Source: Aedoeadaptatus urinae (GTDB taxonomy: Bacteria > Bacillota > Clostridia > Tissierellales > Peptoniphilaceae). Taken from it: DNA of 64,000 nucleotides. Below, in pieces: positions 1 to 64,000 of this stretch. Location: positions 62,001 to 126,000 of the forward strand of contig NZ_LT707417.1 in the NCBI RefSeq assembly GCF_900155585.1. Direction: 5' to 3'. The position numbers and the translations under genes were made by a program. The notes below the pieces were generated by a model. It was given only the letters and a program-made list of their open reading frames with translations. It was not told where the DNA came from and did not search any database. How positions within the stretch are numbered: position 1 is the first letter of the stretch; each line of letters starts with the position of its first letter.

Positions 1-653
1 AAGTTCAGCGACTGATTCAAGACATGGGCCTTCAAGTCCGCGCCTATGGCAGAAAGTACAAGAAGTACAACTCGTACAAAGGCGTCGTCGGGAAAATCAA
101 GAAAAATCGAATCAACCGCCGATTCAACACCTGTATCCCCTACCAAAAAATTACTACCGACACCACGGAATTCAAATACTACATCGAAGATCAAACTGGG
201 AAACTTCAAACAAAGAAACTCTACCTCGATCCGTACATGGACATGTACAATCTGGAAATCATCAGCTACGTCCTCTCCGACCAACCCAACGGCGTCACCA
301 TGCTACGAGGCTTAGAAGAAGCCATCGAGCGAACCAACGGCTGTCCCTACCGGCGCACCTTCCACTCCGATCGCGGTTGGGGATACCAAATGACCGCCTA
401 TCAAGCCATGCTGAAAAAACATCACATCTTCCAAAGCATGTCCAGAAAAGGCAACTGCTACGACAACGCACCCATGGAAAACTTCTTCAGTGTGCTGAAA
501 AGAGAAATCTACGACGGCTACGTCTACCGAAGCCGGCAAGAACTTGTGCGGGCCATCGAACACTTTATACGCTACTACAACAACGATCGAATCAAAGAAA
601 AGTTAGGAGGCATGAGTCCGAAGCAATACCGTGAACGAATGAACGCAGCATAG
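1..653 (+). CDS. IS3-family transposase OrfB, 5'-truncated by the window edge
   Basis: This is the integrase/transposase that catalyses cut-and-paste or circle-mediated movement of an IS3-family insertion sequence. The reading frame is open from the first bases of the window, so the N-terminus lies outside. Counting from the first in-window ATG at 24, the catalytic residues are D46 (TTDTTEF), D116 (FHSDRGWG) and E152 (NAPMENFFSVLK). The 35 residues between the last two give the DD(35)E spacing of the family. The end of the frame carries the usual IS3 segment (YYNNDRIKEKLGGMSP). A terminal inverted repeat follows within 80 bp, so the right half of the element is intact. In the complete element OrfB would be made as an OrfAB fusion by programmed frameshifting; that site is not visible here. 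Confidence 0.93.
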   Translation, partial: VQRLIQDMGLQVRAYGRKYKKYNSYKGVVGKIKKNRINRRFNTCIPYQKITTDTTEFKYYIEDQTGKLQTKKLYLDPYMDMYNLEIISYVLSDQPNGVTMLRGLEEAIERTNGCPYRRTFHSDRGWGYQMTAYQAMLKKHHIFQSMSRKGNCYDNAPMENFFSVLKREIYDGYVYRSRQELVRAIEHFIRYYNNDRIKEKLGGMSPKQYRERMNAA

Positions 654-704
654 AAGGAATGCTATGTAAAACAAAATCGAGCAAGCGAAATGCTTACTCG
701 ATTA

Positions 705-729
705 AGTCCAACTTTATGGGGTCACTCTA
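705..729. repeat. right terminal inverted repeat of the IS3-family element
   Basis: The sequence AGTCCAACTTTATGGGGTCA followed by CTCTA closely resembles the right end of IS150-group elements (TGTCCAACTT..TGGGGTCAG). It lies 52 bp after the transposase stop, where the end of the element is expected. A hairpin-like stretch with arms CGAGCAAGC and GCTTACTCG lies just inside it at 678-700 and may terminate transposase transcription. The left end and any target-site duplication are outside the window. Confidence 0.7.
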
Positions 730-757
730 GTAGGAGGGGCCTTTTTGTGTGCAATTT

Positions 758-1702
758 TTACAGCAGTCCCGTGGCTTTCATCCAGCCTATGCCCACGGGG
801 TAGGTGAGGATGGCGAGAAGGAAGCTCGCCGTAATGATCTTCGATGCCAGGCGGTAGTCCGAGCCCATTTCCCGCGTAAAGATAAAGCAGTTCACTGCAC
901 AGGGCGTGGCCCAAAAGACGTAGGCGATGCCCAGCTCCACCTTGCCCATGCCCATGGCCATGCCGAGAGGGATGAGGAGAAGGGGCACGACGATGTTTTT
1001 AATGCAGGCGGCGGAAAGGATCAGGGGCAGGTCGTCCTTCAGTGACGAAAAGTCCAGGCTGGCGCCGATGAGGATAAGGGACAGGGGCGTGGAGAGGCGG
1101 GCGAGGAGCTCCATACCGTCGGTGATGCCGCCATAGACGGGGACGCATAGGAAATGAAAGGCGAGGCCCGCCAGGATGCCGACGATCATGGGATTTTTCA
1201 GCACCTTAATGGCGATGGCCACAGGATCGATGCGGGTGCTGTTATCTTCGCCGTAGTATGTAAGGATGAAGATGGCCAAAATATTGTAGAGGGTGAGGCC
1301 GAAGGCGGTGACGATCATCACGTGCTCCGCCGACGGGGTACCGAAGAGGGCATCCAGAATGGGAAAGCCCACGTAGACGAAATTGGAGCGGTAGGCGCAG
1401 TGGACGAAGGCGGAAAGCTTTTTGCGGTCTTTAATAAAGAAGCGGGCGAAAAACCAGGTGCCGAAAAAGATGATGCAGATCCCCGAGAGGATGTAGATCA
1501 CATAGGGCAGGTGCAGGGTGTGGATGTCCGCCGTGCGCATGTCGTTAAAGAGTTTGAAGGGCAGGGCGATGTAGAAGACGAGCCAGGTGGCCTTTTTCAC
1601 GAAGGCGTCGTCTAAAAAGCCCTTTTCTTTGGCCGCGTAGCCTGCGAAAAGGACGAAGAATATGGGAAAGATAATGTTGATGCCGAGTAGTAAATGTGTC
1701 AT
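758..1702 (-). CDS. AEC (auxin efflux carrier) family permease
   Basis: This is a 314-residue integral membrane protein of the AEC family, which in bacteria includes carriers for malate, malonate and other small carboxylates; the substrate here is unknown. It starts MTHLLLGINIIFPIFFVLFA and shows the family's two-half arrangement of hydrophobic segments with a central charged loop near residues 150-165. The length is typical (about 310 residues). It is transcribed away from the MFS gene at 1823, and the promoters of the two genes share the 1703-1822 interval. It stands alone on its strand next to an IS end. Confidence 0.85.
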   Translation of the reverse strand: MTHLLLGINIIFPIFFVLFAGYAAKEKGFLDDAFVKKATWLVFYIALPFKLFNDMRTADIHTLHLPYVIYILSGICIIFFGTWFFARFFIKDRKKLSAFVHCAYRSNFVYVGFPILDALFGTPSAEHVMIVTAFGLTLYNILAIFILTYYGEDNSTRIDPVAIAIKVLKNPMIVGILAGLAFHFLCVPVYGGITDGMELLARLSTPLSLILIGASLDFSSLKDDLPLILSAACIKNIVVPLLLIPLGMAMGMGKVELGIAYVFWATPCAVNCFIFTREMGSDYRLASKIITASFLLAILTYPVGIGWMKATGLL

Positions 1703-1762
1703 AAGAACCCCCTTTCGATTATAGGAGAATCCCGGGGAAATGTAAAATCCCGGGGCACACCC

Positions 1763-1791
1763 TTGTTCCTCCCGGGGCCTTGTTCTATGAT
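1763..1791 (+). promoter_or_regulatory. sigma-A-type promoter of the MFS operon
   Basis: TTGTTC (1763-1768) and TATGAT (1786-1791) are separated by 17 bp. The -10 box overlaps the upstream in-frame ATG at 1787, so that ATG cannot be the translation start. This supports the TTG start at 1823. Confidence 0.55.
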
Positions 1792-1822
1792 AGATGAAAG
1801 ATCAGAGAAGGAAGGGTTTATT

Positions 1823-3046
1823 TTGAAAAAAAGTCGCAGGCTTTCGCCGGCCATGGTGTTCATTTTGATGTTCGGCATGGTCAGTTTGTTTTCGGACATG
1901 ACACACGAGGGCGCCGCCAGTATGCGGGGGGCCTATCTCTCGTTTCTCGGGGCGTCGGCGGCCACCATCGGCTTCGTGTCGGGCCTGGGCGAGCTGGTGG
2001 GCTATGCCATGCGCTACGTCTTCGGCGCCCTTACGGACAGGACGGGGAAGTATTGGCCCATGGTGATGATCGGCTATGTGCTGGACATTCTCGCGGTGCC
2101 CGCCCTGGCCCTCGTCGGCGAGCACGGCTGGGTGGCGGCATCGGCGCTACTCATCGTGCAGCGCATGGGCAAGGCCATTAAAAAGCCGGCGAAGGATACG
2201 ATCATGTCTTTTGCCGCGAGTCGTGAAGGGGCGGGGAAGAGCTTCGCCATTCAGGAGGCGCTGGATCAAATCGGGGCCTTCCTGGGGCCGGTGCTGCTCT
2301 TTGCCGTCATGAGCGCGAGGTCGGACATGCCCCGGGCCCGGCTTTATTCCGCGGCCTTCGCCGTTTTGGCCGTGCCCGGCGCCGTGACCTTGATTTTGCT
2401 TTTTGCCACGAAGCGCAAATTCCCCAATCCGGAAGAATTCGAAGGGGGCAAGACGGTTTACGAGCCCATAAAGATGAAGCGCTCCTTTAAAATTTACATG
2501 GCGGGGATCAGCCTTTTCGCTTTCGGCTTTATGGACTACGCTTTGATTCTGATGCACGTGACGAAGCACATGGGCCTTTACGGCGGCGCCATGACCACGG
2601 GCACCCTGCCCCTCATTTACGCCGGAGCCATGCTGGTGGATGCCGTATCGGCCCTCGTCTTCGGGAGTCTCTTCGACAAGAGGGGCGTGGGGGCCTTGGT
2701 GGTCGCCACGGTGGCGGCGTCGCCCTTCGCCGTCCTCGTCTTCTACGCGAACAGCCTGCCCGTGCTTTTAATCGGCGTCGCCCTTTGGGGCGTGGGCATG
2801 GGGGCCCAAGAATCGGTGCTGAAGGCCGCCGTGGCCACCATGGTGGACAAGTCCGCCCGGGCCACGGGCTACGGCCTCTTTGAATGTTCCTTTGGGATCT
2901 TTTGGTTTATGGGCAGCTGGCTCTTAGGCAGCCTCTACGACGTGAACCTGGAGCTGATGATCGCCGTTTCCGTGGCGGCTCAGCTGGCCGCCGCGCCCCT
3001 CTTTTATTTGGCCGGAAAAGCGATGGAACCTTCGGCGAAGGGGTAA
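1823..3046 (+). CDS. major facilitator superfamily transporter
   Basis: This is a 12-TM-type MFS permease of about 407 residues; the substrate cannot be assigned. The N-terminal half contains the family-like segment GELVGYAMRYVFGALTDRTGKYWP, matching the MFS loop 2-3 motif (G-x-x-x-D-R-x-G-R/K). A second, related loop (GSLFDKRGVGAL) occurs in the C-terminal half. I chose TTG 1823 because a strong RBS (GAAGGAAGGG) precedes it. The longer frame from 1694 runs through a promoter. The next gene (thioesterase) begins 46 bp after the stop in the same direction. Confidence 0.85.
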   Translation: MKKSRRLSPAMVFILMFGMVSLFSDMTHEGAASMRGAYLSFLGASAATIGFVSGLGELVGYAMRYVFGALTDRTGKYWPMVMIGYVLDILAVPALALVGEHGWVAASALLIVQRMGKAIKKPAKDTIMSFAASREGAGKSFAIQEALDQIGAFLGPVLLFAVMSARSDMPRARLYSAAFAVLAVPGAVTLILLFATKRKFPNPEEFEGGKTVYEPIKMKRSFKIYMAGISLFAFGFMDYALILMHVTKHMGLYGGAMTTGTLPLIYAGAMLVDAVSALVFGSLFDKRGVGALVVATVAASPFAVLVFYANSLPVLLIGVALWGVGMGAQESVLKAAVATMVDKSARATGYGLFECSFGIFWFMGSWLLGSLYDVNLELMIAVSVAAQLAAAPLFYLAGKAMEPSAKG

Positions 3047-3092
3047 AAAACAATAGATAAGGCAAAAAATTGCGAAGTGAAGGAGCGTAAAT

Positions 3093-3560
3093 ATGAATAA
3101 ATTGGCCATTCAGGATACTTACGGCGAGCGGTTTCAACACTGCTGGGGTTGCGGCCCGAAAAACGACGCAGGTCTGCACTTGAAATCTTATCCCGCGGGG
3201 GAGGAGTGCATCTGCACCTTGACGCCGGATAAGGCATACACCGGCGGCGTGCCCCAAAATCTTTTCGGCGGCATGATCGCCATGCTCTTCGACTGCCACG
3301 GCACGGCATCGGCGGCGTACTTTAAGCATCGTGACAAGGGGCTGGAGCTCACGAAAGACACGGTCATCGGCCGCTTCATTACGGCGCATTTGGAGATCGA
3401 CTTTAAAAAGCCCGTGCCTATGGAAAGCCCCGTCACCATTCGCGCCACGGCGGAGGAAATCGGCGAGCGGAAGGTGGTCGTGGCCATGGAAATGGAAGCG
3501 GCGGGAGAAGTCCGTGCCAAGGCGAAAATGGTGGCCGTGGCCGTGAAGGACAATATGTAA
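3093..3560 (+). CDS. hotdog-fold (PaaI-like) thioesterase
   Basis: This is a 155-residue single hotdog-domain protein, probably hydrolysing an acyl-CoA or similar thioester in the cytoplasm. The N-terminus contains a CWGCGPKN segment typical of a PaaI/4HBT-superfamily subgroup. The substrate-loop/helix region reads NLFGGMIAMLFDCHGTASAAYF, where other PaaI proteins have HGG..ATLLD. The C-terminal strand region reads VTIRATAEEIGERKVVVAMEM. It sits between the MFS gene and a nicotinamidase-like gene, with 12 bp to the latter, consistent with one transcript. The physiological substrate is unknown. Confidence 0.8.
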   Translation: MNKLAIQDTYGERFQHCWGCGPKNDAGLHLKSYPAGEECICTLTPDKAYTGGVPQNLFGGMIAMLFDCHGTASAAYFKHRDKGLELTKDTVIGRFITAHLEIDFKKPVPMESPVTIRATAEEIGERKVVVAMEMEAAGEVRAKAKMVAVAVKDNM

Positions 3561-3572
3561 AGGGGACGAAGC

Positions 3573-4139
3573 ATGAAAACATTGATTATCGTAGACGCAC
3601 AGGTGGATTTTATTTCGGGCTCTCTGGCCTGCAAGGGGAGCGACGAGGCCCTCGCGCATTTAGTGGAGCTGGTGGAATCCGATCCTGAGATGAAGGTGGT
3701 TTACACGGCGGACTGGCACGGCCCCGCCAACGGAAGCTTTGAAAAAAACGGCGGCATCTGGCCCGTGCACTGCGTGGAAAATACGGAGGGCGCCAGTCTT
3801 TACGAGGGCTTCTATAAGCTTTCCCGAGAAGACGCCCGCCCGAACGGCACCAATGTCTTTAAAAAGGGCAAGCGGGACGATGTGGAAGAATACTCCGGTT
3901 GCAAGGGCACCAACGATGCCGGCGACGTGCTGGAAGATGCCGTGGACGGGGAGCTTTACGTGGCGGGCTTCGCCAGCGAATACTGCGTTCGGGAAACCTT
4001 GCTGGGCCTTCTGGAAAAGGGACACAAGGCCGCCCTCTACCTGCCCGGCGTCGCCTATGTGGACGAAAAAGACCACGAGAAAAACATCGCGGATTTAAGA
4101 GATAAGGGAATTGAAATCGCGGAAGGACGCGCCCTGTGA
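3573..4139 (+). CDS. pncA: nicotinamidase / isochorismatase-family cysteine hydrolase
   Basis: This 188-residue cysteine hydrolase most likely deamidates nicotinamide to nicotinate in NAD salvage. The catalytic triad of the family is visible as D8 (VDAQVDF), K100 (FKKGKRDD) and C138 (SEYCVRET). The putative metal ligands are D47 and H49 (TADWH) and H66 (WPVHC). The TADWH..WPVHC arrangement is specific to the PncA branch rather than to isochorismatases. The start ATG follows the RBS AGGGGACG. The last codons overlap the GTG start of the following DUF523 gene, which indicates translational coupling. Confidence 0.82.
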   Translation: MKTLIIVDAQVDFISGSLACKGSDEALAHLVELVESDPEMKVVYTADWHGPANGSFEKNGGIWPVHCVENTEGASLYEGFYKLSREDARPNGTNVFKKGKRDDVEEYSGCKGTNDAGDVLEDAVDGELYVAGFASEYCVRETLLGLLEKGHKAALYLPGVAYVDEKDHEKNIADLRDKGIEIAEGRAL

Positions 4140-4552
4140 TCATCGCCGTCAGCGCCTGTTTGCTGGGCGAAAATTGCAAGTACAATGGCGGAAACAATTA
4201 TTCCGAAGCATTGCATGAATTTTTAAAGGGCCACACCGTGGTGCCCGTTTGCCCGGAAGTCATGGGCGGCCTACCCACGCCGCGGGATCCCGCCGAAATC
4301 GTAGACGGCGCGGTGCGGCAGAAAAGCGGCCGCTCCGTGGACGAGGCATTCAGAAAAGGCGCCCGGGCGGCCCTGAAAAAAGTGAAGGATGCCGGCGCGG
4401 AGCTCGTGATCCTTCAGTCCCGCAGCCCCTCTTGCGGCGTCAATGAAATCTACGACGGCACCTTCACGGGCAGGCGAGTGAAGGGAAAAGGCGTCTTCGC
4501 CCGGATGCTGGAAGAAGAAGGCATCAGGGCCGTGGATGTGGAAGATATATAA
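4136..4552 (+). CDS. DUF523 family protein
   Basis: This is a 138-residue DUF523 (YbbK-like) protein of unknown biochemical role. It has the family's conserved cysteine segments: SACLLGENCKYNG near the N-terminus, VCPEVMGGLPTPRDPAE in the middle and QSRSPSCGV later. The conserved Cys residues suggest metal or sulfur chemistry, but that is inference. Translation begins at GTG 4136, overlapping the pncA stop by four bases. A terminator-like hairpin follows. Confidence 0.85.
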   Translation: MIIAVSACLLGENCKYNGGNNYSEALHEFLKGHTVVPVCPEVMGGLPTPRDPAEIVDGAVRQKSGRSVDEAFRKGARAALKKVKDAGAELVILQSRSPSCGVNEIYDGTFTGRRVKGKGVFARMLEEEGIRAVDVEDI

Positions 4553-4565
4553 TTTTGCGAATAAG

Positions 4566-4607
4566 ACCTCCCGAGGCGGGACAAAAATTCCGTCTGCGGG
4601 AGGTTTA
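4566..4607 (+). terminator. probable intrinsic terminator after the DUF523 gene
   Basis: The arms ACCTCCCG (4566-4573) and CGGGAGGT (4597-4604) form a perfect 8-bp stem with a loop of about 23 nt. Only a short T-rich tail follows, so its efficiency is uncertain. Confidence 0.5.
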
Positions 4608-4613
4608 TGTATA

Positions 4614-4642
4614 TTGACGACAACTTACACTAGTGGTATTCT
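4614..4642 (+). promoter_or_regulatory. promoter of the DUF819-vanX operon
   Basis: TTGACG (4614-4619), a 17-bp spacer, and TATTCT (4637-4642). The transcription start would lie near 4650, about 70 nt before the ATG at 4719. Confidence 0.6.
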
Positions 4643-4718
4643 TATTTAAAGAGATAAAGTGTAGATGCATTGTTTTCACACCGAATCCTTTGAATCTAAT
4701 AGAAAAGGAGAACGTCTT

Positions 4719-5960
4719 ATGTTTAGCAGTTATTTTGAATCGACTCTGGGCAGAGCGAGCCTGATATCTCCCGAAGATGCCTGGTCTTTGCTATTTGTTC
4801 TGCTCGTGTCCGTCAGCGCGGCAATCTTTCTGGAACAAAAATACCACTGGGCTTCTAAAATTTCGGGAGCGATCATCGCCCTGATCATCGCCCTGGTTCT
4901 TTCCAATCTTGCCATTCTCCCTACGAATAGCGTCCTCTACGATGATATTATTTGGGGCTATGCGGTTCCCCTCGGGATCCCCCTCCTGCTCCTGCAATGT
5001 AATATGACCAAGATTTGGCGCGAAACGGGCCGCATGTTAGTGGTCTTTTTAATCGGCGCCGTGGGAACGGTAGTCGGGGCTCTCTTGGCCTTCACCTTAT
5101 TGAAAGATGTGGTACCCGATGCCGCCGGCGTGGCGGCCATGATGACCGGTTCTTATATCGGCGGGGGCGTCAACTTTGCCGCCTTGGCAGGTCAATTCGA
5201 CGTGCCTTCCCAAACCATCGGCGCCACCACCGTGGCCGACAACCTTTTGATGGCCATCTACTTCTTCGTCTTAATCAGCATTGCGGGCCTCGCCGTATTC
5301 CGCAGAAATTTTCCCCACCCCTATATTGAAAAGGTGGAATCCCAAGGTTTAGGCGATGCGCAAACACAGGCCTCGGCCTACTGGTCTCGCAAGGACATTT
5401 CCCTGAAAGACATTGCCATGAACCTGGCCTACTCCGTATCCGTGGTCTTTTTCTCCAAGCTCATCGGCGCGGGTCTGGGACACATTATTCCCACGGGCTC
5501 CTCGGCTCTCGGCATGCTTAACACCTTCCTTTCCTCGGAATATGTTTGGATTACGACCATCTCCATGTTGGTGGCCACCTATGCGGAAGACAAGGTACAA
5601 AAATTAAACGGCGCCCAAGAAATCGGCACCTACTTTATCTATCTCTTCCTCTTCGTCATCGGGGTACCCGCTTCCGTCATGCAAATCATCACCGAAGCGC
5701 CCGCCCTGTTCCTCTTTACCGCCCTTATGGTACTGGTCAATATGATCTTCTGCTTCCTCGGCGGCAAACTGTTGAAATTTGACTTGGAAGACTGCATCCT
5801 GGCATCCAACGCCAATATCGGCGGGCCGACCACGGCAGCCGGCATGGCCATCTCCCAAGGCTGGGCGGACCTCGTCGGCCCCACCATGCTCGTGGGCTCC
5901 TTGGGCTATGTGATCGGAACCTATGCCGGTGTTATTATCGGAAGTATCCTGGGCGCTTAG
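4719..5960 (+). CDS. DUF819 family membrane protein (YjcL-like)
   Basis: This is a 413-residue polytopic membrane protein of the DUF819 family, whose transport activity is not defined. Many hydrophobic helices are visible, with glycine-rich signature regions (GSYIGGGVNFAALAGQF near the middle and ASNANIGGPTTAAGMA near the C-terminus). The two half-motifs suggest internal duplication, as in two-fold-symmetric secondary transporters. The ATG at 4719 is chosen over an upstream ATG because AAAAGGAG lies eight bases before it. It is followed 14 bp later by a D-Ala-D-Ala dipeptidase, which suggests uptake or recycling of a dipeptide or D-alanine; that link is inference. Confidence 0.85.
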   Translation: MFSSYFESTLGRASLISPEDAWSLLFVLLVSVSAAIFLEQKYHWASKISGAIIALIIALVLSNLAILPTNSVLYDDIIWGYAVPLGIPLLLLQCNMTKIWRETGRMLVVFLIGAVGTVVGALLAFTLLKDVVPDAAGVAAMMTGSYIGGGVNFAALAGQFDVPSQTIGATTVADNLLMAIYFFVLISIAGLAVFRRNFPHPYIEKVESQGLGDAQTQASAYWSRKDISLKDIAMNLAYSVSVVFFSKLIGAGLGHIIPTGSSALGMLNTFLSSEYVWITTISMLVATYAEDKVQKLNGAQEIGTYFIYLFLFVIGVPASVMQIITEAPALFLFTALMVLVNMIFCFLGGKLLKFDLEDCILASNANIGGPTTAAGMAISQGWADLVGPTMLVGSLGYVIGTYAGVIIGSILGA

Positions 5961-5974
5961 GAAAGAGGTAAAAA

Positions 5975-6682
5975 ATGGAAAAATGGATCAATAAAAAAAT
6001 CCCCGTCATCGACGATCCGCCGGTTTACGAGGAAAGAGACTTTATCGATTCCCCCCTGGTGGAAGTAAAAGCGGGAGAAAAGATCAAAATCGCCATGCAA
6101 TATCCGGAGCTGGGCTTTAAAAACGGCGAAGCCCGCTGCTACTTGCGCAAAGAAGCGGCACAAAAGCTGCAAGAAGCGGCGGCCCTTTTGCCCGATGGCT
6201 ACGCCTTTTGCGTGTGGGACGCCTGGCGCCCCTTCGCCCTTCAGGAAGAACTCTACTATGCCTATAGAGAACAAATCATCGAAGAATTTAATCTGAAGGA
6301 TCTGCCTGAAGCGGAAAGAGAAGCGGCCATCGGCGCCTATGTGGCCAATCCCATCCCCAATCGTGACGTGCCCCCCTATCACACCACGGGTGGCGCCATC
6401 GACCTAACCGTCATCGATCCCAAAGGAGAGCTCTTGGAAATGGGTACGGGCTTCGACGATTTTACCGACAAGACCCGCACCACCTACTTCGAAGACGAAG
6501 AAGGCGATGAGGAAGAAACCATCCGCAACAATCGCCGCCTGCTCTACCACATCATGACCTCCGTGGGCTTCTGTAACCTTCCTTCGGAATGGTGGCACTA
6601 CTCCTACGGCGATCGCTCCTGGGGCTACCAAAACAAGGTGCCGGCACAGTACAGAGGCATCTTCTCCCTGGACGAACAATAA
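5975..6682 (+). CDS. D-alanyl-D-alanine dipeptidase, VanX/DdpX (M15D) family
   Basis: This is a 235-residue zinc dipeptidase that would hydrolyse D-Ala-D-Ala. Zinc ligands are H136 and D143 in HTTGGAIDLT and H208 in EWWHYSYGD. The catalytic base is E205 and the transition-state arginine is R85 (DAWRPF). No signal peptide is present, so it is cytoplasmic. There is no vanH, vanA or vanRS nearby, so this is unlikely to be a glycopeptide-resistance operon. Roles in cell-wall dipeptide catabolism or D-Ala recycling with the adjacent DUF819 membrane protein are more likely. An acidic insertion (EDEEGDEEE) lies at about residues 173-181. Confidence 0.9.
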   Translation: MEKWINKKIPVIDDPPVYEERDFIDSPLVEVKAGEKIKIAMQYPELGFKNGEARCYLRKEAAQKLQEAAALLPDGYAFCVWDAWRPFALQEELYYAYREQIIEEFNLKDLPEAEREAAIGAYVANPIPNRDVPPYHTTGGAIDLTVIDPKGELLEMGTGFDDFTDKTRTTYFEDEEGDEEETIRNNRRLLYHIMTSVGFCNLPSEWWHYSYGDRSWGYQNKVPAQYRGIFSLDEQ

Positions 6683-6708
6683 AAAGAATAAAGCCTAAAA
6701 GGCGCGAA

Positions 6709-6738
6709 AGGACCCTGAATTTTCGGGGTTCTTTTTTT
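6709..6738 (+). terminator. intrinsic terminator after the vanX-like gene
   Basis: AGGACCCTGA pairs with TCGGGGTTCT (with G-U pairs) around a four-base loop, followed by a run of seven T. It separates the dipeptidase operon from the cas operon. Confidence 0.8.
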
Positions 6739-6762
6739 GAAAAAAATAAAACGAATGTATGT

Positions 6763-6790
6763 TTGGAAATAGGAATTGGGTGTATATATT
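6763..6790 (+). promoter_or_regulatory. candidate promoter of the cas operon
   Basis: TTGGAA (6763-6768), a 16-bp spacer, and TATATT (6785-6790), 30 bp before the cas3 start. It lies just downstream of the preceding terminator and is the only good candidate for driving cas3. Confidence 0.5.
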
Positions 6791-6819
6791 GAATGCAGGA
6801 AAAATTCCGAGGAGGTCTT

Positions 6820-9360
6820 ATGTTTAAGGATCTATATGCCCACATCGACCAAAAGGATCGGTCGAGAAAACAGACCCTTCACGATCATTTGTACCACACG
6901 TCAGTCCAGTGCAGCTCCATGGGCAAGGACGTGGCACTGGAAAAAATGCTTTTTTACGTGGGGCTGCTACACGATTGCGGAAAAATAAAGAGCTCTTTTC
7001 AGCAGAAAATTTTGACCGATTCCAATGAGCGCGTGGATCATTCCACTTACGGCGGGCTGCTGACTTTGTGCTTTTTAGACGAAGTGTATGATGGTCTCGA
7101 TGGCGATGGAGACGAGGCATTTTCACCTATTTTGGAGAAGATTAACGAGGATGCCAATGTCCTTATCTACCTCAACGACTACGTTCATCTTCTGGTCTAC
7201 GCCATTATGTCCCATCACGGCCCTTACGACATGGTGCGGCAAAACGAGGACAATCGCTACGTCTACACGTCCTTTGAACGGGCGGAAAGAGAAAAAGCCG
7301 GGGCTGAATTTAAAGACGATTTCGAGATCTTTTTAGCCCACTGGCAAAGCAGGGGCGTCGATTTAAAGCGGCTGTTTGTCGAAGGCTTTGATGAATACAT
7401 AAAAGTCGCGGAAAAACTGGAAGTCCTCGCCCGGCGTACCAGTGACGACCGGAACGAAGCCATGTGCTTCTATCAAGGCATGCTCATGCGCTTGGTGGTG
7501 AGTATTTTAAAATCCGCCGACATTAAAGATACGATCAATTCCTATGAAACCGTCATCGAAGAGGAAGACGAGGCGACTCTGCGCGCTCTCGTCGACGATT
7601 TTGAAAAGCGGGTGCTCGCCACCTACGCAGGCTACGGCCCGCCGAAGGACGCCCTCGGCCGGGGGCGGGCTGCCATTGCCGATGCTATTTTGGTGCGGTC
7701 GAAAACCGACGACGGCGGGATCTATACTTTGGATTTGCCTACCGGCGCCGGCAAAACCCTGCTTTCTCTGCGCTACGGCGTGAACCAAATGAAATATAAA
7801 AAGAAGCGCCGCTTTTTCTACATCACCTCCTATCTTTCCATCTTGGAACAAAATGCGGCGACGATGAAAGGCATTCTTGGTCATGAGGATCAGGTGCTGG
7901 AGCACCATTCCAATGTGGTGGAGGATGAAGGAGGGGAGTCCTCCCGAGGTGGGACCGACGAAAAGCAGGACTCGATGGCTGCGGTGCAGCGCCAATTTTT
8001 ACTGGGCGATTGGACCTCGCCGGTGGTACTTACCACCATGGTGCAATTTTTCAACACGCTGTTTAAGGGAAAATCCGCCAATATCACCCGCTTTAAATCC
8101 TTCGTAGACGCCGTCATCGTACTGGACGAATTGCAGTCCTTGCCGACGGATGTGCTCTACATGATGAATCTTGCATTGAATTTCATGAAGACGGTCATGA
8201 ACACCACCGTGGTTTTGTCTACGGCGACTCAGCCCACCTACGGTTCCGCGAGCTTGAAACATCGACTGGATTACGGCGACGGAGATCAAAAAAATACCGC
8301 CATGGTGACGGTGACGGAGGAAGATAAGAAAAGTTTTGAGCGGGCGAAAGTGGCTCTCTTAGGAAAAATCGACGAGGAGCAGTCCCTCGACGACTTGGCG
8401 GCTTTCGTTCTTTCGAAAGAGGAGCAGTCTCGGCTGGTGATTTTAAATACCAAGGCGGCGGTGCGGGGGCTATACGATCGCCTCGCCGATTTCGTTCCGG
8501 AGAAGGATCTCTACTATCTTACGACGAACTTAACGGCGGCGGATCGCCTGGCGCGAATCGCCGAGATAAAGCATCGCCTTGAGACGGACGATCCCATTTG
8601 CGTCGTGAGCACCCAGCTCATCGAAGCGGGGGTGGACGCCGACTTTGCTCTGGTGGTTCGTTCCCTTACGGGCATCGACTCCATCGTGCAGGCCAGGGGC
8701 CGCTGCAATCGGGAGGGCAAGCGCAAAGATGCCTATACCTATGTGGTGAATATGGATCGCCGGGAAGAAAATATCGCGCCACTGAAAGGCATGGGTGAAA
8801 GAAAGCTGGCGAGCCGCTTGATATTAAGAAATGAAGAAGGAGAAATCGCCATTGAAGACTTTATTTCTCCCTACTTCGAAAAGCTCTATGCCAATTTAAA
8901 AGAGGACGGTCTGTCTCCCGTCTTCGATCTGCTTTCGAAGAATCCGTCGAAGAAAGATATATTGTTGAAATCCACGGGCGCGAGGCCGTTAAATGGCGGT
9001 ATGCTACTGGAAGACGGCCGGGTCTTAAATTCCTTCCAATCCTTTAAAGAAGCTTACGAAGAATTTCAGCTCATCGACGACCGACAGGAAGTGGCCGTGG
9101 TTTTATGTGATCAAACGGAAGCGGCCATCAATCGGTTGCGGGACATGGAGCTAAGCTCCGCGCGCTTCGATCCCCAGGCGTTAAAAGAAGCCCGCTACCT
9201 GATTCGTTCCTTCGCTCGCCACACGGTGCCCGTATCGAAAAAAGCTGCAGATGTTTGCGAGTCGATTTTAGACGGCATGGTGCAGGTGCTGCCTAAGGAA
9301 TTTTACGACAAGCGCTTCGGATTAAATTTGGAATATGAGGGGGGAATTATGATGAAATAA
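6820..9360 (+). CDS. cas3: CRISPR-associated helicase/nuclease Cas3, type I-C
   Basis: Cas3 is recruited by the type I-C Cascade complex to unwind and degrade target DNA. An N-terminal HD nuclease domain shows LLHDCGK near residue 50, the downstream DHSTYGG, and SHHGPYD. A superfamily 2 helicase follows: Walker A LPTGAGKT (about 306-313), a Walker B variant VLDELQ (about 434-439), motif III STATQPT, and motif VI QARGRCNR (about residue 624). The length (846 residues) fits an intact HD-helicase fusion. The ATG at 6820 is preceded by GAGGAGGT; the in-frame ATG at 6793 lies upstream of that RBS and is rejected. All motifs are intact, so interference activity is expected. Confidence 0.96.
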   Translation: MFKDLYAHIDQKDRSRKQTLHDHLYHTSVQCSSMGKDVALEKMLFYVGLLHDCGKIKSSFQQKILTDSNERVDHSTYGGLLTLCFLDEVYDGLDGDGDEAFSPILEKINEDANVLIYLNDYVHLLVYAIMSHHGPYDMVRQNEDNRYVYTSFERAEREKAGAEFKDDFEIFLAHWQSRGVDLKRLFVEGFDEYIKVAEKLEVLARRTSDDRNEAMCFYQGMLMRLVVSILKSADIKDTINSYETVIEEEDEATLRALVDDFEKRVLATYAGYGPPKDALGRGRAAIADAILVRSKTDDGGIYTLDLPTGAGKTLLSLRYGVNQMKYKKKRRFFYITSYLSILEQNAATMKGILGHEDQVLEHHSNVVEDEGGESSRGGTDEKQDSMAAVQRQFLLGDWTSPVVLTTMVQFFNTLFKGKSANITRFKSFVDAVIVLDELQSLPTDVLYMMNLALNFMKTVMNTTVVLSTATQPTYGSASLKHRLDYGDGDQKNTAMVTVTEEDKKSFERAKVALLGKIDEEQSLDDLAAFVLSKEEQSRLVILNTKAAVRGLYDRLADFVPEKDLYYLTTNLTAADRLARIAEIKHRLETDDPICVVSTQLIEAGVDADFALVVRSLTGIDSIVQARGRCNREGKRKDAYTYVVNMDRREENIAPLKGMGERKLASRLILRNEEGEIAIEDFISPYFEKLYANLKEDGLSPVFDLLSKNPSKKDILLKSTGARPLNGGMLLEDGRVLNSFQSFKEAYEEFQLIDDRQEVAVVLCDQTEAAINRLRDMELSSARFDPQALKEARYLIRSFARHTVPVSKKAADVCESILDGMVQVLPKEFYDKRFGLNLEYEGGIMMK

Positions 9361-9429
9361 AAAAGACACTAATGACCCCATAGAATCGATACCTTAATGC
9401 AAGATGACGAAATTGAAAGGAGGTGACTT

Positions 9430-10134
9430 ATGAATCAATCAAAGTTTTTCTACGCAAAAATCTATGGCGATCGAGCGTTAATCACATCCCCTGAAAGCAA
9501 ATCAGGTGGCGAAAAGTTTACTTACGACATCCCCACGCGGGAAATGCTTCGGGGGATCGTCGATGCCAATTACTTTAAGCCCGTTTTAAAAAACGTCGTG
9601 GACGAAGTGCGCATTATGAACAAGATCGAGTCCTATACCCAAGGCACGCGGCTGTTGTTAAAAAACTACGATAGCGATCTGAGTGCGTACACCTATCTCC
9701 AAGATGTGTGTTACTACATCAAATTTCACTTCGAGTGGAATGACGCACGAGACGATTTAAAGGGCGATCGCAACTATAATAAACACGAAGCCATTACGGA
9801 ACGCTCCCTGAAGCGAGGCGGCAGACGCCCGGTCTTTCTCGGCACCAGCGAGTGCGCCGGCTATATCGATGAGCTGACGGAAGAGCAATACGAAAACGAC
9901 CCGGGTTACTACGACGACAAGACCCTGGGCTTCGGGCTCATGTTCAACGAATTTATCTATCCCGCCGAACCGGGAGATATGCTTCAAGCCGTTTACGCAC
10001 CCATCAACATGGTTCGCGGTCGAATCGACTACGCGGCACTGGAAGACAAGGGCATTCTGCGGGAGGTCCGAAATTACGACTTTAAGGTGCCGACGCTGAC
10101 AAAGACCGTAGACGAAGAATTGGAAGACTATTAA
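9430..10134 (+). CDS. cas5c: Cas5c (Cas5d), type I-C pre-crRNA endonuclease
   Basis: In type I-C systems Cas5c replaces Cas6: it cuts pre-crRNA at the base of the repeat hairpin and stays bound to the 5' handle in Cascade. The 234-residue protein carries a Lys-His pair at K118-H119 (NYNKHEA) and a tyrosine near residue 48. These match in position the Tyr-Lys-His catalytic set described for Bacillus halodurans Cas5d. A glycine-rich loop (RGGRRPVFLGTSEC) follows. The RBS is AAAGGAGGTG. The 69-bp gap after cas3 shows no further gene. Confidence 0.94.
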   Translation: MNQSKFFYAKIYGDRALITSPESKSGGEKFTYDIPTREMLRGIVDANYFKPVLKNVVDEVRIMNKIESYTQGTRLLLKNYDSDLSAYTYLQDVCYYIKFHFEWNDARDDLKGDRNYNKHEAITERSLKRGGRRPVFLGTSECAGYIDELTEEQYENDPGYYDDKTLGFGLMFNEFIYPAEPGDMLQAVYAPINMVRGRIDYAALEDKGILREVRNYDFKVPTLTKTVDEELEDY

Positions 10135-10146
10135 AGGAGGTGAGAC

Positions 10147-12045
10147 ATGAGTTTATTGACAGCTTTACTGGACTCCTACGATTACGCCTTAGAACACGAC
10201 ATGGTGGGAAAGCCGGATCACTTCGGTCACATTCTCTTGCCCATGTACTACAATTCCATGAAATCTAATGGTAAAAACATCATCGAGCTTCTCTTAAGTA
10301 AAGATAGCAAGCTTCTGGAAGCGCACTTACTCCCGGAAGGAGAAACGATTCAGTTTCCCGTCACGGAAGATTCCGTGGCAAGGAGCAGTGGCGTAGCACC
10401 GCACCCTTTAGTGGACTCCGCTTCCTACGTGATTCAAGACGAAGGAAAGCGAAGCGCCGCTTACATGGAACAGATGGAAAACTGGTTGACCTACGACGAC
10501 AACGATTTTGTGCGGATCATTCACGATTTTTTAATCCAACCGGGTATTCTCGATGCCGTTATGCAGAAGGTGAAGGACTCGGAAGAGGATGAGGCGGAAA
10601 AGCAAAAAAAGAACGCGGTCACCATTGATTTCGAAAAAGTGTTTTTTACCTTTTCCGTTGAAAATTACGACGGTCTGAAAAATATCAGCGTCAGCGAAAA
10701 TAGCGATCTACAGGCGAGGTACAAGGCTTATGTGGAACACCTAAACGCCAATGATCCTTCGAAGGAAAAGATTACTTGCAACTTAAGCGGCAAGCAGGAT
10801 TACCTGTGTATCAAGCATCAACCGCTCATGGGGACGGCCCGTTTGGTCTCGCAAATTACAGCCAATGACGAAAACTGGAGAGGCCGCTTTACCATGGCGG
10901 ATCAGAACATCAAGCTCGGCATGGAGACGAGTCAAAAGATTCACCTCATGGCTAAGTATTTGCTTTCAGGCGAAGAGACGCGGCGTTGGTTGGGTGAGCA
11001 GGCCAATATGGTGAGCTGGTTTTCCGACGACCTTTCCAATGCAGTGGCATTCGATCCGTCGAAGTCGGCGGAAATGCCGGCGGGAATTTTTGAAAAATTA
11101 CTGGCCGAGCAAAAAGAAAAGAGCGATGCGCCCGCTATTTCCGACGAAATGACGGAGAACATCGTCAAGTCATTTACCAACGGCAAGCGACTGTTTTCCG
11201 ACGACGCCACTTATTACATCGCCATTTTCGACAAGATAAGCAACGGCCGCGTGGCGACGAAATATTTCCGGACTTTGAGTGCCTCCCGTTTAAAAGAAAA
11301 TTTAGTGGCGTGGCAGGAGAAATACCATTGGCGCGGCTACAGCAAAGAGAATCGGGACAAAGTATTTACGCCGAGCCCGAGGCGACTGGTCTTGGCCGCC
11401 TACGGTGTGGAGCGCGACGGTTTTCTGGAAATATCTAAAAAGGACTTCTTAAAAAATCAATACCAAAACATTTTAACTGCCTTGGTAGAAGGACGAAACA
11501 TCCCCGAAAACTTTGAAAAAGCCTTGACCATGAACATTCGCCATCGTCAAAATTACGATAACACGTGGATGGAAGTGAAGTTTTGCGCCTTGGCCGTGTT
11601 AAAAGATAAAGGAGGGTTTAAAGACGCTATGTTAAATCGAGAAAACACCGATCGATCGTACTTATTCGGTCGCCTGCTGGCTTTGTTTGAGCGCATGGAG
11701 GCCGGCACATTCGGCGAAAAAGAAGAGCGAAGCACCAATGCCGAAAAAATGTGGACCAGCTACACCAATCATCCGGCGACCATGATGATGCGCTTGAGGA
11801 ACTTGCTAAAGCCCTATGAGCGGAAAATGGCAACGAGCGAGCAAAACCGCGGACTTTACTTTAAACTGAGTCGTGACATTAGCGAAGTCACCAATATGCT
11901 TCACAATAATTACGACATGGATTCGGCGGAAGTGAACCGACCTTTGGATTACGGATTCATTTTCGGCTACGAAGCGCAAATGCGGGACATTTTTACGAAG
12001 AGAAATAAAGAAACGGAAGAAGCCAAGGAGGAAGACCATGATTAA
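10147..12045 (+). CDS. cas8c: Cas8c (Csd1), type I-C Cascade large subunit
   Basis: This 632-residue Csd1-family protein is the large subunit of type I-C Cascade and is responsible for PAM recognition and Cas3 recruitment. In other I-C systems an internal start also gives a Cas11-like small subunit. Family features include the N-terminal MSLLTALLDSYDYALEHD and the central AIFDKISNGRVATKYFRTL. The start follows AAAGGAGGTGAGAC. Its last codons overlap the cas7c ATG by eight bases. A C-terminal internal start producing the small subunit is plausible but I did not identify a convincing one. Confidence 0.93.
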   Translation: MSLLTALLDSYDYALEHDMVGKPDHFGHILLPMYYNSMKSNGKNIIELLLSKDSKLLEAHLLPEGETIQFPVTEDSVARSSGVAPHPLVDSASYVIQDEGKRSAAYMEQMENWLTYDDNDFVRIIHDFLIQPGILDAVMQKVKDSEEDEAEKQKKNAVTIDFEKVFFTFSVENYDGLKNISVSENSDLQARYKAYVEHLNANDPSKEKITCNLSGKQDYLCIKHQPLMGTARLVSQITANDENWRGRFTMADQNIKLGMETSQKIHLMAKYLLSGEETRRWLGEQANMVSWFSDDLSNAVAFDPSKSAEMPAGIFEKLLAEQKEKSDAPAISDEMTENIVKSFTNGKRLFSDDATYYIAIFDKISNGRVATKYFRTLSASRLKENLVAWQEKYHWRGYSKENRDKVFTPSPRRLVLAAYGVERDGFLEISKKDFLKNQYQNILTALVEGRNIPENFEKALTMNIRHRQNYDNTWMEVKFCALAVLKDKGGFKDAMLNRENTDRSYLFGRLLALFERMEAGTFGEKEERSTNAEKMWTSYTNHPATMMMRLRNLLKPYERKMATSEQNRGLYFKLSRDISEVTNMLHNNYDMDSAEVNRPLDYGFIFGYEAQMRDIFTKRNKETEEAKEEDHD

Positions 12046-12892
12046 TCATAAAGTCGATTTTATCTTTACCATTGAAGTGGAAGGCGCCAATCCAAACGGC
12101 GACCCCTTGACGGGAAACATGCCTCGCATCGACGGCAGGGGCTTCGGTGAAATCAGCGATGTATGCCTGAAGCGCAAAATCAGAAACCGCATGCAGGATA
12201 TGGGACACGATATTTTTGTCAAGGCGGCGGAACGAAGCGACGACGGATTCAATTCATTGGAAGGCCGTTTTAATGCAAGCTTCGACAAAGAAGTTTCCGA
12301 TGAGGATGCGGCACAACAGGCCAATGAAAAATGGATGGACATTCGCTCCTTCGGCCAAGTATTCACCTATCAAAAACGCGCCTTGGGAATTCGCGGTCCC
12401 GTCAGCATTTCCATAGGAAAATCCGTGGATCCCGTAGAAACGACCACCATGCAGATCACCAAAAGCGTCAGCGGCATGGAGCCGAAGCCGGGCAAAAGCC
12501 GCAGCGCCGACACCATGGGGAGCAAGCACTATGTGGATTGGGGCGTGTACGTGGTCAACGGCAGCGTGAACTGCTACCTGGCTGAAAAGACCGGATTCGA
12601 CGAAGAAGACTTAAAGGTGCTGAAAGAATGTATCCGCACCCTTTTCGTCAACGACGTGTCCGCGGCGCGGCCGGACGGTTCCATGGAAGTGAAGGATATT
12701 TACTGGTTCAACCATTCGTCGAAAGTCGGCGATATTTCCAGCGGCAAGATCAAAGATTTGCTTTTACACGACGAGCTGAGCGTAGGCACCATGAAGCCCC
12801 GCTACGAAGACTACCACTTTCGATTGGACGAAGAAAAATTAAAAGCCTATGAAGGGGAAGGATTGAGCGTCGAACACTTAAAGGGGCTCTAA
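12038..12892 (+). CDS. cas7c: Cas7c (Csd2), type I-C Cascade backbone subunit
   Basis: This 284-residue RAMP protein multimerises along the crRNA to form the Cascade backbone. It has the Csd2 signature near the N-terminus (FTIEVEGANPNGDPLTGNMPR) and the conserved SFGQVF and GIRGPVSIS segments of the RRM core. Its start overlaps the end of cas8c, so the two are probably translationally coupled. The stop is followed after one base by cas4. Confidence 0.95.
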   Translation: MINHKVDFIFTIEVEGANPNGDPLTGNMPRIDGRGFGEISDVCLKRKIRNRMQDMGHDIFVKAAERSDDGFNSLEGRFNASFDKEVSDEDAAQQANEKWMDIRSFGQVFTYQKRALGIRGPVSISIGKSVDPVETTTMQITKSVSGMEPKPGKSRSADTMGSKHYVDWGVYVVNGSVNCYLAEKTGFDEEDLKVLKECIRTLFVNDVSAARPDGSMEVKDIYWFNHSSKVGDISSGKIKDLLLHDELSVGTMKPRYEDYHFRLDEEKLKAYEGEGLSVEHLKGL

Positions 12893-12893
12893 A

Positions 12894-13547
12894 ATGATCG
12901 GGGAAGACGACTTTCTCATGTTGAGCGGCATTCAACACTTTTTATTCTGCAAGCGCCAGTGGGCCTTGATCCACGTGGAGCAGGTGTGGAGCGAAAACAG
13001 CTACACGGCTCAGGGGCAGCTGATTCACGAGAAAGTCGATCAGCCTTTTATCAAAGAGAAGCGAAAAGACCTGATTATCTCCAGAGCCATGGATGTGAGC
13101 TCGAAGACCCTTGGACTTTCCGGGCGATTGGACGCCATTGAATTTCGCCGGGGAGAAGAAGGCATCGCTTTAAAGGGACGCAAAGGGATGTGGGTGCCCA
13201 CCGTCGTGGAGTACAAGCGGGGCAAAAAGAAAAAAGACGATTACGACGAGGCTCAGCTTATGGCGCAGGCCATATGTATCGAAGAAACCCTGAATGTGTC
13301 CATGGACTACGGCTATATCTATTACCACGAGACGGACACCCGGGAAAGAGTCGATTTTACTCCCGAGCTGCGAGCGTTGGTCGTGGAAACGGCCCGCGCC
13401 ATGCACGAATGCTACGACGCCCGCATCGTTCCAAAGGCGGAATATTTTAAAAACTGCACTCTGTGCTCCCTTTACGATGCCTGTCGCCCGCGGCTGACCA
13501 AGAAGGGAAAGAACGTTCATCGATACATTTACGAGGCGGAACTATGA
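12894..13547 (+). CDS. cas4: Cas4, adaptation nuclease
   Basis: This 217-residue RecB-like Fe-S nuclease helps Cas1-Cas2 select PAM-containing prespacers and trim them in the right orientation. An N-terminal cysteine (C19 in FLFCKRQW) and the C-terminal cluster CTLCSLYDAC would bind the 4Fe-4S centre. The nuclease motif reads VVEYKRGKK and is followed by the QL-containing motif EAQLMAQA. It overlaps cas1 by an ATGA junction. Confidence 0.94.
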   Translation: MIGEDDFLMLSGIQHFLFCKRQWALIHVEQVWSENSYTAQGQLIHEKVDQPFIKEKRKDLIISRAMDVSSKTLGLSGRLDAIEFRRGEEGIALKGRKGMWVPTVVEYKRGKKKKDDYDEAQLMAQAICIEETLNVSMDYGYIYYHETDTRERVDFTPELRALVVETARAMHECYDARIVPKAEYFKNCTLCSLYDACRPRLTKKGKNVHRYIYEAEL

Positions 13548-14575
13548 AAAAACTTCTGAACGTATTGTACGTGACCAATCCGGACTACTACCTGCGCAAA
13601 GAAGGGCTCAATGTGGCGGTGACTCTGGAAGGGAAGCGAGTGGGGCGCTTTCCGATCCATATCTTGCGTCAAATCGTCTGCTTCAACTACATGGGCGCGA
13701 GCCCCGACCTTATGAAACTCTGCATGGAAGAAAATGTGCCCATCACCTTCTTTACGCCTTATGGCAAGTATTGCGGACGGGTCGTGAGCGCCTCCTTCGG
13801 CAATATTTACACCCGAAAGAAGCAATACCGCCTGGCGGAATCCGAAGAATCCCTTGAAGTGGCGAGAAACATGATCTATGCCAAAGCCTATAATTCGCGA
13901 AAAATATTGATCCGGGGGCGATTGGATCACAAAGAAACCCTGGATTCGGCTCGAGTGCAGGAAGCCATCAACTCCATGAAGACCTGGATGGAAGAGATCA
14001 AGACCTGCAAGGACAAAGACAGCCTTCGCGGCATGGAAGGGGTCATCGCCCGCCTCTACTTTTCCGTCTTGGACGAACTCATCGTGAAACAGCGGGAAGA
14101 CTTTTACTTTATCGAGCGAAGTAAACGTCCGCCTATGGATCGATTCAACGCCTTACTTTCCTTCTTCTATGCCATCCTCGCAAACGAAACAGCGGCGGCA
14201 CTGGAAGGCGTCGGCATCGACTCCTACGCCGGGTTCTTTCACACAGATCGACCGGGGCGAGTGAGCATGGCATTGGATTTGATCGAGGAAATGCGCGCCT
14301 TCCTCGTGGATAAATTCTGCCTTTCCCTGGTCAATTTAAATCGCATCGACAAGCGTCATTTCGAAATAAAAGAAAACGGCGCCTGCCTTTTAAACGATAA
14401 AGGCCGGGAGATCGCTTTAGAACAATGGAATAAAAAAGAACAGGAAGAAATCGTTCATCCCTTTATCGACGAAAAAATCAAACTGGGGCTTTTGCCTCAT
14501 GTGCAGGCACAGCTGTTAAATGCCTACATGCGAGGCGATATAGAAGCCTACCCGCCCTTTATGATGGGAGGATAA
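13544..14575 (+). CDS. cas1: Cas1, CRISPR integrase (type I-C)
   Basis: This 343-residue integrase inserts new spacers at the leader end. Active-site candidates are the glutamate in GMEGVIARLYF (family E), the histidine in SYAGFFHTDRPGR, and the downstream acidic residue in ALDLIEEMR. The true start is ATG 13544, overlapping the cas4 stop (ATGA). The longer frame from 13463 lies inside cas4. An intact Cas1 together with the long array suggests recent or continuing adaptation. Confidence 0.95.
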   Translation: MKKLLNVLYVTNPDYYLRKEGLNVAVTLEGKRVGRFPIHILRQIVCFNYMGASPDLMKLCMEENVPITFFTPYGKYCGRVVSASFGNIYTRKKQYRLAESEESLEVARNMIYAKAYNSRKILIRGRLDHKETLDSARVQEAINSMKTWMEEIKTCKDKDSLRGMEGVIARLYFSVLDELIVKQREDFYFIERSKRPPMDRFNALLSFFYAILANETAAALEGVGIDSYAGFFHTDRPGRVSMALDLIEEMRAFLVDKFCLSLVNLNRIDKRHFEIKENGACLLNDKGREIALEQWNKKEQEEIVHPFIDEKIKLGLLPHVQAQLLNAYMRGDIEAYPPFMMGG

Positions 14576-14869
14576 ATGCAAATACTACTTACCTATGATG
14601 TGGAAACCGTGACGCCACAGGGACGCAAGCGCCTAAGACAAGTGGCAAAAGTCTGCACGGATTACGGCCAACGGGTACAAAACTCGGTTTTTGAACTAAA
14701 TCTGGATCCCGCGGGACTGGTGACCATAAAAGCCAAATTAAATGATATAATCGATCCGAAGAAAGACTCCATCCGAATCTATAATTTGGGCAAAAATTGG
14801 GAACGTCGAATCGAAACCATGGGTTTGGACGATAGCTACAACCCGGAATCGGATCTATTAATACTTTGA
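14576..14869 (+). CDS. cas2: Cas2, adaptation complex scaffold
   Basis: This 97-residue ferredoxin-fold protein bridges two Cas1 dimers in the integration complex. It contains the N-terminal strand LLTYDVETV with the conserved acidic D8, and the family segment YGQRVQNSVFE. It starts directly after the cas1 stop with no gap. The array leader begins immediately after its stop, so cas2 is the leader-proximal gene, as in most I-C loci. Confidence 0.95.
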   Translation: MQILLTYDVETVTPQGRKRLRQVAKVCTDYGQRVQNSVFELNLDPAGLVTIKAKLNDIIDPKKDSIRIYNLGKNWERRIETMGLDDSYNPESDLLIL

Positions 14870-14991
14870 GAAGGGGAGCTGCACAGAAAAGTCCCGGAGC
14901 TATCTCATAAAAAAGCGAGAAAAAAAGCGACAAAACGCTTAAAAATGACTTAGCTGTATGGAAAAAGCCCACAAAAGGGCTTAAAAATACA
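14870..14991 (+). promoter_or_regulatory. CRISPR leader
   Basis: This 122-bp, A-rich, non-coding interval lies between cas2 and the first repeat. It holds two hairpins with the same hexaloop ACAAAA: AAGCG..CGCTT at 14925-14940 and AAGCCC..GGGCTT at 14965-14982. The second ends nine bases before the first repeat. It should contain the pre-crRNA promoter and the Cas1-Cas2 docking site. I could not pick a convincing -35/-10 pair. Confidence 0.8.
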
Positions 14992-15090
14992 GTCGCACCC
15001 CTCGCGGGTGCGTGGATTGAAATGGATAAGTGCAAAAAGTAAAAAGCATACATAAGACGTCGCACCCCTCGCGGGTGCGTGGATTGAAAT

Positions 15091-15526
15091 CAACTCAAGA
15101 TCAAGATGGAGAATATCATCAATAGTCGCACCCCTCGCGGGTGCGTGGATTGAAATATCTTTGCAGACCGTCGCTTGTCGATACAGTTTTCTAGTCGCAC
15201 CCCTCGCGGGTGCGTGGATTGAAATTCTTGCTCCTCGTCCACGACGAGAGCATACTCCGCGTCGCACCCCTCGCGGGTGCGTGGATTGAAATATTGGTTA
15301 TCCCCGTCAGCTCGACGATGAAATCGGTCGCACCCCTCGCGGGTGCGTGGATTGAAATCAGATACCATTTAGAAACATCAGGGAATTCAAGTGTCGCACC
15401 CCTCGCGGGTGCGTGGATTGAAATGCCAAAATCACTCTGCCAGCTCCTCGAATTAAAAAGTCGCACCCCTCGCGGGTGCGTGGATTGAAATCAACTCAAG
15501 ATCAAGATGGAGAATATCATCAATAA
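15091..15526 (+). repeat. same spacer at positions 2 and 8 of the array
   Basis: The spacer starting CAACTCAAGATCAAGATGGA occurs at 15091-15124 and again at 15492-15526, with one extra terminal A in the second copy. The five spacers between the copies are unique. The one-base length difference argues for two independent acquisitions of the same protospacer or for a shifted duplication. Confidence 0.9.
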
Positions 15527-16661
15527 GTCGCACCCCTCGCGGGTGCGTGGATTGAAATGTATTCTAAGAGATTAATTTTCTTATCAAAACATAAGTCGCA
15601 CCCCTCGCGGGTGCGTGGATTGAAATAAGTTTTAAGAACCATGCGTCGAAGCGCTTCAAGAAGTCGCACCCCTCGCGGGTGCGTGGATTGAAATGTCTTC
15701 TCCCCGGCCACCCTTTCCCCAACCGGAGGTCGCACCCCTCGCGGGTGCGTGGATTGAAATAACGCAAATGCTCGGCTTAATAAATAAGACGGATGTCGCA
15801 CCCCTCGCGGGTGCGTGGATTGAAATGGTGATTCTTAATAAAAACGCAAGTATCGCATGGGTCGCACCCCTCGCGGGTGCGTGGATTGAAATATTCGTGC
15901 CGGGTCTCATGAGATGCTCACAGATTTGTCGCACCCCTCGCGGGTGCGTGGATTGAAATCCGCTGATTAAACTTCGTCATCCTCTACCCCCATTTGTCGC
16001 ACCCCTCGCGGGTGCGTGGATTGAAATTCACCGATGGCCAGCCGCTGCTTGGTCAATATATCGTCGCACCCCTCGCGGGTGCGTGGATTGAAATCCGAAG
16101 GAATACCCTCGCCCGGTGGTGTCGTGGAGTCGCACCCCTCGCGGGTGCGTGGATTGAAATGATCCAGCTTCGGGCGGAAAACCCGTCATTTAAAGTCGCA
16201 CCCCTCGCGGGTGCGTGGATTGAAATTTGAACAAAAGTATCAAAAGCCGCCTTAATTTCCGTCGCACCCCTCGCGGGTGCGTGGATTGAAATATCATTTC
16301 GCCTCAATTCAATTTCCGACGTATACGTCGCACCCCTCGCGGGTGCGTGGATTGAAATTTGATAGATATGTTGATTTATTCGCCGAAGCTTAAGTCGCAC
16401 CCCTCGCGGGTGCGTGGATTGAAATCACTTGCCTGACGACGTGCGGCCAGTCTTGCTTCTGTCGCACCCCTCGCGGGTGCGTGGATTGAAATTCCTCTTC
16501 CATCAGTTCGCGGCATAGGCCTTGTATGTCGCACCCCTCGCGGGTGCGTGGATTGAAATTCCAAGACGTAAGACAAGTTTATTTTTAGTCGTTAGTCGCA
16601 CCCCTCGCGGGTGCGTGGATTGAAATCTTCGCCAACATATCAAACTCACCTTTTAGCAATT

Positions 16662-18306
16662 GTCGCACCCCTCGCGGGTGCGTGGATTGAAATTCCACCT
16701 CTGTAAACTCGGCATAGGGCTTGCCGATGTCGCACCCCTCGCGGGTGCGTGGATTGAAATTATGATATATGCTTTTGCTCTTGATCGGGCGGCAGTCGCA
16801 CCCCTCGCGGGTGCGTGGATTGAAATTTTATTTAAATTTAAAGCAAATTGTTTCATCTTCTGGTCGCACCCCTCGCGGGTGCGTGGATTGAAATACTGAA
16901 AAGCACATTACGGTTAGTCTTAACAAGTGTCGCACCCCTCGCGGGTGCGTGGATTGAAATAAAGCGTCCATCACGGCCTCGTCGTCGTACGTCCATTGTC
17001 GCACCCCTCGCGGGTGCGTGGATTGAAATCGAATCTATATAACGACCAAATAAAACCATATAATGTCGCACCCCTCGCGGGTGCGTGGATTGAAATCACA
17101 AAAGGCAACTGTTCAATCAGCGTTTCCTTGGAGTCGCACCCCTCGCGGGTGCGTGGATTGAAATACCGCCAATCTTCTGAGACGTCTGTCAATAATATCC
17201 GTCGCACCCCTCGCGGGTGCGTGGATTGAAATTTCTTTAACTAGCTCGACGCTGTATTTTTTAATAATGTCGCACCCCTCGCGGGTGCGTGGATTGAAAT
17301 CTCCATGCGCTTTTCTCGGGCGCGATCCAGGCGCTGTCGCACCCCTCGCGGGTGCGTGGATTGAAATAGTCCACGAACAAATTTTCGTTCTTTGACGTTG
17401 GGTCGCACCCCTCGCGGGTGCGTGGATTGAAATTTTTTCAAAATCGTTGTGCACTTTGCGCCGTATGGGTCGCACCCCTCGCGGGTGCGTGGATTGAAAT
17501 TATGTCCGACCAATATTTAATGCTTAACGCCAATGTCGCACCCCTCGCGGGTGCGTGGATTGAAATTCCACCTCTGTAAACTCGGCATAGGGCTTGCCGA
17601 TGTCGCACCCCTCGCGGGTGCGTGGATTGAAATTATGATATATGCTTTTGCTCTTGATCGGGCGGCAGTCGCACCCCTCGCGGGTGCGTGGATTGAAATT
17701 TTATTTAAATTTAAAGCAAATTGTTTCATCTTCTGGTCGCACCCCTCGCGGGTGCGTGGATTGAAATACTGAAAAGCACATTACGGTTAGTCTTAACAAG
17801 TGTCGCACCCCTCGCGGGTGCGTGGATTGAAATAAAGCGTCCATCACGGCCTCGTCGTCGTACGTCCATTGTCGCACCCCTCGCGGGTGCGTGGATTGAA
17901 ATCGAATCTATATAACGACCAAATAAAACCATATAATGTCGCACCCCTCGCGGGTGCGTGGATTGAAATCACAAAAGGCAACTGTTCAATCAGCGTTTCC
18001 TTGGAGTCGCACCCCTCGCGGGTGCGTGGATTGAAATACCGCCAATCTTCTGAGACGTCTGTCAATAATATCCGTCGCACCCCTCGCGGGTGCGTGGATT
18101 GAAATTTCTTTAACTAGCTCGACGCTGTATTTTTTAATAATGTCGCACCCCTCGCGGGTGCGTGGATTGAAATCTCCATGCGCTTTTCTCGGGCGCGATC
18201 CAGGCGCTGTCGCACCCCTCGCGGGTGCGTGGATTGAAATAGTCCACGAACAAATTTTCGTTCTTTGACGTTGGGTCGCACCCCTCGCGGGTGCGTGGAT
18301 TGAAAT
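16662..18306 (+). repeat. 11-spacer segmental duplication in the array
   Basis: Spacers 26-36 (16694-17401) recur in the same order and sequence as spacers 39-49 (17567-18274), at a constant offset of 873 bp. The first copy is followed by two spacers (37 and 38) that are absent after the second copy. The simplest history is a tandem duplication of a 13-unit block by recombination between repeats, followed by loss of two units or by unequal crossing-over at a different repeat. Confidence 0.95.
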
Positions 18307-19209
18307 AATAGCTGCGCCGAAGGGGAAAACGCCTTGCTGCGTCGCACCCCTCGCGGGTGCGTGGATTGAAATACGTTTCTTGAACTATCTTTAGTTTACA
18401 CCCCTTGGTCGCACCCCTCGCGGGTGCGTGGATTGAAATCCGCCCGACGTCAAATATGTTGATCTCTTTAGGTCGTCGCACCCCTCGCGGGTGCGTGGAT
18501 TGAAATTGTAAATGTGGGGCGGCGGCCCACTACAAAGAATAGTCGCACCCCTCGCGGGTGCGTGGATTGAAATAATTGCAGAACTAACAATAGTAGCACC
18601 GCCGCCGCGTCGCACCCCTCGCGGGTGCGTGGATTGAAATTACTTGCGACGGGCGTCCGAATTGGAGAGGCGTGCGTCGCACCCCTCGCGGGTGCGTGGA
18701 TTGAAATGGCTTTTTCGGCAGGGCGACAAACTCGGCGTAATGTCGCACCCCTCGCGGGTGCGTGGATTGAAATGAAATCCCGGGACATGAGCACTCGGTA
18801 AGAATCGAGTCGCACCCCTCGCGGGTGCGTGGATTGAAATGATGATTCGGGCCACGTCTGCGTCGGTGATCTCTAGTCGCACCCCTCGCGGGTGCGTGGA
18901 TTGAAATCCCGGCCTTAAAGCAATATACCTGCCCGTGCACGTGTCGCACCCCTCGCGGGTGCGTGGATTGAAATTGCGAGTACGCCTACGACTTTTACGC
19001 GAACAAACTTGTCGCACCCCTCGCGGGTGCGTGGATTGAAATGAAGCCATTAACGAGATTAAGCCGGCGCACTTGGGGTCGCACCCCTCGCGGGTGCGTG
19101 GATTGAAATATCTATATCTACCTCCACCGTCACATGGGCCTGTGTCGCACCCCTCGCGGGTGCGTGGATTGAAATATAAAACTTATGAAGATGTATCACT
19201 GAAAGCCAA

Positions 19210-20045
19210 GTCGCACCCCTCGCGGGTGCGTGGATTGAAATAATAGCAGAACTTACAATAGTTGCACCGCCGGTGCTGTCGCACCCCTCGCGGGTGCGTG
19301 GATTGAAATATGAAACATGAACAACAGAAAGGCGGTATCAATGAAGTCGCACCCCTCGCGGGTGCGTGGATTGAAATAATCCGCAGGGCCGAGACCCTGA
19401 CAACGGGTTTCGTCGCACCCCTCGCGGGTGCGTGGATTGAAATCAACTCTATGGGCATATCTTGGCGGTGGCAGTAGGTCGCACCCCTCGCGGGTGCGTG
19501 GATTGAAATAATAGCAGAACTTACAATAGTTGCACCGCCGGTGCTGTCGCACCCCTCGCGGGTGCGTGGATTGAAATATGAAACATGAACAACAGAAAGG
19601 CGGTATCAATGAAGTCGCACCCCTCGCGGGTGCGTGGATTGAAATAATCCGCAGGGCCGAGACCCTGACAACGGGTTTCGTCGCACCCCTCGCGGGTGCG
19701 TGGATTGAAATCAACTCTATGGGCATATCTTGGCGGTGGCAGTAGGTCGCACCCCTCGCGGGTGCGTGGATTGAAATAATAGCAGAACTTACAATAGTTG
19801 CACCGCCGGTGCTGTCGCACCCCTCGCGGGTGCGTGGATTGAAATATGAAACATGAACAACAGAAAGGCGGTATCAATGAAGTCGCACCCCTCGCGGGTG
19901 CGTGGATTGAAATAATCCGCAGGGCCGAGACCCTGACAACGGGTTTCGTCGCACCCCTCGCGGGTGCGTGGATTGAAATCAACTCTATGGGCATATCTTG
20001 GCGGTGGCAGTAGGTCGCACCCCTCGCGGGTGCGTGGATTGAAAT
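19210..20045 (+). repeat. four-spacer block present three times in tandem
   Basis: A 268-bp unit of four repeat-spacer pairs starts at 19210, 19478 and 19746 with identical spacers each time; a unique spacer follows the repeat at 20014. Spacer starts are AATAGCAGAACTTACAATAG, ATGAAACATGAACAACAGAA, AATCCGCAGGGCCGAGACCC and CAACTCTATGGGCATATCTT. The perfect identity points to recent homologous recombination or replication slippage. Confidence 0.95.
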
Positions 20046-22420
20046 GTCGTATTCGATCGCTCCGATTTCTTCGAGGTGGTCGTCGCACCCCTCGCGGGTG
20101 CGTGGATTGAAATCATTCCATCCGACCCAAGTGCCAAGAGTCCACGGGCGTCGCACCCCTCGCGGGTGCGTGGATTGAAATACCACGTCCAAGATCCCCG
20201 GCACATCCAGCACCCGGTCGCACCCCTCGCGGGTGCGTGGATTGAAATGGAGAGTACCTCGGCGGCCTTGGTCCAAAACCTTAGTCGCACCCCTCGCGGG
20301 TGCGTGGATTGAAATTTGCAATCTCTCAGCCGTCGTCGGACCGTAGGTGTGTCGCACCCCTCGCGGGTGCGTGGATTGAAATAAACAGAACACAGCGTAG
20401 AGGCAAGCCGGGACAGTGTCGCACCCCTCGCGGGTGCGTGGATTGAAATTGTCGTTGGCTTCATCGGCCCACGCTTTAGGTACGTCGCACCCCTCGCGGG
20501 CGCGTGGATTGAAATCTAAGTCGCCGCTCGTTATGATGCTTTGCACCTCGGTCGCACCCCTCGCGGGTGCGTGGATTGAAATGATGGTCTCAAAGTCTAC
20601 ATACAAGTTTTTTCCCAGTCGCACCCCTCGCGGGTGCGTGGATTGAAATGTCTTGCTTGCTTTCGATGTACGGAAGAATTTAAGTCGCACCCCTCGCGGG
20701 TGCGTGGATTGAAATATGTTTTCCCCCTCTCTCTACATGGGCGCGTATTGTCGCACCCCTCGCGGGTGCGTGGATTGAAATAAGCCTTTTGAAAAATTTC
20801 TCAAAAAAATTTGAAGTCGCACCCCTCGCGGGTGCGTGGATTGAAATTGTTTCATCTTCGATTTTTTCGTGTAGCGTTATATAGTCGCACCCCTCGCGGG
20901 TGCGTGGATTGAAATTGTTTCATCTTCGATTTTTTCGTGTAGCGTTATATAGTCGCACCCCTCGCGGGTGCGTGGATTGAAATACGCTTATAGCAAAGCA
21001 TAAATATCGTGTCTTGAAGTCGCACCCCTCGCGGGTGCGTGGATTGAAATTACGCCACTCGAAGAAAGAGGTGATGAAACAAAAGTCGCACCCCTCGCGG
21101 GTGCGTGGATTGAAATAAAAGCACCTCCAATGCCATATACATAGCTGTTCGTCGCACCCCTCGCGGGTGCGTGGATTGAAATGGTGTATAGTAACACCGA
21201 ACGACAGTCCCATGGGTGTCGCACCCCTCGCGGGTGCGTGGATTGAAATCATAATCGACTGTGGTGATAAGTCCACCCCACCATGTCGCACCCCTCGCGG
21301 GTGCGTGGATTGAAATAGTTCGTCGCCGCGCAATACGCCCGAGCCCATGGCTGTCGCACCCCTCGCGGGTGCGTGGATTGAAATTGCTCTCCCTCCACGC
21401 CCCGCTCGATGGTAAAGCGTCGCACCCCTCGCGGGTGCGTGGATTGAAATGATTTTAATTATTCCGGAATCATCAGCCCCGGCGGAGTCGCACCCCTCGC
21501 GGGTGCGTGGATTGAAATCCTTTTTAATTCTGAGTTTAGGCGGATGGTGCCTGTCGCACCCCTCGCGGGTGCGTGGATTGAAATTGGATTATGTGAAAAT
21601 ACCATGATGTACGCCGAAGGTCGCACCCCTCGCGGGTGCGTGGATTGAAATGCTTGCTCCACCGTTTGAGGCGCAGCGATTGAAGGTCGCACCCCTCGCG
21701 GGTGCGTGGATTGAAATCCGTTTATCGTGGTTTTGGTGTCAGTATACTTAGGGTCGCACCCCTCGCGGGTGCGTGGATTGAAATCATATTCGGACGCATA
21801 AAGAGTGCCTAAGCCAGAAAGTCGCACCCCTCGCGGGTGCGTGGATTGAAATCTTTTGCACTAAAAACGCCAGAATCAATGACATTTGTCGCACCCCTCG
21901 CGGGTGCGTGGATTGAAATAAGTTACGTGAAGATACCAGTCGTCGGAAAAATTGTCGCACCCCTCGCGGGTGCGTGGATTGAAATCTCCTCACCGTCATA
22001 GGTATAGGTAAATCCAGTAAGTCGCACCCCTCGCGGGTGCGTGGATTGAAATATGTTCGATAAAGCCCGTATCGGTAGTCATTAACCCGTCGCACCCCTC
22101 GCGGGTGCGTGGATTGAAATCGCAAGGCTACGAATTTGACGGTCAAGCATACGAGTCGCACCCCTCGCGGGTGCGTGGATTGAAATGGTGTTAATGAGGA
22201 CGACGAGAAGGTAGTCAATATGTCGCACCCCTCGCGGGTGCGTGGATTGAAATCTTTAGAGTTTTATCTCTCTTACTTGTTTTATGTGTCGCACCCCTCG
22301 CGGGTGCGTGGATTGAAATTGCTCTCCCTCCACGCCCCGCTCGATGGTAAAGCGTCGCACCCCTCGCGGGTGCGTGGATTGAAATGACACTCGCGCAAAC
22401 GTCTTGAGACCGCTCATGTT

Positions 22421-22520
22421 GTCGCACCTGTGCAGTTATGTAAACTAAAGTATATGCAGGTTCAAATCCTGTCATCTCAACCAAAGTCGCACTTGTGGAC
22501 AGGAATTTTCATCGCCTATT
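22421..22520 (+). repeat. decayed trailer end of the array with a tRNA 3'-end sequence
   Basis: GTCGCACC and GTCGCAC recur at 22421 and 22486, 65 bp apart, matching one repeat-spacer unit. Only the first seven or eight bases of the repeat survive, so these look like decayed terminal repeats. The intervening 'spacer' position (22453-22485) contains the 3' end of a tRNA: a T-arm (GCAGG-TTCAAAT-CCTGT), the acceptor strand CATCTCA, a discriminator A, and CCA. No matching 5' acceptor strand (TGAGATG) lies nearby, so it is a fragment, not a tRNA gene. Confidence 0.65.
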
Positions 22521-22540
22521 TTTCACGGCCCTGACGCATC

Positions 22541-22573
22541 AAAAAAGCTTCTATCTTTCGGTAGATGCTTTTT
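22541..22573. terminator. bidirectional terminator-like hairpin beyond the array
   Basis: An A-run, the arms AGCTTCTATC and GGTAGATGCT (two mismatches) around TTTC, and a T-run form a symmetric structure. It could end pre-crRNA transcription from the left and the small minus-strand gene from the right. Confidence 0.6.
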
Positions 22574-22612
22574 GCGTATGTTAAAGTAGTTGTCTGTAAA
22601 TAAAAGCCGGCC

Positions 22613-22861
22613 TTATTCGCGACACATTGAAATTGCTTTTTTCAATGTGTCGATTATTTTGGTATCCATTGCTGAAGTGCCGTCATAATCAACGTCAATG
22701 TCAAAAAATGACTCGTTTAAAAGCTCCAATATAGGTCTATTCTCTTTGATTCTTTCAAGCCTTTCATAATCTTCTGCAAATTCGATTGCGAAGTACTCAT
22801 TGATATAGTAAGGCGATTTTGATGTTAGGGACAACAGGATTTCTTTTAACGTTTTCTCCAA
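22613..22861 (-). CDS. hypothetical protein, 82 residues
   Basis: I do not recognise a family. The protein is acidic and helical in appearance, with no signal peptide or membrane segment (KEILLSLTSKSPYYINEYFA... DTLKKAISMCRE). It starts at TTG 22861 with AAGGTGAG nine bases upstream; an in-frame stop just above rules out a longer form. Lower-GC composition than its neighbours and its position at the distal end of the CRISPR array suggest an accessory gene. Its size and acidity resemble immunity-type proteins, but that is only an impression. Confidence 0.55.
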   Translation of the reverse strand: MEKTLKEILLSLTSKSPYYINEYFAIEFAEDYERLERIKENRPILELLNESFFDIDVDYDGTSAMDTKIIDTLKKAISMCRE

Positions 22862-22993
22862 TATTTTCTCACCTTATCTTTTCTCAATGGAAGATATTTT
22901 TTTGTCTTTAACAATAGAATGGCTTTCATTCCGTCTGTCTGCGTGTCACATCTTTCTTTCGATAAAAATCGGCACAGCTTGTGCCGTTTGCCT

Positions 22994-23272
22994 TTATCTC
23001 GCCCGCTCAATATAACGGGCTAGAATTCCATAGGGGTCGTCCAGGTAAAAAAATTGGCCACCTAAATCATTGGGCGCGTTAAGATTATACAAATAATCTT
23101 CGTCCGTATCGTCGACGACTTTTAGATCTCTATTTTTATCGCGAACGATGGTGTAGACCTTACCGTCTGTAAAGCTGAGGGGATCGTCTTTGCCAATATA
23201 TTGCATCGTTCCTATGTATTCCATGGGAATCCATTGATTGATTTCCGACTGATACACGTCGACCGTTTCCAT
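22994..23272 (-). CDS. hypothetical protein with possible SH3-like fold, 92 residues
   Basis: This is a small cytoplasmic protein of unknown function. The segment YIGKDDPLSFTDGKVYTIVRDKN followed by VVDDTDEDYLYNL resembles small Firmicutes proteins in which a beta-barrel SH3-like domain has been proposed. The C-terminus (GGQFFYLDDPYGILARYIERAR) is less familiar. It starts at ATG 23272 after GGAGAGAATAA. It lies 132 bp upstream of the 82-residue gene on the same strand and 36 bp after the ABC-F gene, so the three might be cotranscribed. Confidence 0.6.
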   Translation of the reverse strand: METVDVYQSEINQWIPMEYIGTMQYIGKDDPLSFTDGKVYTIVRDKNRDLKVVDDTDEDYLYNLNAPNDLGGQFFYLDDPYGILARYIERAR

Positions 23273-23308
23273 TTATTCTCTCCTTTGAATACCATGTATA
23301 GGCAAGTT

Positions 23309-25213
23309 TTATTCATCCTCTTCTAAAAGGGCGAACCATTTTTCGTAGAGGGTGTTTAGTTTTTCCTGGGCCTCGTCTCGCTTCTGCGACAGTTCCAGGG
23401 CCACGGTGTGGTCGTCGTAGGTGGCGGGATCGGCCAGGGTCGCATCCATTTCTTCGATTTCAGCTTCCAGTTCGTGGATCTCGGCCTCGGTTTCACGCAG
23501 GTCTTTTTTGCGCCTGCGGGCTTCTTTTTGTTCTTCCCGGGTTTTTTTCTTTTCTTTGACGATTTGGGTCTTGGTGATTTCCTCCTCGTCCTCCTCCACG
23601 GTGTGGGCGTCCTCCCATTTTTTCAGGAAGTAGCTGTAGTCGCCGTCCACCATAAAGGTGCCTTCGTCGGAGAGGCAGACGATTTTCGTCGCCACCCGGT
23701 CCAGGAAGTAGCGGTCGTGGCTAATGGTAAGGATGGTGCCGCTGTAGTCCTTCAGCGCCGCTTCCAGGGATTCCTTGCTTTCGATGTCCAGGTGGTTGGT
23801 GGGCTCGTCCAAGAGAAGGAAGTTGGCGCCGCTCAGCATGACGATAAGCAGCGACAACCGCCCCTTTTCGCCGCCGGAAAGGTCGCCGATGCGCTTGTCC
23901 AAGTCGTCGCCGGTAAAGAGGAAGCGGGCCAGGTAGGCGTGGATTTGGAAGCGGTCCAGCTTCGGGTAGCGGTCCCAGAGCTCGTCGGCCACGGTTTTGT
24001 TTTCGTCCAGGGTCTTCATTTCCTGATCGAAGTAGGCGATGGTGACGCCCTTGCCCAGCTGAATCTCCCCGGAGGTGGCGTCGATTTCCTTCATTATGAT
24101 TTTAAAGAGGGTACTTTTGCCGATGCCGTTGGGGCCGATGAGCCCCACTCGCTCGCCCTTGTAGACGGGGAAGGTGACGTCGTCGAATAATTTTTTCGTC
24201 GGGAAGGCTTTGGACAGGTGCTCCACGGCGAGGACGTCGCGGCCGCTTTCCGTGGCGGGGGCGAAGGTGAGGTGCATGGACTTTTCGCCCCGCACATCCT
24301 CCAGTCGCTCCACCTTGTCCAGCTGCTTTTGCTTGCTTCTCGCGGCCCGCACGCTTTTTTCCCGGTTCCATGAGGCGTAGCGCTTGATCATTTCCTCCTG
24401 TCGCTTGATTTCCTTTTGCTGCATCAGGTAGGCGTGGCGCATGCGATCCTCTTCTTCTCGTCTGCGACGAATGAAGTTGGTGTAGTTGCCCTGATAGCTT
24501 TTCACGCCGCCGTCCTTCAGAAAGAGGATGCGGTCCACGATGGCGTCGAGGAAGTAGCGGTCGTGGCTGATGACCACTACGGCGCCTTTAAAGGCCTTTA
24601 AAAACTTTTCCAGCCAGGCGATGGAGTCCATGTCCAAGTGGTTGGTGGGTTCGTCTAAGAGAAGGAGGTCGGGCTCGTGGAGCAGGAGCTTGGCCAGAGC
24701 CAGACGGGATTTCTGTCCTCCGGAGAGGTTTTCCGCGGGCATGGCCATGTCCTCTTCGGAAAAGCCCAAGCCGCGCAGGGCGCCGGTGACGGCACTTTCA
24801 CGGCTGTAGCCGCCGCTTTTTTCGTAGCGGTCCACCATGACTTGGTAGCGGGCGATGTGCTCTTCCAGTGCCTCGCCTTCGAGATGGGCCATCTCCACTT
24901 CCATGGCGCGAATTTTTTCTTCCAGCTCGATCACCGCCTGAAAGGATGCCATGCATTCCTCGTAAATGCTGGCGCCCTTGGTTACCGAGGCGTGTTGGGC
25001 CAAGTAGCCCACCTCCAGATCCTTGGTGGTGGCGATGCTGCCCCCGTCGGGGGTAAGCTCCCCGGCCAGCATGGCCATAAGGGTGGTCTTGCCGCTGCCG
25101 TTGTTGCCGATGAGCCCGATTTTTTCTCCGGCTTCGATTAAAAAGCCCACGTCCTTTAAAATCGGGTCGATGTAAAAAGTTTTTTCCAAGCCTTGCGCCG
25201 ATACGATTGCCAA
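23309..25213 (-). CDS. ABC-F family ATP-binding protein
   Basis: This is a cytoplasmic twin-ATPase ABC-F protein of 634 residues, a class that acts on ribosomes (translation rescue or antibiotic protection) rather than in transport. Both nucleotide-binding domains are complete: Walker A GNNGSGKTT and GPNGIGKST, signatures LSGGQKSR and LSGGEKGR, and Walker B LLLDEPTNHLD twice. A charged linker between the domains (RREEEDRMRHAYLMQQKEIK) and a charged, coiled C-terminal tail match the YdiF/Uup-like housekeeping subgroup. TTG 25213 is chosen because AAGGAGG lies eight bases before it. The longer frame to 25465 overlaps the divergent rex promoter. Confidence 0.9.
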   Translation of the reverse strand: MAIVSAQGLEKTFYIDPILKDVGFLIEAGEKIGLIGNNGSGKTTLMAMLAGELTPDGGSIATTKDLEVGYLAQHASVTKGASIYEECMASFQAVIELEEKIRAMEVEMAHLEGEALEEHIARYQVMVDRYEKSGGYSRESAVTGALRGLGFSEEDMAMPAENLSGGQKSRLALAKLLLHEPDLLLLDEPTNHLDMDSIAWLEKFLKAFKGAVVVISHDRYFLDAIVDRILFLKDGGVKSYQGNYTNFIRRRREEEDRMRHAYLMQQKEIKRQEEMIKRYASWNREKSVRAARSKQKQLDKVERLEDVRGEKSMHLTFAPATESGRDVLAVEHLSKAFPTKKLFDDVTFPVYKGERVGLIGPNGIGKSTLFKIIMKEIDATSGEIQLGKGVTIAYFDQEMKTLDENKTVADELWDRYPKLDRFQIHAYLARFLFTGDDLDKRIGDLSGGEKGRLSLLIVMLSGANFLLLDEPTNHLDIESKESLEAALKDYSGTILTISHDRYFLDRVATKIVCLSDEGTFMVDGDYSYFLKKWEDAHTVEEDEEEITKTQIVKEKKKTREEQKEARRRKKDLRETEAEIHELEAEIEEMDATLADPATYDDHTVALELSQKRDEAQEKLNTLYEKWFALLEEDE

Positions 25214-25343
25214 AAGCCTCTCCTCCTTGCTAAAAATATCATAGCAGAAAAGGGCGGGGAGAAAAAGTCGGCAAAATAGTGGAATTAGGCTTTTCAACAT
25301 AAGAAAATTTCTGTATACTAAGACTAGGGTACTAGATAAATAA

Positions 25344-25367
25344 GTATCATACTTTCGCGGATGATAC
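25344..25367. promoter_or_regulatory. perfect dyad in the rex 5' region
   Basis: GTATCAT, ten bases, then ATGATAC form a perfect 7+7 inverted repeat 24 bp upstream of the rex ATG. A possible -10 box TATACT (25314-25319) lies upstream, which would place the dyad in the rex 5' untranslated region. It does not match the canonical Rex box (TTGTTAA..TTAACAA type). The dyad could be an operator or an RNA hairpin near the RBS. Confidence 0.5.
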
Positions 25368-25390
25368 ATTGAAAGGTGATAACATTGGCA

Positions 25391-26026
25391 ATGAATAAAG
25401 GAAAAGTTTCGGAAACGGTAATTCGGAGACTTCCGAAATACCATAGATACCTGAGTGAATTGCAAGAAAAGGGCGAAGATCGCATCTCTTCTCAGGAGCT
25501 CAGCGACTTAACCGGCTTTACGGCATCGCAAATTCGCCAGGACTTAAATAATTTCGGCGGCTTCGGTCAACAGGGCTACGGCTACAAGGTGGCCGTGTTG
25601 AAGAAAGAGCTGGAAAATATTTTAGGGATTCCCAAAATTTATAAGACTATTTTAATCGGCGCCGGCCGTTTGGGTACGGTGGTATGCAACTACAAGGGCT
25701 TTTTAGACAGCGGCTTTGAGATCGTCGCCATGTTCGATAAAAGCGACAAGGTCATCGGCAAATCCGTGGGCAATCACGTGGTCCGTCCCGTGGACGAGCT
25801 GGAAGCTTTCATGAAGGAGCATGGGGAAGTGGAGGTTGCCATTTTAACCGTGCCGAAGGAAGGTGCCCAAGCCATCGCCGATCGCCTGGTGAATGCAGGC
25901 ATTCGCGGCATTTGGAATTTTGCGCCGGAGGATTTGGAGGCGCCGGACAGCGTCGTCGTGGAAAATATCCGCCTGACCGACAGTCTGTTGACCTTAAGCT
26001 ACTATCTGACGGAAAACAATCGCTAA
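25391..26026 (+). CDS. rex: redox-sensing transcriptional repressor Rex
   Basis: Rex senses the NADH/NAD+ ratio and represses fermentation and reductive metabolism genes when NADH is low. The 211-residue protein has an N-terminal winged helix (KVSETVIRRLPKYHRYL, then SSQELSDLTGFTASQIRQDL with NFGGFGQQGYGY) and a Rossmann NADH-binding domain with LIGAGRLG. The C-terminus (ENIRLTDSLLTLSYYL) is the swapped helix of the family. The start ATG 25391 follows AAAGGTGA at 11 bases; TTG 25385 is a possible alternative. It is transcribed divergently from the ABC-F gene and ends at a strong terminator. Confidence 0.95.
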   Translation: MNKGKVSETVIRRLPKYHRYLSELQEKGEDRISSQELSDLTGFTASQIRQDLNNFGGFGQQGYGYKVAVLKKELENILGIPKIYKTILIGAGRLGTVVCNYKGFLDSGFEIVAMFDKSDKVIGKSVGNHVVRPVDELEAFMKEHGEVEVAILTVPKEGAQAIADRLVNAGIRGIWNFAPEDLEAPDSVVVENIRLTDSLLTLSYYLTENNR

Positions 26027-26039
26027 TGGATGAAACGAG

Positions 26040-26069
26040 GAGCGAGGAAACTCGCTCTTATTTTTTTTT
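26040..26069 (+). terminator. intrinsic terminator after rex
   Basis: GAGCGAG and CTCGCTC form a perfect stem around GAAA, followed by TTATTTTTTTTT. The RBS of the next gene begins immediately afterwards. Confidence 0.9.
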
Positions 26070-26080
26070 AGGGAGGGGCC

Positions 26081-26860
26081 ATGTTCGATCCGATGATGAC
26101 GCTTGAAAGCGGCCAGTTCCATCACTGGGAGCGGCGAGGCGATTTGATCTGCGCCGTCAGCGGCGACGACGCCCTTTTTCTGAAAGACGGCGCCCTCGTT
26201 CGCGGCGACGACGAGCGGGCGGCGATTTTTTTCGACGAGGGCTACGACTACGACCGGGTGGCCGACGTGGTGATGGCCTCTGAGGATTTAAAGGATCTCG
26301 CGCCCTATTTGCCCCTTCGAATTTTAAAGCAGGATCCCTGGGAAGCCGTGGTGGGCTATATTTTTTCATCAAACAACAATTTGCTTCGCATACGAAAGAG
26401 CGTGCTTGAGCTGTCGCGGACCTACGGAAGAAAGCTCGCCGCCTATGAGGACCTTACAGCCTATGCCCTGCCCAAGCCCGAGGTGCTGTGTGCGCTTTCT
26501 CCCGATGCCATGCGCCTGCTGGGGGCGGGCTACAGGGATAAGTATTTAATCGAAACGGCCCGTCAGGTGGCGGCGGGGGAAGTGGATCTCGCCCGACCCT
26601 ACGAGCTGGATTACGCCGAAGCGAAGAGCTATCTTATGAAGCTTTCCGGCGTGGGGCCCAAGGTGGCGGACTGCATTTTGCTTTTCGGCTACGGAAAAAA
26701 AGACGCCTTTCCCGTGGACGTGTGGATCGAACGTGCCATGGAGCGCTTCGGCGAGTTTCCCTCGAGGCAGGCGGCGTCGGATTATGCCATGGAGCGCTTC
26801 GGCGAGGACGCAGGATACATTCAGCAATTACTTTTTATGAACGAGCGGAGGAAGAAATGA
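26081..26860 (+). CDS. OGG1-type 8-oxoguanine DNA glycosylase/AP lyase
   Basis: This is a 259-residue HhH-GPD superfamily DNA repair enzyme that excises 8-oxoguanine. The family signature SSNNNLLRIRK appears near residues 93-103. The helix-hairpin-helix LSGVGPKVADC carries the catalytic lysine K194, and the aspartate of the GPD motif is D213 (PVDVW). These correspond to K249 and D268 of human OGG1. No C-terminal Cys4 Fe-S cluster is present, which separates it from MutY/Nth. A strong RBS (GGGAGGGG) precedes the ATG. It overlaps the DUF554 gene by ATGA. Confidence 0.88.
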   Translation: MFDPMMTLESGQFHHWERRGDLICAVSGDDALFLKDGALVRGDDERAAIFFDEGYDYDRVADVVMASEDLKDLAPYLPLRILKQDPWEAVVGYIFSSNNNLLRIRKSVLELSRTYGRKLAAYEDLTAYALPKPEVLCALSPDAMRLLGAGYRDKYLIETARQVAAGEVDLARPYELDYAEAKSYLMKLSGVGPKVADCILLFGYGKKDAFPVDVWIERAMERFGEFPSRQAASDYAMERFGEDAGYIQQLLFMNERRKK

Positions 26861-27552
26861 TCGGAGTATTAGCCAATACAGCGGCCGTGGTGCTGCTGTC
26901 TTTTCTCGGCGTCTACGTGGGCAACCGCATCCCGGAGCGGGTGCAGAACCAGATCCTGGTGGCTCTGGCCCTCTGCGCCTCTTTAATGGGGATTCAAATG
27001 GGCATGGAGGCCGACGAATTTATCGTGGTCATCGTCTCCTTGGCTTTGGGCACGGGCCTCGGCGCCGCGTGGGATATCGACGGCGGCCTTGCCCGCTTAG
27101 GCGAGAAGATCGACAGCCGCTTTGAAAAGCCGGGGGAAGACACCGGCGGGCCCATGGCCGCGGCCATTCAGGCGAGTTTGCTCTTTTGCGTGGGCTCCAT
27201 GGCCATCGTAGGCTCCCTGCAGGCGGGGATTTCGGGCAACAACGACACCCTCTTTGTGAAAAGCGTTCTAGACGGGCTCACCGCCCTGGTCATGGCGGCG
27301 GCACTGGGCATCGGCGTCGGCTTTTCCGCCCTGCCCCTTTTGCTCTACCAAGGGGCGCTGGTCCTATTGGCCGGCGCCATCGCCCCCTACATCTCCGACG
27401 CCCTGGTGGCGGATCTTACCTCGGCGGGCGGGATCATGGTCTTTGCCATCGGCCTGGGCATTATGGACATTAAAAAGATTCCCGTGGCCAATATGCTCCC
27501 CGCCTTTGTGGTAGTGATTGTGCTTAGGAGCGCGATGGGGCTGTTTATGTAA
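26857..27552 (+). CDS. DUF554 family membrane protein (YdfK/YqgA-like)
   Basis: This is a 231-residue integral membrane protein with about six or seven hydrophobic segments and the family start (MIGVLANTAAVVLLSFLGVYVGNRIPERV). The conserved central region reads ASLLFCVGSMAIVGSLQAGISGNNDTLFVKSVLDG. Function is unknown. Its start codon overlaps the stop of the glycosylase gene, so the two are translationally coupled, although no functional link is obvious. The much longer upstream frame from 26722 overlaps the glycosylase and is rejected. Confidence 0.88.
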   Translation: MIGVLANTAAVVLLSFLGVYVGNRIPERVQNQILVALALCASLMGIQMGMEADEFIVVIVSLALGTGLGAAWDIDGGLARLGEKIDSRFEKPGEDTGGPMAAAIQASLLFCVGSMAIVGSLQAGISGNNDTLFVKSVLDGLTALVMAAALGIGVGFSALPLLLYQGALVLLAGAIAPYISDALVADLTSAGGIMVFAIGLGIMDIKKIPVANMLPAFVVVIVLRSAMGLFM

Positions 27553-27555
27553 TGC

Positions 27556-27590
27556 AAAAAAGAGAGACTTAATCGTCTCTCTCTTTTTTT
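27556..27590. terminator. bidirectional terminator between the DUF554 gene and nrdG
   Basis: AGAGAGAC and GTCTCTCT form a perfect 8-bp stem with an A-run on one side and TTTTTTT on the other. It serves the convergent genes on both strands. Confidence 0.9.
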
Positions 27591-28075
27591 ATGGCTTTGT
27601 GGGCCTTCAGGCTTTTGGGGATGTCTAAGATGCGTTGGTTTTCGCTGCCGCGGAAGGCGAGTTTTAAATTTTTCTTCGCCTCCACAAAGGGGCCGTCGAC
27701 GAGAACGTCGCAGGCCTCCAGCAGCTTCAGCTTCTCGGGATCGGCGAGGATCTCTTCGAAGGTGAAGCCGGAGTAAATCCACACGGAGGTCGGGATTTCT
27801 TTTTTTACATCCGCCAAAACCTTGTGTAGCCACGTGTTTTCCATAGGTTCGCCGCCTAAAAGGGTGAGGCCCGCGACCTCGGGGCGGCTTAAATATTCGA
27901 TCAATGTCTTCGTCGTCTCCTCCGTCCAAGGATCGCCGTAGCTCGGGTCCTGGTAGGGCTCGTTGAAACAGTTTTTGCACTTGCGGCTGCAACCGGTGAC
28001 GAAGACCGACACGCGAATGCCCGGGCCGTTGGCCACGTCCAGGGGCCGAATTTGTGCGTAGTTGCCGTAGTTCAT
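27569..28075 (-). CDS. nrdG: anaerobic ribonucleotide reductase activating protein
   Basis: NrdG is the radical-SAM activase that places the glycyl radical on NrdD. The 168-residue protein has the CX3CX2C iron-sulfur motif C29-C33-C36 (GCSRKCKNCFN), an N-terminal GPGIRVSVFVTGC segment and the LLGGEPM motif. The start at 28075 lies one base after the nrdD stop, so its translation probably depends on nrdD. A longer in-frame extension runs through nrdD and is rejected. The last bases overlap the terminator stem. Confidence 0.94.
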   Translation of the reverse strand: MNYGNYAQIRPLDVANGPGIRVSVFVTGCSRKCKNCFNEPYQDPSYGDPWTEETTKTLIEYLSRPEVAGLTLLGGEPMENTWLHKVLADVKKEIPTSVWIYSGFTFEEILADPEKLKLLEACDVLVDGPFVEAKKNLKLAFRGSENQRILDIPKSLKAHKAIKKERDD

Positions 28076-28076
28076 C

Positions 28077-30236
28077 TTAAATGTGCAGGACGCGGGCGTT
28101 GATTTCCTTGGTGCGGCCTTCGTTCCAGAAGTTTTCTCCCAAATAGCCGCAGGTTCTGCGAATGACCGTGAGGCGGGCGCGGTCCTTGTTGCCGCATTGG
28201 GGACATTCCCAATCGCCGTCCTCATTGACGGTGATTTCGCCGTCGAAGCCGCATTCGTGGCAGTAGTCGGATTTCGTATTAAATTCCGCATAGGAGATGT
28301 GATCGTAAATGTAGCGCACCATGGTCATGACGGCGTCGATATTGTTGTTCATGTTGGGGATTTCCACGTAGCTGATGCAGCCGCCGGTAGAGATTTTTTG
28401 GAATTCGCTTTCGAAATCGAATTTGTCGAAGGCGTTGATCTCCTCCCGCACGTCCACGTGGTAGCTGTTGGTGTAGTAGCCCTTGTCCGTAATGTCTTCG
28501 ATGTCGCCGAAGGTGGCCTTATCGATGGAGCAGAAGCGGTGGGTCAAAGATTCCGCCGGGGTGCCGTAAAGGGCGAAGCCCAAGCCGGATTCCGCCTTCC
28601 AGCGGTCCACGGCATCTCTCAGGGCGTGCATGACGCGCATGGCGAAGGCGTGACCCTCTTTCGTGGTGTGGGACGTGCCGATGACGCATTTCGTGGCCTC
28701 GTAAAGGCCGATGTAGCCCAGGGACAGGGTGGAGTAGCCGCCTTCCAAATAGTCGGCGATTTTTTCGCCGGGCTCCAGGCGGGCGATGGCGCCGTCTTGC
28801 CAGTGAATGGGGGAGACGTCGCTGGTCACATCCTTCAGGCGATTATAGCGAATCAACAGAGCCTTCTTTACCAGCTCCAGACGCTTGTTCAAGAGCTCGA
28901 AGTAGGCGTCTTCGTCGTGGCCGGCCAAAATGCCGATTTGGGCCAGGTTCACGCTGACCACGCCCATGTTAAAGCGGCCGTCGAATTTGTAATTGCCTTC
29001 GTCGTCCTTCCAGGGGGAAAGGAAGGAGCGGCAGCCCATGGGGGAGAAGACATTGCCCTCGTAGATTTCCTTCATCTTCTTGGCGGAAATATAGTCGGGA
29101 TACATGCGCTTGGCCGTGCAGGTGGCGGCGAGGCGGGTGAGGTAGTAGTAGGGGCTGTCCTCGTGGATGTTGTGTTCGTCCAGGACGTAGATCAGCTTCG
29201 GGAAGGCCGGGGTGACCTTGACCCCTTGTTTGTTTTTAATGCCGTCGATTCGTTGGCGAAGAATTTCTTCCGTAATAAGGGAGGCCTCGTAGGCGTATTC
29301 GCTTTCGGGATCGAAGTACATAAACAGGGTGACGAAGGGCGCTTGACCGTTGGTGGTCATGAGGGTGTTGATTTGGTATTGAATGGTTTGTACGCCCGAT
29401 TTAATTTCCCGCTTCGTGCGGTTCCATGCCACTTTTTCCGCCATGGCCATGTCGGCGGTTTTCATGCCGTAAATGTCCAACTGTTCGGAAATAGAGGCGC
29501 TTAAATATTTTTCGTAGCTTTTGCGCACGTAGGGGGCCAGGATGCGGTCGATGCCGTTAATGGATTGGCCGCCGAATTGGCCGGAAGCCACTTGAGCGAT
29601 GATTTGCGTCGTAATGGTACATGCCGTTTGGAAGCTTTTCGGCGATTCGATCATTTTGCCGTTGACCACGGTACCGTTTTTAAGCATGTCTTCCAGATTG
29701 ATCAAGCAGCAGTTAAACATGGGTTGAATGTAGTAGTCCATGTCGTGAACGTGAATGGCGCCGGAGTCGTGGGCGGTGACGATGTCCGTGGGCAGGATGC
29801 GGCGACGGGCGATGTCCTTGGAGACTTCCCCGGCGATGAGATCCCGTTGGGTGGAGACCACCACGGCGTTTTTGTTGGAGTTTTCATCCATTAGATCCGC
29901 GTCGGAATAAGTCAGCAGGCTTTCGATGGAGGAGTCCGTGGAGTTGTTTTCCCGCTTAAAGGATTGTACCGAGCGGTAGGACTCGTAGGCCTTTGCCGTG
30001 GCGATGTTGTTTTTTTCGATTAGCTTTTCGAAGACCCGCTTTTCCACTTGAAGCACGGTGGAAGGCAAGTCGTGATGTAAAATTTCGTCTTCGATTTCCT
30101 TCGCTACGAGGTCCGCCTGATTTTCCACGAAGTAGCCCGTAGGCGAGTCCATGGCCTTTTCAATGGCGACGACGATTTTCGACCCGTCGAAATCGACGGT
30201 CTCGCCGTTTCTCTTAATAATACGTAAGTTGCTCAT
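28077..30236 (-). CDS. nrdD: anaerobic ribonucleoside-triphosphate reductase, class III
   Basis: NrdD makes deoxynucleotides for DNA synthesis under strict anaerobiosis. The 719-residue protein has an N-terminal ATP-cone (RIIKRNGETVDFDGSKI) for allosteric control, a ten-stranded barrel core, a C-terminal Cys4 zinc site (CHECG..CPQCG), and the glycyl-radical motif RRTCGYLG with the radical glycine at about residue 697. ATG 30236 is chosen because GGAGG lies five bases before it. nrdG follows immediately. The enzyme's oxygen sensitivity supports an obligate anaerobe. Confidence 0.96.
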   Translation of the reverse strand: MSNLRIIKRNGETVDFDGSKIVVAIEKAMDSPTGYFVENQADLVAKEIEDEILHHDLPSTVLQVEKRVFEKLIEKNNIATAKAYESYRSVQSFKRENNSTDSSIESLLTYSDADLMDENSNKNAVVVSTQRDLIAGEVSKDIARRRILPTDIVTAHDSGAIHVHDMDYYIQPMFNCCLINLEDMLKNGTVVNGKMIESPKSFQTACTITTQIIAQVASGQFGGQSINGIDRILAPYVRKSYEKYLSASISEQLDIYGMKTADMAMAEKVAWNRTKREIKSGVQTIQYQINTLMTTNGQAPFVTLFMYFDPESEYAYEASLITEEILRQRIDGIKNKQGVKVTPAFPKLIYVLDEHNIHEDSPYYYLTRLAATCTAKRMYPDYISAKKMKEIYEGNVFSPMGCRSFLSPWKDDEGNYKFDGRFNMGVVSVNLAQIGILAGHDEDAYFELLNKRLELVKKALLIRYNRLKDVTSDVSPIHWQDGAIARLEPGEKIADYLEGGYSTLSLGYIGLYEATKCVIGTSHTTKEGHAFAMRVMHALRDAVDRWKAESGLGFALYGTPAESLTHRFCSIDKATFGDIEDITDKGYYTNSYHVDVREEINAFDKFDFESEFQKISTGGCISYVEIPNMNNNIDAVMTMVRYIYDHISYAEFNTKSDYCHECGFDGEITVNEDGDWECPQCGNKDRARLTVIRRTCGYLGENFWNEGRTKEINARVLHI

Positions 30237-30249
30237 CTCATCCTCCAAA

Positions 30250-30455
30250 AAAATATTTCATCTATCACACCCCGAAGGGATACTTCCTAAAGAAATCGAA
30301 GCCGGCGCTTCGAACGAGATGATTATACTACATCTTGGTAAAAAATGGAAGAAGATCTTAAAAAATATCTATATGTAGTGGCGCGGCAGGAAAGGCTTGT
30401 TTCAGCGGCCGGGTGACGGGTGAGGGCTTTCGTCGGAAATATTGCGGCGAAGGAG
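30250..30455 (-). promoter_or_regulatory. nrdD upstream region with promoter and leader hairpin
   Basis: On the minus strand a TATAAT box lies at about 30322-30327, so transcription would start about 80 nt before the nrdD ATG. The leader contains a perfect 7-bp stem with a CGGC/GCCG tetraloop (TCGAAGC..GCTTCGA, 30296-30313) and a second hairpin around CCCTTCGGGG. Upstream, at about 30364-30379, CTATATGTAGTGG resembles one half-matching NrdR box (11 of 16 consensus positions). No second box at the usual spacing was found, so NrdR control is only a possibility. Confidence 0.35.
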
Positions 30456-30483
30456 TTTACAAGTGGGGAAAGTGTGGTATCAT
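30456..30483 (+). promoter_or_regulatory. groESL promoter
   Basis: TTTACA (30456-30461), a 16-bp spacer, and TATCAT (30478-30483) preceded by TGG as an extended -10. The CIRCE operator begins 12 bp downstream, where HrcA would block initiation. Confidence 0.7.
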
Positions 30484-30494
30484 ATTAAGGAGAG

Positions 30495-30521
30495 CTGGCA
30501 CTCGTTGAGTGCAAGTGCTAA
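30495..30521. promoter_or_regulatory. CIRCE operator (HrcA site)
   Basis: CTGGCACTC, nine bases, then AAGTGCTAA. The consensus is TTAGCACTC-N9-GAGTGCTAA, so there are three substitutions in the 18 arm positions. Its place just downstream of the groESL -10 box is the standard arrangement for HrcA repression relieved by heat shock. hrcA itself is not in the window. Confidence 0.88.
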
Positions 30522-30543
30522 TAAAAATTTCAGGAGGCACATC

Positions 30544-30825
30544 ATGAGCATTAAACCATTAGGTGAACGTGTTGTTATTCAAAAAATAGAGAAAGAAAAT
30601 GTCACGGCCAGCGGCATCGTCTTGCCGGATTCCGCCAAGGAAGAATCCAATGTGGCCACGGTTCTCGCCGTCAGCGAAGAGCTGAAACATTCCGACGAAA
30701 TCCACTGCGACGTGGCGGAAGGCGACAAAGTTATTTACAGTAAATACGCAGGCAACGAAGTGGAAGTGGACGGGGAAAAAGTCATCGTCTTAAAATACCA
30801 AGACCTGCTCGCTAAATTAAACTAA
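30544..30825 (+). CDS. groES: co-chaperonin GroES
   Basis: This 93-residue co-chaperonin caps the GroEL folding chamber. It contains the N-terminal core IKPLGERVVIQ, the mobile loop region (ENVTASGIVLPDSAKEE) with the conserved GIVLP, and the C-terminal VLKYQDLLAKLN. The ATG at 30544 follows AGGAGG; the longer frame from 30442 runs through the promoter and CIRCE. It is 31 bp upstream of groEL in the same operon. Confidence 0.97.
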   Translation: MSIKPLGERVVIQKIEKENVTASGIVLPDSAKEESNVATVLAVSEELKHSDEIHCDVAEGDKVIYSKYAGNEVEVDGEKVIVLKYQDLLAKLN

Positions 30826-30841
30826 GTTTTACTAATAATAG

Positions 30842-32485
<1,644 letters not shown>

Positions 32486-32529
32486 TAAAAAAATCCCCTT
32501 GAAAACAAAGGGATAGAAATAATCAAAGG

Positions 32530-32563
32530 AATCGAGTGAGCTCCGCTTGCTCGATTTTCTTTT
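32530..32563 (+). terminator. probable groESL terminator
   Basis: ATCGAG (32531-32536) and CTCGAT (32550-32555) form a short stem followed by TTTCTTTT. A weaker ATCCC/GGGAT hairpin lies just upstream at 32492-32514. Confidence 0.6.
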
Positions 32564-32654
32564 ACATAAAAACTTTTTCGGGTAAAAATATAGACAGATC
32601 TCCGCACCTCCTGTAAAATAAAACCTTCCGAAATAGAAAGTAAAGGAGAATTTT

Positions 32655-33386
32655 ATGGAAGCAATCAAAAAAGGGCAGCCGCCGAAGCGCTGGCAGGTGT
32701 TTAACGGCGCCCAATTAAAATATATAGCCTTTCTGTCTATGCTCTTGGATCACGTGAACAACGCCATGATCACGCCCTATTTAGACGGCAAAGGCCTCCT
32801 GCTCCATGTAAGCAATGTGCTGAGCATTTTAGGTCGCGTGGCCTTTCCCTTATTTATGTTTTTCCTCGTGGAAGGCTTTTTCAAGACACGCTCCCGAAAA
32901 AAATACCTGATCAATCTGTTGATCTTCGCCATTTTGTCGGAGGTGCCCTTCGATCTCTTTACCTCACGGGAGCTTTTCAACAACAACTGGAACAATATGA
33001 TGTTCACCCTGGCCCTGTCCTTGGCCACTATTTGGATCGTGGACGAAATGAAGGGCCGCCTGGCGAAAAAATCCAAGACCCTGTGGTACGGAGCATCCGT
33101 CCTCGTCGTGGCCGTGATGTGCGCCGTGGCCATGTTTTTCAGCCTGGACTACGACTACCACGCCATTATCGTCGCCTATCTGTTTTATCTTTTCTATGAA
33201 AAGCCCCTTTACGGCGCGGCACTGGGCTATCTGTCCATTATAAAAGAGCTCTATTCCGTGCTTGGCTTTGCCGCCACCCTCACCTACAACGGCGAGCGGG
33301 GCAAGCAGTACAAGTGGTTGAACTACGCCTTTTACCCGGTGCACATTTTGATCCTGGGCCTCCTTCGCGTGGCGCTGAAGATTTAA
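32655..33386 (+). CDS. TraX family membrane protein
   Basis: This is a 243-residue polytopic membrane protein of the TraX family, named after the F-plasmid pilin acetylase. Chromosomal members in Firmicutes are common and of unknown role. The family start is clear (FNGAQLKYIAFLSMLLDHVNNAM). Several hydrophobic helices follow, and the C-terminal YAFYPVHILILGLLRVAL is diagnostic. No conjugation genes are nearby, so a pilin role is unlikely. The RBS AAAGGAG precedes the ATG. It converges with the orphan antitoxin gene. Confidence 0.88.
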   Translation: MEAIKKGQPPKRWQVFNGAQLKYIAFLSMLLDHVNNAMITPYLDGKGLLLHVSNVLSILGRVAFPLFMFFLVEGFFKTRSRKKYLINLLIFAILSEVPFDLFTSRELFNNNWNNMMFTLALSLATIWIVDEMKGRLAKKSKTLWYGASVLVVAVMCAVAMFFSLDYDYHAIIVAYLFYLFYEKPLYGAALGYLSIIKELYSVLGFAATLTYNGERGKQYKWLNYAFYPVHILILGLLRVALKI

Positions 33387-33399
33387 GGGGGAGGCGAGA

Positions 33400-33645
33400 C
33401 TATTTAGCCAGCTCCTCGTAAGCGTGACGGTTTTTCTTTATCAGTCTTTCCGAAACGGCATCGATGCTTTCGTCGTCGGCCGTGGCCGCGCTTTCAAAGT
33501 CTTCATACTTCATGAGGACATAGGTGGGGCGATTGTTTTTTAAGATTAGAGCCGAGCCCGCCTCGTCGACGAGTCGAGTTACTTTCGAAAAGTTTTGATT
33601 GGCCTCTGTCATTGAAATCAGATTTTTTGCATTGATCATCATCAT
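33400..33645 (-). CDS. Phd/YefM-type antitoxin without an adjacent toxin
   Basis: This 81-residue protein has the Phd/YefM DNA-binding fold (NLISMTEANQNFSKVTRLVDEAGSALILKNNRPTYVLM). The C-terminal tail, which in this family wraps the toxin, is present (SERLIKKNRHAYEELAK). No toxin gene lies downstream; its stop is 14 bp from the convergent traX-like gene. It is divergent from a complete antitoxin-toxin pair of the same antitoxin family. The start is the first of three ATGs after AGGAGGG. It could cross-neutralise or regulate the neighbouring pair. Confidence 0.82.
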   Translation of the reverse strand: MMMINAKNLISMTEANQNFSKVTRLVDEAGSALILKNNRPTYVLMKYEDFESAATADDESIDAVSERLIKKNRHAYEELAK

Positions 33646-33663
33646 AATCCCTCCTAATGAAAT

Positions 33664-33693
33664 TATACCATGGTATAGGATGAATTTATCCTA
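33664..33693. promoter_or_regulatory. two overlapping palindromes between divergent antitoxin genes
   Basis: TATACCATGGTATA (33664-33677) is a perfect 14-bp palindrome. Overlapping it, TAGGAT-GAATTT-ATCCTA (33676-33693) is a second perfect dyad. On the minus strand the first palindrome supplies the TATAAT-like -10 of the orphan antitoxin gene. Placement and symmetry fit an antitoxin autoregulatory operator. Confidence 0.65.
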
Positions 33694-33709
33694 GACGAAA
33701 GATAAATCA

Positions 33710-33738
33710 TTGATACGGTGAGCAAATAATGATAAAAT
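33710..33738 (+). promoter_or_regulatory. promoter of the phd-parE pair
   Basis: TTGATA (33710-33715), a 17-bp spacer, and TAAAAT (33733-33738). The RBS AAGGAGGT and the ATG at 33761 follow within about 23 bp. Confidence 0.65.
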
Positions 33739-33760
33739 TACGCCACAAGGAGGTCTTGCT

Positions 33761-34030
33761 ATGATTACCATACGCCCCGTTTCCGATTTGCGGAATCGTT
33801 TTACAGAAATCGAAAAGATTGTACAAAACGGCAATCCCGTTTATTTAACTAAGAATGGTTACGGCACCATGGTTGTGCTGAGCATGGAGGAGTATGCGGC
33901 CCTATCTGAAGATGTAGAAAAGAAATTGGACGAGGCGGATAGAGTGGCGAAGGAGACGACGGCTCGCTACGACGCCGAGGAGGTCTTCGGACGGGTAAAG
34001 GCGAGGATTCGCGATAATGAAAGATTATAA
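33761..34030 (+). CDS. Phd/YefM family antitoxin
   Basis: This 89-residue antitoxin has an N-terminal Phd-type DNA-binding domain (RPVSDLRNRFTEIEKIVQNGNPVYLTKNGYGTMVVLSMEEY). A charged C-terminal segment should neutralise the toxin encoded by the overlapping next gene (14-bp overlap). Its sequence differs clearly from the orphan antitoxin at 33400, so the two are not a recent duplication. It probably represses its own promoter together with the toxin. Confidence 0.9.
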   Translation: MITIRPVSDLRNRFTEIEKIVQNGNPVYLTKNGYGTMVVLSMEEYAALSEDVEKKLDEADRVAKETTARYDAEEVFGRVKARIRDNERL

Positions 34031-34325
34031 GTTGACTTTTCTTCCTTTGTTCGAAGAGGATCTTAATCAAATCGTCGACTATATAAGCTTGCAATTACTA
34101 AACCCGAAAGCGGCCGAAGATCTGGTGGATGAAGTCTACAAGAGTATTATGGAGCGGCTGCCTTTTGCGGAAAATTTCGAAGTGTATCCGAGGAAAAAGG
34201 CCGGGGACCTTCCCTATTACAGAATCTACGTAAAGAATTACGTGGTGTTTTACGTGGTGAAAGGTTCTACGATGGAAGTTCGCCGTCTACTTTATAGTCG
34301 TCGGAGTCGGACGGAACTATTATAA
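34017..34325 (+). CDS. RelE/ParE superfamily toxin
   Basis: This 102-residue toxin has the ParE/RelE fold signature: an N-terminal helical hairpin (YKLTFLPLFEEDLNQIVDYISLQLLNPKAAEDLVDEV) and the strand core PYYRIYVKNYVVFYVVKGSTMEVRRLLYSRRSRTELL. The conserved Y-R-x-x-x-x-N-Y-x-V-F-Y pattern is typical. Target (gyrase or ribosome-bound mRNA) cannot be told from sequence. It overlaps the antitoxin gene, ensuring coupled synthesis. A terminator follows about 70 bp downstream. Confidence 0.88.
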   Translation: MKDYKLTFLPLFEEDLNQIVDYISLQLLNPKAAEDLVDEVYKSIMERLPFAENFEVYPRKKAGDLPYYRIYVKNYVVFYVVKGSTMEVRRLLYSRRSRTELL

Positions 34326-34397
34326 GCGATTATCACGGCATGATTTTAAACACAGTAAAAACAGACAAGCAATCCGTAAAATTTCAAAACGTCCACC

Positions 34398-34425
34398 ATC
34401 CCAAGCACGTCTTGGGATTTTTTTA
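34398..34425 (+). terminator. intrinsic terminator after the toxin-antitoxin pair
   Basis: ATCCCAAG and CTTGGGAT form a perfect 8-bp stem around CACGT, followed by TTTTTT. Confidence 0.9.
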
Positions 34426-34450
34426 TTCCTTAAAATCCTTCTATTCTTCA

Positions 34451-34479
34451 CTGCTTTTCTCCGCTCAAGCGGTTATAAT
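34451..34479 (+). promoter_or_regulatory. promoter of the cobalamin riboswitch-btu operon
   Basis: A perfect TATAAT (34474-34479) has CTGCTT 17 bp upstream as a weak -35. The riboswitch begins within about 10 bp of the expected transcription start. Confidence 0.55.
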
Positions 34480-34484
34480 GGTGG

Positions 34485-34632
34485 CATAGGTTCTTCGGAT
34501 TAAAAGGGAAGTTGCTTGCGGCACGCGGTCCCGCCACTGTAAAGGCCGAGACGCCCATTCACTTCACGGGAAGGATGGAGCGTCGCTCGAGGTCAGAAGC
34601 CAGGATACCTGCCTATGGAAAAAATTTCTTCA
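34485..34632 (+). ncRNA. cobalamin (B12) riboswitch
   Basis: The core landmarks of the cobalamin aptamer are present in order: GGTTCTTCGG, TTAAAAGGGAAG, CCCGCCACTGTAA, CGGGAAGGATGG, AGGTCAGAAGCCAGGATACC and TGCC (B12-box region). It sits between a promoter and the ATG of a lipoprotein substrate-binding gene. Adenosyl- or methylcobalamin binding would be expected to switch off the downstream importer. The expression platform is probably the short stretch before the RBS AGGAGGT, suggesting control of translation initiation. Confidence 0.95.
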
Positions 34633-34670
34633 CGAGGTATGGAGTGGTCCATACAAGATAGGAGGTCTTT

Positions 34671-35678
34671 ATGAAAAAGATTCTGCAGGTCTTGTTGCTC
34701 GCGGCATTAATGCTATTAACCGCCTGTGGCGGAGGAGACAATGTCGCCAAAAACGAAAACAATCAGGCTGCGGCCAATACCAATGCTGCGGCGGAAACGA
34801 AGGACGATTACTATCCCGTCACCATCGACACGGTGGATGCCAAGGGCAATCCCATTCAGGAAACCTTTGAAAAGGAACCGGAGCGGGTGGTGGCCGTGTA
34901 TCAATCGGCCATCGAAAATATGTTGGCTCTCGGACTCGGGGACAAAATGGTTCTCGCCGCTCAATTGGACATCGACGTCAAGGACGAATACAAGGATGCC
35001 TTCAGCAAGGTGGAATACGTGAAAGACGCGCCGTCGAAGGAAGCGGTGATCGCTGCCAAGCCGGACTTTATTATTTCCTGGTCCTCTTACTTCGGCGATA
35101 AAACCTTGGGCGATGTGAAAGAGTGGCAGGACAAGGGCGTCAACACCTTTATTCTGAAAAATAGCGGCGCCGTCAAGGTGGACAGCTTGGAAAATGAATA
35201 CGACGATCTTATGAATCTGGGTAAGATCTTCAATAAAGAAAAAGAAGCGGAAGCCATCGTTCAGTCCATGAAGGATCGCCTGGCTGAAACGGAAAAACTT
35301 CGGGAAGGCAAGGAGCCGGTGAAGGCGGCGATTTTGGAAATCGAAGACGACAATCTCTTCAGAAACTACGGCGCGAAAACCGTGGGCGGCGAAATCGCCG
35401 AAAAAGCCGGCGCCAAGCTGGTTATGGAAGAAGATCGCTTCGGCTCCGAAGCCCTGCTCGCCAAGGATCCCGACGTGATCTTCGTGGTTTACTACGGTGA
35501 AGATAAGATCAGGGATCAGGAATTGAATCGCTTTAAATCCCTCCCCGCCTTAAAGGGTCTTTCCGCCATTAAAAACGATCGGGTCTATCCCATCAGCTTG
35601 TCGGAAGTTTACGCCTCCGGCGTGCGCACCGCCGACGGCATCGAAACTATTATTAAGGGCCTCTATCCCGAATCATGA
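34671..35678 (+). CDS. btuF: cobalamin ABC transporter substrate-binding lipoprotein
   Basis: This 335-residue surface lipoprotein would deliver cobalamin to the BtuCD channel. A signal peptide with lipobox LTAC (Cys19) is followed by an Asn/Ala-rich tether and a periplasmic-binding-protein fold of the helical-backbone (FepB/BtuF) type (PERVVAVYQSAIENMLALGLGD, KPDFIISWSSY). The family also binds iron siderophores and haem; the upstream B12 riboswitch makes cobalamin the likely ligand. Its stop overlaps the permease ATG. Confidence 0.87.
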   Translation: MKKILQVLLLAALMLLTACGGGDNVAKNENNQAAANTNAAAETKDDYYPVTIDTVDAKGNPIQETFEKEPERVVAVYQSAIENMLALGLGDKMVLAAQLDIDVKDEYKDAFSKVEYVKDAPSKEAVIAAKPDFIISWSSYFGDKTLGDVKEWQDKGVNTFILKNSGAVKVDSLENEYDDLMNLGKIFNKEKEAEAIVQSMKDRLAETEKLREGKEPVKAAILEIEDDNLFRNYGAKTVGGEIAEKAGAKLVMEEDRFGSEALLAKDPDVIFVVYYGEDKIRDQELNRFKSLPALKGLSAIKNDRVYPISLSEVYASGVRTADGIETIIKGLYPES

Positions 35679-36691
35679 AGCGATCGGTGATTTACGGAGG
35701 GCTCATTCTCTTTTTCGCCGCATCGATTATCGGCGGCCTGTACTTGGGCTATGCGGACCTGAGCCTCGGTGACATCCTCGGCGCATTATCCCGCGGCCTG
35801 GCCGGCAGGGGTGGGGACGACGTGGCCTATGCCATCGTCATGGACATCCGCCTGCCCCGGGTGCTTCTCGCCATCTTAACCGGCGTGGCTCTCGCCGTCT
35901 CCGGGCTCATTATGCAGGCGGTGGTGGGCAATCCCATTGCCGATCCCTATATTTTGGGGATCTCCTCGGGAGCGTCACTGGGCGCCACCTTGGCCATCGT
36001 CACCGGCGTGATGAGCGCCTTGGGCTCTGTGGCCGTGGGGCTCAGCGCCTTTCTCTTCGCCCTGTTAACTTCCGTGGGCGTCATGATCCTTTCCCGCCTC
36101 GGCGGCCGCGCCACATCGGAGCGGCTCATCCTTTCGGGCCTGGCCCTTTCCGCCGCCACATCCAGTATCGCCACCCTCTTGGTCTACACGGCGAAAAACC
36201 GCGACGCCATTCGGGAGGTGAACTTCTGGCTTATGGGCTCTTTATCCGGGGCGAAGATGAGCCAGATCGCAGTGGTCGGGCCGATTATTATCGCCCTCTG
36301 CCTCTTTCTTTCCGTGCAGAGCCGCAATTTAAATCTGCTCCTCTTGGGCGACGAGGTGGCATACACCTTGGGAAAGGACTTGGCCAAGCTGAGGAGCGTC
36401 TATATTGTGGTGGTGTCTCTCCTCGTGGGCCTCGTGGTTTACACCTCGGGCACCATCGGCTTCGTGGGGCTCATCGTGCCTCACATGGCCCGCTTTCTCT
36501 TGGGCACCAATCACCGCCATTTGATCCCCGGCACCGTCCTCTTGGGGGCGAGTCTGCTCCTCTGGGCCGACGTGGCGGCCAGGAACGCCCTCCCCGCCGG
36601 GGAGCTGCCCACCGGCGTCGTCGTATCCGTGGTGGGGGCGCCTCTTTTCGTCTACCTCATCGTGAAAAACAGCAGGGAGGCGAGATCATGA
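35675..36691 (+). CDS. btuC: cobalamin ABC transporter permease (FecCD family)
   Basis: This is a 338-residue FecCD-family permease with about ten hydrophobic segments. Family signatures include RLPRVLLAILTGVALAVSGLIMQAVVGNPIADPYILG and the coupling-region GTIGFVGLIVPHMARFLLG. It forms the membrane channel that pairs with the ATPase encoded next, with ATGA overlaps at both ends of the gene. Assignment to cobalamin rests on the riboswitch. Confidence 0.88.
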   Translation: MKRSVIYGGLILFFAASIIGGLYLGYADLSLGDILGALSRGLAGRGGDDVAYAIVMDIRLPRVLLAILTGVALAVSGLIMQAVVGNPIADPYILGISSGASLGATLAIVTGVMSALGSVAVGLSAFLFALLTSVGVMILSRLGGRATSERLILSGLALSAATSSIATLLVYTAKNRDAIREVNFWLMGSLSGAKMSQIAVVGPIIIALCLFLSVQSRNLNLLLLGDEVAYTLGKDLAKLRSVYIVVVSLLVGLVVYTSGTIGFVGLIVPHMARFLLGTNHRHLIPGTVLLGASLLLWADVAARNALPAGELPTGVVVSVVGAPLFVYLIVKNSREARS

Positions 36692-37437
36692 TCCGCGCGG
36701 AAAACCTCTCCGTCACCTACGGCAAGAAAGAGGTGGTGCGGGAGCTGTCCCTCACCGTCGCCGACGGGGAACTGGTGGCGCTTATCGGGCCCAACGGCTC
36801 GGGCAAGAGCAGTTTCTTAAAAGCCCTGGCGCGAGTTCTGCCCTACGAGGGGAAAATTTTTCTCGACGGCAAAGACATTCACGCCATGCATCGAAGGGAC
36901 TACGCCAAGCGCCTGGCCATGGTGGGCCAGTTTAACGACATGGCCTTTGACATGACCGTCATGGACATGGTGCTTATGGGCCGCACGCCCTATAAATCCC
37001 TGCTGGAAAGGGACACGAAGGAAGACCGGGCCATGGCCATGGAAGCTCTCGCCTCCGTGGGCATGGAAAGCTACGCTCCCCGCTCCCTACGGGAGCTGTC
37101 CGGCGGCGAAAAGCAGCGGGCGGTGCTGGCACGGGCCCTGGTGCAGAAGACCGACCACCTGCTCTTAGACGAAGCCACCAATCACCTGGACATTTACTAC
37201 CAGCTCAAGCTCCTCTCCACGGTAAAAGACACGAGGCTCACCGCGGTGGCGGCCCTTCACGACATGAACCTGGCCCTGGCCTACGGCGACCGCATCGTGG
37301 CGCTGAAGGAGGGGCGGATTCTCTTCGACGCGGCGCCGGAAAATGTGACTCCCGCCATGATCGAAGCCCTTTACGATACGCCCTGCACCATTCACCGAGC
37401 CGACGGCCGGCCCGTGGCGGTGTTTAAAAAGCCGTAA
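36688..37437 (+). CDS. btuD: cobalamin ABC transporter ATPase
   Basis: This 249-residue nucleotide-binding subunit has Walker A GPNGSGKSS, the signature LSGGEKQR and Walker B LLLDEATNHLD, where most relatives have DEPTNHLD. The H-loop reads AALHDMNLA. The ATG overlaps the btuC stop. It is the last gene of the riboswitch-controlled operon. No cobalamin biosynthesis genes are in the window, consistent with reliance on uptake. Confidence 0.9.
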   Translation: MIRAENLSVTYGKKEVVRELSLTVADGELVALIGPNGSGKSSFLKALARVLPYEGKIFLDGKDIHAMHRRDYAKRLAMVGQFNDMAFDMTVMDMVLMGRTPYKSLLERDTKEDRAMAMEALASVGMESYAPRSLRELSGGEKQRAVLARALVQKTDHLLLDEATNHLDIYYQLKLLSTVKDTRLTAVAALHDMNLALAYGDRIVALKEGRILFDAAPENVTPAMIEALYDTPCTIHRADGRPVAVFKKP

Positions 37438-37457
37438 ATTATTTTTTTTAGAGTGTA

Positions 37458-37484
37458 TTGTATTTTTCAGGGGGGGGGTATAAT
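37458..37484 (+). promoter_or_regulatory. promoter with a nine-G homopolymer in its spacer
   Basis: TTGTAT (37458-37463) and TATAAT (37479-37484) are separated by only 15 bp. The last nine spacer bases are a G run (37470-37478). A gain of two G would give the optimal 17-bp spacing, so slipped-strand changes could switch promoter strength. It drives the small membrane protein gene at 37547. Confidence 0.55.
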
Positions 37485-37546
37485 AAAGGCAAGAAAAGTT
37501 TTATCACAGAACATATCGACGCAGCACTCTGCGAAAGGGAGGAAGT

Positions 37547-37909
37547 ATGAACAAACAAGCCAATATGAAAATGGCGGCCTACGCCCTGATCGTGGGCGTG
37601 GTGGCGGCCCTGCTCAGAAATTTTATGAAGCCGACCATTCCCGACAACATCTCCCTGATCATCGGGGGCGTCCTCGTGGTCATCGCCCTGGGCATCGCCA
37701 TGCTTGAGGTAAAAAACAAAACCGGCCTCTTTTACGCCTACGGAGAAAACTGGAAGGGCGATTTTCTCGCCAACAGCGGCTCCATCGCAGGCGTCGCCTG
37801 TTTCTTTTTACACACGGCGAAGCTAAACGGCTTTGTCTGCGCCCTCGTCTTGGCGGCGGTGCTCTTTGCCCTTCGTCAAATTTTCGGAAAATCCCTTAGC
37901 CACAGTTGA
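37547..37909 (+). CDS. hypothetical small membrane protein, 120 residues
   Basis: I do not recognise a family. Three or four hydrophobic helices are visible: residues about 9-23 (AAYALIVGVVAALL), 36-54, 78-90 and 95-110. A polar loop in the middle (KNKTGLFYAYGENWKGDFLANSG) would be exposed. There is no signal peptide cleavage site. It has its own RBS (GGGAGGAAG) and promoter and is followed by a strong terminator, so it is a single-gene transcript. The homopolymer in its promoter makes it a candidate phase-variable gene. Confidence 0.7.
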   Translation: MNKQANMKMAAYALIVGVVAALLRNFMKPTIPDNISLIIGGVLVVIALGIAMLEVKNKTGLFYAYGENWKGDFLANSGSIAGVACFFLHTAKLNGFVCALVLAAVLFALRQIFGKSLSHS

Positions 37910-37932
37910 TGCGGCAAGTCATAAGAACTCGG

Positions 37933-37952
37933 AGAACCCGGGTTCTTTTTTT
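37933..37952 (+). terminator. intrinsic terminator after the small membrane protein gene
   Basis: AGAACCCGGGTTCT is a perfect palindrome followed by seven T. Confidence 0.8.
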
Positions 37953-38083
37953 GTGCCCTTTATGCCGAAAGGTTTTCACGCAGGGAAAGGCGCACTCTCG
38001 ACGGGCGTGGGAAGGGGTAGGCATCATAGAATATTTTTGACTTAATAAGGGCCGTTAAAAAAGCCGCGGAAAGTGTTTGTTTG

Positions 38084-38112
38084 TTTACATTGCAGACACT
38101 AGGTTATATAAT
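38084..38112 (+). promoter_or_regulatory. promoter of the proline-peptide operon
   Basis: TTTACA (38084-38089), a 17-bp spacer, and TATAAT (38107-38112). It is one of the strongest promoter matches in the window and precedes aminopeptidase P. The 100 bp upstream of it, back to the terminator at 37952, shows no further feature. Confidence 0.75.
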
Positions 38113-38148
38113 GGTCTCTGCAAGAGAAGGTACTATCGAAAGGAGTTT

Positions 38149-39936
38149 ATGGTGCGACATCAAGCTGAACAATTACTTTCCTTAATGAAGGAACGCGGGA
38201 TAGACGTTTACATCGTACCGTCCGAGGATTTTCACCAAAGTGAATACGTGGGCGAATACTTTAAGGCACGGGGCTTTGTGTCCGGCTTCACGGGAAGCGC
38301 AGGCACGGTCGTGGCTACCGCCGACGAAGTTTGCCTCTGGACCGACGGACGCTACTTCCTCCAAGGCGAGGCGCAGTTAAAGGGCAGCGGCATTAAGCTG
38401 CAAAAAATGTTCCAACCCGGCGTGCCTTCCGTAGAGGAATACATCGAAGCGAAGCTTCCCGAAGGCGGCACCCTGGGCTTTGACGGCAGAACCATTTCCG
38501 TTTCCGACGGCGCCGGCTACGAAGCGATTTGCGAAAAGAAAAGCGCCTCCATCGTCTACAATATGGACCTGGTCGACGAATTCTGGACCGATCGTCCGCC
38601 GCTTTCCGAAAAGCCCGCCTTTAAATTAGACGAAGCCATTACCGGCGAAAGCGCCGAATCGAAGCTTAAACGCATTCGCAAGGTCATGAAGGAAAAGGGC
38701 TGTGACACACACATCATCGCCTCCTTAGACGACGTATGCTGGACGCTGAATTTGCGCGGCGACGACATTTTATTCTCGCCCATTCTTTTGAGCTACGCCA
38801 TCATTACCTTAGACGGCGTGACCCTCTTTATGGACGAAGGAAAGCTAAACGACGAAATTAAGGCCGATCTGAAGGCACTGAACGTTACCCTGCGTCCCTA
38901 CAATGCCATTTACGAAGACGTGAAGAAGCTCGAGGGCAAGCACATCCTTCTGGATCCCACGAAGATGAACTACGCCCTTTACGAAAATATTCCCGACAGC
39001 AACGAGCTGGTGGAAGCACCGAATCCTTCCATTTTAATGAAGGCCATGAAAAACGATGTGGAAGTCAAGAACATGGCCATCGCCCACGTCAAGGACGGCA
39101 TCGCCTGGACCAAATTTATGCACTGGCTGAAGAAAAACATCGGCAAGGAAAAAATTACCGAAATCGGCGCCTCGGATAAATTGGAAGACTTCCGCAAGGA
39201 ACAAGAAGGCTATATGTGGCCCTCCTTCGCTCCCATCAGCGGCTACGGCGAACACGCCGCCATCGTCCACTACGAAGCCGACGAAGAAAGCGACATCCCC
39301 TTGGAAGCCAAGGGCCTCTACCTTTCCGACACGGGCTCGAACTTTAAAGAAGGCTCCACCGACATTACCCGCACCGTGGCATTAGGCGAATTGACCGACG
39401 AAGAAATCTATCACTTCACCTTGGTCTTAAAGAGCCACCTGGCCCTGGCCATGGCAAAATTCCCCTACGGCGCCCACGGCTACTCCCTGGACTATGCCGC
39501 AAGAAAGCCCTTCTGGGACGAACACCTGGACTTTAACCACGGCACCGGTCACGGTATCGGCCAATTATTAAACATTCACGAAGGCCCCACGGGCTTCCGC
39601 TATAAAATCAATATTGCGAAAAACGAACACCATCAAATCGAACCCGGCATGATCATCACCGACGAGCCCGGCATCTACATCGCCGGCAAACACGGCATCC
39701 GTTTGGAAAACTGCTTGCTCGTCAAGGAAGCGGAAGAAAACGAATACGGCAAATGGCTGTATATGGAACCCCTTACCCTGGTTCCCTTTGATATCGACGC
39801 CGTGGACTTCTCCCTCTTAGACAGCAAGGAAATCTTGTACCTGAACGAGTACAACAAGCTTGTTTTCAAGACCATTTCTCCTCACTTGACCGATGAGGAA
39901 GTTGAATGGCTGAAAAAATATACAAAGGAAATTTAG
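38149..39936 (+). CDS. pepP: Xaa-Pro aminopeptidase (aminopeptidase P, M24B)
   Basis: This 595-residue cytoplasmic enzyme removes N-terminal residues that precede proline. It has the long three-domain form: two creatinase-N-like domains (VYIVPSEDFHQSEYVGEYF; SKLKRIRKVMKEKGCDTHIIASLDDVCWTLNLRG) and a pita-bread catalytic domain. Metal ligands are visible as the aspartates in LSDTGSNFKEGSTDITRT, the histidine in FNHGTGHGIG, and the glutamates in ITDEPGIYI and GIRLEN. ATG 38149 follows AAAGGAG. It is the first gene of an operon dedicated to proline peptides. Confidence 0.93.
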   Translation: MVRHQAEQLLSLMKERGIDVYIVPSEDFHQSEYVGEYFKARGFVSGFTGSAGTVVATADEVCLWTDGRYFLQGEAQLKGSGIKLQKMFQPGVPSVEEYIEAKLPEGGTLGFDGRTISVSDGAGYEAICEKKSASIVYNMDLVDEFWTDRPPLSEKPAFKLDEAITGESAESKLKRIRKVMKEKGCDTHIIASLDDVCWTLNLRGDDILFSPILLSYAIITLDGVTLFMDEGKLNDEIKADLKALNVTLRPYNAIYEDVKKLEGKHILLDPTKMNYALYENIPDSNELVEAPNPSILMKAMKNDVEVKNMAIAHVKDGIAWTKFMHWLKKNIGKEKITEIGASDKLEDFRKEQEGYMWPSFAPISGYGEHAAIVHYEADEESDIPLEAKGLYLSDTGSNFKEGSTDITRTVALGELTDEEIYHFTLVLKSHLALAMAKFPYGAHGYSLDYAARKPFWDEHLDFNHGTGHGIGQLLNIHEGPTGFRYKINIAKNEHHQIEPGMIITDEPGIYIAGKHGIRLENCLLVKEAEENEYGKWLYMEPLTLVPFDIDAVDFSLLDSKEILYLNEYNKLVFKTISPHLTDEEVEWLKKYTKEI

Positions 39937-39945
39937 GAGGAAATT

Positions 39946-41283
39946 ATGGAAGCTAAAAACAAAATGCCTTTCGGTTTTTACATCGTCTCCCTCGGTTTCT
40001 CCATGGAACGTTTTGCGTTTTATTCCGCAAAATGGTTGATGACGGTTATGGTTGCAGCCGCCGTCGTCGATGGAGGCCTTGGTTTGAGTGATGCCGATGC
40101 GGCAAAAATCAGTGCGAACTTAGTCGCTATGACTTACATCGCACCTTTAATCGGATCGATTATCTCCGACCGTTTCATCGGTGCAAGATACTTGATCCCC
40201 GTAGGGATGGCCCTTATGGGCGCCGGTTACTTAATCGGATGGAAAGCCGACAATGTGGCAATGATCAATATGATGATTCTCGTCGTCTCCATCGGTACCG
40301 GTTTATTTAAACCCCAATCCAACGCCATTACCGGCCGTCTCTTCGACGACCCGAAGATTTTGGATACGGCCTTCTCGACGCAATACTCATTCGTTAATAT
40401 CGGCTCATTTATCGGGACGACGATTATCGGCGTTCTGGCACTGAGCAAAGGCTATTCCTTCTGCTTCTTGGTTTGCGGCATTATCATGTTCGTTAACGCC
40501 ATTTGGTTTATCTGGGGCTGGCGCTTCTTAGGCGACGCCGGTAAGAAACCCTTCAAGGTCGACGAACGGAAAGCCCTCGGCGAAGAAGCTGAAAAGAAAG
40601 AAGAAAAACGTCCCTTAACCAGCATCGAAAAGAAACGTGTCGGCGCGATTATTCTCGTCTCCGCTTTCTCCACCATCTTCTGGTTATTCTGGTACCTGGC
40701 TTACATGCCCGTTTACTTCCACTGGGCCGGCGACAACCCGGCAGCCAACTGGATGATCGGCAACTTCGAAGTGCCTACCGCATGGTTCGACTCTCTGAAC
40801 GCCCTGTGCTGTATCACCATGGGTCCCCTCTTAGGTATGTTCTGGGCTAAACGCGCCAGAAGCCCCAAGGGCGACTTCAATATGTTCCAAAAGACATCCT
40901 TCGGTATGTTGCTGTTAGGCCTCGCCTACATCATCTTTGCCGTCGCCGATATCGCTCGCGGCGAAAGCCTCGCCAGCTTAGGCTGGTTAGTTGCCTTCGG
41001 CATTACCCTGTCCTTAGGCGAAATGGTCTTCTCGCCCCTCGGAAACTCCTTTATCTCTAAGTTTGCTCCGGCACGTCTTCTTTCGGTCATGATGAGTGTT
41101 TGGACCTTGGCGATCTTCGTTTCCGCAAAAACCTACGGCAACCTTTACGAATTCACTTTGCAATTCGACTTTGCAAAAACCTACTTCATCATCGCCGGCA
41201 TCGCTATTGCCTGCGGCATCATCCTCTTTGCACTGAGCCCGAAATTAAACGGCCTCGTCGCAGAAGATGCAGAAGAAGAATAA
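39946..41283 (+). CDS. POT/PTR2 family peptide:H+ symporter
   Basis: This 445-residue permease imports di- or tripeptides with protons. The family's ExxERFxYY motif appears in helix 1 as SMERFAFYSAKW. The helix 2-3 loop reads ISDRFIGARYLIPVG. About 12 hydrophobic segments are present, with a charged central linker (DERKALGEEAEKKEEKRP). It lies nine bases after pepP and upstream of two more proline peptidases, which suggests import of proline-containing peptides. Length is somewhat shorter than many POT members (about 480-500). Confidence 0.88.
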   Translation: MEAKNKMPFGFYIVSLGFSMERFAFYSAKWLMTVMVAAAVVDGGLGLSDADAAKISANLVAMTYIAPLIGSIISDRFIGARYLIPVGMALMGAGYLIGWKADNVAMINMMILVVSIGTGLFKPQSNAITGRLFDDPKILDTAFSTQYSFVNIGSFIGTTIIGVLALSKGYSFCFLVCGIIMFVNAIWFIWGWRFLGDAGKKPFKVDERKALGEEAEKKEEKRPLTSIEKKRVGAIILVSAFSTIFWLFWYLAYMPVYFHWAGDNPAANWMIGNFEVPTAWFDSLNALCCITMGPLLGMFWAKRARSPKGDFNMFQKTSFGMLLLGLAYIIFAVADIARGESLASLGWLVAFGITLSLGEMVFSPLGNSFISKFAPARLLSVMMSVWTLAIFVSAKTYGNLYEFTLQFDFAKTYFIIAGIAIACGIILFALSPKLNGLVAEDAEEE

Positions 41284-41340
41284 GCACGCTGTACCCTTTA
41301 AATAATGCACGCCATCCCTATTAGTTGAAAGGAGCCCCAC

Positions 41341-42426
41341 ATGAATCAAGAACGTATCGATCGAGTCATTAAAGGCATGAAAGATAATGGGCTCGAGCAC
41401 ATTATCATTTCCGACCCGGTAGCCATTTTCTACCTGCTCGGAAGAAAGATCGTCCCCGGCGAAAGAATGCTCGTCCTCTACCTACACGTAGACGGCACGG
41501 CCAAGCTCGTCATTAACGAGCTCTTCCCCCAAGACGGCGATGTCGGCGTAGACCTGGTATGGTACAACGACATCGACGACGGCGTAAAGATTCTTTCCGA
41601 CCACATGGTATCGGGTAAAGTCATCGGCATCGACAAGAACTGGCCCAGCCACTTCCTGCTTCGCCTGCAAGAGCTTCATCCTGAAATGAAATACGTCAAC
41701 GGTTCCATTATCGTAGACGACGTACGTCGGATTAAGGATGAAGAAGAAAAACAAATTATGCGCGAATCCTCCAAGATTTGCGACCAAGTCATGGAAGAGC
41801 TGATTCCCTGGGTCGTTAAGGGCCTCACGGAAAAAGAACTCAACGCCAAGACCCAAGAGCTCTTCGCCAAACACGGCGTTATGGAAATGTCCTTCGACCC
41901 CATCACGGCTTACGGCCGCGGCGGCGCCGACCCTCACCACGTTACCGACGACTCCAAGGGTAAACGGGGCGATTCCGTCGTCTTAGACATCGGCGGCTTC
42001 TACAAGAGCTACGCTTCCGACATGACCCGCACCGTCTTTATCGGCGAAGTATCCGATAAAGCTCGCGAGGTCTACGAAATCGTTAAAGAAGCCAACCTGC
42101 GCGGTATCGCCGCCGCAAAACCGGGCAATCGCATGTGCGACGTCGACCTGGCTTGCCGCGACTACATCGAATCCAAAGGCTACGGCGAATACTTTACCCA
42201 CCGTACCGGTCACTCCATCGGTTTGGAAGACCACGAAGTGGGCGACGTTTCTTCCGTTAACGAAGCCATCATCAAACCGGGACAAATCTTCTCCGTCGAA
42301 CCGGGCATCTACCTGTTAGACGAAGGCATCGGCGTCCGCGTCGAAGATTTAGTCCTCATTACCGAAGACGGCTGTGAAGTTTTAAACCACGTAACAAAGG
42401 ATCTTATCGTCGTAGAGGAGGAATAA
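41341..42426 (+). CDS. M24B peptidase (Xaa-Pro dipeptidase or aminopeptidase)
   Basis: This 361-residue cytoplasmic metallopeptidase has a single creatinase-N domain and a pita-bread catalytic domain. The metal ligands are the aspartates in VLDIGGFYKSYASDMTRT, the histidine in THRTGHSIGLEDHE, and the glutamates in SVEPGIYL and GVRVED. The length fits PepQ-type prolidases, which split Xaa-Pro dipeptides, but aminopeptidase P activity cannot be excluded. It is followed after one base by proline iminopeptidase. Confidence 0.88.
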   Translation: MNQERIDRVIKGMKDNGLEHIIISDPVAIFYLLGRKIVPGERMLVLYLHVDGTAKLVINELFPQDGDVGVDLVWYNDIDDGVKILSDHMVSGKVIGIDKNWPSHFLLRLQELHPEMKYVNGSIIVDDVRRIKDEEEKQIMRESSKICDQVMEELIPWVVKGLTEKELNAKTQELFAKHGVMEMSFDPITAYGRGGADPHHVTDDSKGKRGDSVVLDIGGFYKSYASDMTRTVFIGEVSDKAREVYEIVKEANLRGIAAAKPGNRMCDVDLACRDYIESKGYGEYFTHRTGHSIGLEDHEVGDVSSVNEAIIKPGQIFSVEPGIYLLDEGIGVRVEDLVLITEDGCEVLNHVTKDLIVVEEE

Positions 42427-42427
42427 G

Positions 42428-43315
42428 ATGGTAGCCATAAAAGAAGGACGCATGCCCTTTAATGGATTTGAAACCTACTACCGTATTACCAATCCTGAAG
42501 GAAAGAAAGCCCCCCTCGTCCTCCTCCACGGCGGACCGGGGAGCACCCACAACTACTTCGAGGGCTTTGACAAATTGGCCGAAGCCATCGATCGTCCCAT
42601 CGTCATGTACGACCAAATCGGTTGCGGCGAATCCGCCACACCGGGTCACACCGAGCTATACAACGCCGACGTATGGATGGACGAACTCCAAGCCTTAAGA
42701 GATCATCTGGGCATGGACAAGGTCCACCTCCTGGGTCAATCCTGGGGCGGCATGCTCGCCATCTACTACATGATGGAACGGGAGCCGGAAGGCGTCCTCT
42801 CTATTGTCCTGGCATCCACCCTCCACTCCGCCATTTTGTGGCGTGAAGAACAGTGGCGTCGGATCTATCGCTTTATGTCCAAAGAAGAACAGGACATCTT
42901 CAACAAAGCCGAAGCGTCGGACAAGTACGACGACCCGGCTTACCTGAAAGCCCTGGATCATTTCATGGACATGTACTGCGGCCCCACCATCGACGCCGGC
43001 AGCCCGGAATATTTGAAACGGGAAAAGAAAAACGGCGGCGAGGTCTATATGACCGGCTGGGGAGCCAATGAATTCGGTCCCACCGGCACCTTGGCCGACT
43101 ACGACTACCGCGGCAAGCTCGGTAAAATTACCGTGCCCACCATGGTCACCAACGGCCAAATGGATTTGTGCAGCTGCTTCATCGCTAAAAGCATGTACGA
43201 CGAGCTGCCCAATTCCCGCTGGGAACTCTTCCGCTACTCCCGCCACATGGCCTTTGTAGAAGAAGAGGAAAGATACTTTGAAGTCATGAAAGACTGGCTG
43301 AAAGATTTCGATTAA
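42428..43315 (+). CDS. pip: proline iminopeptidase (S33 alpha/beta hydrolase)
   Basis: This 295-residue serine peptidase releases N-terminal proline from peptides. The oxyanion motif HGGPG lies at residues 34-38. The nucleophile elbow GQSWGG has S105, the catalytic Asp is probably in NGQMDLC, and the His in YSRHMAF. YDQIGCGES is a family signature. There is no signal peptide. Its position after pepP, the POT transporter and an M24 peptidase completes a pathway that fully dismantles proline-rich peptides. Confidence 0.92.
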   Translation: MVAIKEGRMPFNGFETYYRITNPEGKKAPLVLLHGGPGSTHNYFEGFDKLAEAIDRPIVMYDQIGCGESATPGHTELYNADVWMDELQALRDHLGMDKVHLLGQSWGGMLAIYYMMEREPEGVLSIVLASTLHSAILWREEQWRRIYRFMSKEEQDIFNKAEASDKYDDPAYLKALDHFMDMYCGPTIDAGSPEYLKREKKNGGEVYMTGWGANEFGPTGTLADYDYRGKLGKITVPTMVTNGQMDLCSCFIAKSMYDELPNSRWELFRYSRHMAFVEEEERYFEVMKDWLKDFD

Positions 43316-43336
43316 AACAAAACGCCTTCGGGCGCG

Positions 43337-43366
43337 GCGAGGTCCCTTCGGGGGCCTCGCTTTTTT
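43337..43366 (+). terminator. terminator of the proline-peptide operon
   Basis: GCGAGG, CCC, a TTCG loop, GGG, CCTCGC with one bulge on each arm, then TTTTTT. The T-run overlaps the -35 box of the next promoter. Confidence 0.9.
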
Positions 43367-43393
43367 GTGCCCCGAGGACCTTCTTGCTATAAT
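43365..43393 (+). promoter_or_regulatory. promoter of the coiled-coil protein gene
   Basis: TTGTGC (43365-43370), a 17-bp spacer, and TATAAT (43388-43393) preceded by TGC as an extended -10. Confidence 0.65.
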
Positions 43394-43414
43394 AAGGGTG
43401 AGAGGAGGTGCGTC

Positions 43415-44224
43415 ATGGGAAATATTATCGAGCTGCCCCGGGCGAAGGAGCTGGAAGAGGCCGTCTGCGCGTTGCGGCGGGCCGCGGCCGAGGCGATTTG
43501 CGCCAACATCAGCCTCGTTTACGTCGAGGGCAAGGCCATCGAAATGAACTACCGCCTGGCCTTCGGTCCGTTGGAAATAGAAATTTTCGAAACCTATTGC
43601 CGCACCTTGCGTCTGAGGCGAAGGAGAGAAGCGATTCGAGGAAAGCTTACGCAGCAGAAGCCCCGTTTCTTGAAAATTTCAGAGGCGCAGCTGGACGAGG
43701 AGCTGGCCCGCTACGAAGGCGAGCTGGCGCGGAAAAAGCGGCTGGTGAAGGAAGCCGGTCGGTGGGCGAAAAATCCCCGAGGCAATGTAAAGGAGGGCGC
43801 CATGAAGGCGCAGCTCACCGCCGTCATCCTCGCCCTGCACCCGGACATTCGCCCGGAAAAAAGAACCTCGCGCACCTTAAACGAGGCCATGGACGCCTAC
43901 ATCGACGGCGACGCAGAGAAGCTGCGCCGCCTGCGAAAGGACGTGCCCGCAGATGCCGACGACGATTTGCCCCTGGGCGGCTTAATCGACGAAGAAAAGC
44001 GGCTGAGGGATCTGATCCGCGCCTTGGAGGCGGAAAACGGCGCCGTCCGAATCCGCGCTCCCTTTACCATGCGGGCCAATGTGGAAGAGGAAGAGGCACA
44101 CAGAGCCTGGCGGGAACAGTTGGAAGGGGAGCTCGAAAGCCATCGCCGCCGCTTGGCGGAAGAAGAGGTGGCCCTGGCCAATCTACTGAAGCTGGCGAGG
44201 CGATTGGAAAACAAAAGGCCCTGA
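43415..44224 (+). CDS. hypothetical coiled-coil protein, 269 residues
   Basis: I do not recognise a family. The sequence is highly charged and almost entirely helical, with probable coiled coils at about residues 60-125 (RRRREAIRGKLTQQ, EELARYEGELARKKRLVKEAG) and 180-265 (EEKRLRDLIRALEAEN, EELEEEL-like repeats). The middle (VILALHPDIRPEKRTSRTLNEAMDAYIDGDAEKLRRL) resembles a J-domain-associated segment seen in some uncharacterised Firmicutes proteins. No signal peptide or TM helix. ATG 43415 follows GAGGAGGTG; the longer frame from 43367 crosses the promoter. Confidence 0.7.
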   Translation: MGNIIELPRAKELEEAVCALRRAAAEAICANISLVYVEGKAIEMNYRLAFGPLEIEIFETYCRTLRLRRRREAIRGKLTQQKPRFLKISEAQLDEELARYEGELARKKRLVKEAGRWAKNPRGNVKEGAMKAQLTAVILALHPDIRPEKRTSRTLNEAMDAYIDGDAEKLRRLRKDVPADADDDLPLGGLIDEEKRLRDLIRALEAENGAVRIRAPFTMRANVEEEEAHRAWREQLEGELESHRRRLAEEEVALANLLKLARRLENKRP

Positions 44225-44253
44225 AGAAAATTGAATCGATTGCACAAAAAAAC

Positions 44254-44280
44254 GAGCTGCCCATGCAGCTCATTTTTATT
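44254..44280. terminator. bidirectional terminator
   Basis: GAGCTGC and GCAGCTC form a perfect 7-bp stem around CCAT, with an A-run before and ATTTTTATTT after. It serves the convergent coiled-coil and CAP-protein genes. Confidence 0.88.
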
Positions 44281-45482
44281 TATCGATACTCGCCTCGGAA
44301 GTGGGTACTTCCCACGAAAAGCACGGCGTAGCGCCCCGGCCCGGCGTCTCTCGACAGATCGGAGGCTCGGGTTTGGACATTGATGTAGCGATAGCGGGGG
44401 TACATCATATTTTCCCTATGAGAGGGCGAATCCCACCAAAGCTTGTAATAGGTGCGTGCCAGTTGCTTGCCGTCGGTCAACAGGGGGCGACTGTTCTTCC
44501 CGATCCGCGCCGAGGAGATATTGCAGATTTCAAGCAAATTTTCCCCGCGGGCCGTGGTGAAAAGTTGGGGCTCTAAATAGTTGAAGGCCGAGTCCCACTT
44601 TCTGCCGTCGGTGCGCACGTGGTCCCGTCCCCCGACGGAAATGGATCCGTAGGCGGCCAGCTCCTCGCAGCGGACGATGCCACCACGCTCCAAATCGTCG
44701 GCCCACTCTACGGGCGCGAGGCCCAGTCTGTTGCGATCTTCATTGATCAGGCGCAAAAATTCATTTCGAAAGGCGGCCTCGTCGTAGCTTTGACCTTTAT
44801 TGAAGGCGGCGATAAGACTGTTTCCGGAAAGAAAAGGAGATTTTGGCGTCGGTTGCGACGGTTGTGCCGGTCGGGCAGGTCGCGGGGCGGAAGGCGCCTT
44901 TGCCGTGCCGTTAAAAAGCATGACGAAGACATCGCCTCGGGTGGCGGGGGCGTCGGGGCTCAATCCGCCGATGCCCGTTCCGTCGCCGACGATTCCCGCC
45001 TTACGGGCGCGGGCGACCCAGCCGTCGGGCCAGGGCGTTTGCGCCGCTTGGGCGGGGGTCAGGCTGCCGTCTGCGACGACGACGGCGATCTTCATCATTT
45101 CAGCATTGAAAATATATTTTTCCGGGCCGAAGGTGCCGTTGGGATAGCCGACAATGGTCCTCACGCCGCCCTTCCCCTTGATGTGGCTCGCCACATTAAT
45201 GTAGCCGTTGGCCCAATGGTTCATGGGGACATCCGGGTAAACCTCCGTCTTTCGATAGGTGTACGCCTCGGCTCGGGCGATTTTCACCAAAAGGGTGGCC
45301 ACTTCCGAACGCTTAATGGGTTGATCCAAGCCCAGAGAGCCGTCGGGATAGCCGGTGACGATGCCCTTATCCTGCAAGACGGCAATCTTTTCCTCCCGCG
45401 TCATGGCGTAAGCCTTGCTCGCCGGCAAAAGCGCGGCTAAGGCGAGAAGAAACAGGGCCAGTTTTTTTACCGATCTTTTCAT
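44280..45482 (-). CDS. secreted SLH-CAP domain protein
   Basis: This 400-residue exported protein has a signal peptide (KKLALFLLALAALLPASKAYA). SLH-type repeats follow, about residues 28-200 (VTGYPDGSLGLDQPIKRSEVATLLVKIA; TIVGYPNGTFGPEKYIFNAEMMKIAVV; and a third divergent one). After a Pro-rich linker (PSAPRPARPAQPSQPTPK) comes a CAP/SCP-PR1 domain (LRLINEDRNRLGLAPVEW ... SPSHRENMMYPRYRYINVQ). The conserved His of the CAP fold is in SPSHREN. SLH repeats would anchor it to the cell wall. CAP function is unknown. The RBS is CGGAGG. Confidence 0.88.
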   Translation of the reverse strand: MKRSVKKLALFLLALAALLPASKAYAMTREEKIAVLQDKGIVTGYPDGSLGLDQPIKRSEVATLLVKIARAEAYTYRKTEVYPDVPMNHWANGYINVASHIKGKGGVRTIVGYPNGTFGPEKYIFNAEMMKIAVVVADGSLTPAQAAQTPWPDGWVARARKAGIVGDGTGIGGLSPDAPATRGDVFVMLFNGTAKAPSAPRPARPAQPSQPTPKSPFLSGNSLIAAFNKGQSYDEAAFRNEFLRLINEDRNRLGLAPVEWADDLERGGIVRCEELAAYGSISVGGRDHVRTDGRKWDSAFNYLEPQLFTTARGENLLEICNISSARIGKNSRPLLTDGKQLARTYYKLWWDSPSHRENMMYPRYRYINVQTRASDLSRDAGPGRYAVLFVGSTHFRGEYR

Positions 45483-45505
45483 AATACCTCCGAGTTTTGT
45501 TTAAA

Positions 45506-45540
45506 TCTGTCCTTCAATTCTGTCCTTCAATTCTGTTACT
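45506..45540. repeat. 13-bp direct repeat upstream of the SLH-CAP gene
   Basis: TCTGTCCTTCAAT occurs twice in tandem (45506-45518 and 45519-45531) and is followed by a partial third copy. On the coding (minus) strand each copy contains TTGAAG, so the array may multiply -35-like or activator sites. Confidence 0.6.
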
Positions 45541-45596
45541 CCATTCTACCATGCAATTCCTTTCATTGTCTCGAAACCGAAATTTATCTCATAGAG

Positions 45597-45620
45597 AAAA
45601 GCACCCGCGCGGGTGCTTTT
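45597..45620. terminator. terminator between two surface-protein genes
   Basis: GCACCCGC and GCGGGTGC form a perfect 8-bp inverted repeat flanked by AAAA and TTTTT. It ends transcription of the phosphodiester glycosidase gene on the minus strand. Confidence 0.85.
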
Positions 45621-45641
45621 TGCTTGCCTTCGTAGGCGCTC

Positions 45642-47741
45642 TTAGTTGATTTTTTGGAAGATGGAGATGGAGCGGTCGGAATCTTCGTAGTAGACTTCCA
45701 TGCCCATTTTTTCCACGATGAAGCGCAGGGGCACCATGGTGCGATTGTTTTGGATGGTGGCGCCCACGTCCAGGGGGACGGTGTTGCCGTCGATGACGGC
45801 CAGGTTTTTGTCCGCGGGCAGGGCGATGGTGTGGCCCTTGTATTGAACCACGGCGGTGCGTTCGGGGGCGTTCCAGCCCACCTCGGCGCCGTAGGATTCC
45901 ATTAAGAAGCGCAGGGGCACGAGGGTGCGGTTGTTTTTAATCACCGGTGTCGTGTCCATGGTGCGGGCCTGTCCCGCGGCGGTAAAGTTTTTCTTGCCCA
46001 CGGTCATGAGCACCTTCGCATAGCCCGGGGATTCCTTTACATAGCTTGCGCTGTTGCCGCCGAATCTCGCCTTGTAGGCGATATAGGCGCCGTTCACTTT
46101 TTGTTGGGTGAAGACGGCGGTAGGCTCTTTCACACCGCCCGCTTTCCAGCTATTGGTGTCGCCCTTTGCCGCACCGTTTTCCACGGTCCAATTGATTTGA
46201 GCGGGGTCGATGGCGATGCTTCTGCCCGCCTTGGTCACGCCCTTCGGCGCCAGGGTAACGGTATTGCCGCCCTCTTTGGCCGTCAGGGTAAAGCTCTTAA
46301 GGGCGGCGGGGCTTTGGATGTCTACGGGCAGGGTGACGGTGAGGCCTGTTTTCGTGGTCAAGAGGATGTTGGTCTTGCCTTGCTTCGGCGAAAGGAAGCG
46401 GCTGTAGAGCCAGGCGTTTTTGCCGAAGGTGCTGTCCGTCAGGCTGTAGCCGATGTCGTTTACCTTCATGGGGTGGTAGTTGCTGTCCCAAGCCTTGGCC
46501 AGATTGTAGGTGGCCACTTCGCCTAAGACCAGGTGGCGAGGCCCGCCGATGGAGCCGCCGGCGAGAGCGGTCCTGGGGGCCTTGTTCATGACGCCGATGC
46601 CGTTGACGATGCGCCGCTCGGAGCCGTTTCGTTCCGGCCGGGTGATTTTCGTGTTTTTAAAATCTCCGTGGCCCCGAGCCACCAAGGTGGTGGAGCCACC
46701 GCCGTCTAAGTTAATGGCTTTTTCCACGCCTAAGGCGGCGACGGTGGCCGCCCATTCGTTCAGCTTCATGCCGCGGCTTCTGGAGGTGCGGCCTTCTGTG
46801 GCGACGAGGTAGACGGTCTTGCGGTCTCTGGAAATGGCCGCGGCGCTCCTGGCCCGGTAGCCGTCGATGGAGGCGGCGTCCATAATATAGGGCTGTGCCA
46901 GGCCGCCGTTAACCAAGAGGGCGTGGCCGCCGATTAAAAAGCGCCAGTTTCTGTTGGGGCTCACATTGTAATTCAGGCGCAGCCGTTGGCCCACTCTGAC
47001 GTTTTGGCGAATAAAGTCTTTCGCCCGGCCGTTGACCTGCAAAATATACTTGCCTTTTGGGGTGACCATGGGCAGGGGACGGTCCAGGGAAATTCTTTCC
47101 ACGACGAAGTTGCCGTTCACCAGCACTTCGCCGCTGCCCCTGAGTCCCCGGGAGACGGAGGTCCAAAAGTCGTTGTACAATTGGATGCTGTCTTTGTGAG
47201 AGGGGACTTGGGTGTGGTTAATAATGTAGTCGGTTTTGTTTAAGCCGCTGATCCTGTAGTGCGCGCCGTTTTGTGCGGTGGCGGTACCGTTAAAGGTAAA
47301 GTTTTCGATGTAGGCGTTTTTGTTGTTGTCGATGCCGAAGGCGTACAGGCCGATGGATTCCAAAGGCGAGGACTGAAGCTTGCCGCCGATGACGGAAGGG
47401 CCGAAGGGCGCGCCCTGTTTCGACATATTAAAGAAGTCGCCGTTAATGCCGGCGTAGGCGTCGGTGCGATCGGCCATGTGGCTCACCGTGTCTTTGCGGG
47501 TGTAGCTCCCCGCTCCGGCCATGACCTGAAGATCCGCCGCGGGATTGTTCAGATCCACCTGAATCACGTCGACCTTGTGGTTTCTGCCGCCGATGGTTGC
47601 GGAAAGCTCCCTGCGAATGACGCCGGGGGAGACGGTAATCCGTCCGTTTTCTTTTAAAGAGACGGCCTCGGCACCCTTGGGCAGAAGAAGCACCAGGGCC
47701 AAGACCCATAAAAATACGACTTGCCTTTTTAATAGATTCAA
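45642..47741 (-). CDS. secreted phosphodiester glycosidase (NAGPA) protein with copper-amine-oxidase-N-like domain
   Basis: This 699-residue exported protein has a signal peptide (VVFLWVLALVLLLPKGAEA). A NAGPA domain occupies about residues 60-395, with the signatures AGINGDFFN, AAISRDRKTVYLVATEGRTSRSRG and KAINLDGGGSTTLVARG. A middle Ig-like region follows. The C-terminal ~120 residues are a copper-amine-oxidase-N-like domain with two copies of the NNRT(L/M)VPLRF motif. NAGPA proteins cleave phosphodiester-linked GlcNAc and related bonds in wall or spore polymers. TTG 47741 is preferred because AGAGGTG lies six bases upstream; GTG 47750 is the alternative. Confidence 0.87.
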   Translation of the reverse strand: MNLLKRQVVFLWVLALVLLLPKGAEAVSLKENGRITVSPGVIRRELSATIGGRNHKVDVIQVDLNNPAADLQVMAGAGSYTRKDTVSHMADRTDAYAGINGDFFNMSKQGAPFGPSVIGGKLQSSPLESIGLYAFGIDNNKNAYIENFTFNGTATAQNGAHYRISGLNKTDYIINHTQVPSHKDSIQLYNDFWTSVSRGLRGSGEVLVNGNFVVERISLDRPLPMVTPKGKYILQVNGRAKDFIRQNVRVGQRLRLNYNVSPNRNWRFLIGGHALLVNGGLAQPYIMDAASIDGYRARSAAAISRDRKTVYLVATEGRTSRSRGMKLNEWAATVAALGVEKAINLDGGGSTTLVARGHGDFKNTKITRPERNGSERRIVNGIGVMNKAPRTALAGGSIGGPRHLVLGEVATYNLAKAWDSNYHPMKVNDIGYSLTDSTFGKNAWLYSRFLSPKQGKTNILLTTKTGLTVTLPVDIQSPAALKSFTLTAKEGGNTVTLAPKGVTKAGRSIAIDPAQINWTVENGAAKGDTNSWKAGGVKEPTAVFTQQKVNGAYIAYKARFGGNSASYVKESPGYAKVLMTVGKKNFTAAGQARTMDTTPVIKNNRTLVPLRFLMESYGAEVGWNAPERTAVVQYKGHTIALPADKNLAVIDGNTVPLDVGATIQNNRTMVPLRFIVEKMGMEVYYEDSDRSISIFQKIN

Positions 47742-47804
47742 ATCAAACACCTCTTTCTACTTTCATTGTACTGGAAAAGGAATGCCTCTTGCGTGTTATT
47801 CCCG

Positions 47805-48359
47805 TTACAAATCCCGGGGGAGTTTGCGGCCGTCGATCTTTCTGAAAAAGTCGTTGTCCGCCGCCTCCAGTGCCGGAAGATCGTAGCCCATGCGCTGCAT
47901 TTCGTTGAGCTTAAAGATCATCAGGTTCACGTCCACGGAAAAAGCCCGGGCCATGTCCATATAGGAGTAGCCCGCCCGCGCCATGGCATAGACCGCCTCC
48001 TCGTCCAAGAGGAAGTGGGCGGAGAAGATATTCGCCTCAAGCTCCATGGCGTCGGTTAAGTGAAAGAGGGTGTATTCGATGAGTTCTTTCTTCTCGGCGT
48101 GGTTGCGGTGGTAGAGATGGTGGCCCAGCTCGTGGGCCAGGACCATGCGCTGAATCGGCGCCGGCATGCGGTCGTTGTAAAAGACGAAGGGCTTGTTCAA
48201 AATAATTTTGTACATGCCCAAAAGCTTCGTGGATGCGGCCATGGGAATCAGGTCCACCTTCATGGCCTCCAGGGCCTTTTTCGGATCGCCGTCGTAGCGC
48301 TCACGGAGGCAGGCGGCGTCGTCGTAGAGGTGGCGGTGGCGGCTAGTCGTCTTGTTCAT
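47805..48359 (-). CDS. ImmA/IrrE family zinc metallopeptidase
   Basis: This 184-residue cytoplasmic protease has the HExxH motif HELGH at residues 76-80 and the downstream third ligand in MELEANIFSAHFLL (about E108). ImmA/IrrE proteases cleave a partner XRE repressor to trigger gene expression, as in ICEBs1 (ImmA-ImmR) and Deinococcus (IrrE-DdrO). The xre gene overlaps it upstream by about 17 bp, giving the classic pair. ATG 48359 is chosen; the longer frame to 48428 lies within xre. The C-terminal helical region is typical of the family. Confidence 0.88.
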   Translation of the reverse strand: MNKTTSRHRHLYDDAACLRERYDGDPKKALEAMKVDLIPMAASTKLLGMYKIILNKPFVFYNDRMPAPIQRMVLAHELGHHLYHRNHAEKKELIEYTLFHLTDAMELEANIFSAHFLLDEEAVYAMARAGYSYMDMARAFSVDVNLMIFKLNEMQRMGYDLPALEAADNDFFRKIDGRKLPRDL

Positions 48360-48756
48360 GGGATCCGCCCGCCTTCTTTGATTCACTTTCCAGTTTCGCC
48401 CGGAAGTAGGCTTCCTGAATGGCCTCAAACACCGCCTGCTTGTCCTCCTCGTCTAATTTGCCGCCGGCGAAGAGGCCGATGACTCCGTCCACCAGCTCCC
48501 GGGCATCGGCGGCGCCACGCGTGCCCCAGCGGGCCTGAGCCGCCATAATAAAGGCGTCTTCCTCCGTAAAGAAATAGGCCTTGGGCACGTGAAAGAGCTC
48601 GGCCAGGGCGTCGTAGGTGGCGTCGTGGCGGGGACGCAGGCCGCCGGTTTCGTAATTGGATATGGTGCGCAGCGACAGGTCCAGCGCCTCGGCCAAATCT
48701 TTCTGTGTCATGCCCCGGTCTTTCCTGAGGGCTTTTATTTTTTCTCCGAATGTCAT
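48343..48756 (-). CDS. XRE-family transcriptional regulator
   Basis: This 137-residue repressor has an N-terminal Cro/CI helix-turn-helix (FGEKIKALRKDRGMTQKDLAEALDLSLRTISNYETGGLRPRHDATYDALAELFHV). The C-terminal acidic helical region (DGVIGLFAGGKLDEEDKQAVFEAIQEAYF) resembles the segment that ImmA-type proteases cleave. It overlaps the immA gene and is divergent from dinB. Three related dyads in the shared promoter region look like its operators. It probably represses both itself and dinB. Confidence 0.9.
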   Translation of the reverse strand: MTFGEKIKALRKDRGMTQKDLAEALDLSLRTISNYETGGLRPRHDATYDALAELFHVPKAYFFTEEDAFIMAAQARWGTRGAADARELVDGVIGLFAGGKLDEEDKQAVFEAIQEAYFRAKLESESKKAGGSHEQDD

Positions 48757-48768
48757 GATTCACCTCGA

Positions 48769-48859
48769 TATGCAATTTAATTGCGTATAAAAAAGAAAAG
48801 CATCTTGAAAAGCGCAAGTTGATTTCGTATTATGGAAGCAAATAGGAAATCGAGTTGCG
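48769..48859. promoter_or_regulatory. three operator-like dyads between xre-immA and dinB
   Basis: Site 1 (48771-48785) is TGCAATTTAATTGCG, a near-perfect dyad just downstream of a possible xre -10 box. Site 2 (48813-48827) is CGCAAGTTGATTTCG, matching site 1 at 11 of 15 positions. Site 3 (48845-48859), GGAAATCGAGTTGCG, matches the reverse orientation at 9 of 15. Site 2 exactly fills the spacer of the dinB promoter. No LexA/SOS box is seen. Confidence 0.6.
48805..48833 (+). promoter_or_regulatory. dinB promoter
   Basis: TTGAAA (48805-48810), a 17-bp spacer, and TATTAT (48828-48833). The spacer coincides with operator-like site 2, so a bound repressor would block RNA polymerase. Confidence 0.65.
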
Positions 48860-48903
48860 TAAATCATAGAATGAATTGCGCCTTTTGTCAAGAAAGGATC
48901 GCC

Positions 48904-50142
48904 ATGAAACGGGTTATTTTACATTCGGACATGAACAATTGCTACGCCTCCATCGAAATTCAGCGCAACCCCTCCCTTCGAGGGAAGGCCCTGGTGGTGG
49001 GAGGCTCCGTGGAAGACCGCCACGGCATCGTCCTGGCCAAGTCCATGGAGGCCAAGGCCATGGGCATTCAAACCGGCGAGGCCTTGTGGCAGGCGAGAAA
49101 TAAATGCCCGAACCTTATCGTGGTGGAGCCCCACTACGAGGTGTATCTGGATTTTTCCAGAAGGGCCCGGGCCATTTACTACGACTACACCAATCAGGTG
49201 GAGCCCTTCGGCCTGGACGAGTGCTGGCTCGATGTGACGGGAAGCACGCACCTCTTCGGCTCCGGCGAGGCCATGGCCCACGCCATTCGCCGGCGCATGA
49301 AAGAGGAGCTGGGCATTACGGTGTCCATCGGCGTGAGCTTTACAAAGACTTTCGCGAAGTTGGGAAGCGATATGAAAAAGCCCGACGCCGTCACAGTCAT
49401 CGCCGAGGAGGACGTGGCGAGGAAAGTCTACCCCCTTCCCGCCGACGCCATGATCGGCATCGGACGAAAGACGAGGGAAAAGCTGCGGGCCGTGGGGATC
49501 GATACCTTGGGAGATCTGGCCGCGGCCGATGTGGCCCTTTTAAAAAGCCGCCTGGGCATCAACGGGGTGAAGCTTTGGAAAAAGGCCCGGGGCATGGAGG
49601 AGGATCCCGTGCGGGACCGAGACGATCTGCTTCCCGTCAAGAGCGTGGGCAACGGCATAACCCTGCGGGAGGATTTAAAAAATCCCGTGGAGGTGCGGCG
49701 GATTTTTCAGATCCTCGCCATAAAAGTGGCGAAGCGGCTCAGGGAAGGGGAGCTCATGGCCCGGGGGATCGAAATCCATTTGCGGGATAAGGATTTAAGA
49801 GGCGCCTCCTTTCAGTGCAAGCTGCCCTACGACGGGGCCTCCTCTTTTCTTTTAAGGGATTCGGCCTTCGATTTGTATTTAAAAAAGATGGATCCCGCCC
49901 GTCCCCTTCGGGCCGTCACCCTTCGCGCCACGGATCTCGTGCCGCAAAAGGCGGCGGTGCAATTGGATTTATTTTCCGATTACGAAAAAAAGAAGCGGGA
50001 AGATGCCTTGGACGAGGCCATATATAAGATTCGCCGGCGCTACGGCGAGGGCGCCCTCACTTTTTTAGGCCTCTTAAACGACACGAAAATGCCCCTTCAC
50101 ACCACCGATGTCGTCACCCTTCCCCATCCCGTCTTGCGATAG
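48904..50142 (+). CDS. dinB: Y-family DNA polymerase IV (DinB/UmuC)
   Basis: This 412-residue translesion polymerase bypasses damaged bases. Catalytic carboxylates are D9 (LHSDMNNCYASIE) and D105-E106 (PFGLDECWLDVTGS). The thumb HhH region (IGIGRKTREKLRAVGIDTLGDLA) and a C-terminal little-finger domain are complete. The C-terminus ends QLDLFSDYEKKKRE followed by a tail. The N-terminal MNNCYAS replaces the more common DCFFAS, as in many Firmicutes Y-family members. The ATG at 48904 follows AGAAAGGATC; the upstream frame from 48832 is weaker. It is divergent from xre-immA. Confidence 0.93.
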   Translation: MKRVILHSDMNNCYASIEIQRNPSLRGKALVVGGSVEDRHGIVLAKSMEAKAMGIQTGEALWQARNKCPNLIVVEPHYEVYLDFSRRARAIYYDYTNQVEPFGLDECWLDVTGSTHLFGSGEAMAHAIRRRMKEELGITVSIGVSFTKTFAKLGSDMKKPDAVTVIAEEDVARKVYPLPADAMIGIGRKTREKLRAVGIDTLGDLAAADVALLKSRLGINGVKLWKKARGMEEDPVRDRDDLLPVKSVGNGITLREDLKNPVEVRRIFQILAIKVAKRLREGELMARGIEIHLRDKDLRGASFQCKLPYDGASSFLLRDSAFDLYLKKMDPARPLRAVTLRATDLVPQKAAVQLDLFSDYEKKKREDALDEAIYKIRRRYGEGALTFLGLLNDTKMPLHTTDVVTLPHPVLR

Positions 50143-50175
50143 GCGTTATTTTAGCGTACAAAAGGGATAAATAGA

Positions 50176-50204
50176 TTGAATGGAACATGGAGATTGGATA
50201 AAAT
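50176..50204 (+). promoter_or_regulatory. promoter of the atp operon
   Basis: TTGAAT (50176-50181), a 17-bp spacer, and TAAAAT (50199-50204), 30 bp before the first gene. Confidence 0.7.
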
Positions 50205-50235
50205 AGAAGAGTAGACAGAAGGGGAGGTGATGTCC

Positions 50236-50436
50236 GTGAAAAAATCGCCTTACACCGGCTTGGCGCTCATTACCCAAGTGGGACTCAATGTACTGATTCC
50301 TATTTTGGGATGCATGCTCCTCGGTGCGTGGCTGGATAAAAAGACGGGCGGAAGCGGTTTGTTTCTTCTGCTTCTTACCCTTTTGGGCATCGCCGCCGGC
50401 GTTATGAACATTCTTCGCTTGGGAAAGAAGCTATGA
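50236..50436 (+). CDS. AtpZ/AtpI-like small membrane protein
   Basis: This 66-residue protein has two hydrophobic helices and belongs to the AtpZ family (putative F0F1-ATPase assembly or Ca2+/Mg2+ transport subunit) that often leads Na+-type atp operons. The family core is GLNVLIPILGCMLLGAWLDKKTGGSGLFLLLLTLLGIAAG. GTG 50236 is eight bases after GGGGAGG; the alternatives GTG 50227 and ATG 50230 overlap that RBS. It overlaps the next gene by ATGA. Confidence 0.78.
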   Translation: MKKSPYTGLALITQVGLNVLIPILGCMLLGAWLDKKTGGSGLFLLLLTLLGIAAGVMNILRLGKKL

Positions 50437-50819
50437 AGGATCGCTTCACCAACGAATACATCGCCCTGACCGCAGGCCTTGCCCTCGTGGTATCGGGCGT
50501 GCTTCTCGTTGCGTTGAGGCATCCGAAGCCCGCCGTCCTGGGCTGGATTTTCGGATGTCTGATCGCCATGGCCATGTTTAAGCTTATGTACCTTACCTTG
50601 CTCCGCGCCTTGGATAAACCCGAGGCGCAGGCGGCGCGCTATACGGGCATTCATTACCTGTTGCGCTTTGCCATTTATGCCGTCGTGTTAATCGTGGCGG
50701 CCAAGGCGGAGTACTTAAGTTTGGTCGGGACGTTTTTCGGTCTATTATCCGTCAAGTACGTGATACTTTTTAGAAACATGTTCGACTATCTTCGCAGTAA
50801 GAAAGGAGGGGGCTTTTGA
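50433..50819 (+). CDS. atpI: ATP synthase subunit I family protein
   Basis: This 128-residue membrane protein with four hydrophobic segments sits where atpI normally lies. AtpI assists assembly of the c-ring. The sequence shows ALTAGLALVVSGVLLVAL, PAVLGWIFGCLIAMAMFKLM, a third helix (YLLRFAIYAVVLIVAA) and a fourth near LSLVGTFFGLLSVKYVILF. It overlaps atpB by a TTGA junction. Assignment rests on topology and position. Confidence 0.75.
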   Translation: MKDRFTNEYIALTAGLALVVSGVLLVALRHPKPAVLGWIFGCLIAMAMFKLMYLTLLRALDKPEAQAARYTGIHYLLRFAIYAVVLIVAAKAEYLSLVGTFFGLLSVKYVILFRNMFDYLRSKKGGGF

Positions 50820-51541
50820 AACGAGGCATCGTCTTTCACGCAGGTGATAAGACCATATGGCTCCACGAATCCTTGTTCACGACCTTTGTCATCGTCGCGA
50901 CACTTGCGATTCTAAGCTTGTATATTCACTCGAAAATCAAAAAAGCCGACCCAAGGGAAAAGCCGACGGGATTTTTGCATATCGTCGAGATTCTCGTCGA
51001 GGCGGTCAACAATTTGACCGTGCAGACCATGGGCGAGCACAACAAAGGCTTTGCGCCTTACATGCTTTCTCTGGGCGCATTCTTAGCTTGCGCCAACTTA
51101 TCCGGGCTTTTGGGCTTTGTGCCGCCGACCAGCGACTACAATGTCACGTTGGCACTGGCTTTAATTACCTTTGCCATGATCCACTTCTTCTCCGTGAAGA
51201 CCAAGGGGATCGGAGGCTATTTAAAGCAATACACCGAGCCCATCGCCATTCTGACGCCCATTAATATTTTGGGAGAGTTGGCCAATCCCGTCTCCCTCAG
51301 CTTCCGTTTGTTCGGAAATATATTAAGCGGCATGTTAATTATGAGTCTGGTCTATCAGGGACTGGGGTTGATTTCGAAATTTATCATTCCCCTGGTCGCG
51401 TGGCCCTTACACGGCTACTTCGACGTGTTCAGCGGCATGTTGCAAACCTTTATCTTCCTCATGCTGTCCATGACCTACATTAACTCCGACATGGCATCTC
51501 CGGAAGAAATCGCAGAGAGAAAAGCAAAAAAGCAGTCGTAA
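50816..51541 (+). CDS. atpB: ATP synthase F0 subunit a
   Basis: This 241-residue subunit forms the ion half-channels facing the c-ring. The essential arginine lies in SLSFRLFGNILSG. Other signatures are ELANPVSL and the C-terminal GYFDVFSGMLQTFIFLMLSMTYI. It begins at TTG 50816, overlapping the atpI stop, with AGGAGGGGG upstream. It is followed by the c subunit with Na+-type ligands. Confidence 0.95.
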   Translation: MKRGIVFHAGDKTIWLHESLFTTFVIVATLAILSLYIHSKIKKADPREKPTGFLHIVEILVEAVNNLTVQTMGEHNKGFAPYMLSLGAFLACANLSGLLGFVPPTSDYNVTLALALITFAMIHFFSVKTKGIGGYLKQYTEPIAILTPINILGELANPVSLSFRLFGNILSGMLIMSLVYQGLGLISKFIIPLVAWPLHGYFDVFSGMLQTFIFLMLSMTYINSDMASPEEIAERKAKKQS

Positions 51542-51829
<288 letters not shown>

Positions 51830-51862
51830 TAAAGGCGCAGAGAACCGAAAGGAGTTGTCCCT

Positions 51863-52363
51863 ATGGAAATTTTTGTCGTGCCGGACATGTGGAATGTGTT
51901 GGCACAATGGGGCGCCACACTTATCCTGTTTCTCGTCATCCGCCACTTTGTCTATAAGCCGATGAACGAATTTTTGACAAAAAGGCAAAACGCCGTCGTC
52001 TCGGAAATCGAAGAGGCGGAGGATCTTTTGCGTGAAGCGGAAGATCTTCGCGAAGAATACAGAGACAAAATTCAAAAGGCCCGCAAAGAGGGGGCGGACA
52101 TTATCGAAGCTTCCAGAGAACGGGGCCGTGATTTGGAAAAATCCGCCATGGAAGAAGCCAAGGCCCACGCGGCATCGATGATCGAAAAGGCTGAAAAGGA
52201 CATTGCCAGTCAAAAGGCTCAGGCCTTAAAAGAGGTGCGCAATGAAACCGCCGATCTCGCCGTGATGATCGCAGAAAAGCTGCTGAAAGACAATATTGAC
52301 GTGAAAAATCAAGACGCATTGGTAGACGGCCTCATCGAAGACTTGGAGAAGAACCATGTATGA
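51863..52363 (+). CDS. atpF: ATP synthase F0 subunit b
   Basis: This 166-residue peripheral stalk subunit has one N-terminal membrane helix (WNVLAQWGATLILFLVIRHFVY) followed by the family KPMNEFLTKRQ turn. A long charged coiled coil (EEAEDLLREAEDLREEYRDK and onward) reaches up to F1. The last codons overlap the atpH start by eight bases. Confidence 0.95.
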   Translation: MEIFVVPDMWNVLAQWGATLILFLVIRHFVYKPMNEFLTKRQNAVVSEIEEAEDLLREAEDLREEYRDKIQKARKEGADIIEASRERGRDLEKSAMEEAKAHAASMIEKAEKDIASQKAQALKEVRNETADLAVMIAEKLLKDNIDVKNQDALVDGLIEDLEKNHV

Positions 52364-52877
52364 TGCAGGTCTGAGCAAATACAGTATCGCTCTCTATGAT
52401 GTAGCGAAAGAGTCGGACGATTTTATGCTGGACAAGCTGGAAGAGGTGCGGGAGGCCTACAAGGATCCTGAGCTGCTTCTGGCCATGTCCCATCCGAAGC
52501 TTCGCCCGGAGGCAAGGCGTGCCGTTATAAAAGGCGTATTTGGCGACGATTTGCCCGAGCCCTTGTTAAATTTGCTCTTGATCGTGGCCGATAACGGACG
52601 CTCGTACGCGATAGACCGAATCATCCAATCCTACGAGGATTTGTGCTTTGAAGATCAACGCATCGAGCGCATCCGCATCGTCACGCCCATGCCCATATCC
52701 GAAGAAAAGGTCGAGGCCATTCGCGCCGCCTACGCAAAAAACCGAAGCGGCGATGTGAAGGCCGAGGCGGAGGTCGATCCCTCCTTAATCGGCGGCGTAA
52801 AAATCGTCACCGACGAAGGCGTCATCGACTACAGCCTGTCGAGACAGCTGGCGGATTTGGAGCACAGCTTGAGATAA
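52356..52877 (+). CDS. atpH: ATP synthase F1 subunit delta
   Basis: This 173-residue subunit links the b dimer to the alpha subunits. It has the N-terminal helical domain (LSKYSIALYDVAKESDDF) and the conserved C-terminal DPSLIGGVKIVTDEGVIDYSLSRQLADLE. It overlaps atpF and is 19 bp from atpA. Confidence 0.93.
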   Translation: MYDAGLSKYSIALYDVAKESDDFMLDKLEEVREAYKDPELLLAMSHPKLRPEARRAVIKGVFGDDLPEPLLNLLLIVADNGRSYAIDRIIQSYEDLCFEDQRIERIRIVTPMPISEEKVEAIRAAYAKNRSGDVKAEAEVDPSLIGGVKIVTDEGVIDYSLSRQLADLEHSLR

Positions 52878-52896
52878 AACCATAGAGAGGTGAGAC

Positions 52897-54396
52897 ATGA
52901 ATCTAAGATCAAAAGAGATCGGCGCCGTGATACGGGAGCAGATCAAAAATTATAATGTAGATTTGGTCATGGAAGAAGTGGGCACCGTCATCGAAGTCGG
53001 CGACGGCATCGCCCGCATTTGGGGCTTGGAGCAAGCCAAGGCCGGCGAGCTGATCGAATTCCCCGGCGGCGTCTACGGCATGGTCCAAAACCTGGAACTG
53101 AACAATGTCGGCGTCGTCTTGCTGGGCGACGGCGATATTAAAGAAGGGGACGAAGTCAAGGCCACGGGCAAAGTGGTTCAGGTTCCCGTCGGCGAAGGCC
53201 TGCTGGGCCGCGTGGTCAACGCTCTGGGCGCACCCATCGACGGCAAAGGCGACTACGCCTACGACAAAACCATGCCCATCGAAAAAATCGCCCCGGGGGT
53301 TATTACCAGACAATCCGTCAATGAACCCCTGCAAACGGGCACCAAGGCCATCGACGCCCTATTCCCCATCGGCCGCGGCCAACGGGAGCTGATTATCGGC
53401 GACAGGCAAACGGGAAAGACCGCCATTGCCATCGACGCCATCATCAATCAAAAGGACACGGACGTCATTTGTATTTACGTAGCCATCGGTCAAAAGACCT
53501 CCACGGTGGCACAAATTGTGGATACCCTGGAACAACACGGCGCCATGGATCACACCATCGTCGTGGCGGCGACGGCGGCGGAGCTTTCGCCGATTCAATA
53601 CATCGCCCCCTACGCCGGGGTCACCATGGCGGAAGAATTTATGGCACAGGGAAAAGACGTGCTCATCGTCTACGACGACTTGACCAAGCACGCCGTGGCC
53701 TACCGGACCATGAGTCTTCTTTTACGCAGACCGCCGGGACGGGAAGCCTTCCCCGGCGACGTCTTCTACCTCCACTCCAGACTGCTGGAGCGGGCGGCTC
53801 GTATGAGCGACGAATTCGGCGGCGGATCCATTACGGCCCTGCCCATTATCGAAACCCAAGCGGGAGACATTTCCGCCTACATTCCCACCAATGTCATTTC
53901 CATTACCGACGGCCAAATCTTTTTGGAAACGGACCTGTTCTTTGCGGGACAGCGGCCGGCCATCAACACCGGGCTTTCCGTCTCCCGTGTCGGGGGCGCC
54001 GCCCAAACCAAGGCCATCAAGAAAGTATCCTCTACGATGAAGCTGGATTTGGCACAGTACAGAGACCTGGCATCCTTCGCCCAATTCGGTAGCGAGCTGG
54101 ACAAGGAAACCCAACGGACCCTGGCTCAAGGGGAGCGGATGATGCGGATTTTGCGTCAACCTCAATACCGCCCCATGAAGCTGGAGCATCAGGTGCTGGT
54201 CCTCTATGCCGTGACCAAGGGCTATCTCTTAGATGTGGACGTGGACGATGTGTTGAATTTCGAAGAAGAGTATCTGCTCTATGTGGAAAATCACCATCCC
54301 GACCTCATCAAAGATTTGCGTGAGCAAAAAGAAATGACCGATGCCATCGAAGACGCCATCAAGGCGAGCCTCGTCGAATTTAAACAGACGCGATAG
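52897..54396 (+). CDS. atpA: ATP synthase F1 subunit alpha
   Basis: This 499-residue non-catalytic nucleotide-binding subunit has Walker A GDRQTGKT (about residues 168-175) and the family signature [17 protein letters not shown]. The N-terminus starts [19 protein letters not shown]. Full length with no anomalies. Confidence 0.98.
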
Positions 54397-54405
54397 GAGG
54401 TTTTT

Positions 54406-57166
<2,761 letters not shown>

Positions 57167-57172
57167 AAATGA

Positions 57173-57199
57173 GCCGTCGGAATCTCCGGCGGCCTTTTT
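57173..57199 (+). terminator. terminator of the atp operon
   Basis: GCCGTCGG and CCGGCGGC form an 8-bp stem with one G-U pair, followed by CTTTTT. Confidence 0.88.
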
Positions 57200-57240
57200 G
57201 TGCAAAAGGACGCGATAAAGAGAAGCAAAATTTCCTGTCG

Positions 57241-57268
57241 TTGCTTTGTGCCGCCCCTATGGTAAAAT
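57241..57268 (+). promoter_or_regulatory. promoter of the copper-amine-oxidase-N-like gene
   Basis: TTGCTT (57241-57246), a 16-bp spacer, and TAAAAT (57263-57268), 21 bp before the ATG. Confidence 0.5.
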
Positions 57269-57288
57269 CAAAGAAAAGGAGGTTGTTT

Positions 57289-58143
57289 ATGAACAGAAGA
57301 TGTGTCAAAACTATTCGAAAGCTGCTCTTGGCTTTGGTCCTCGTCAGCGTGGTAAGCGTCAAGGCCCATGCCTATACTTTCGACATCCCCGTCGTTTTAA
57401 ACGGCACCGCCGTCAACAATGGCGACGAAAAAATGAAAGGCTTTATCTCTGGCGATCGCACCTACCTGCCGCTGCGCTTTGTCAGTGAAAGCTTGGGCTA
57501 TGAAGTGACCTACGATCATTCGACGCGCGCCATCGGCATTACGAGCAAGGGCCGATCCGTGCAAATGAACGTACGCAGCCGAAGCTTCACGGTCAACGGC
57601 GAGGCGCGGACCATGGACGTCATGCCCATTCTCTACAAGGACCGCACCTACATTCCCGTTCGCTATGTCGCCGAATCTTTTAATCTGCCCGTGGATTGGG
57701 ACGGCGCGAGCCGCACCGTCTATTTGGGCCGTGGCGTGAAGCCGCAGCCGAGCAAAGGGCAAGTGAAGTCCGATGCCGGCTATCAGCTGTTTACCTTCGG
57801 CAATCCCAAGGCCACGATAAAGGTTCCCAAGAGCCTGATGAAGGACATTATTGTAAAGAAAGAGGACGGCGGCTACGGCATTTACAATAAAAAGACCGTT
57901 CAGGAAGGGGACCCTCGCTTCGGAGGTGCGTTCGTCTTCTTCAGCCAATACAGAGTAGAGCCTGGAGACTATGAAGATTTCGACGAGATGTATATGTTCG
58001 TTCATAAGCGCGGCCTCATTCGCACCGTCGGAGAAATGCCGCGGGATCTTCAATACAACTACCCTAATAAGGCGAAGAGAAAGCAATTCGAAGATGTGGA
58101 AAGGCGCGTGAAAAAAGAAATTACCTGTACCGTCGCCGAATAA
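57289..58143 (+). CDS. secreted protein with copper-amine-oxidase-N-like domain
   Basis: This 284-residue exported protein has a signal peptide (IRKLLLALVLVSVVSVKAHA). Two copper-amine-oxidase-N-like repeats follow, with the motifs GDRTYLPLRFVSESLGYEVTYD and KDRTYIPVRYVAESFNLPVDWD. These domains are common wall-associated modules in Firmicutes and have no oxidase activity. The C-terminal half (residues about 165-284) is not recognised and is basic at its end. ATG 57289 follows AAGGAGG; the longer frame from 57169 overlaps the terminator. It shares its repeat type with the NAGPA protein at 45642. Confidence 0.85.
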   Translation: MNRRCVKTIRKLLLALVLVSVVSVKAHAYTFDIPVVLNGTAVNNGDEKMKGFISGDRTYLPLRFVSESLGYEVTYDHSTRAIGITSKGRSVQMNVRSRSFTVNGEARTMDVMPILYKDRTYIPVRYVAESFNLPVDWDGASRTVYLGRGVKPQPSKGQVKSDAGYQLFTFGNPKATIKVPKSLMKDIIVKKEDGGYGIYNKKTVQEGDPRFGGAFVFFSQYRVEPGDYEDFDEMYMFVHKRGLIRTVGEMPRDLQYNYPNKAKRKQFEDVERRVKKEITCTVAE

Positions 58144-58149
58144 GTCAAA

Positions 58150-58176
58150 GGCCCTGTCAACAGCAGGGTCTTTTTT
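58150..58176 (+). terminator. intrinsic terminator
   Basis: GGCCCTG and CAGGGTC form a 6-bp core stem around TCAACAG, followed by six T. Confidence 0.8.
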
Positions 58177-58221
58177 ATGTGAAAAGGCGCGCGCCGTGTT
58201 CTAGTATGGCTTTCTTCTCCG

Positions 58222-58230
58222 TGCTATAAT
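58222..58230 (+). promoter_or_regulatory. extended -10 promoter of the cardiolipin synthase gene
   Basis: TGC followed by TATAAT (58225-58230). No good -35 is visible at 17 bp, which is acceptable for extended -10 promoters. Confidence 0.5.
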
Positions 58231-58278
58231 AATTCCATAGTACGGCTCGCTTCGGCATGGGTTAGAGATGGAGACGAC

Positions 58279-59871
58279 ATGAAAGATTTTACGGACATTA
58301 AAAATTTTCAGGACCTTAAGAATAAATTCAGAATAAAAAATTCGCTGCCCGGGGTACTCACCACCCTGTTTCTCTACGGCTTACTGTTTTTCGTGCAGTT
58401 CGCCCTGATCTACGCCGTGGGGCATTATTTAAAAGAGCACGAGGACATTTTTCAATGGGCTCTTTTCGTCGTGGACCTGGCCGTCGGGCTTCACATCGTC
58501 AACGACAAACGGAACGACCCGGTGTATAAGGTCGCCTTTCTCTTTACCATGATCGTTCTGCCCTTCTTCGGCGCCTTTCTCTATATTTTGAGCAAATGGG
58601 ACATTATGCGCCGCTGGTTTTCGGAAAAATTTGAAAATACCAAGAAGAAAAATTTCACCTACTACCGCCAAGACCCGGAGATTATGGAAGAGACCCGTCT
58701 CATGGATCCTTTGTTTTACAACACGGCCCGCTTTCTGTGGAATCAGGAGGATTTTCCCCTGTACCGAAACGGGGAATGCGACTACTATCCCCTGGGGGAA
58801 GCGTATTGGGAGCGCATGTTGGAAGAGCTGGAGAAGGCGAAGAAGTTTATTTTTATGGAATACTTCATCGTCGAACAGGGGGATATGTGGGACAGCATTT
58901 TAGATATTTTAAAGCGCAAGGTAGAAGAGGGCGTGGAAGTGCGCCTTATGTACGACGGCACGGCGGTGCTGACGAAGTTGCCCATTAACTATCCCCAAGC
59001 CATGGAAGAGCTGGGCATTAAGACCAAGGTCTTTAAGCCCATCGTGCCGGTGCTGAGTTTGTATCAAAACCACCGGGACCACCGAAAGATTTTGGTCATC
59101 GACAACAAGGTGGCCTTTACCGGCGGCATTAACCTGGCCGACGAGTACGTGAACCTAAAGGCCCCCTTCGGCCACTGGAAGGACACCGGCGTCACGATCT
59201 ACGGCGCGGCGGTGCGCAGCTTTACCAATATGTTTCTGGGCATGTGGGATGTCAACGCCGACGATCCGGAAAGCTTCAGACCCTATATTATGCCGCCGGA
59301 AGAGGAGTACAAGGGCAAGCACAGCGGCTATGTGATTCCCTTTGGCGACGACCCCTACGGCAAGAACCGTGTGGGGAAGGAGGTCTACAACGACATCGTG
59401 AATCAGGCGGTGAATTACCTCCACATTATGACGCCCTATTTGATCCTGGACGACGAAACGAAGAGCGACTTGATCCACCTGGCTCACACGGGCACCGACG
59501 TGAAGATCATTACGCCGCACATTCCCGACAAGAAAATCGTCTTTCGCGTGACCCGCAGCTATTACAAAGAGCTGATCCGAAACGGCGTGGAAATTTACGA
59601 GTACACCCCGGGCTTTGTTCACGCGAAGAGCTTCGTCTCCGACGACAAAAAGGCCGTGGTGGGCACCATTAACTGCGACTACCGCTCCCTCTTTTTGCAC
59701 TTCGAATGTGCCGCCTACTTCTTCGACAAGGCCATGGCCCGAAAGGTGGAGGAAGATTTCCAAGAGACATTAAAGGAATGCACGCCCTTTACCATGGATA
59801 TGTGTATGGAGTTCAACTACTTCCAACGGGCCGCGGGCCGCGTGCTCCGTATCTTCGCCCCGATTATGTAG
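58279..59871 (+). CDS. cls: cardiolipin synthase (phospholipase D family)
   Basis: This 530-residue membrane enzyme condenses two phosphatidylglycerols to cardiolipin. Two N-terminal membrane helices (LTTLFLYGLLFFVQFALIYAVG; VAFLFTMIVLPFFGAFLYIL) are followed by two PLD domains with HKD motifs: HRKILVID in the first and HAKSFVSD in the second. The cytoplasmic segment between contains YRQDPEIMEE. It is followed nine bases later by a DUF4153 gene, probably in the same operon. Confidence 0.94.
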   Translation: MKDFTDIKNFQDLKNKFRIKNSLPGVLTTLFLYGLLFFVQFALIYAVGHYLKEHEDIFQWALFVVDLAVGLHIVNDKRNDPVYKVAFLFTMIVLPFFGAFLYILSKWDIMRRWFSEKFENTKKKNFTYYRQDPEIMEETRLMDPLFYNTARFLWNQEDFPLYRNGECDYYPLGEAYWERMLEELEKAKKFIFMEYFIVEQGDMWDSILDILKRKVEEGVEVRLMYDGTAVLTKLPINYPQAMEELGIKTKVFKPIVPVLSLYQNHRDHRKILVIDNKVAFTGGINLADEYVNLKAPFGHWKDTGVTIYGAAVRSFTNMFLGMWDVNADDPESFRPYIMPPEEEYKGKHSGYVIPFGDDPYGKNRVGKEVYNDIVNQAVNYLHIMTPYLILDDETKSDLIHLAHTGTDVKIITPHIPDKKIVFRVTRSYYKELIRNGVEIYEYTPGFVHAKSFVSDDKKAVVGTINCDYRSLFLHFECAAYFFDKAMARKVEEDFQETLKECTPFTMDMCMEFNYFQRAAGRVLRIFAPIM

Positions 59872-59880
59872 GAGGCTGTG

Positions 59881-61623
59881 ATGAAACTGTTGCACTTAAT
59901 TGCCGAAGAGCTCAGACAGGGGAAGGAAGCCTTTCGCCGCTTCCCCCTGTCCATGGCCTTCGCCATACTGGCGGCGATCTTTCAATGCCTGTGGCTACAT
60001 AAAAACGACGCCGCCGTCTTTAATACCTCGCCCTATCTTCTTGCCGTCCTGGCGGTCATCGGCTTTTTTACCACCACGGCGGCCTATTTGTTTTTAGAAG
60101 GGGCGGCAGATAAGGAAAACTTCCACTCCGTCCTCTTGGGCACCTGGATGGGCGTTTTGCTCTTCCTCGTATTCAGCGGTTTTCGCCTGTCCGCCATGGG
60201 AAAAGAAGGGGTGGACGTTTACTTTGCCATGCCCACCCTGATTCTCTTCGCCGCATCGGGGCTCATGGTCTTTTGCGGCGGAAAAATTCACGACGAGCGG
60301 CGCTTTCCCGCCTATGTCCTCGTACTTATCATCGAAATCGCCGTGGCCTATCTCTACGCCTTCGTCCTCTTCGGGGCTCTCTGCCTCTTAGTCGTCGGAG
60401 CCGACGTGCTCTTCGGCATCGTGGATTTTTCCAAGACGGTCACCTACCTCGCCACCCTCTGCTTTATGCCCTTTATGGCGACGATCTTTCTTTCCCGCCT
60501 GGGCGCCGTGGAAAGCGGCCATAGCCCCTACGGCGCGGGGATCCACGTCATCAACAATCTGTTCAACAATATTTTGGCGCCGGTCTTGGGCCTTTACGTC
60601 CTGCTCCTCTATGTCTATCTGGCGAAGATCATCGCTTTGCGCCAGCTGCCCACCACCAGCGTCGTAAAACTCATCCTTTGGCCCATGGCCCTCGCCGTCT
60701 TCGTCCTCTTTATGGTGGACCACAACCGGGACCGCACCGCCGCCTACTACTTCCGCAAGCTGATGCCCTCGGCGGCCCTGCCCCTCATAGGCCTTATGTA
60801 CTACGCCTGGTTTTTGCGGGTGCACCAATACGGCCTCACTGAAAATCGCTACATGATCTTCGCCCTGGGCCTGTGGGTGGCCTTCGCCATGATCCACTTT
60901 ATCGTCCAGAAGCGAGAGCTGCACATGATCCTGCCCATGACCTTGGTGGCCGTGCTTCTGGTTTCCGTCTTCGGCGGGCCAATCGGCGCCGACGGCGTGG
61001 CCTTCCGCTCCCAGAAAAATCGGCTGGACCGCATCCTCACCGCCAATCACATGCTAAAGGGCGGCGAGGTGGTGCCGTCAAACAATCTCTCCGTGAAAGA
61101 GAAGCGGGAGATACAGGAAATCGTCGAATACCTCACCCAACACCACGACGTGTCCCACGTGGCCTATTTGCGCGATGCCAATTCGTCGGAAGCCATGGAG
61201 CGAATCTACGGCTTTACTCCCGACGACGGCGGACCGGTGACGGATCTGAATTACTCCATGGACATGGCGAAGGGCATGGACATTACCGGCTACGACAAGC
61301 TTTACTTCATCGACTCCTACGGGGAAGGGGATCCGGAAGCTTCGGAAGGCTTAAAGACCGAGCGCAGCGGCGGCCGCCTGATGATTTATCTCGACGACAA
61401 ACATGCGATCACCCTGGACTTAAAAGACATTCGCGAAAAGATCCGCATCTTGCGCGAAACCAAGGAAGAGCTCGAGCCCGAGGACCTGACCATGGAAGGG
61501 GAAGAGGGCGGCTATGCTTACAAGATCTATATTACGAGCACGGTGTTTTTCTCCGCCCAAGGGGAGGTGGATCCGGACGCCGGAATCTCCCTCTCTATCT
61601 TAGTGCGGGGGCAAGGAAAGTAA
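59881..61623 (+). CDS. DUF4153 domain membrane protein
   Basis: This 580-residue protein has about 11-12 hydrophobic helices in its first 370 residues and a soluble C-terminal domain of about 200 residues (HMLKGGEVVPSNNLSVKEKREIQEIVEYL to the end). The membrane part matches the DUF4153 family (FVLFGALCLLVVGADVLFGI, ILAPVLGLYVLLLYVYLAKIIALRQLP). Function is unknown. ATG 59881 is chosen (RBS AGGAGG); an adjacent GTG at 59878 is possible. It lies in a cls-DUF4153-GDT1 cluster, which may reflect envelope maintenance. Confidence 0.85.
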   Translation: MKLLHLIAEELRQGKEAFRRFPLSMAFAILAAIFQCLWLHKNDAAVFNTSPYLLAVLAVIGFFTTTAAYLFLEGAADKENFHSVLLGTWMGVLLFLVFSGFRLSAMGKEGVDVYFAMPTLILFAASGLMVFCGGKIHDERRFPAYVLVLIIEIAVAYLYAFVLFGALCLLVVGADVLFGIVDFSKTVTYLATLCFMPFMATIFLSRLGAVESGHSPYGAGIHVINNLFNNILAPVLGLYVLLLYVYLAKIIALRQLPTTSVVKLILWPMALAVFVLFMVDHNRDRTAAYYFRKLMPSAALPLIGLMYYAWFLRVHQYGLTENRYMIFALGLWVAFAMIHFIVQKRELHMILPMTLVAVLLVSVFGGPIGADGVAFRSQKNRLDRILTANHMLKGGEVVPSNNLSVKEKREIQEIVEYLTQHHDVSHVAYLRDANSSEAMERIYGFTPDDGGPVTDLNYSMDMAKGMDITGYDKLYFIDSYGEGDPEASEGLKTERSGGRLMIYLDDKHAITLDLKDIREKIRILRETKEELEPEDLTMEGEEGGYAYKIYITSTVFFSAQGEVDPDAGISLSILVRGQGK

Positions 61624-61653
61624 GAATCGGAAATAGGGAAGGAAGTCATCGCT

Positions 61654-62373
61654 TTGCGCGAATTTATCGAAGCCTTTGTCATGGTGTTTATGGGGGAAAT
61701 GGGAGACAAGTCGCAATTTTTGGCCCTGGCCTTCGCCACCTGCTATCCTATGAGGACGGTGCTGGGCGGCGTGAGCCTGGGCATCGGCTTGAATCACGGC
61801 CTGGCCATCATCGCCGCTCTTTTAATCGTCGGCATCTTTAAGGACATGACCTTTTTGCAGATCGCGGCGGGCTTTTTGTTTCTCTTCTTCGGTCTTTCCA
61901 CCTTAAAAGCGGATGATGAGGATGAGGAAGAGGAGGTAAAGACCTGCTCCAAAGGGTCCATGCTCACCGTGGCCACGGCCTTTTTCGTCGGCGAGCTGGG
62001 GGACAAGACCCAGCTTATGGCCATGACCCTGGCCATGAACAGCGAGCGGCCGGCGGTGATTTTTCTCGCCACCGTCTCTTCCATGATCCTCGTCTCCCTT
62101 TTCGGGATCTTCGTGGGGCGGAGCTTGGGAAAGAAAATTCCCCACAGGGCACTGAGCTATCTGGCGGCCTTTCTCTTTCTCCTCTTCGGCACCCTGAAGC
62201 TTTACGGCGCCGTGGACGACGGCTTTAAGACGCCTGCTTGGATCGGCATCTACGCCGCCGTGCTGGCGAGCCTCGTCATCTATATCTTGGTCCAAAACAA
62301 AAGGGCGAGAAGAGAGCACGAGGCCCATCGAGCTATCGAAGGCGAAAAGCGAAGGGAAACAAAAGACGAATAG
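61654..62373 (+). CDS. TMEM165/GDT1 family cation transporter
   Basis: This 239-residue membrane protein has two copies of the family motif E-x-G-D-K-(T/S)-Q: MGEMGDKSQF near residue 12 and GELGDKTQL near residue 113, in two three-helix halves. A charged, acidic loop (KADDEDEEEEVK) separates the halves. Bacterial members export Mn2+ or exchange Ca2+/Mn2+ for protons. It starts at TTG 61654 after AGGGAAGGAAG. A charged C-terminal tail (NKRARREHEAHRAIEGEKRR) follows the last helix. Confidence 0.9.
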   Translation: MREFIEAFVMVFMGEMGDKSQFLALAFATCYPMRTVLGGVSLGIGLNHGLAIIAALLIVGIFKDMTFLQIAAGFLFLFFGLSTLKADDEDEEEEVKTCSKGSMLTVATAFFVGELGDKTQLMAMTLAMNSERPAVIFLATVSSMILVSLFGIFVGRSLGKKIPHRALSYLAAFLFLLFGTLKLYGAVDDGFKTPAWIGIYAAVLASLVIYILVQNKRARREHEAHRAIEGEKRRETKDE

Positions 62374-62383
62374 CTGTGAAATC

Positions 62384-62404
62384 GGGCGGAGACGCCCTTT
62401 TTTT
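62384..62404 (+). terminator. intrinsic terminator after the GDT1-family gene
   Basis: GGGCG and CGCCC around GAGA, followed by seven T. Confidence 0.85.
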
Positions 62405-62420
62405 CTTGCACTAGGGCATA

Positions 62421-62453
62421 AAAAAGAAGGCTGATAATTCAGCCTTCTTTTTA
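62421..62453. terminator. bidirectional terminator, SLH protein side
   Basis: AAGAAGGCTGA and TCAGCCTTCTT form a perfect 11-bp stem around TAAT, with A-runs before and T-runs after. On the minus strand it ends the SLH protein gene. Confidence 0.92.
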
Positions 62454-62479
62454 TATCGCGAGATAAGCTTGTCGTTTTC

Positions 62480-64000
62480 TTAATTCGCCATGCCCGAAGG
62501 AGCGATGGGGAAGGTGAAGCGCTTGCCGTTTAACAGGATCCAGGTTTCGTTCTTCCCGTCTGCCTGTCTGTAGTAATCGTGGCCGTTCATGGCTTCTACC
62601 GCGGCCCCGTATGCCCAGTGGCTTTCGTCCATATCCCGCATAGGCGCAAGCTCCGTCTTGTGCGCCTTAGCAAAGGCGAGGTCGGCGTAGCGGTTTAGCA
62701 TGCGATTGGTGGTGGAGACCACTTCGGCGCGGGTAATCTTGTTTTCCGGCTTAAAGCTTCCGTCGGGATAACCGTTGACCCAGCCCTTATTGGCAGCCGA
62801 GGCGATGACGTCATAGGCCCAGTGACCTTTTGCCACATCGTTAAAGGGTAGGCTCAAGCCGGGCTTCAATTGATCGAAGCGCGAGGCGATGGCGGCAAAT
62901 TCCGCCCGGCTGATGGGGCTGTTCGGTTTAAAGGTACCGTCGGGATAACCCATAATCAGCTTGTTTTCCGTCATATAAGAGACGGCATAGGCATACCAGT
63001 CAGCCTTCGTCACATCGGAGTAGGGCATGGCGTAAACCTTGTTCGCTTCCGGACGATCCTTTAAGAGGCGGGCAAACATCATAGTGACTTCCGCCCGAGT
63101 CATGTTGCGGTCCGGCCCGAAGGTCAGGTCGGGATAGCCCTTCATATAGGCCAAGTGATCGACGAGATTCAGCTTGCTGTCTGCCGGGCTGCTCGGCGTC
63201 ACGGTCCAACCGGGGGTCGAGGGCGTCGGTTCGGGGGTCGGTTCGGGGGTCGGTTTCGGTTCGCGATTAACCACAACCGTGTATTGAATCGATTCACTGT
63301 CCGTTCCTTTTAAGATGAAGTCTCGTCCGTCAGGTGTTTGTTTGCCAATCCATTTAAAATGGTAGTTTTGCATTTTGCCGCTATCCGATGCAGCTGTGCC
63401 TTCAAAGTTACCTTCGACATGCCCGAGGACCGTCTTCTTCGTTCCGTCGACTAAGCTGTCTTTTACCTTAATGCCCGGAACCTTTAAGTCCAAAGTATTA
63501 GGCACGGCGTTTACATCTTTCCATAAGTTGTCAAATTTACTGTAGGCCTTCTTCAAGGTCATTTTTACAACGATTTGATTGCCATCTCTATAGACGTCGC
63601 CGTTTTTGATTTCAAACAAATCATTGTTTGTTAAGGTTGCCGTGGGAGTACTGGGAATTTCGAGACCTTCGGGAATTTCCAATTTGGCGATGAAGGTACT
63701 CTTCACATTGTCGGTCTTGATTTTTGAAGTATCTTGTCCGTAGCTTGATTTGAGTAAGTTAATTTTGTCCTTAATACTCGTCACGTCAAGTCTTCCCGTA
63801 AATTCCAAGAGCTCGCCCGGTTTTACCTTGTGCAATGCATCGTGTTCCGTGTCTTCTCCGATGAGGATGTCGCCGGGCAAGTCGAATTGTTCCGGTAAAG
63901 CAAGGGTCAACTGAATAGTAGTGTTATCGTCTTCGCTTTGTCTCACGTCCTTGCCATCAGGCGTTTGTTGGGCTTTCCAAGCAAAATTGAATACTCTTGT
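62480..64000 (-). CDS. SLH-domain surface protein, N-terminus beyond the window
   Basis: This minus-strand gene runs off the right edge; at least 506 residues are visible and its signal peptide is outside. The upstream part has repeated beta-rich modules: FNFAWKAQQTPDGKDVRQSE near the edge and YHFKWIGKQTPDGRDFILKG later are copies of the same unit. A Pro-Thr-Glu linker (PTPEPTPEPTPS) leads to three SLH domains (MKGYPDLTFGPDRNMTRAEV; IMGYPDGTFKPNSPISRAEF; VNGYPDGSFKPENKITRAEV) that bind pyruvylated wall polymers. The C-terminal 70 residues are a short cap. It is probably an adhesin-like surface protein. Confidence 0.92.
   Translation of the reverse strand, partial: TRVFNFAWKAQQTPDGKDVRQSEDDNTTIQLTLALPEQFDLPGDILIGEDTEHDALHKVKPGELLEFTGRLDVTSIKDKINLLKSSYGQDTSKIKTDNVKSTFIAKLEIPEGLEIPSTPTATLTNNDLFEIKNGDVYRDGNQIVVKMTLKKAYSKFDNLWKDVNAVPNTLDLKVPGIKVKDSLVDGTKKTVLGHVEGNFEGTAASDSGKMQNYHFKWIGKQTPDGRDFILKGTDSESIQYTVVVNREPKPTPEPTPEPTPSTPGWTVTPSSPADSKLNLVDHLAYMKGYPDLTFGPDRNMTRAEVTMMFARLLKDRPEANKVYAMPYSDVTKADWYAYAVSYMTENKLIMGYPDGTFKPNSPISRAEFAAIASRFDQLKPGLSLPFNDVAKGHWAYDVIASAANKGWVNGYPDGSFKPENKITRAEVVSTTNRMLNRYADLAFAKAHKTELAPMRDMDESHWAYGAAVEAMNGHDYYRQADGKNETWILLNGKRFTFPIAPSGMAN

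Follow-up and report, generated by a model that had tools for sequence, protein, structure and literature searches.

Discussions of induced mutagenesis in bacteria usually treat it as an output of the LexA/RecA system. Another kind of switch, in which the gene of an XRE-family repressor is accompanied by that of an M78-family protease, is known from the ImmR-ImmA pairs of ICEBs1 and TnSmu1, and the cleavage site of ICEBs1 ImmR lies next to Phe95. As far as the available text of the sources goes, both pairs reside on mobile elements, the excision or transfer of which they control; TnSmu1, which carries a related ImmR-ImmA pair, is induced by mitomycin C (PMC10233336), and COG2856/XRE pairs are often found on conjugative transposons and phages (review PMC8072749). 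In Deinococcus, the XRE repressor DdrO and the M78 protease IrrE/PprI are linked to DNA repair. The accessible part of one study divides PprI into a peptidase (residues 19-135), an HTH (136-176) and a GAF domain (177-277), and states that GAF-truncated PprI neither binds ssDNA nor is stimulated by it (PMC10904395), and in the sections of the review at hand the Deinococcus mutagenesis cassette is placed under RecA/LexA (PMC8072749). CapH-CapP likewise consists of a small XRE repressor and a protease and, according to the source excerpt, controls a defence operon (CBASS), the CapP chain being larger (291 aa) than the protease described below. Lastly, DdiA of Myxococcus xanthus is an XRE regulator at an error-prone polymerase gene that works independently of LexA; the available text reports it as activating dnaE2 and names no protease partner (PMC12288472).

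Here we describe a locus of Aedoeadaptatus urinae which is, in our judgement, likely to represent a dedicated derepression circuit with a single target, in which an Xre-ImmA pair controls the polymerase gene dinB. Pairs of the ImmR/ImmA type are already known; among the open-licence PMC papers listed by our searches, none was recognised as describing such a pair in control of a translesion polymerase. Within the window, by which we mean the whole stretch of 64,000 nucleotides that was analysed, the following genes make up the locus:

48343-48756, minus strand: xre, Cro/cI-type repressor of 137 aa with an HTH (about residues 1-63) and a long helical hairpin; Pfam HTH_3
47805-48359, minus strand: immA, M78/ImmA-type metalloprotease of 184 aa with the motif HELGH; Peptidase_M78 at 6.5e-18; ATG start
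48904-50142, plus strand: dinB, Y-family DNA polymerase of 412 aa; IMS at 4e-42, and IMS_C

An earlier note on this DNA had described overlapping XRE and ImmA/IrrE genes divergent from dinB, and both the ORF coordinates and the Pfam families agree with it. The two genes of the pair overlap by 17 bp (an alternative open TTG start for immA exists at 48428), the control region between them and the divergent dinB measures 147 bp, and the dinB product contains the IMS and IMS_C domains that define Y-family polymerases. The host genome of 1.82 Mb (genus Aedoeadaptatus, Peptoniphilaceae) encodes a second, shorter Y-family polymerase at G000:C2:240292. ATP synthase subunit genes lie downstream and a phosphodiester glycosidase gene adjoins immA; one or both of these also flank the locus in six other Aedoeadaptatus species that have xre-immA with the polymerase. 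The nearest genes scanned code for a hydrolase, an unknown protein, an SLH/CAP protein, the glycosidase and ATP synthase subunits, and there was no recombinase match among the seven neighbouring window ORFs scanned or in the glycosidase beside immA. As such, whereas the ICEBs1 and TnSmu1 pairs are carried by mobile elements, the nearest genes scanned here point to a stable chromosomal locus with a polymerase as its apparent output; a mobile location is usual for ICE and phage members of the ImmR/ImmA type and is not a biochemical trait. The glycosidase ORF (45642-47750, on the xre-immA strand and directly downstream of immA) combines a NAGPA-type phosphodiester glycosidase with a Cu_amine_oxidN1 domain. 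An Rfam scan of 47700-50300 gave nothing above the gathering score.

At the protein level, the pair corresponds to the ImmR/ImmA type, in which an XRE HTH gene is followed by an overlapping or adjacent gene for an M78 protease with the HExxH zinc motif and a further conserved Glu: H76, E77, H80 and E106 of ImmA are invariant in 57 sequences. The ImmA model (mean pLDDT 89) comprises the peptidase and a short helical part, with Peptidase_M78 as the single Pfam match. Foldseek ranked PprI first (2.0e-4). With a second structure aligner, the top rank went to CapP (Z 15.8, rmsd 2.8 over 144 residues), followed by IrrE (Z 11.9, rmsd 3.7 over 154 residues), so that the predicted fold appears to resemble both PprI/IrrE and CapP. 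A GAF-like C-terminal domain as found in IrrE/PprI is absent, and the 184 aa leave no room for it. Since PprI needs this domain for ssDNA sensing, the analogy to Deinococcus IrrE-DdrO put forward earlier is weaker than stated; the Deinococcus system moreover has a regulon, as opposed to the one target seen here. For Xre, the model (mean pLDDT 86.3, pTM 0.60) consists of the HTH and a long helical hairpin (helices 65-96 and 103-133), with a GG loop (G98-G99) that is invariant in 68 sequences. Sequence-profile searches matched the phage phi106 repressor (9sf2), ICEBs1 ImmR (7t8i) and DdrO (6jq1). The HTH resembles that of ICEBs1 ImmR (7t8i; 4.4e-10, Z 10.6 in structure alignment) and the N-terminal domain of CapH (Z 11.3), whereby the structure matches cover mainly the HTH (residues 1-67) and barely the hairpin.

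The control region between the divergent genes contains two promoters and several operator-like sites:

48805-48833, plus strand: dinB promoter, TTGAAA-17-TATTAT, 10/12 in the promoter scan
48891-48863, minus strand: xre promoter, TTGACA-17-TATGAT, 11/12 in the promoter scan, facing the dinB promoter
48771-48785, no strand: operator-like site O1, near-perfect dyad TGCAATTTAATTGCG, in the xre leader
48813-48827, no strand: operator-like site O2, CGCAAGTTGATTTCG, within the 17-bp spacer of the dinB promoter
48845-48859, no strand: operator-like site O3, GGAAATCGAGTTGCG, between the two -10 boxes
48868-48882, no strand: half-site-like O4 (ATTGCGC), overlapping the edge of the xre -10 box and the spacer, read from the sequence

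The scan returned these two promoters as compared to a mean of 0.5 in shuffles, and their -10 boxes are 29 bp apart. In the earlier note the dyad had been assigned to the xre promoter. This placement was rejected, as the scan found no promoter-like site at O1 and, for xre, detected a single one, at 48891-48863, from which O1 is located about 80 bp downstream; the drawn layout has to be corrected as well, since the two promoters face each other and that of xre lies on the polymerase side. The description of a second site, 11/15 identical to the dyad (counted by eye), in the same orientation and filling the dinB spacer, proved right, and the third copy downstream also exists but is not weaker, as O3 matches the core of the dinB spacer at 12 of 15 positions, which only 23 out of 2000 dinucleotide shuffles achieved.

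Taken by itself, the O1 dyad is unremarkable (a 6/6-pair palindrome of its size occurred in 139 of 2000 region shuffles), and O2 is a degenerate dyad in A. urinae (4/6 pairs, p 0.41 against shuffled spacers). A search with O1 at three mismatches produced no matches beyond chance, and O1 alone would hence have missed O2 and O3. Across seven aligned species, the whole -35 box and five of the six -10 positions of the xre promoter, four of the six -10 positions of the dinB promoter and, in 7/7 regions, the ATTGCG half-site of O4 are invariant. As judged from the sequences, the significance of these candidate operators is found in their repetition, position and conservation, not in dyad symmetry alone. 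The evidence against chance alone is moderate in the A. urinae genome and strong across its relatives.

Among Clostridia, 51 divergent loci with 44 distinct intergenic sequences were collected. Both promoters reached at least 10/12 in 39 of the 44 regions, as compared to 0.6% of 1320 shuffles, and they faced each other in all 39, with a distance of 19-48 bp (median 27) between the -10 boxes. When the spacer core was searched for a second copy in its own region, the mean match was 11.8/15 versus 9.2 in shuffles, with individual significance (p ≤0.05, 100 shuffles each) in 32 of the 44 regions. Against the regions of other operator groups, which had been assigned by hand, the same cores reached a mean of only 8.9/15, and the match in the own region exceeded the mean of the others in 44/44 cases. 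Since copies within a region beat both shuffles and other groups, the operator word varies between genera and is consistent within a region. The dyad test of the spacer alone is weak (at least five pairs in 20/44; mean 4.5 versus 3.5). The search for the dyad in orthologous loci, which had been proposed along with the first reading, thus met with operator-like sites that are conserved within the polymerase promoters across genera in a genus-specific sequence.

In a partial Mantel test, operator similarity follows residues 28-38 of Xre when the rest of the protein is controlled for (r 0.31, p 0.0005, 2000 permutations), a test that corrects for overall Xre similarity and only partly for shared descent. 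Windows within residues 1-67 gave partial r values of 0.07 to 0.34, with 0.31-0.33 for the recognition helix, and window 57-67 correlates just as well (0.34), as opposed to -0.14 to 0.00 for windows at residues 65-107 and 0.12 for window 105-115; the signal thus marks the DNA-binding domain and not one helix. By reading, a recognition helix with SxKTISRYE is accompanied by AAGAC...GTC where the genus is Anaerococcus and by GGAC...GTC where it is Tissierella, RTYKGYELGER by GTGCAA (L018, L025), RTISNYETGG by CGCAA or TGCAA, and RTVxSYExGxSYP mostly by GAAG...TTC; L017, L021, L024, L037 and L155 break this pattern. Repressors of the ImmR/ImmA type bind repeated operators at their own and at the target promoter, and the repeated sites and their covariation with the DNA-binding domain would fit such binding by Xre.

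The site also appears to be confined to the xre-dinB locus. In the A. urinae genome the site pattern occurs at ten places, three of them in the control region; since the pattern was derived from the sites themselves, the count in the window is circular and only the clustering counts. Six of the seven other occurrences are inside ORFs, and the remaining one (L175) falls where two co-directional genes meet, on the upstream side of one. Across eight Anaerococcus genomes, a strict operator pattern was found 23 times per strand, eight of these at the xre-dinB locus in seven genomes, and the 15 matches elsewhere (coordinates read by eye) are no excess over the 14 for a reversed control pattern. A wider Xre regulon was therefore rejected under strict patterns, under which there is likewise nothing that would correspond to the repair-gene regulon with a common motif of IrrE/PprI-DdrO.

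The linkage itself, which the earlier note had proposed to search for in related genomes, recurs. Among 57 ImmA matches in 101 genomes, 25 have a Y-family polymerase match no more than 3 kb away (tables read), and xre-immA adjoins the polymerase in 19 of the 25 genomes whose polymerase shares 42% or more identity with this one. In five genomes with such a polymerase (G040, G054, G021, G052 and G027), the 1.5 kb flank searched contains no xre, and in G023 an xre gene (L203:2525-2869) is divergent from the polymerase with no ImmA match nearby. By eye, GTGCAA sites were noticed in G040 and one 12-mer common to G021 and G052, where the genes are unlinked, and no matching operator was seen in G027; the spacer in G023 resembles both the Xre dyad and a LexA box. 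Within the genus Aedoeadaptatus, six of seven other genomes have xre-immA beside the polymerase; the exception, G004, lacks an ImmA match, and its only polymerase is of the shorter type. In a genome collection, some loci of which are also part of the 101-genome set, a Y-family polymerase lies within 3 kb at 48 of 80 ImmA loci and an xre match was found at 75, the 80 being the best of at least 217 confirmed relatives and hence biased toward close ones. Of these 48, again within the best 80, 32 polymerases are divergent and 16 co-directional downstream, the latter matched by a longer UvrX-like query. Several genomes (Selenomonas, some Anaerococcus, Ezakiella) carry xre-immA with no such polymerase beside it.

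With respect to LexA, no GAAC-N4-GTTC core is found in the dinB control region, which agrees with the earlier remark that no LexA box is visible and sets dinB apart from LexA/SOS regulon genes, in which this core is located at the promoter. The exact core is likewise found in 0/44 Xre regions, and with up to one mismatch in 1/44 (L062, an xre-only locus) versus 1.5 expected in shuffles. LexA is nevertheless encoded in the A. urinae genome, and a LexA-like box (GAACAACTGTTC, L007:1480-1520) is present in the gap that separates lexA from a divergent ORF of 118 aa, where it falls within a promoter-like stretch, TTGACA-17-TAAAAT; a LexA circuit seems to coexist with that of Xre in this organism. 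Of the 19 genomes with linked genes, 16 have a LexA family match above the cut-off and one, G088, has a match below it; in two Anaerococcus genomes, G059 and G030, none was found. Thirty polymerase upstream regions with no linked xre contain the LexA core exactly in 19 cases, with one mismatch (a level found in about 5% of shuffled upstream regions) in five and in neither form in six, namely L048, L054, L055 and L058, which are of the Xre type and unlinked, and the second copies L197 and L198. Thirteen polymerase genes that are more distant, from genomes in which xre-immA is unlinked, include two with the exact core and 11 with none; LexA control is thus not general outside the group either.

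In a polymerase tree of 68 rows (38 Xre-linked, 24 with a LexA box, five with neither or xre only, one outgroup), 23 of the 24 LexA-box polymerases, which had been chosen as carriers of the core within one mismatch, form a separate clade on a long branch (100/100). L049 was dropped because of an in-frame stop, and the deep order is unsure, as 15 of 65 forks are open and branches are long. The LexA-controlled PolY of Clostridia is therefore comparable to the polymerase described here in being a related Y-family enzyme with an operator at its promoter, yet it differs in its repressor and, in 23/24 cases, belongs to its own clade. This placement led us to reject a general swap of the LexA box for an Xre operator in one orthologous gene. 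Such a swap is suggested once and is probable for L053 (genome G054), the lone LexA-box member outside the clade, which groups among Xre-type polymerases; the safe statement is that the polymerases fall into two groups with apparently different repressors.

From our point of view, the most likely mechanism is that Xre represses dinB as well as itself and that ImmA inactivates Xre under stress, whereby we infer the binding, the cleavage and DNA damage as the trigger. A dimer of Xre would bind to the repeated operators of the shared control region. At O2 it would occupy the spacer of the dinB promoter and block RNA polymerase, at O3/O4 it would cover the facing xre promoter and thereby repress its own synthesis, and O1 could strengthen repression at both promoters. 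Because the -10 boxes are close (29 bp) and facing, RNA polymerases on the two promoters would also exclude one another. A stress signal would then activate ImmA, which would be translated from the same mRNA as Xre, and ImmA would cleave Xre at a specific site, as is typical of ImmR/ImmA-type pairs. The candidate region is the helical hairpin at the C-terminus of Xre, probably close to its invariant GG loop, where the cut is placed by analogy because the cleavage region of DdrO is, in the source text at hand, a loop of its C-terminal domain. Once Xre is cleaved, dinB would be transcribed and translesion synthesis would proceed outside LexA control, until fresh Xre restores repression.

Repression by Xre at the predicted operators is the reading that explains their position, their repetition, the covariation and the absence of LexA boxes. 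Relief of this repression by ImmA would follow from what is known about the protease family, and DNA damage as the trigger is plausible given the polymerase output and, by analogy, the mitomycin induction of TnSmu1. The LexA-independent dinB switch that had been proposed at the outset gains from the linkage, the operator-like sites in the promoter, the lack of exact LexA boxes and the covariation with Xre, with binding by Xre, its cleavage and the damage trigger standing outside this support.

It is possible, though we are doubtful, that the same repression circuit induces dinB in response to a signal other than DNA damage, with ImmA answering to zinc, to the redox state, to a peptide or to a protein partner. 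An ImmA of 184 aa with no added sensor domain would fit such a signal, as PprI, according to the text available, needs its GAF domain for activation by ssDNA, and the accessible sections of the review describe IrrE-like proteins as generally devoid of a GAF-like domain and speculate about activation by zinc (PMC8072749). Pneumococcal prophages regulated by ImmAR, as far as the excerpt of that work goes, answer several signals, and some were excised more when recA was disrupted (PMC12637031). The output speaks for damage, however, as it is a translesion polymerase, and so does the mitomycin C induction that the available text reports for TnSmu1 with its related pair (PMC10233336). Even if Xre binds as predicted, its effect could be the opposite one, since XRE regulators can activate and DdiA, in the part of the source at hand, directly or indirectly activates dnaE2 (PMC12288472); the site in the promoter spacer and the consensus promoters (12/12) of many relatives, however, point to repression, which renders activation of dinB by Xre quite improbable.

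That xre-immA is a self-regulating mobile-element or toxin-antitoxin-like module with dinB as a passenger is unlikely as well, given the operator-like sites within the polymerase promoter across genera, the polymerase linkage that recurs in two different arrangements, and the Aedoeadaptatus locus, which retains its chromosomal neighbours with no recombinase in the seven window ORFs and the glycosidase scanned. What favours this idea is that xre-immA exists without the polymerase and that like pairs in the same divergent layout have a serine recombinase as their neighbour in L142 (Ruminiclostridium), L161 (Anaerotignum) and L165 (a Clostridiaceae MAG). Control of dinB by LexA through a degenerate box that was missed, which the presence of the protein in the genome and the box at lexA might suggest, is the most improbable of these possibilities in the light of the 0/44 regions with an exact core, the 1/44 with up to one mismatch versus 1.5 in shuffles, and the two Anaerococcus genomes (G059, G030) that have the circuit and in which LexA was not found.

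One could further speculate, at somewhat less than even chances, that many Clostridia have a second, LexA-independent damage response with mutagenic translesion synthesis as its sole output, for which a pair of the phage/ICE type was recruited to the chromosome and coupled to a dedicated polymerase subfamily, that this response replaces the SOS control of mutagenesis in LexA-less Anaerococcus, and that ImmA senses damage without a GAF domain. If true, a blockade of the SOS response need not stop damage-induced mutation in such anaerobes, several of which are from the human microbiota. The compactness of the system, with three genes and one 147-bp control region, would also make it suitable for testing the trigger of an ImmA-type protease directly.

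Several variants of the locus were observed besides. In a second arrangement, the gene of a UvrX-like Y-family polymerase, about 480 aa long, comes after xre-immA in the same direction (L095 from Lagierella, L097 from Helcococcus, L163 from Parvimonas micra and L167 from Eubacterium yurii; also L204-L207), and AGTC-type words are repeated ahead of xre in both L095 and L097. At L200:1473-3864 (G009), an Xre-type control region precedes a tandem of two related Y-family polymerase genes. The polymerase matches of L049 and L065 (Anaerococcus G059 and G030) contain an in-frame TAA, and it is possible that the output gene is decaying there while xre-immA stays, or that these are sequencing errors. 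In L142, L161, L165 and L166, xre-immA is divergent from a protein of about 190 aa, for which no Pfam family above the cut-off was found in L166, and a serine recombinase (assigned by Pfam in L142, L161 and L165 and by eye in L166) is part of the locus, so these are probably mobile elements that use the same switch. In L126:3761-5026 and L141:4071-5273, a WYL-domain protein (Pfam) is encoded upstream of xre-immA on the opposite strand, at the side usually taken by the polymerase.
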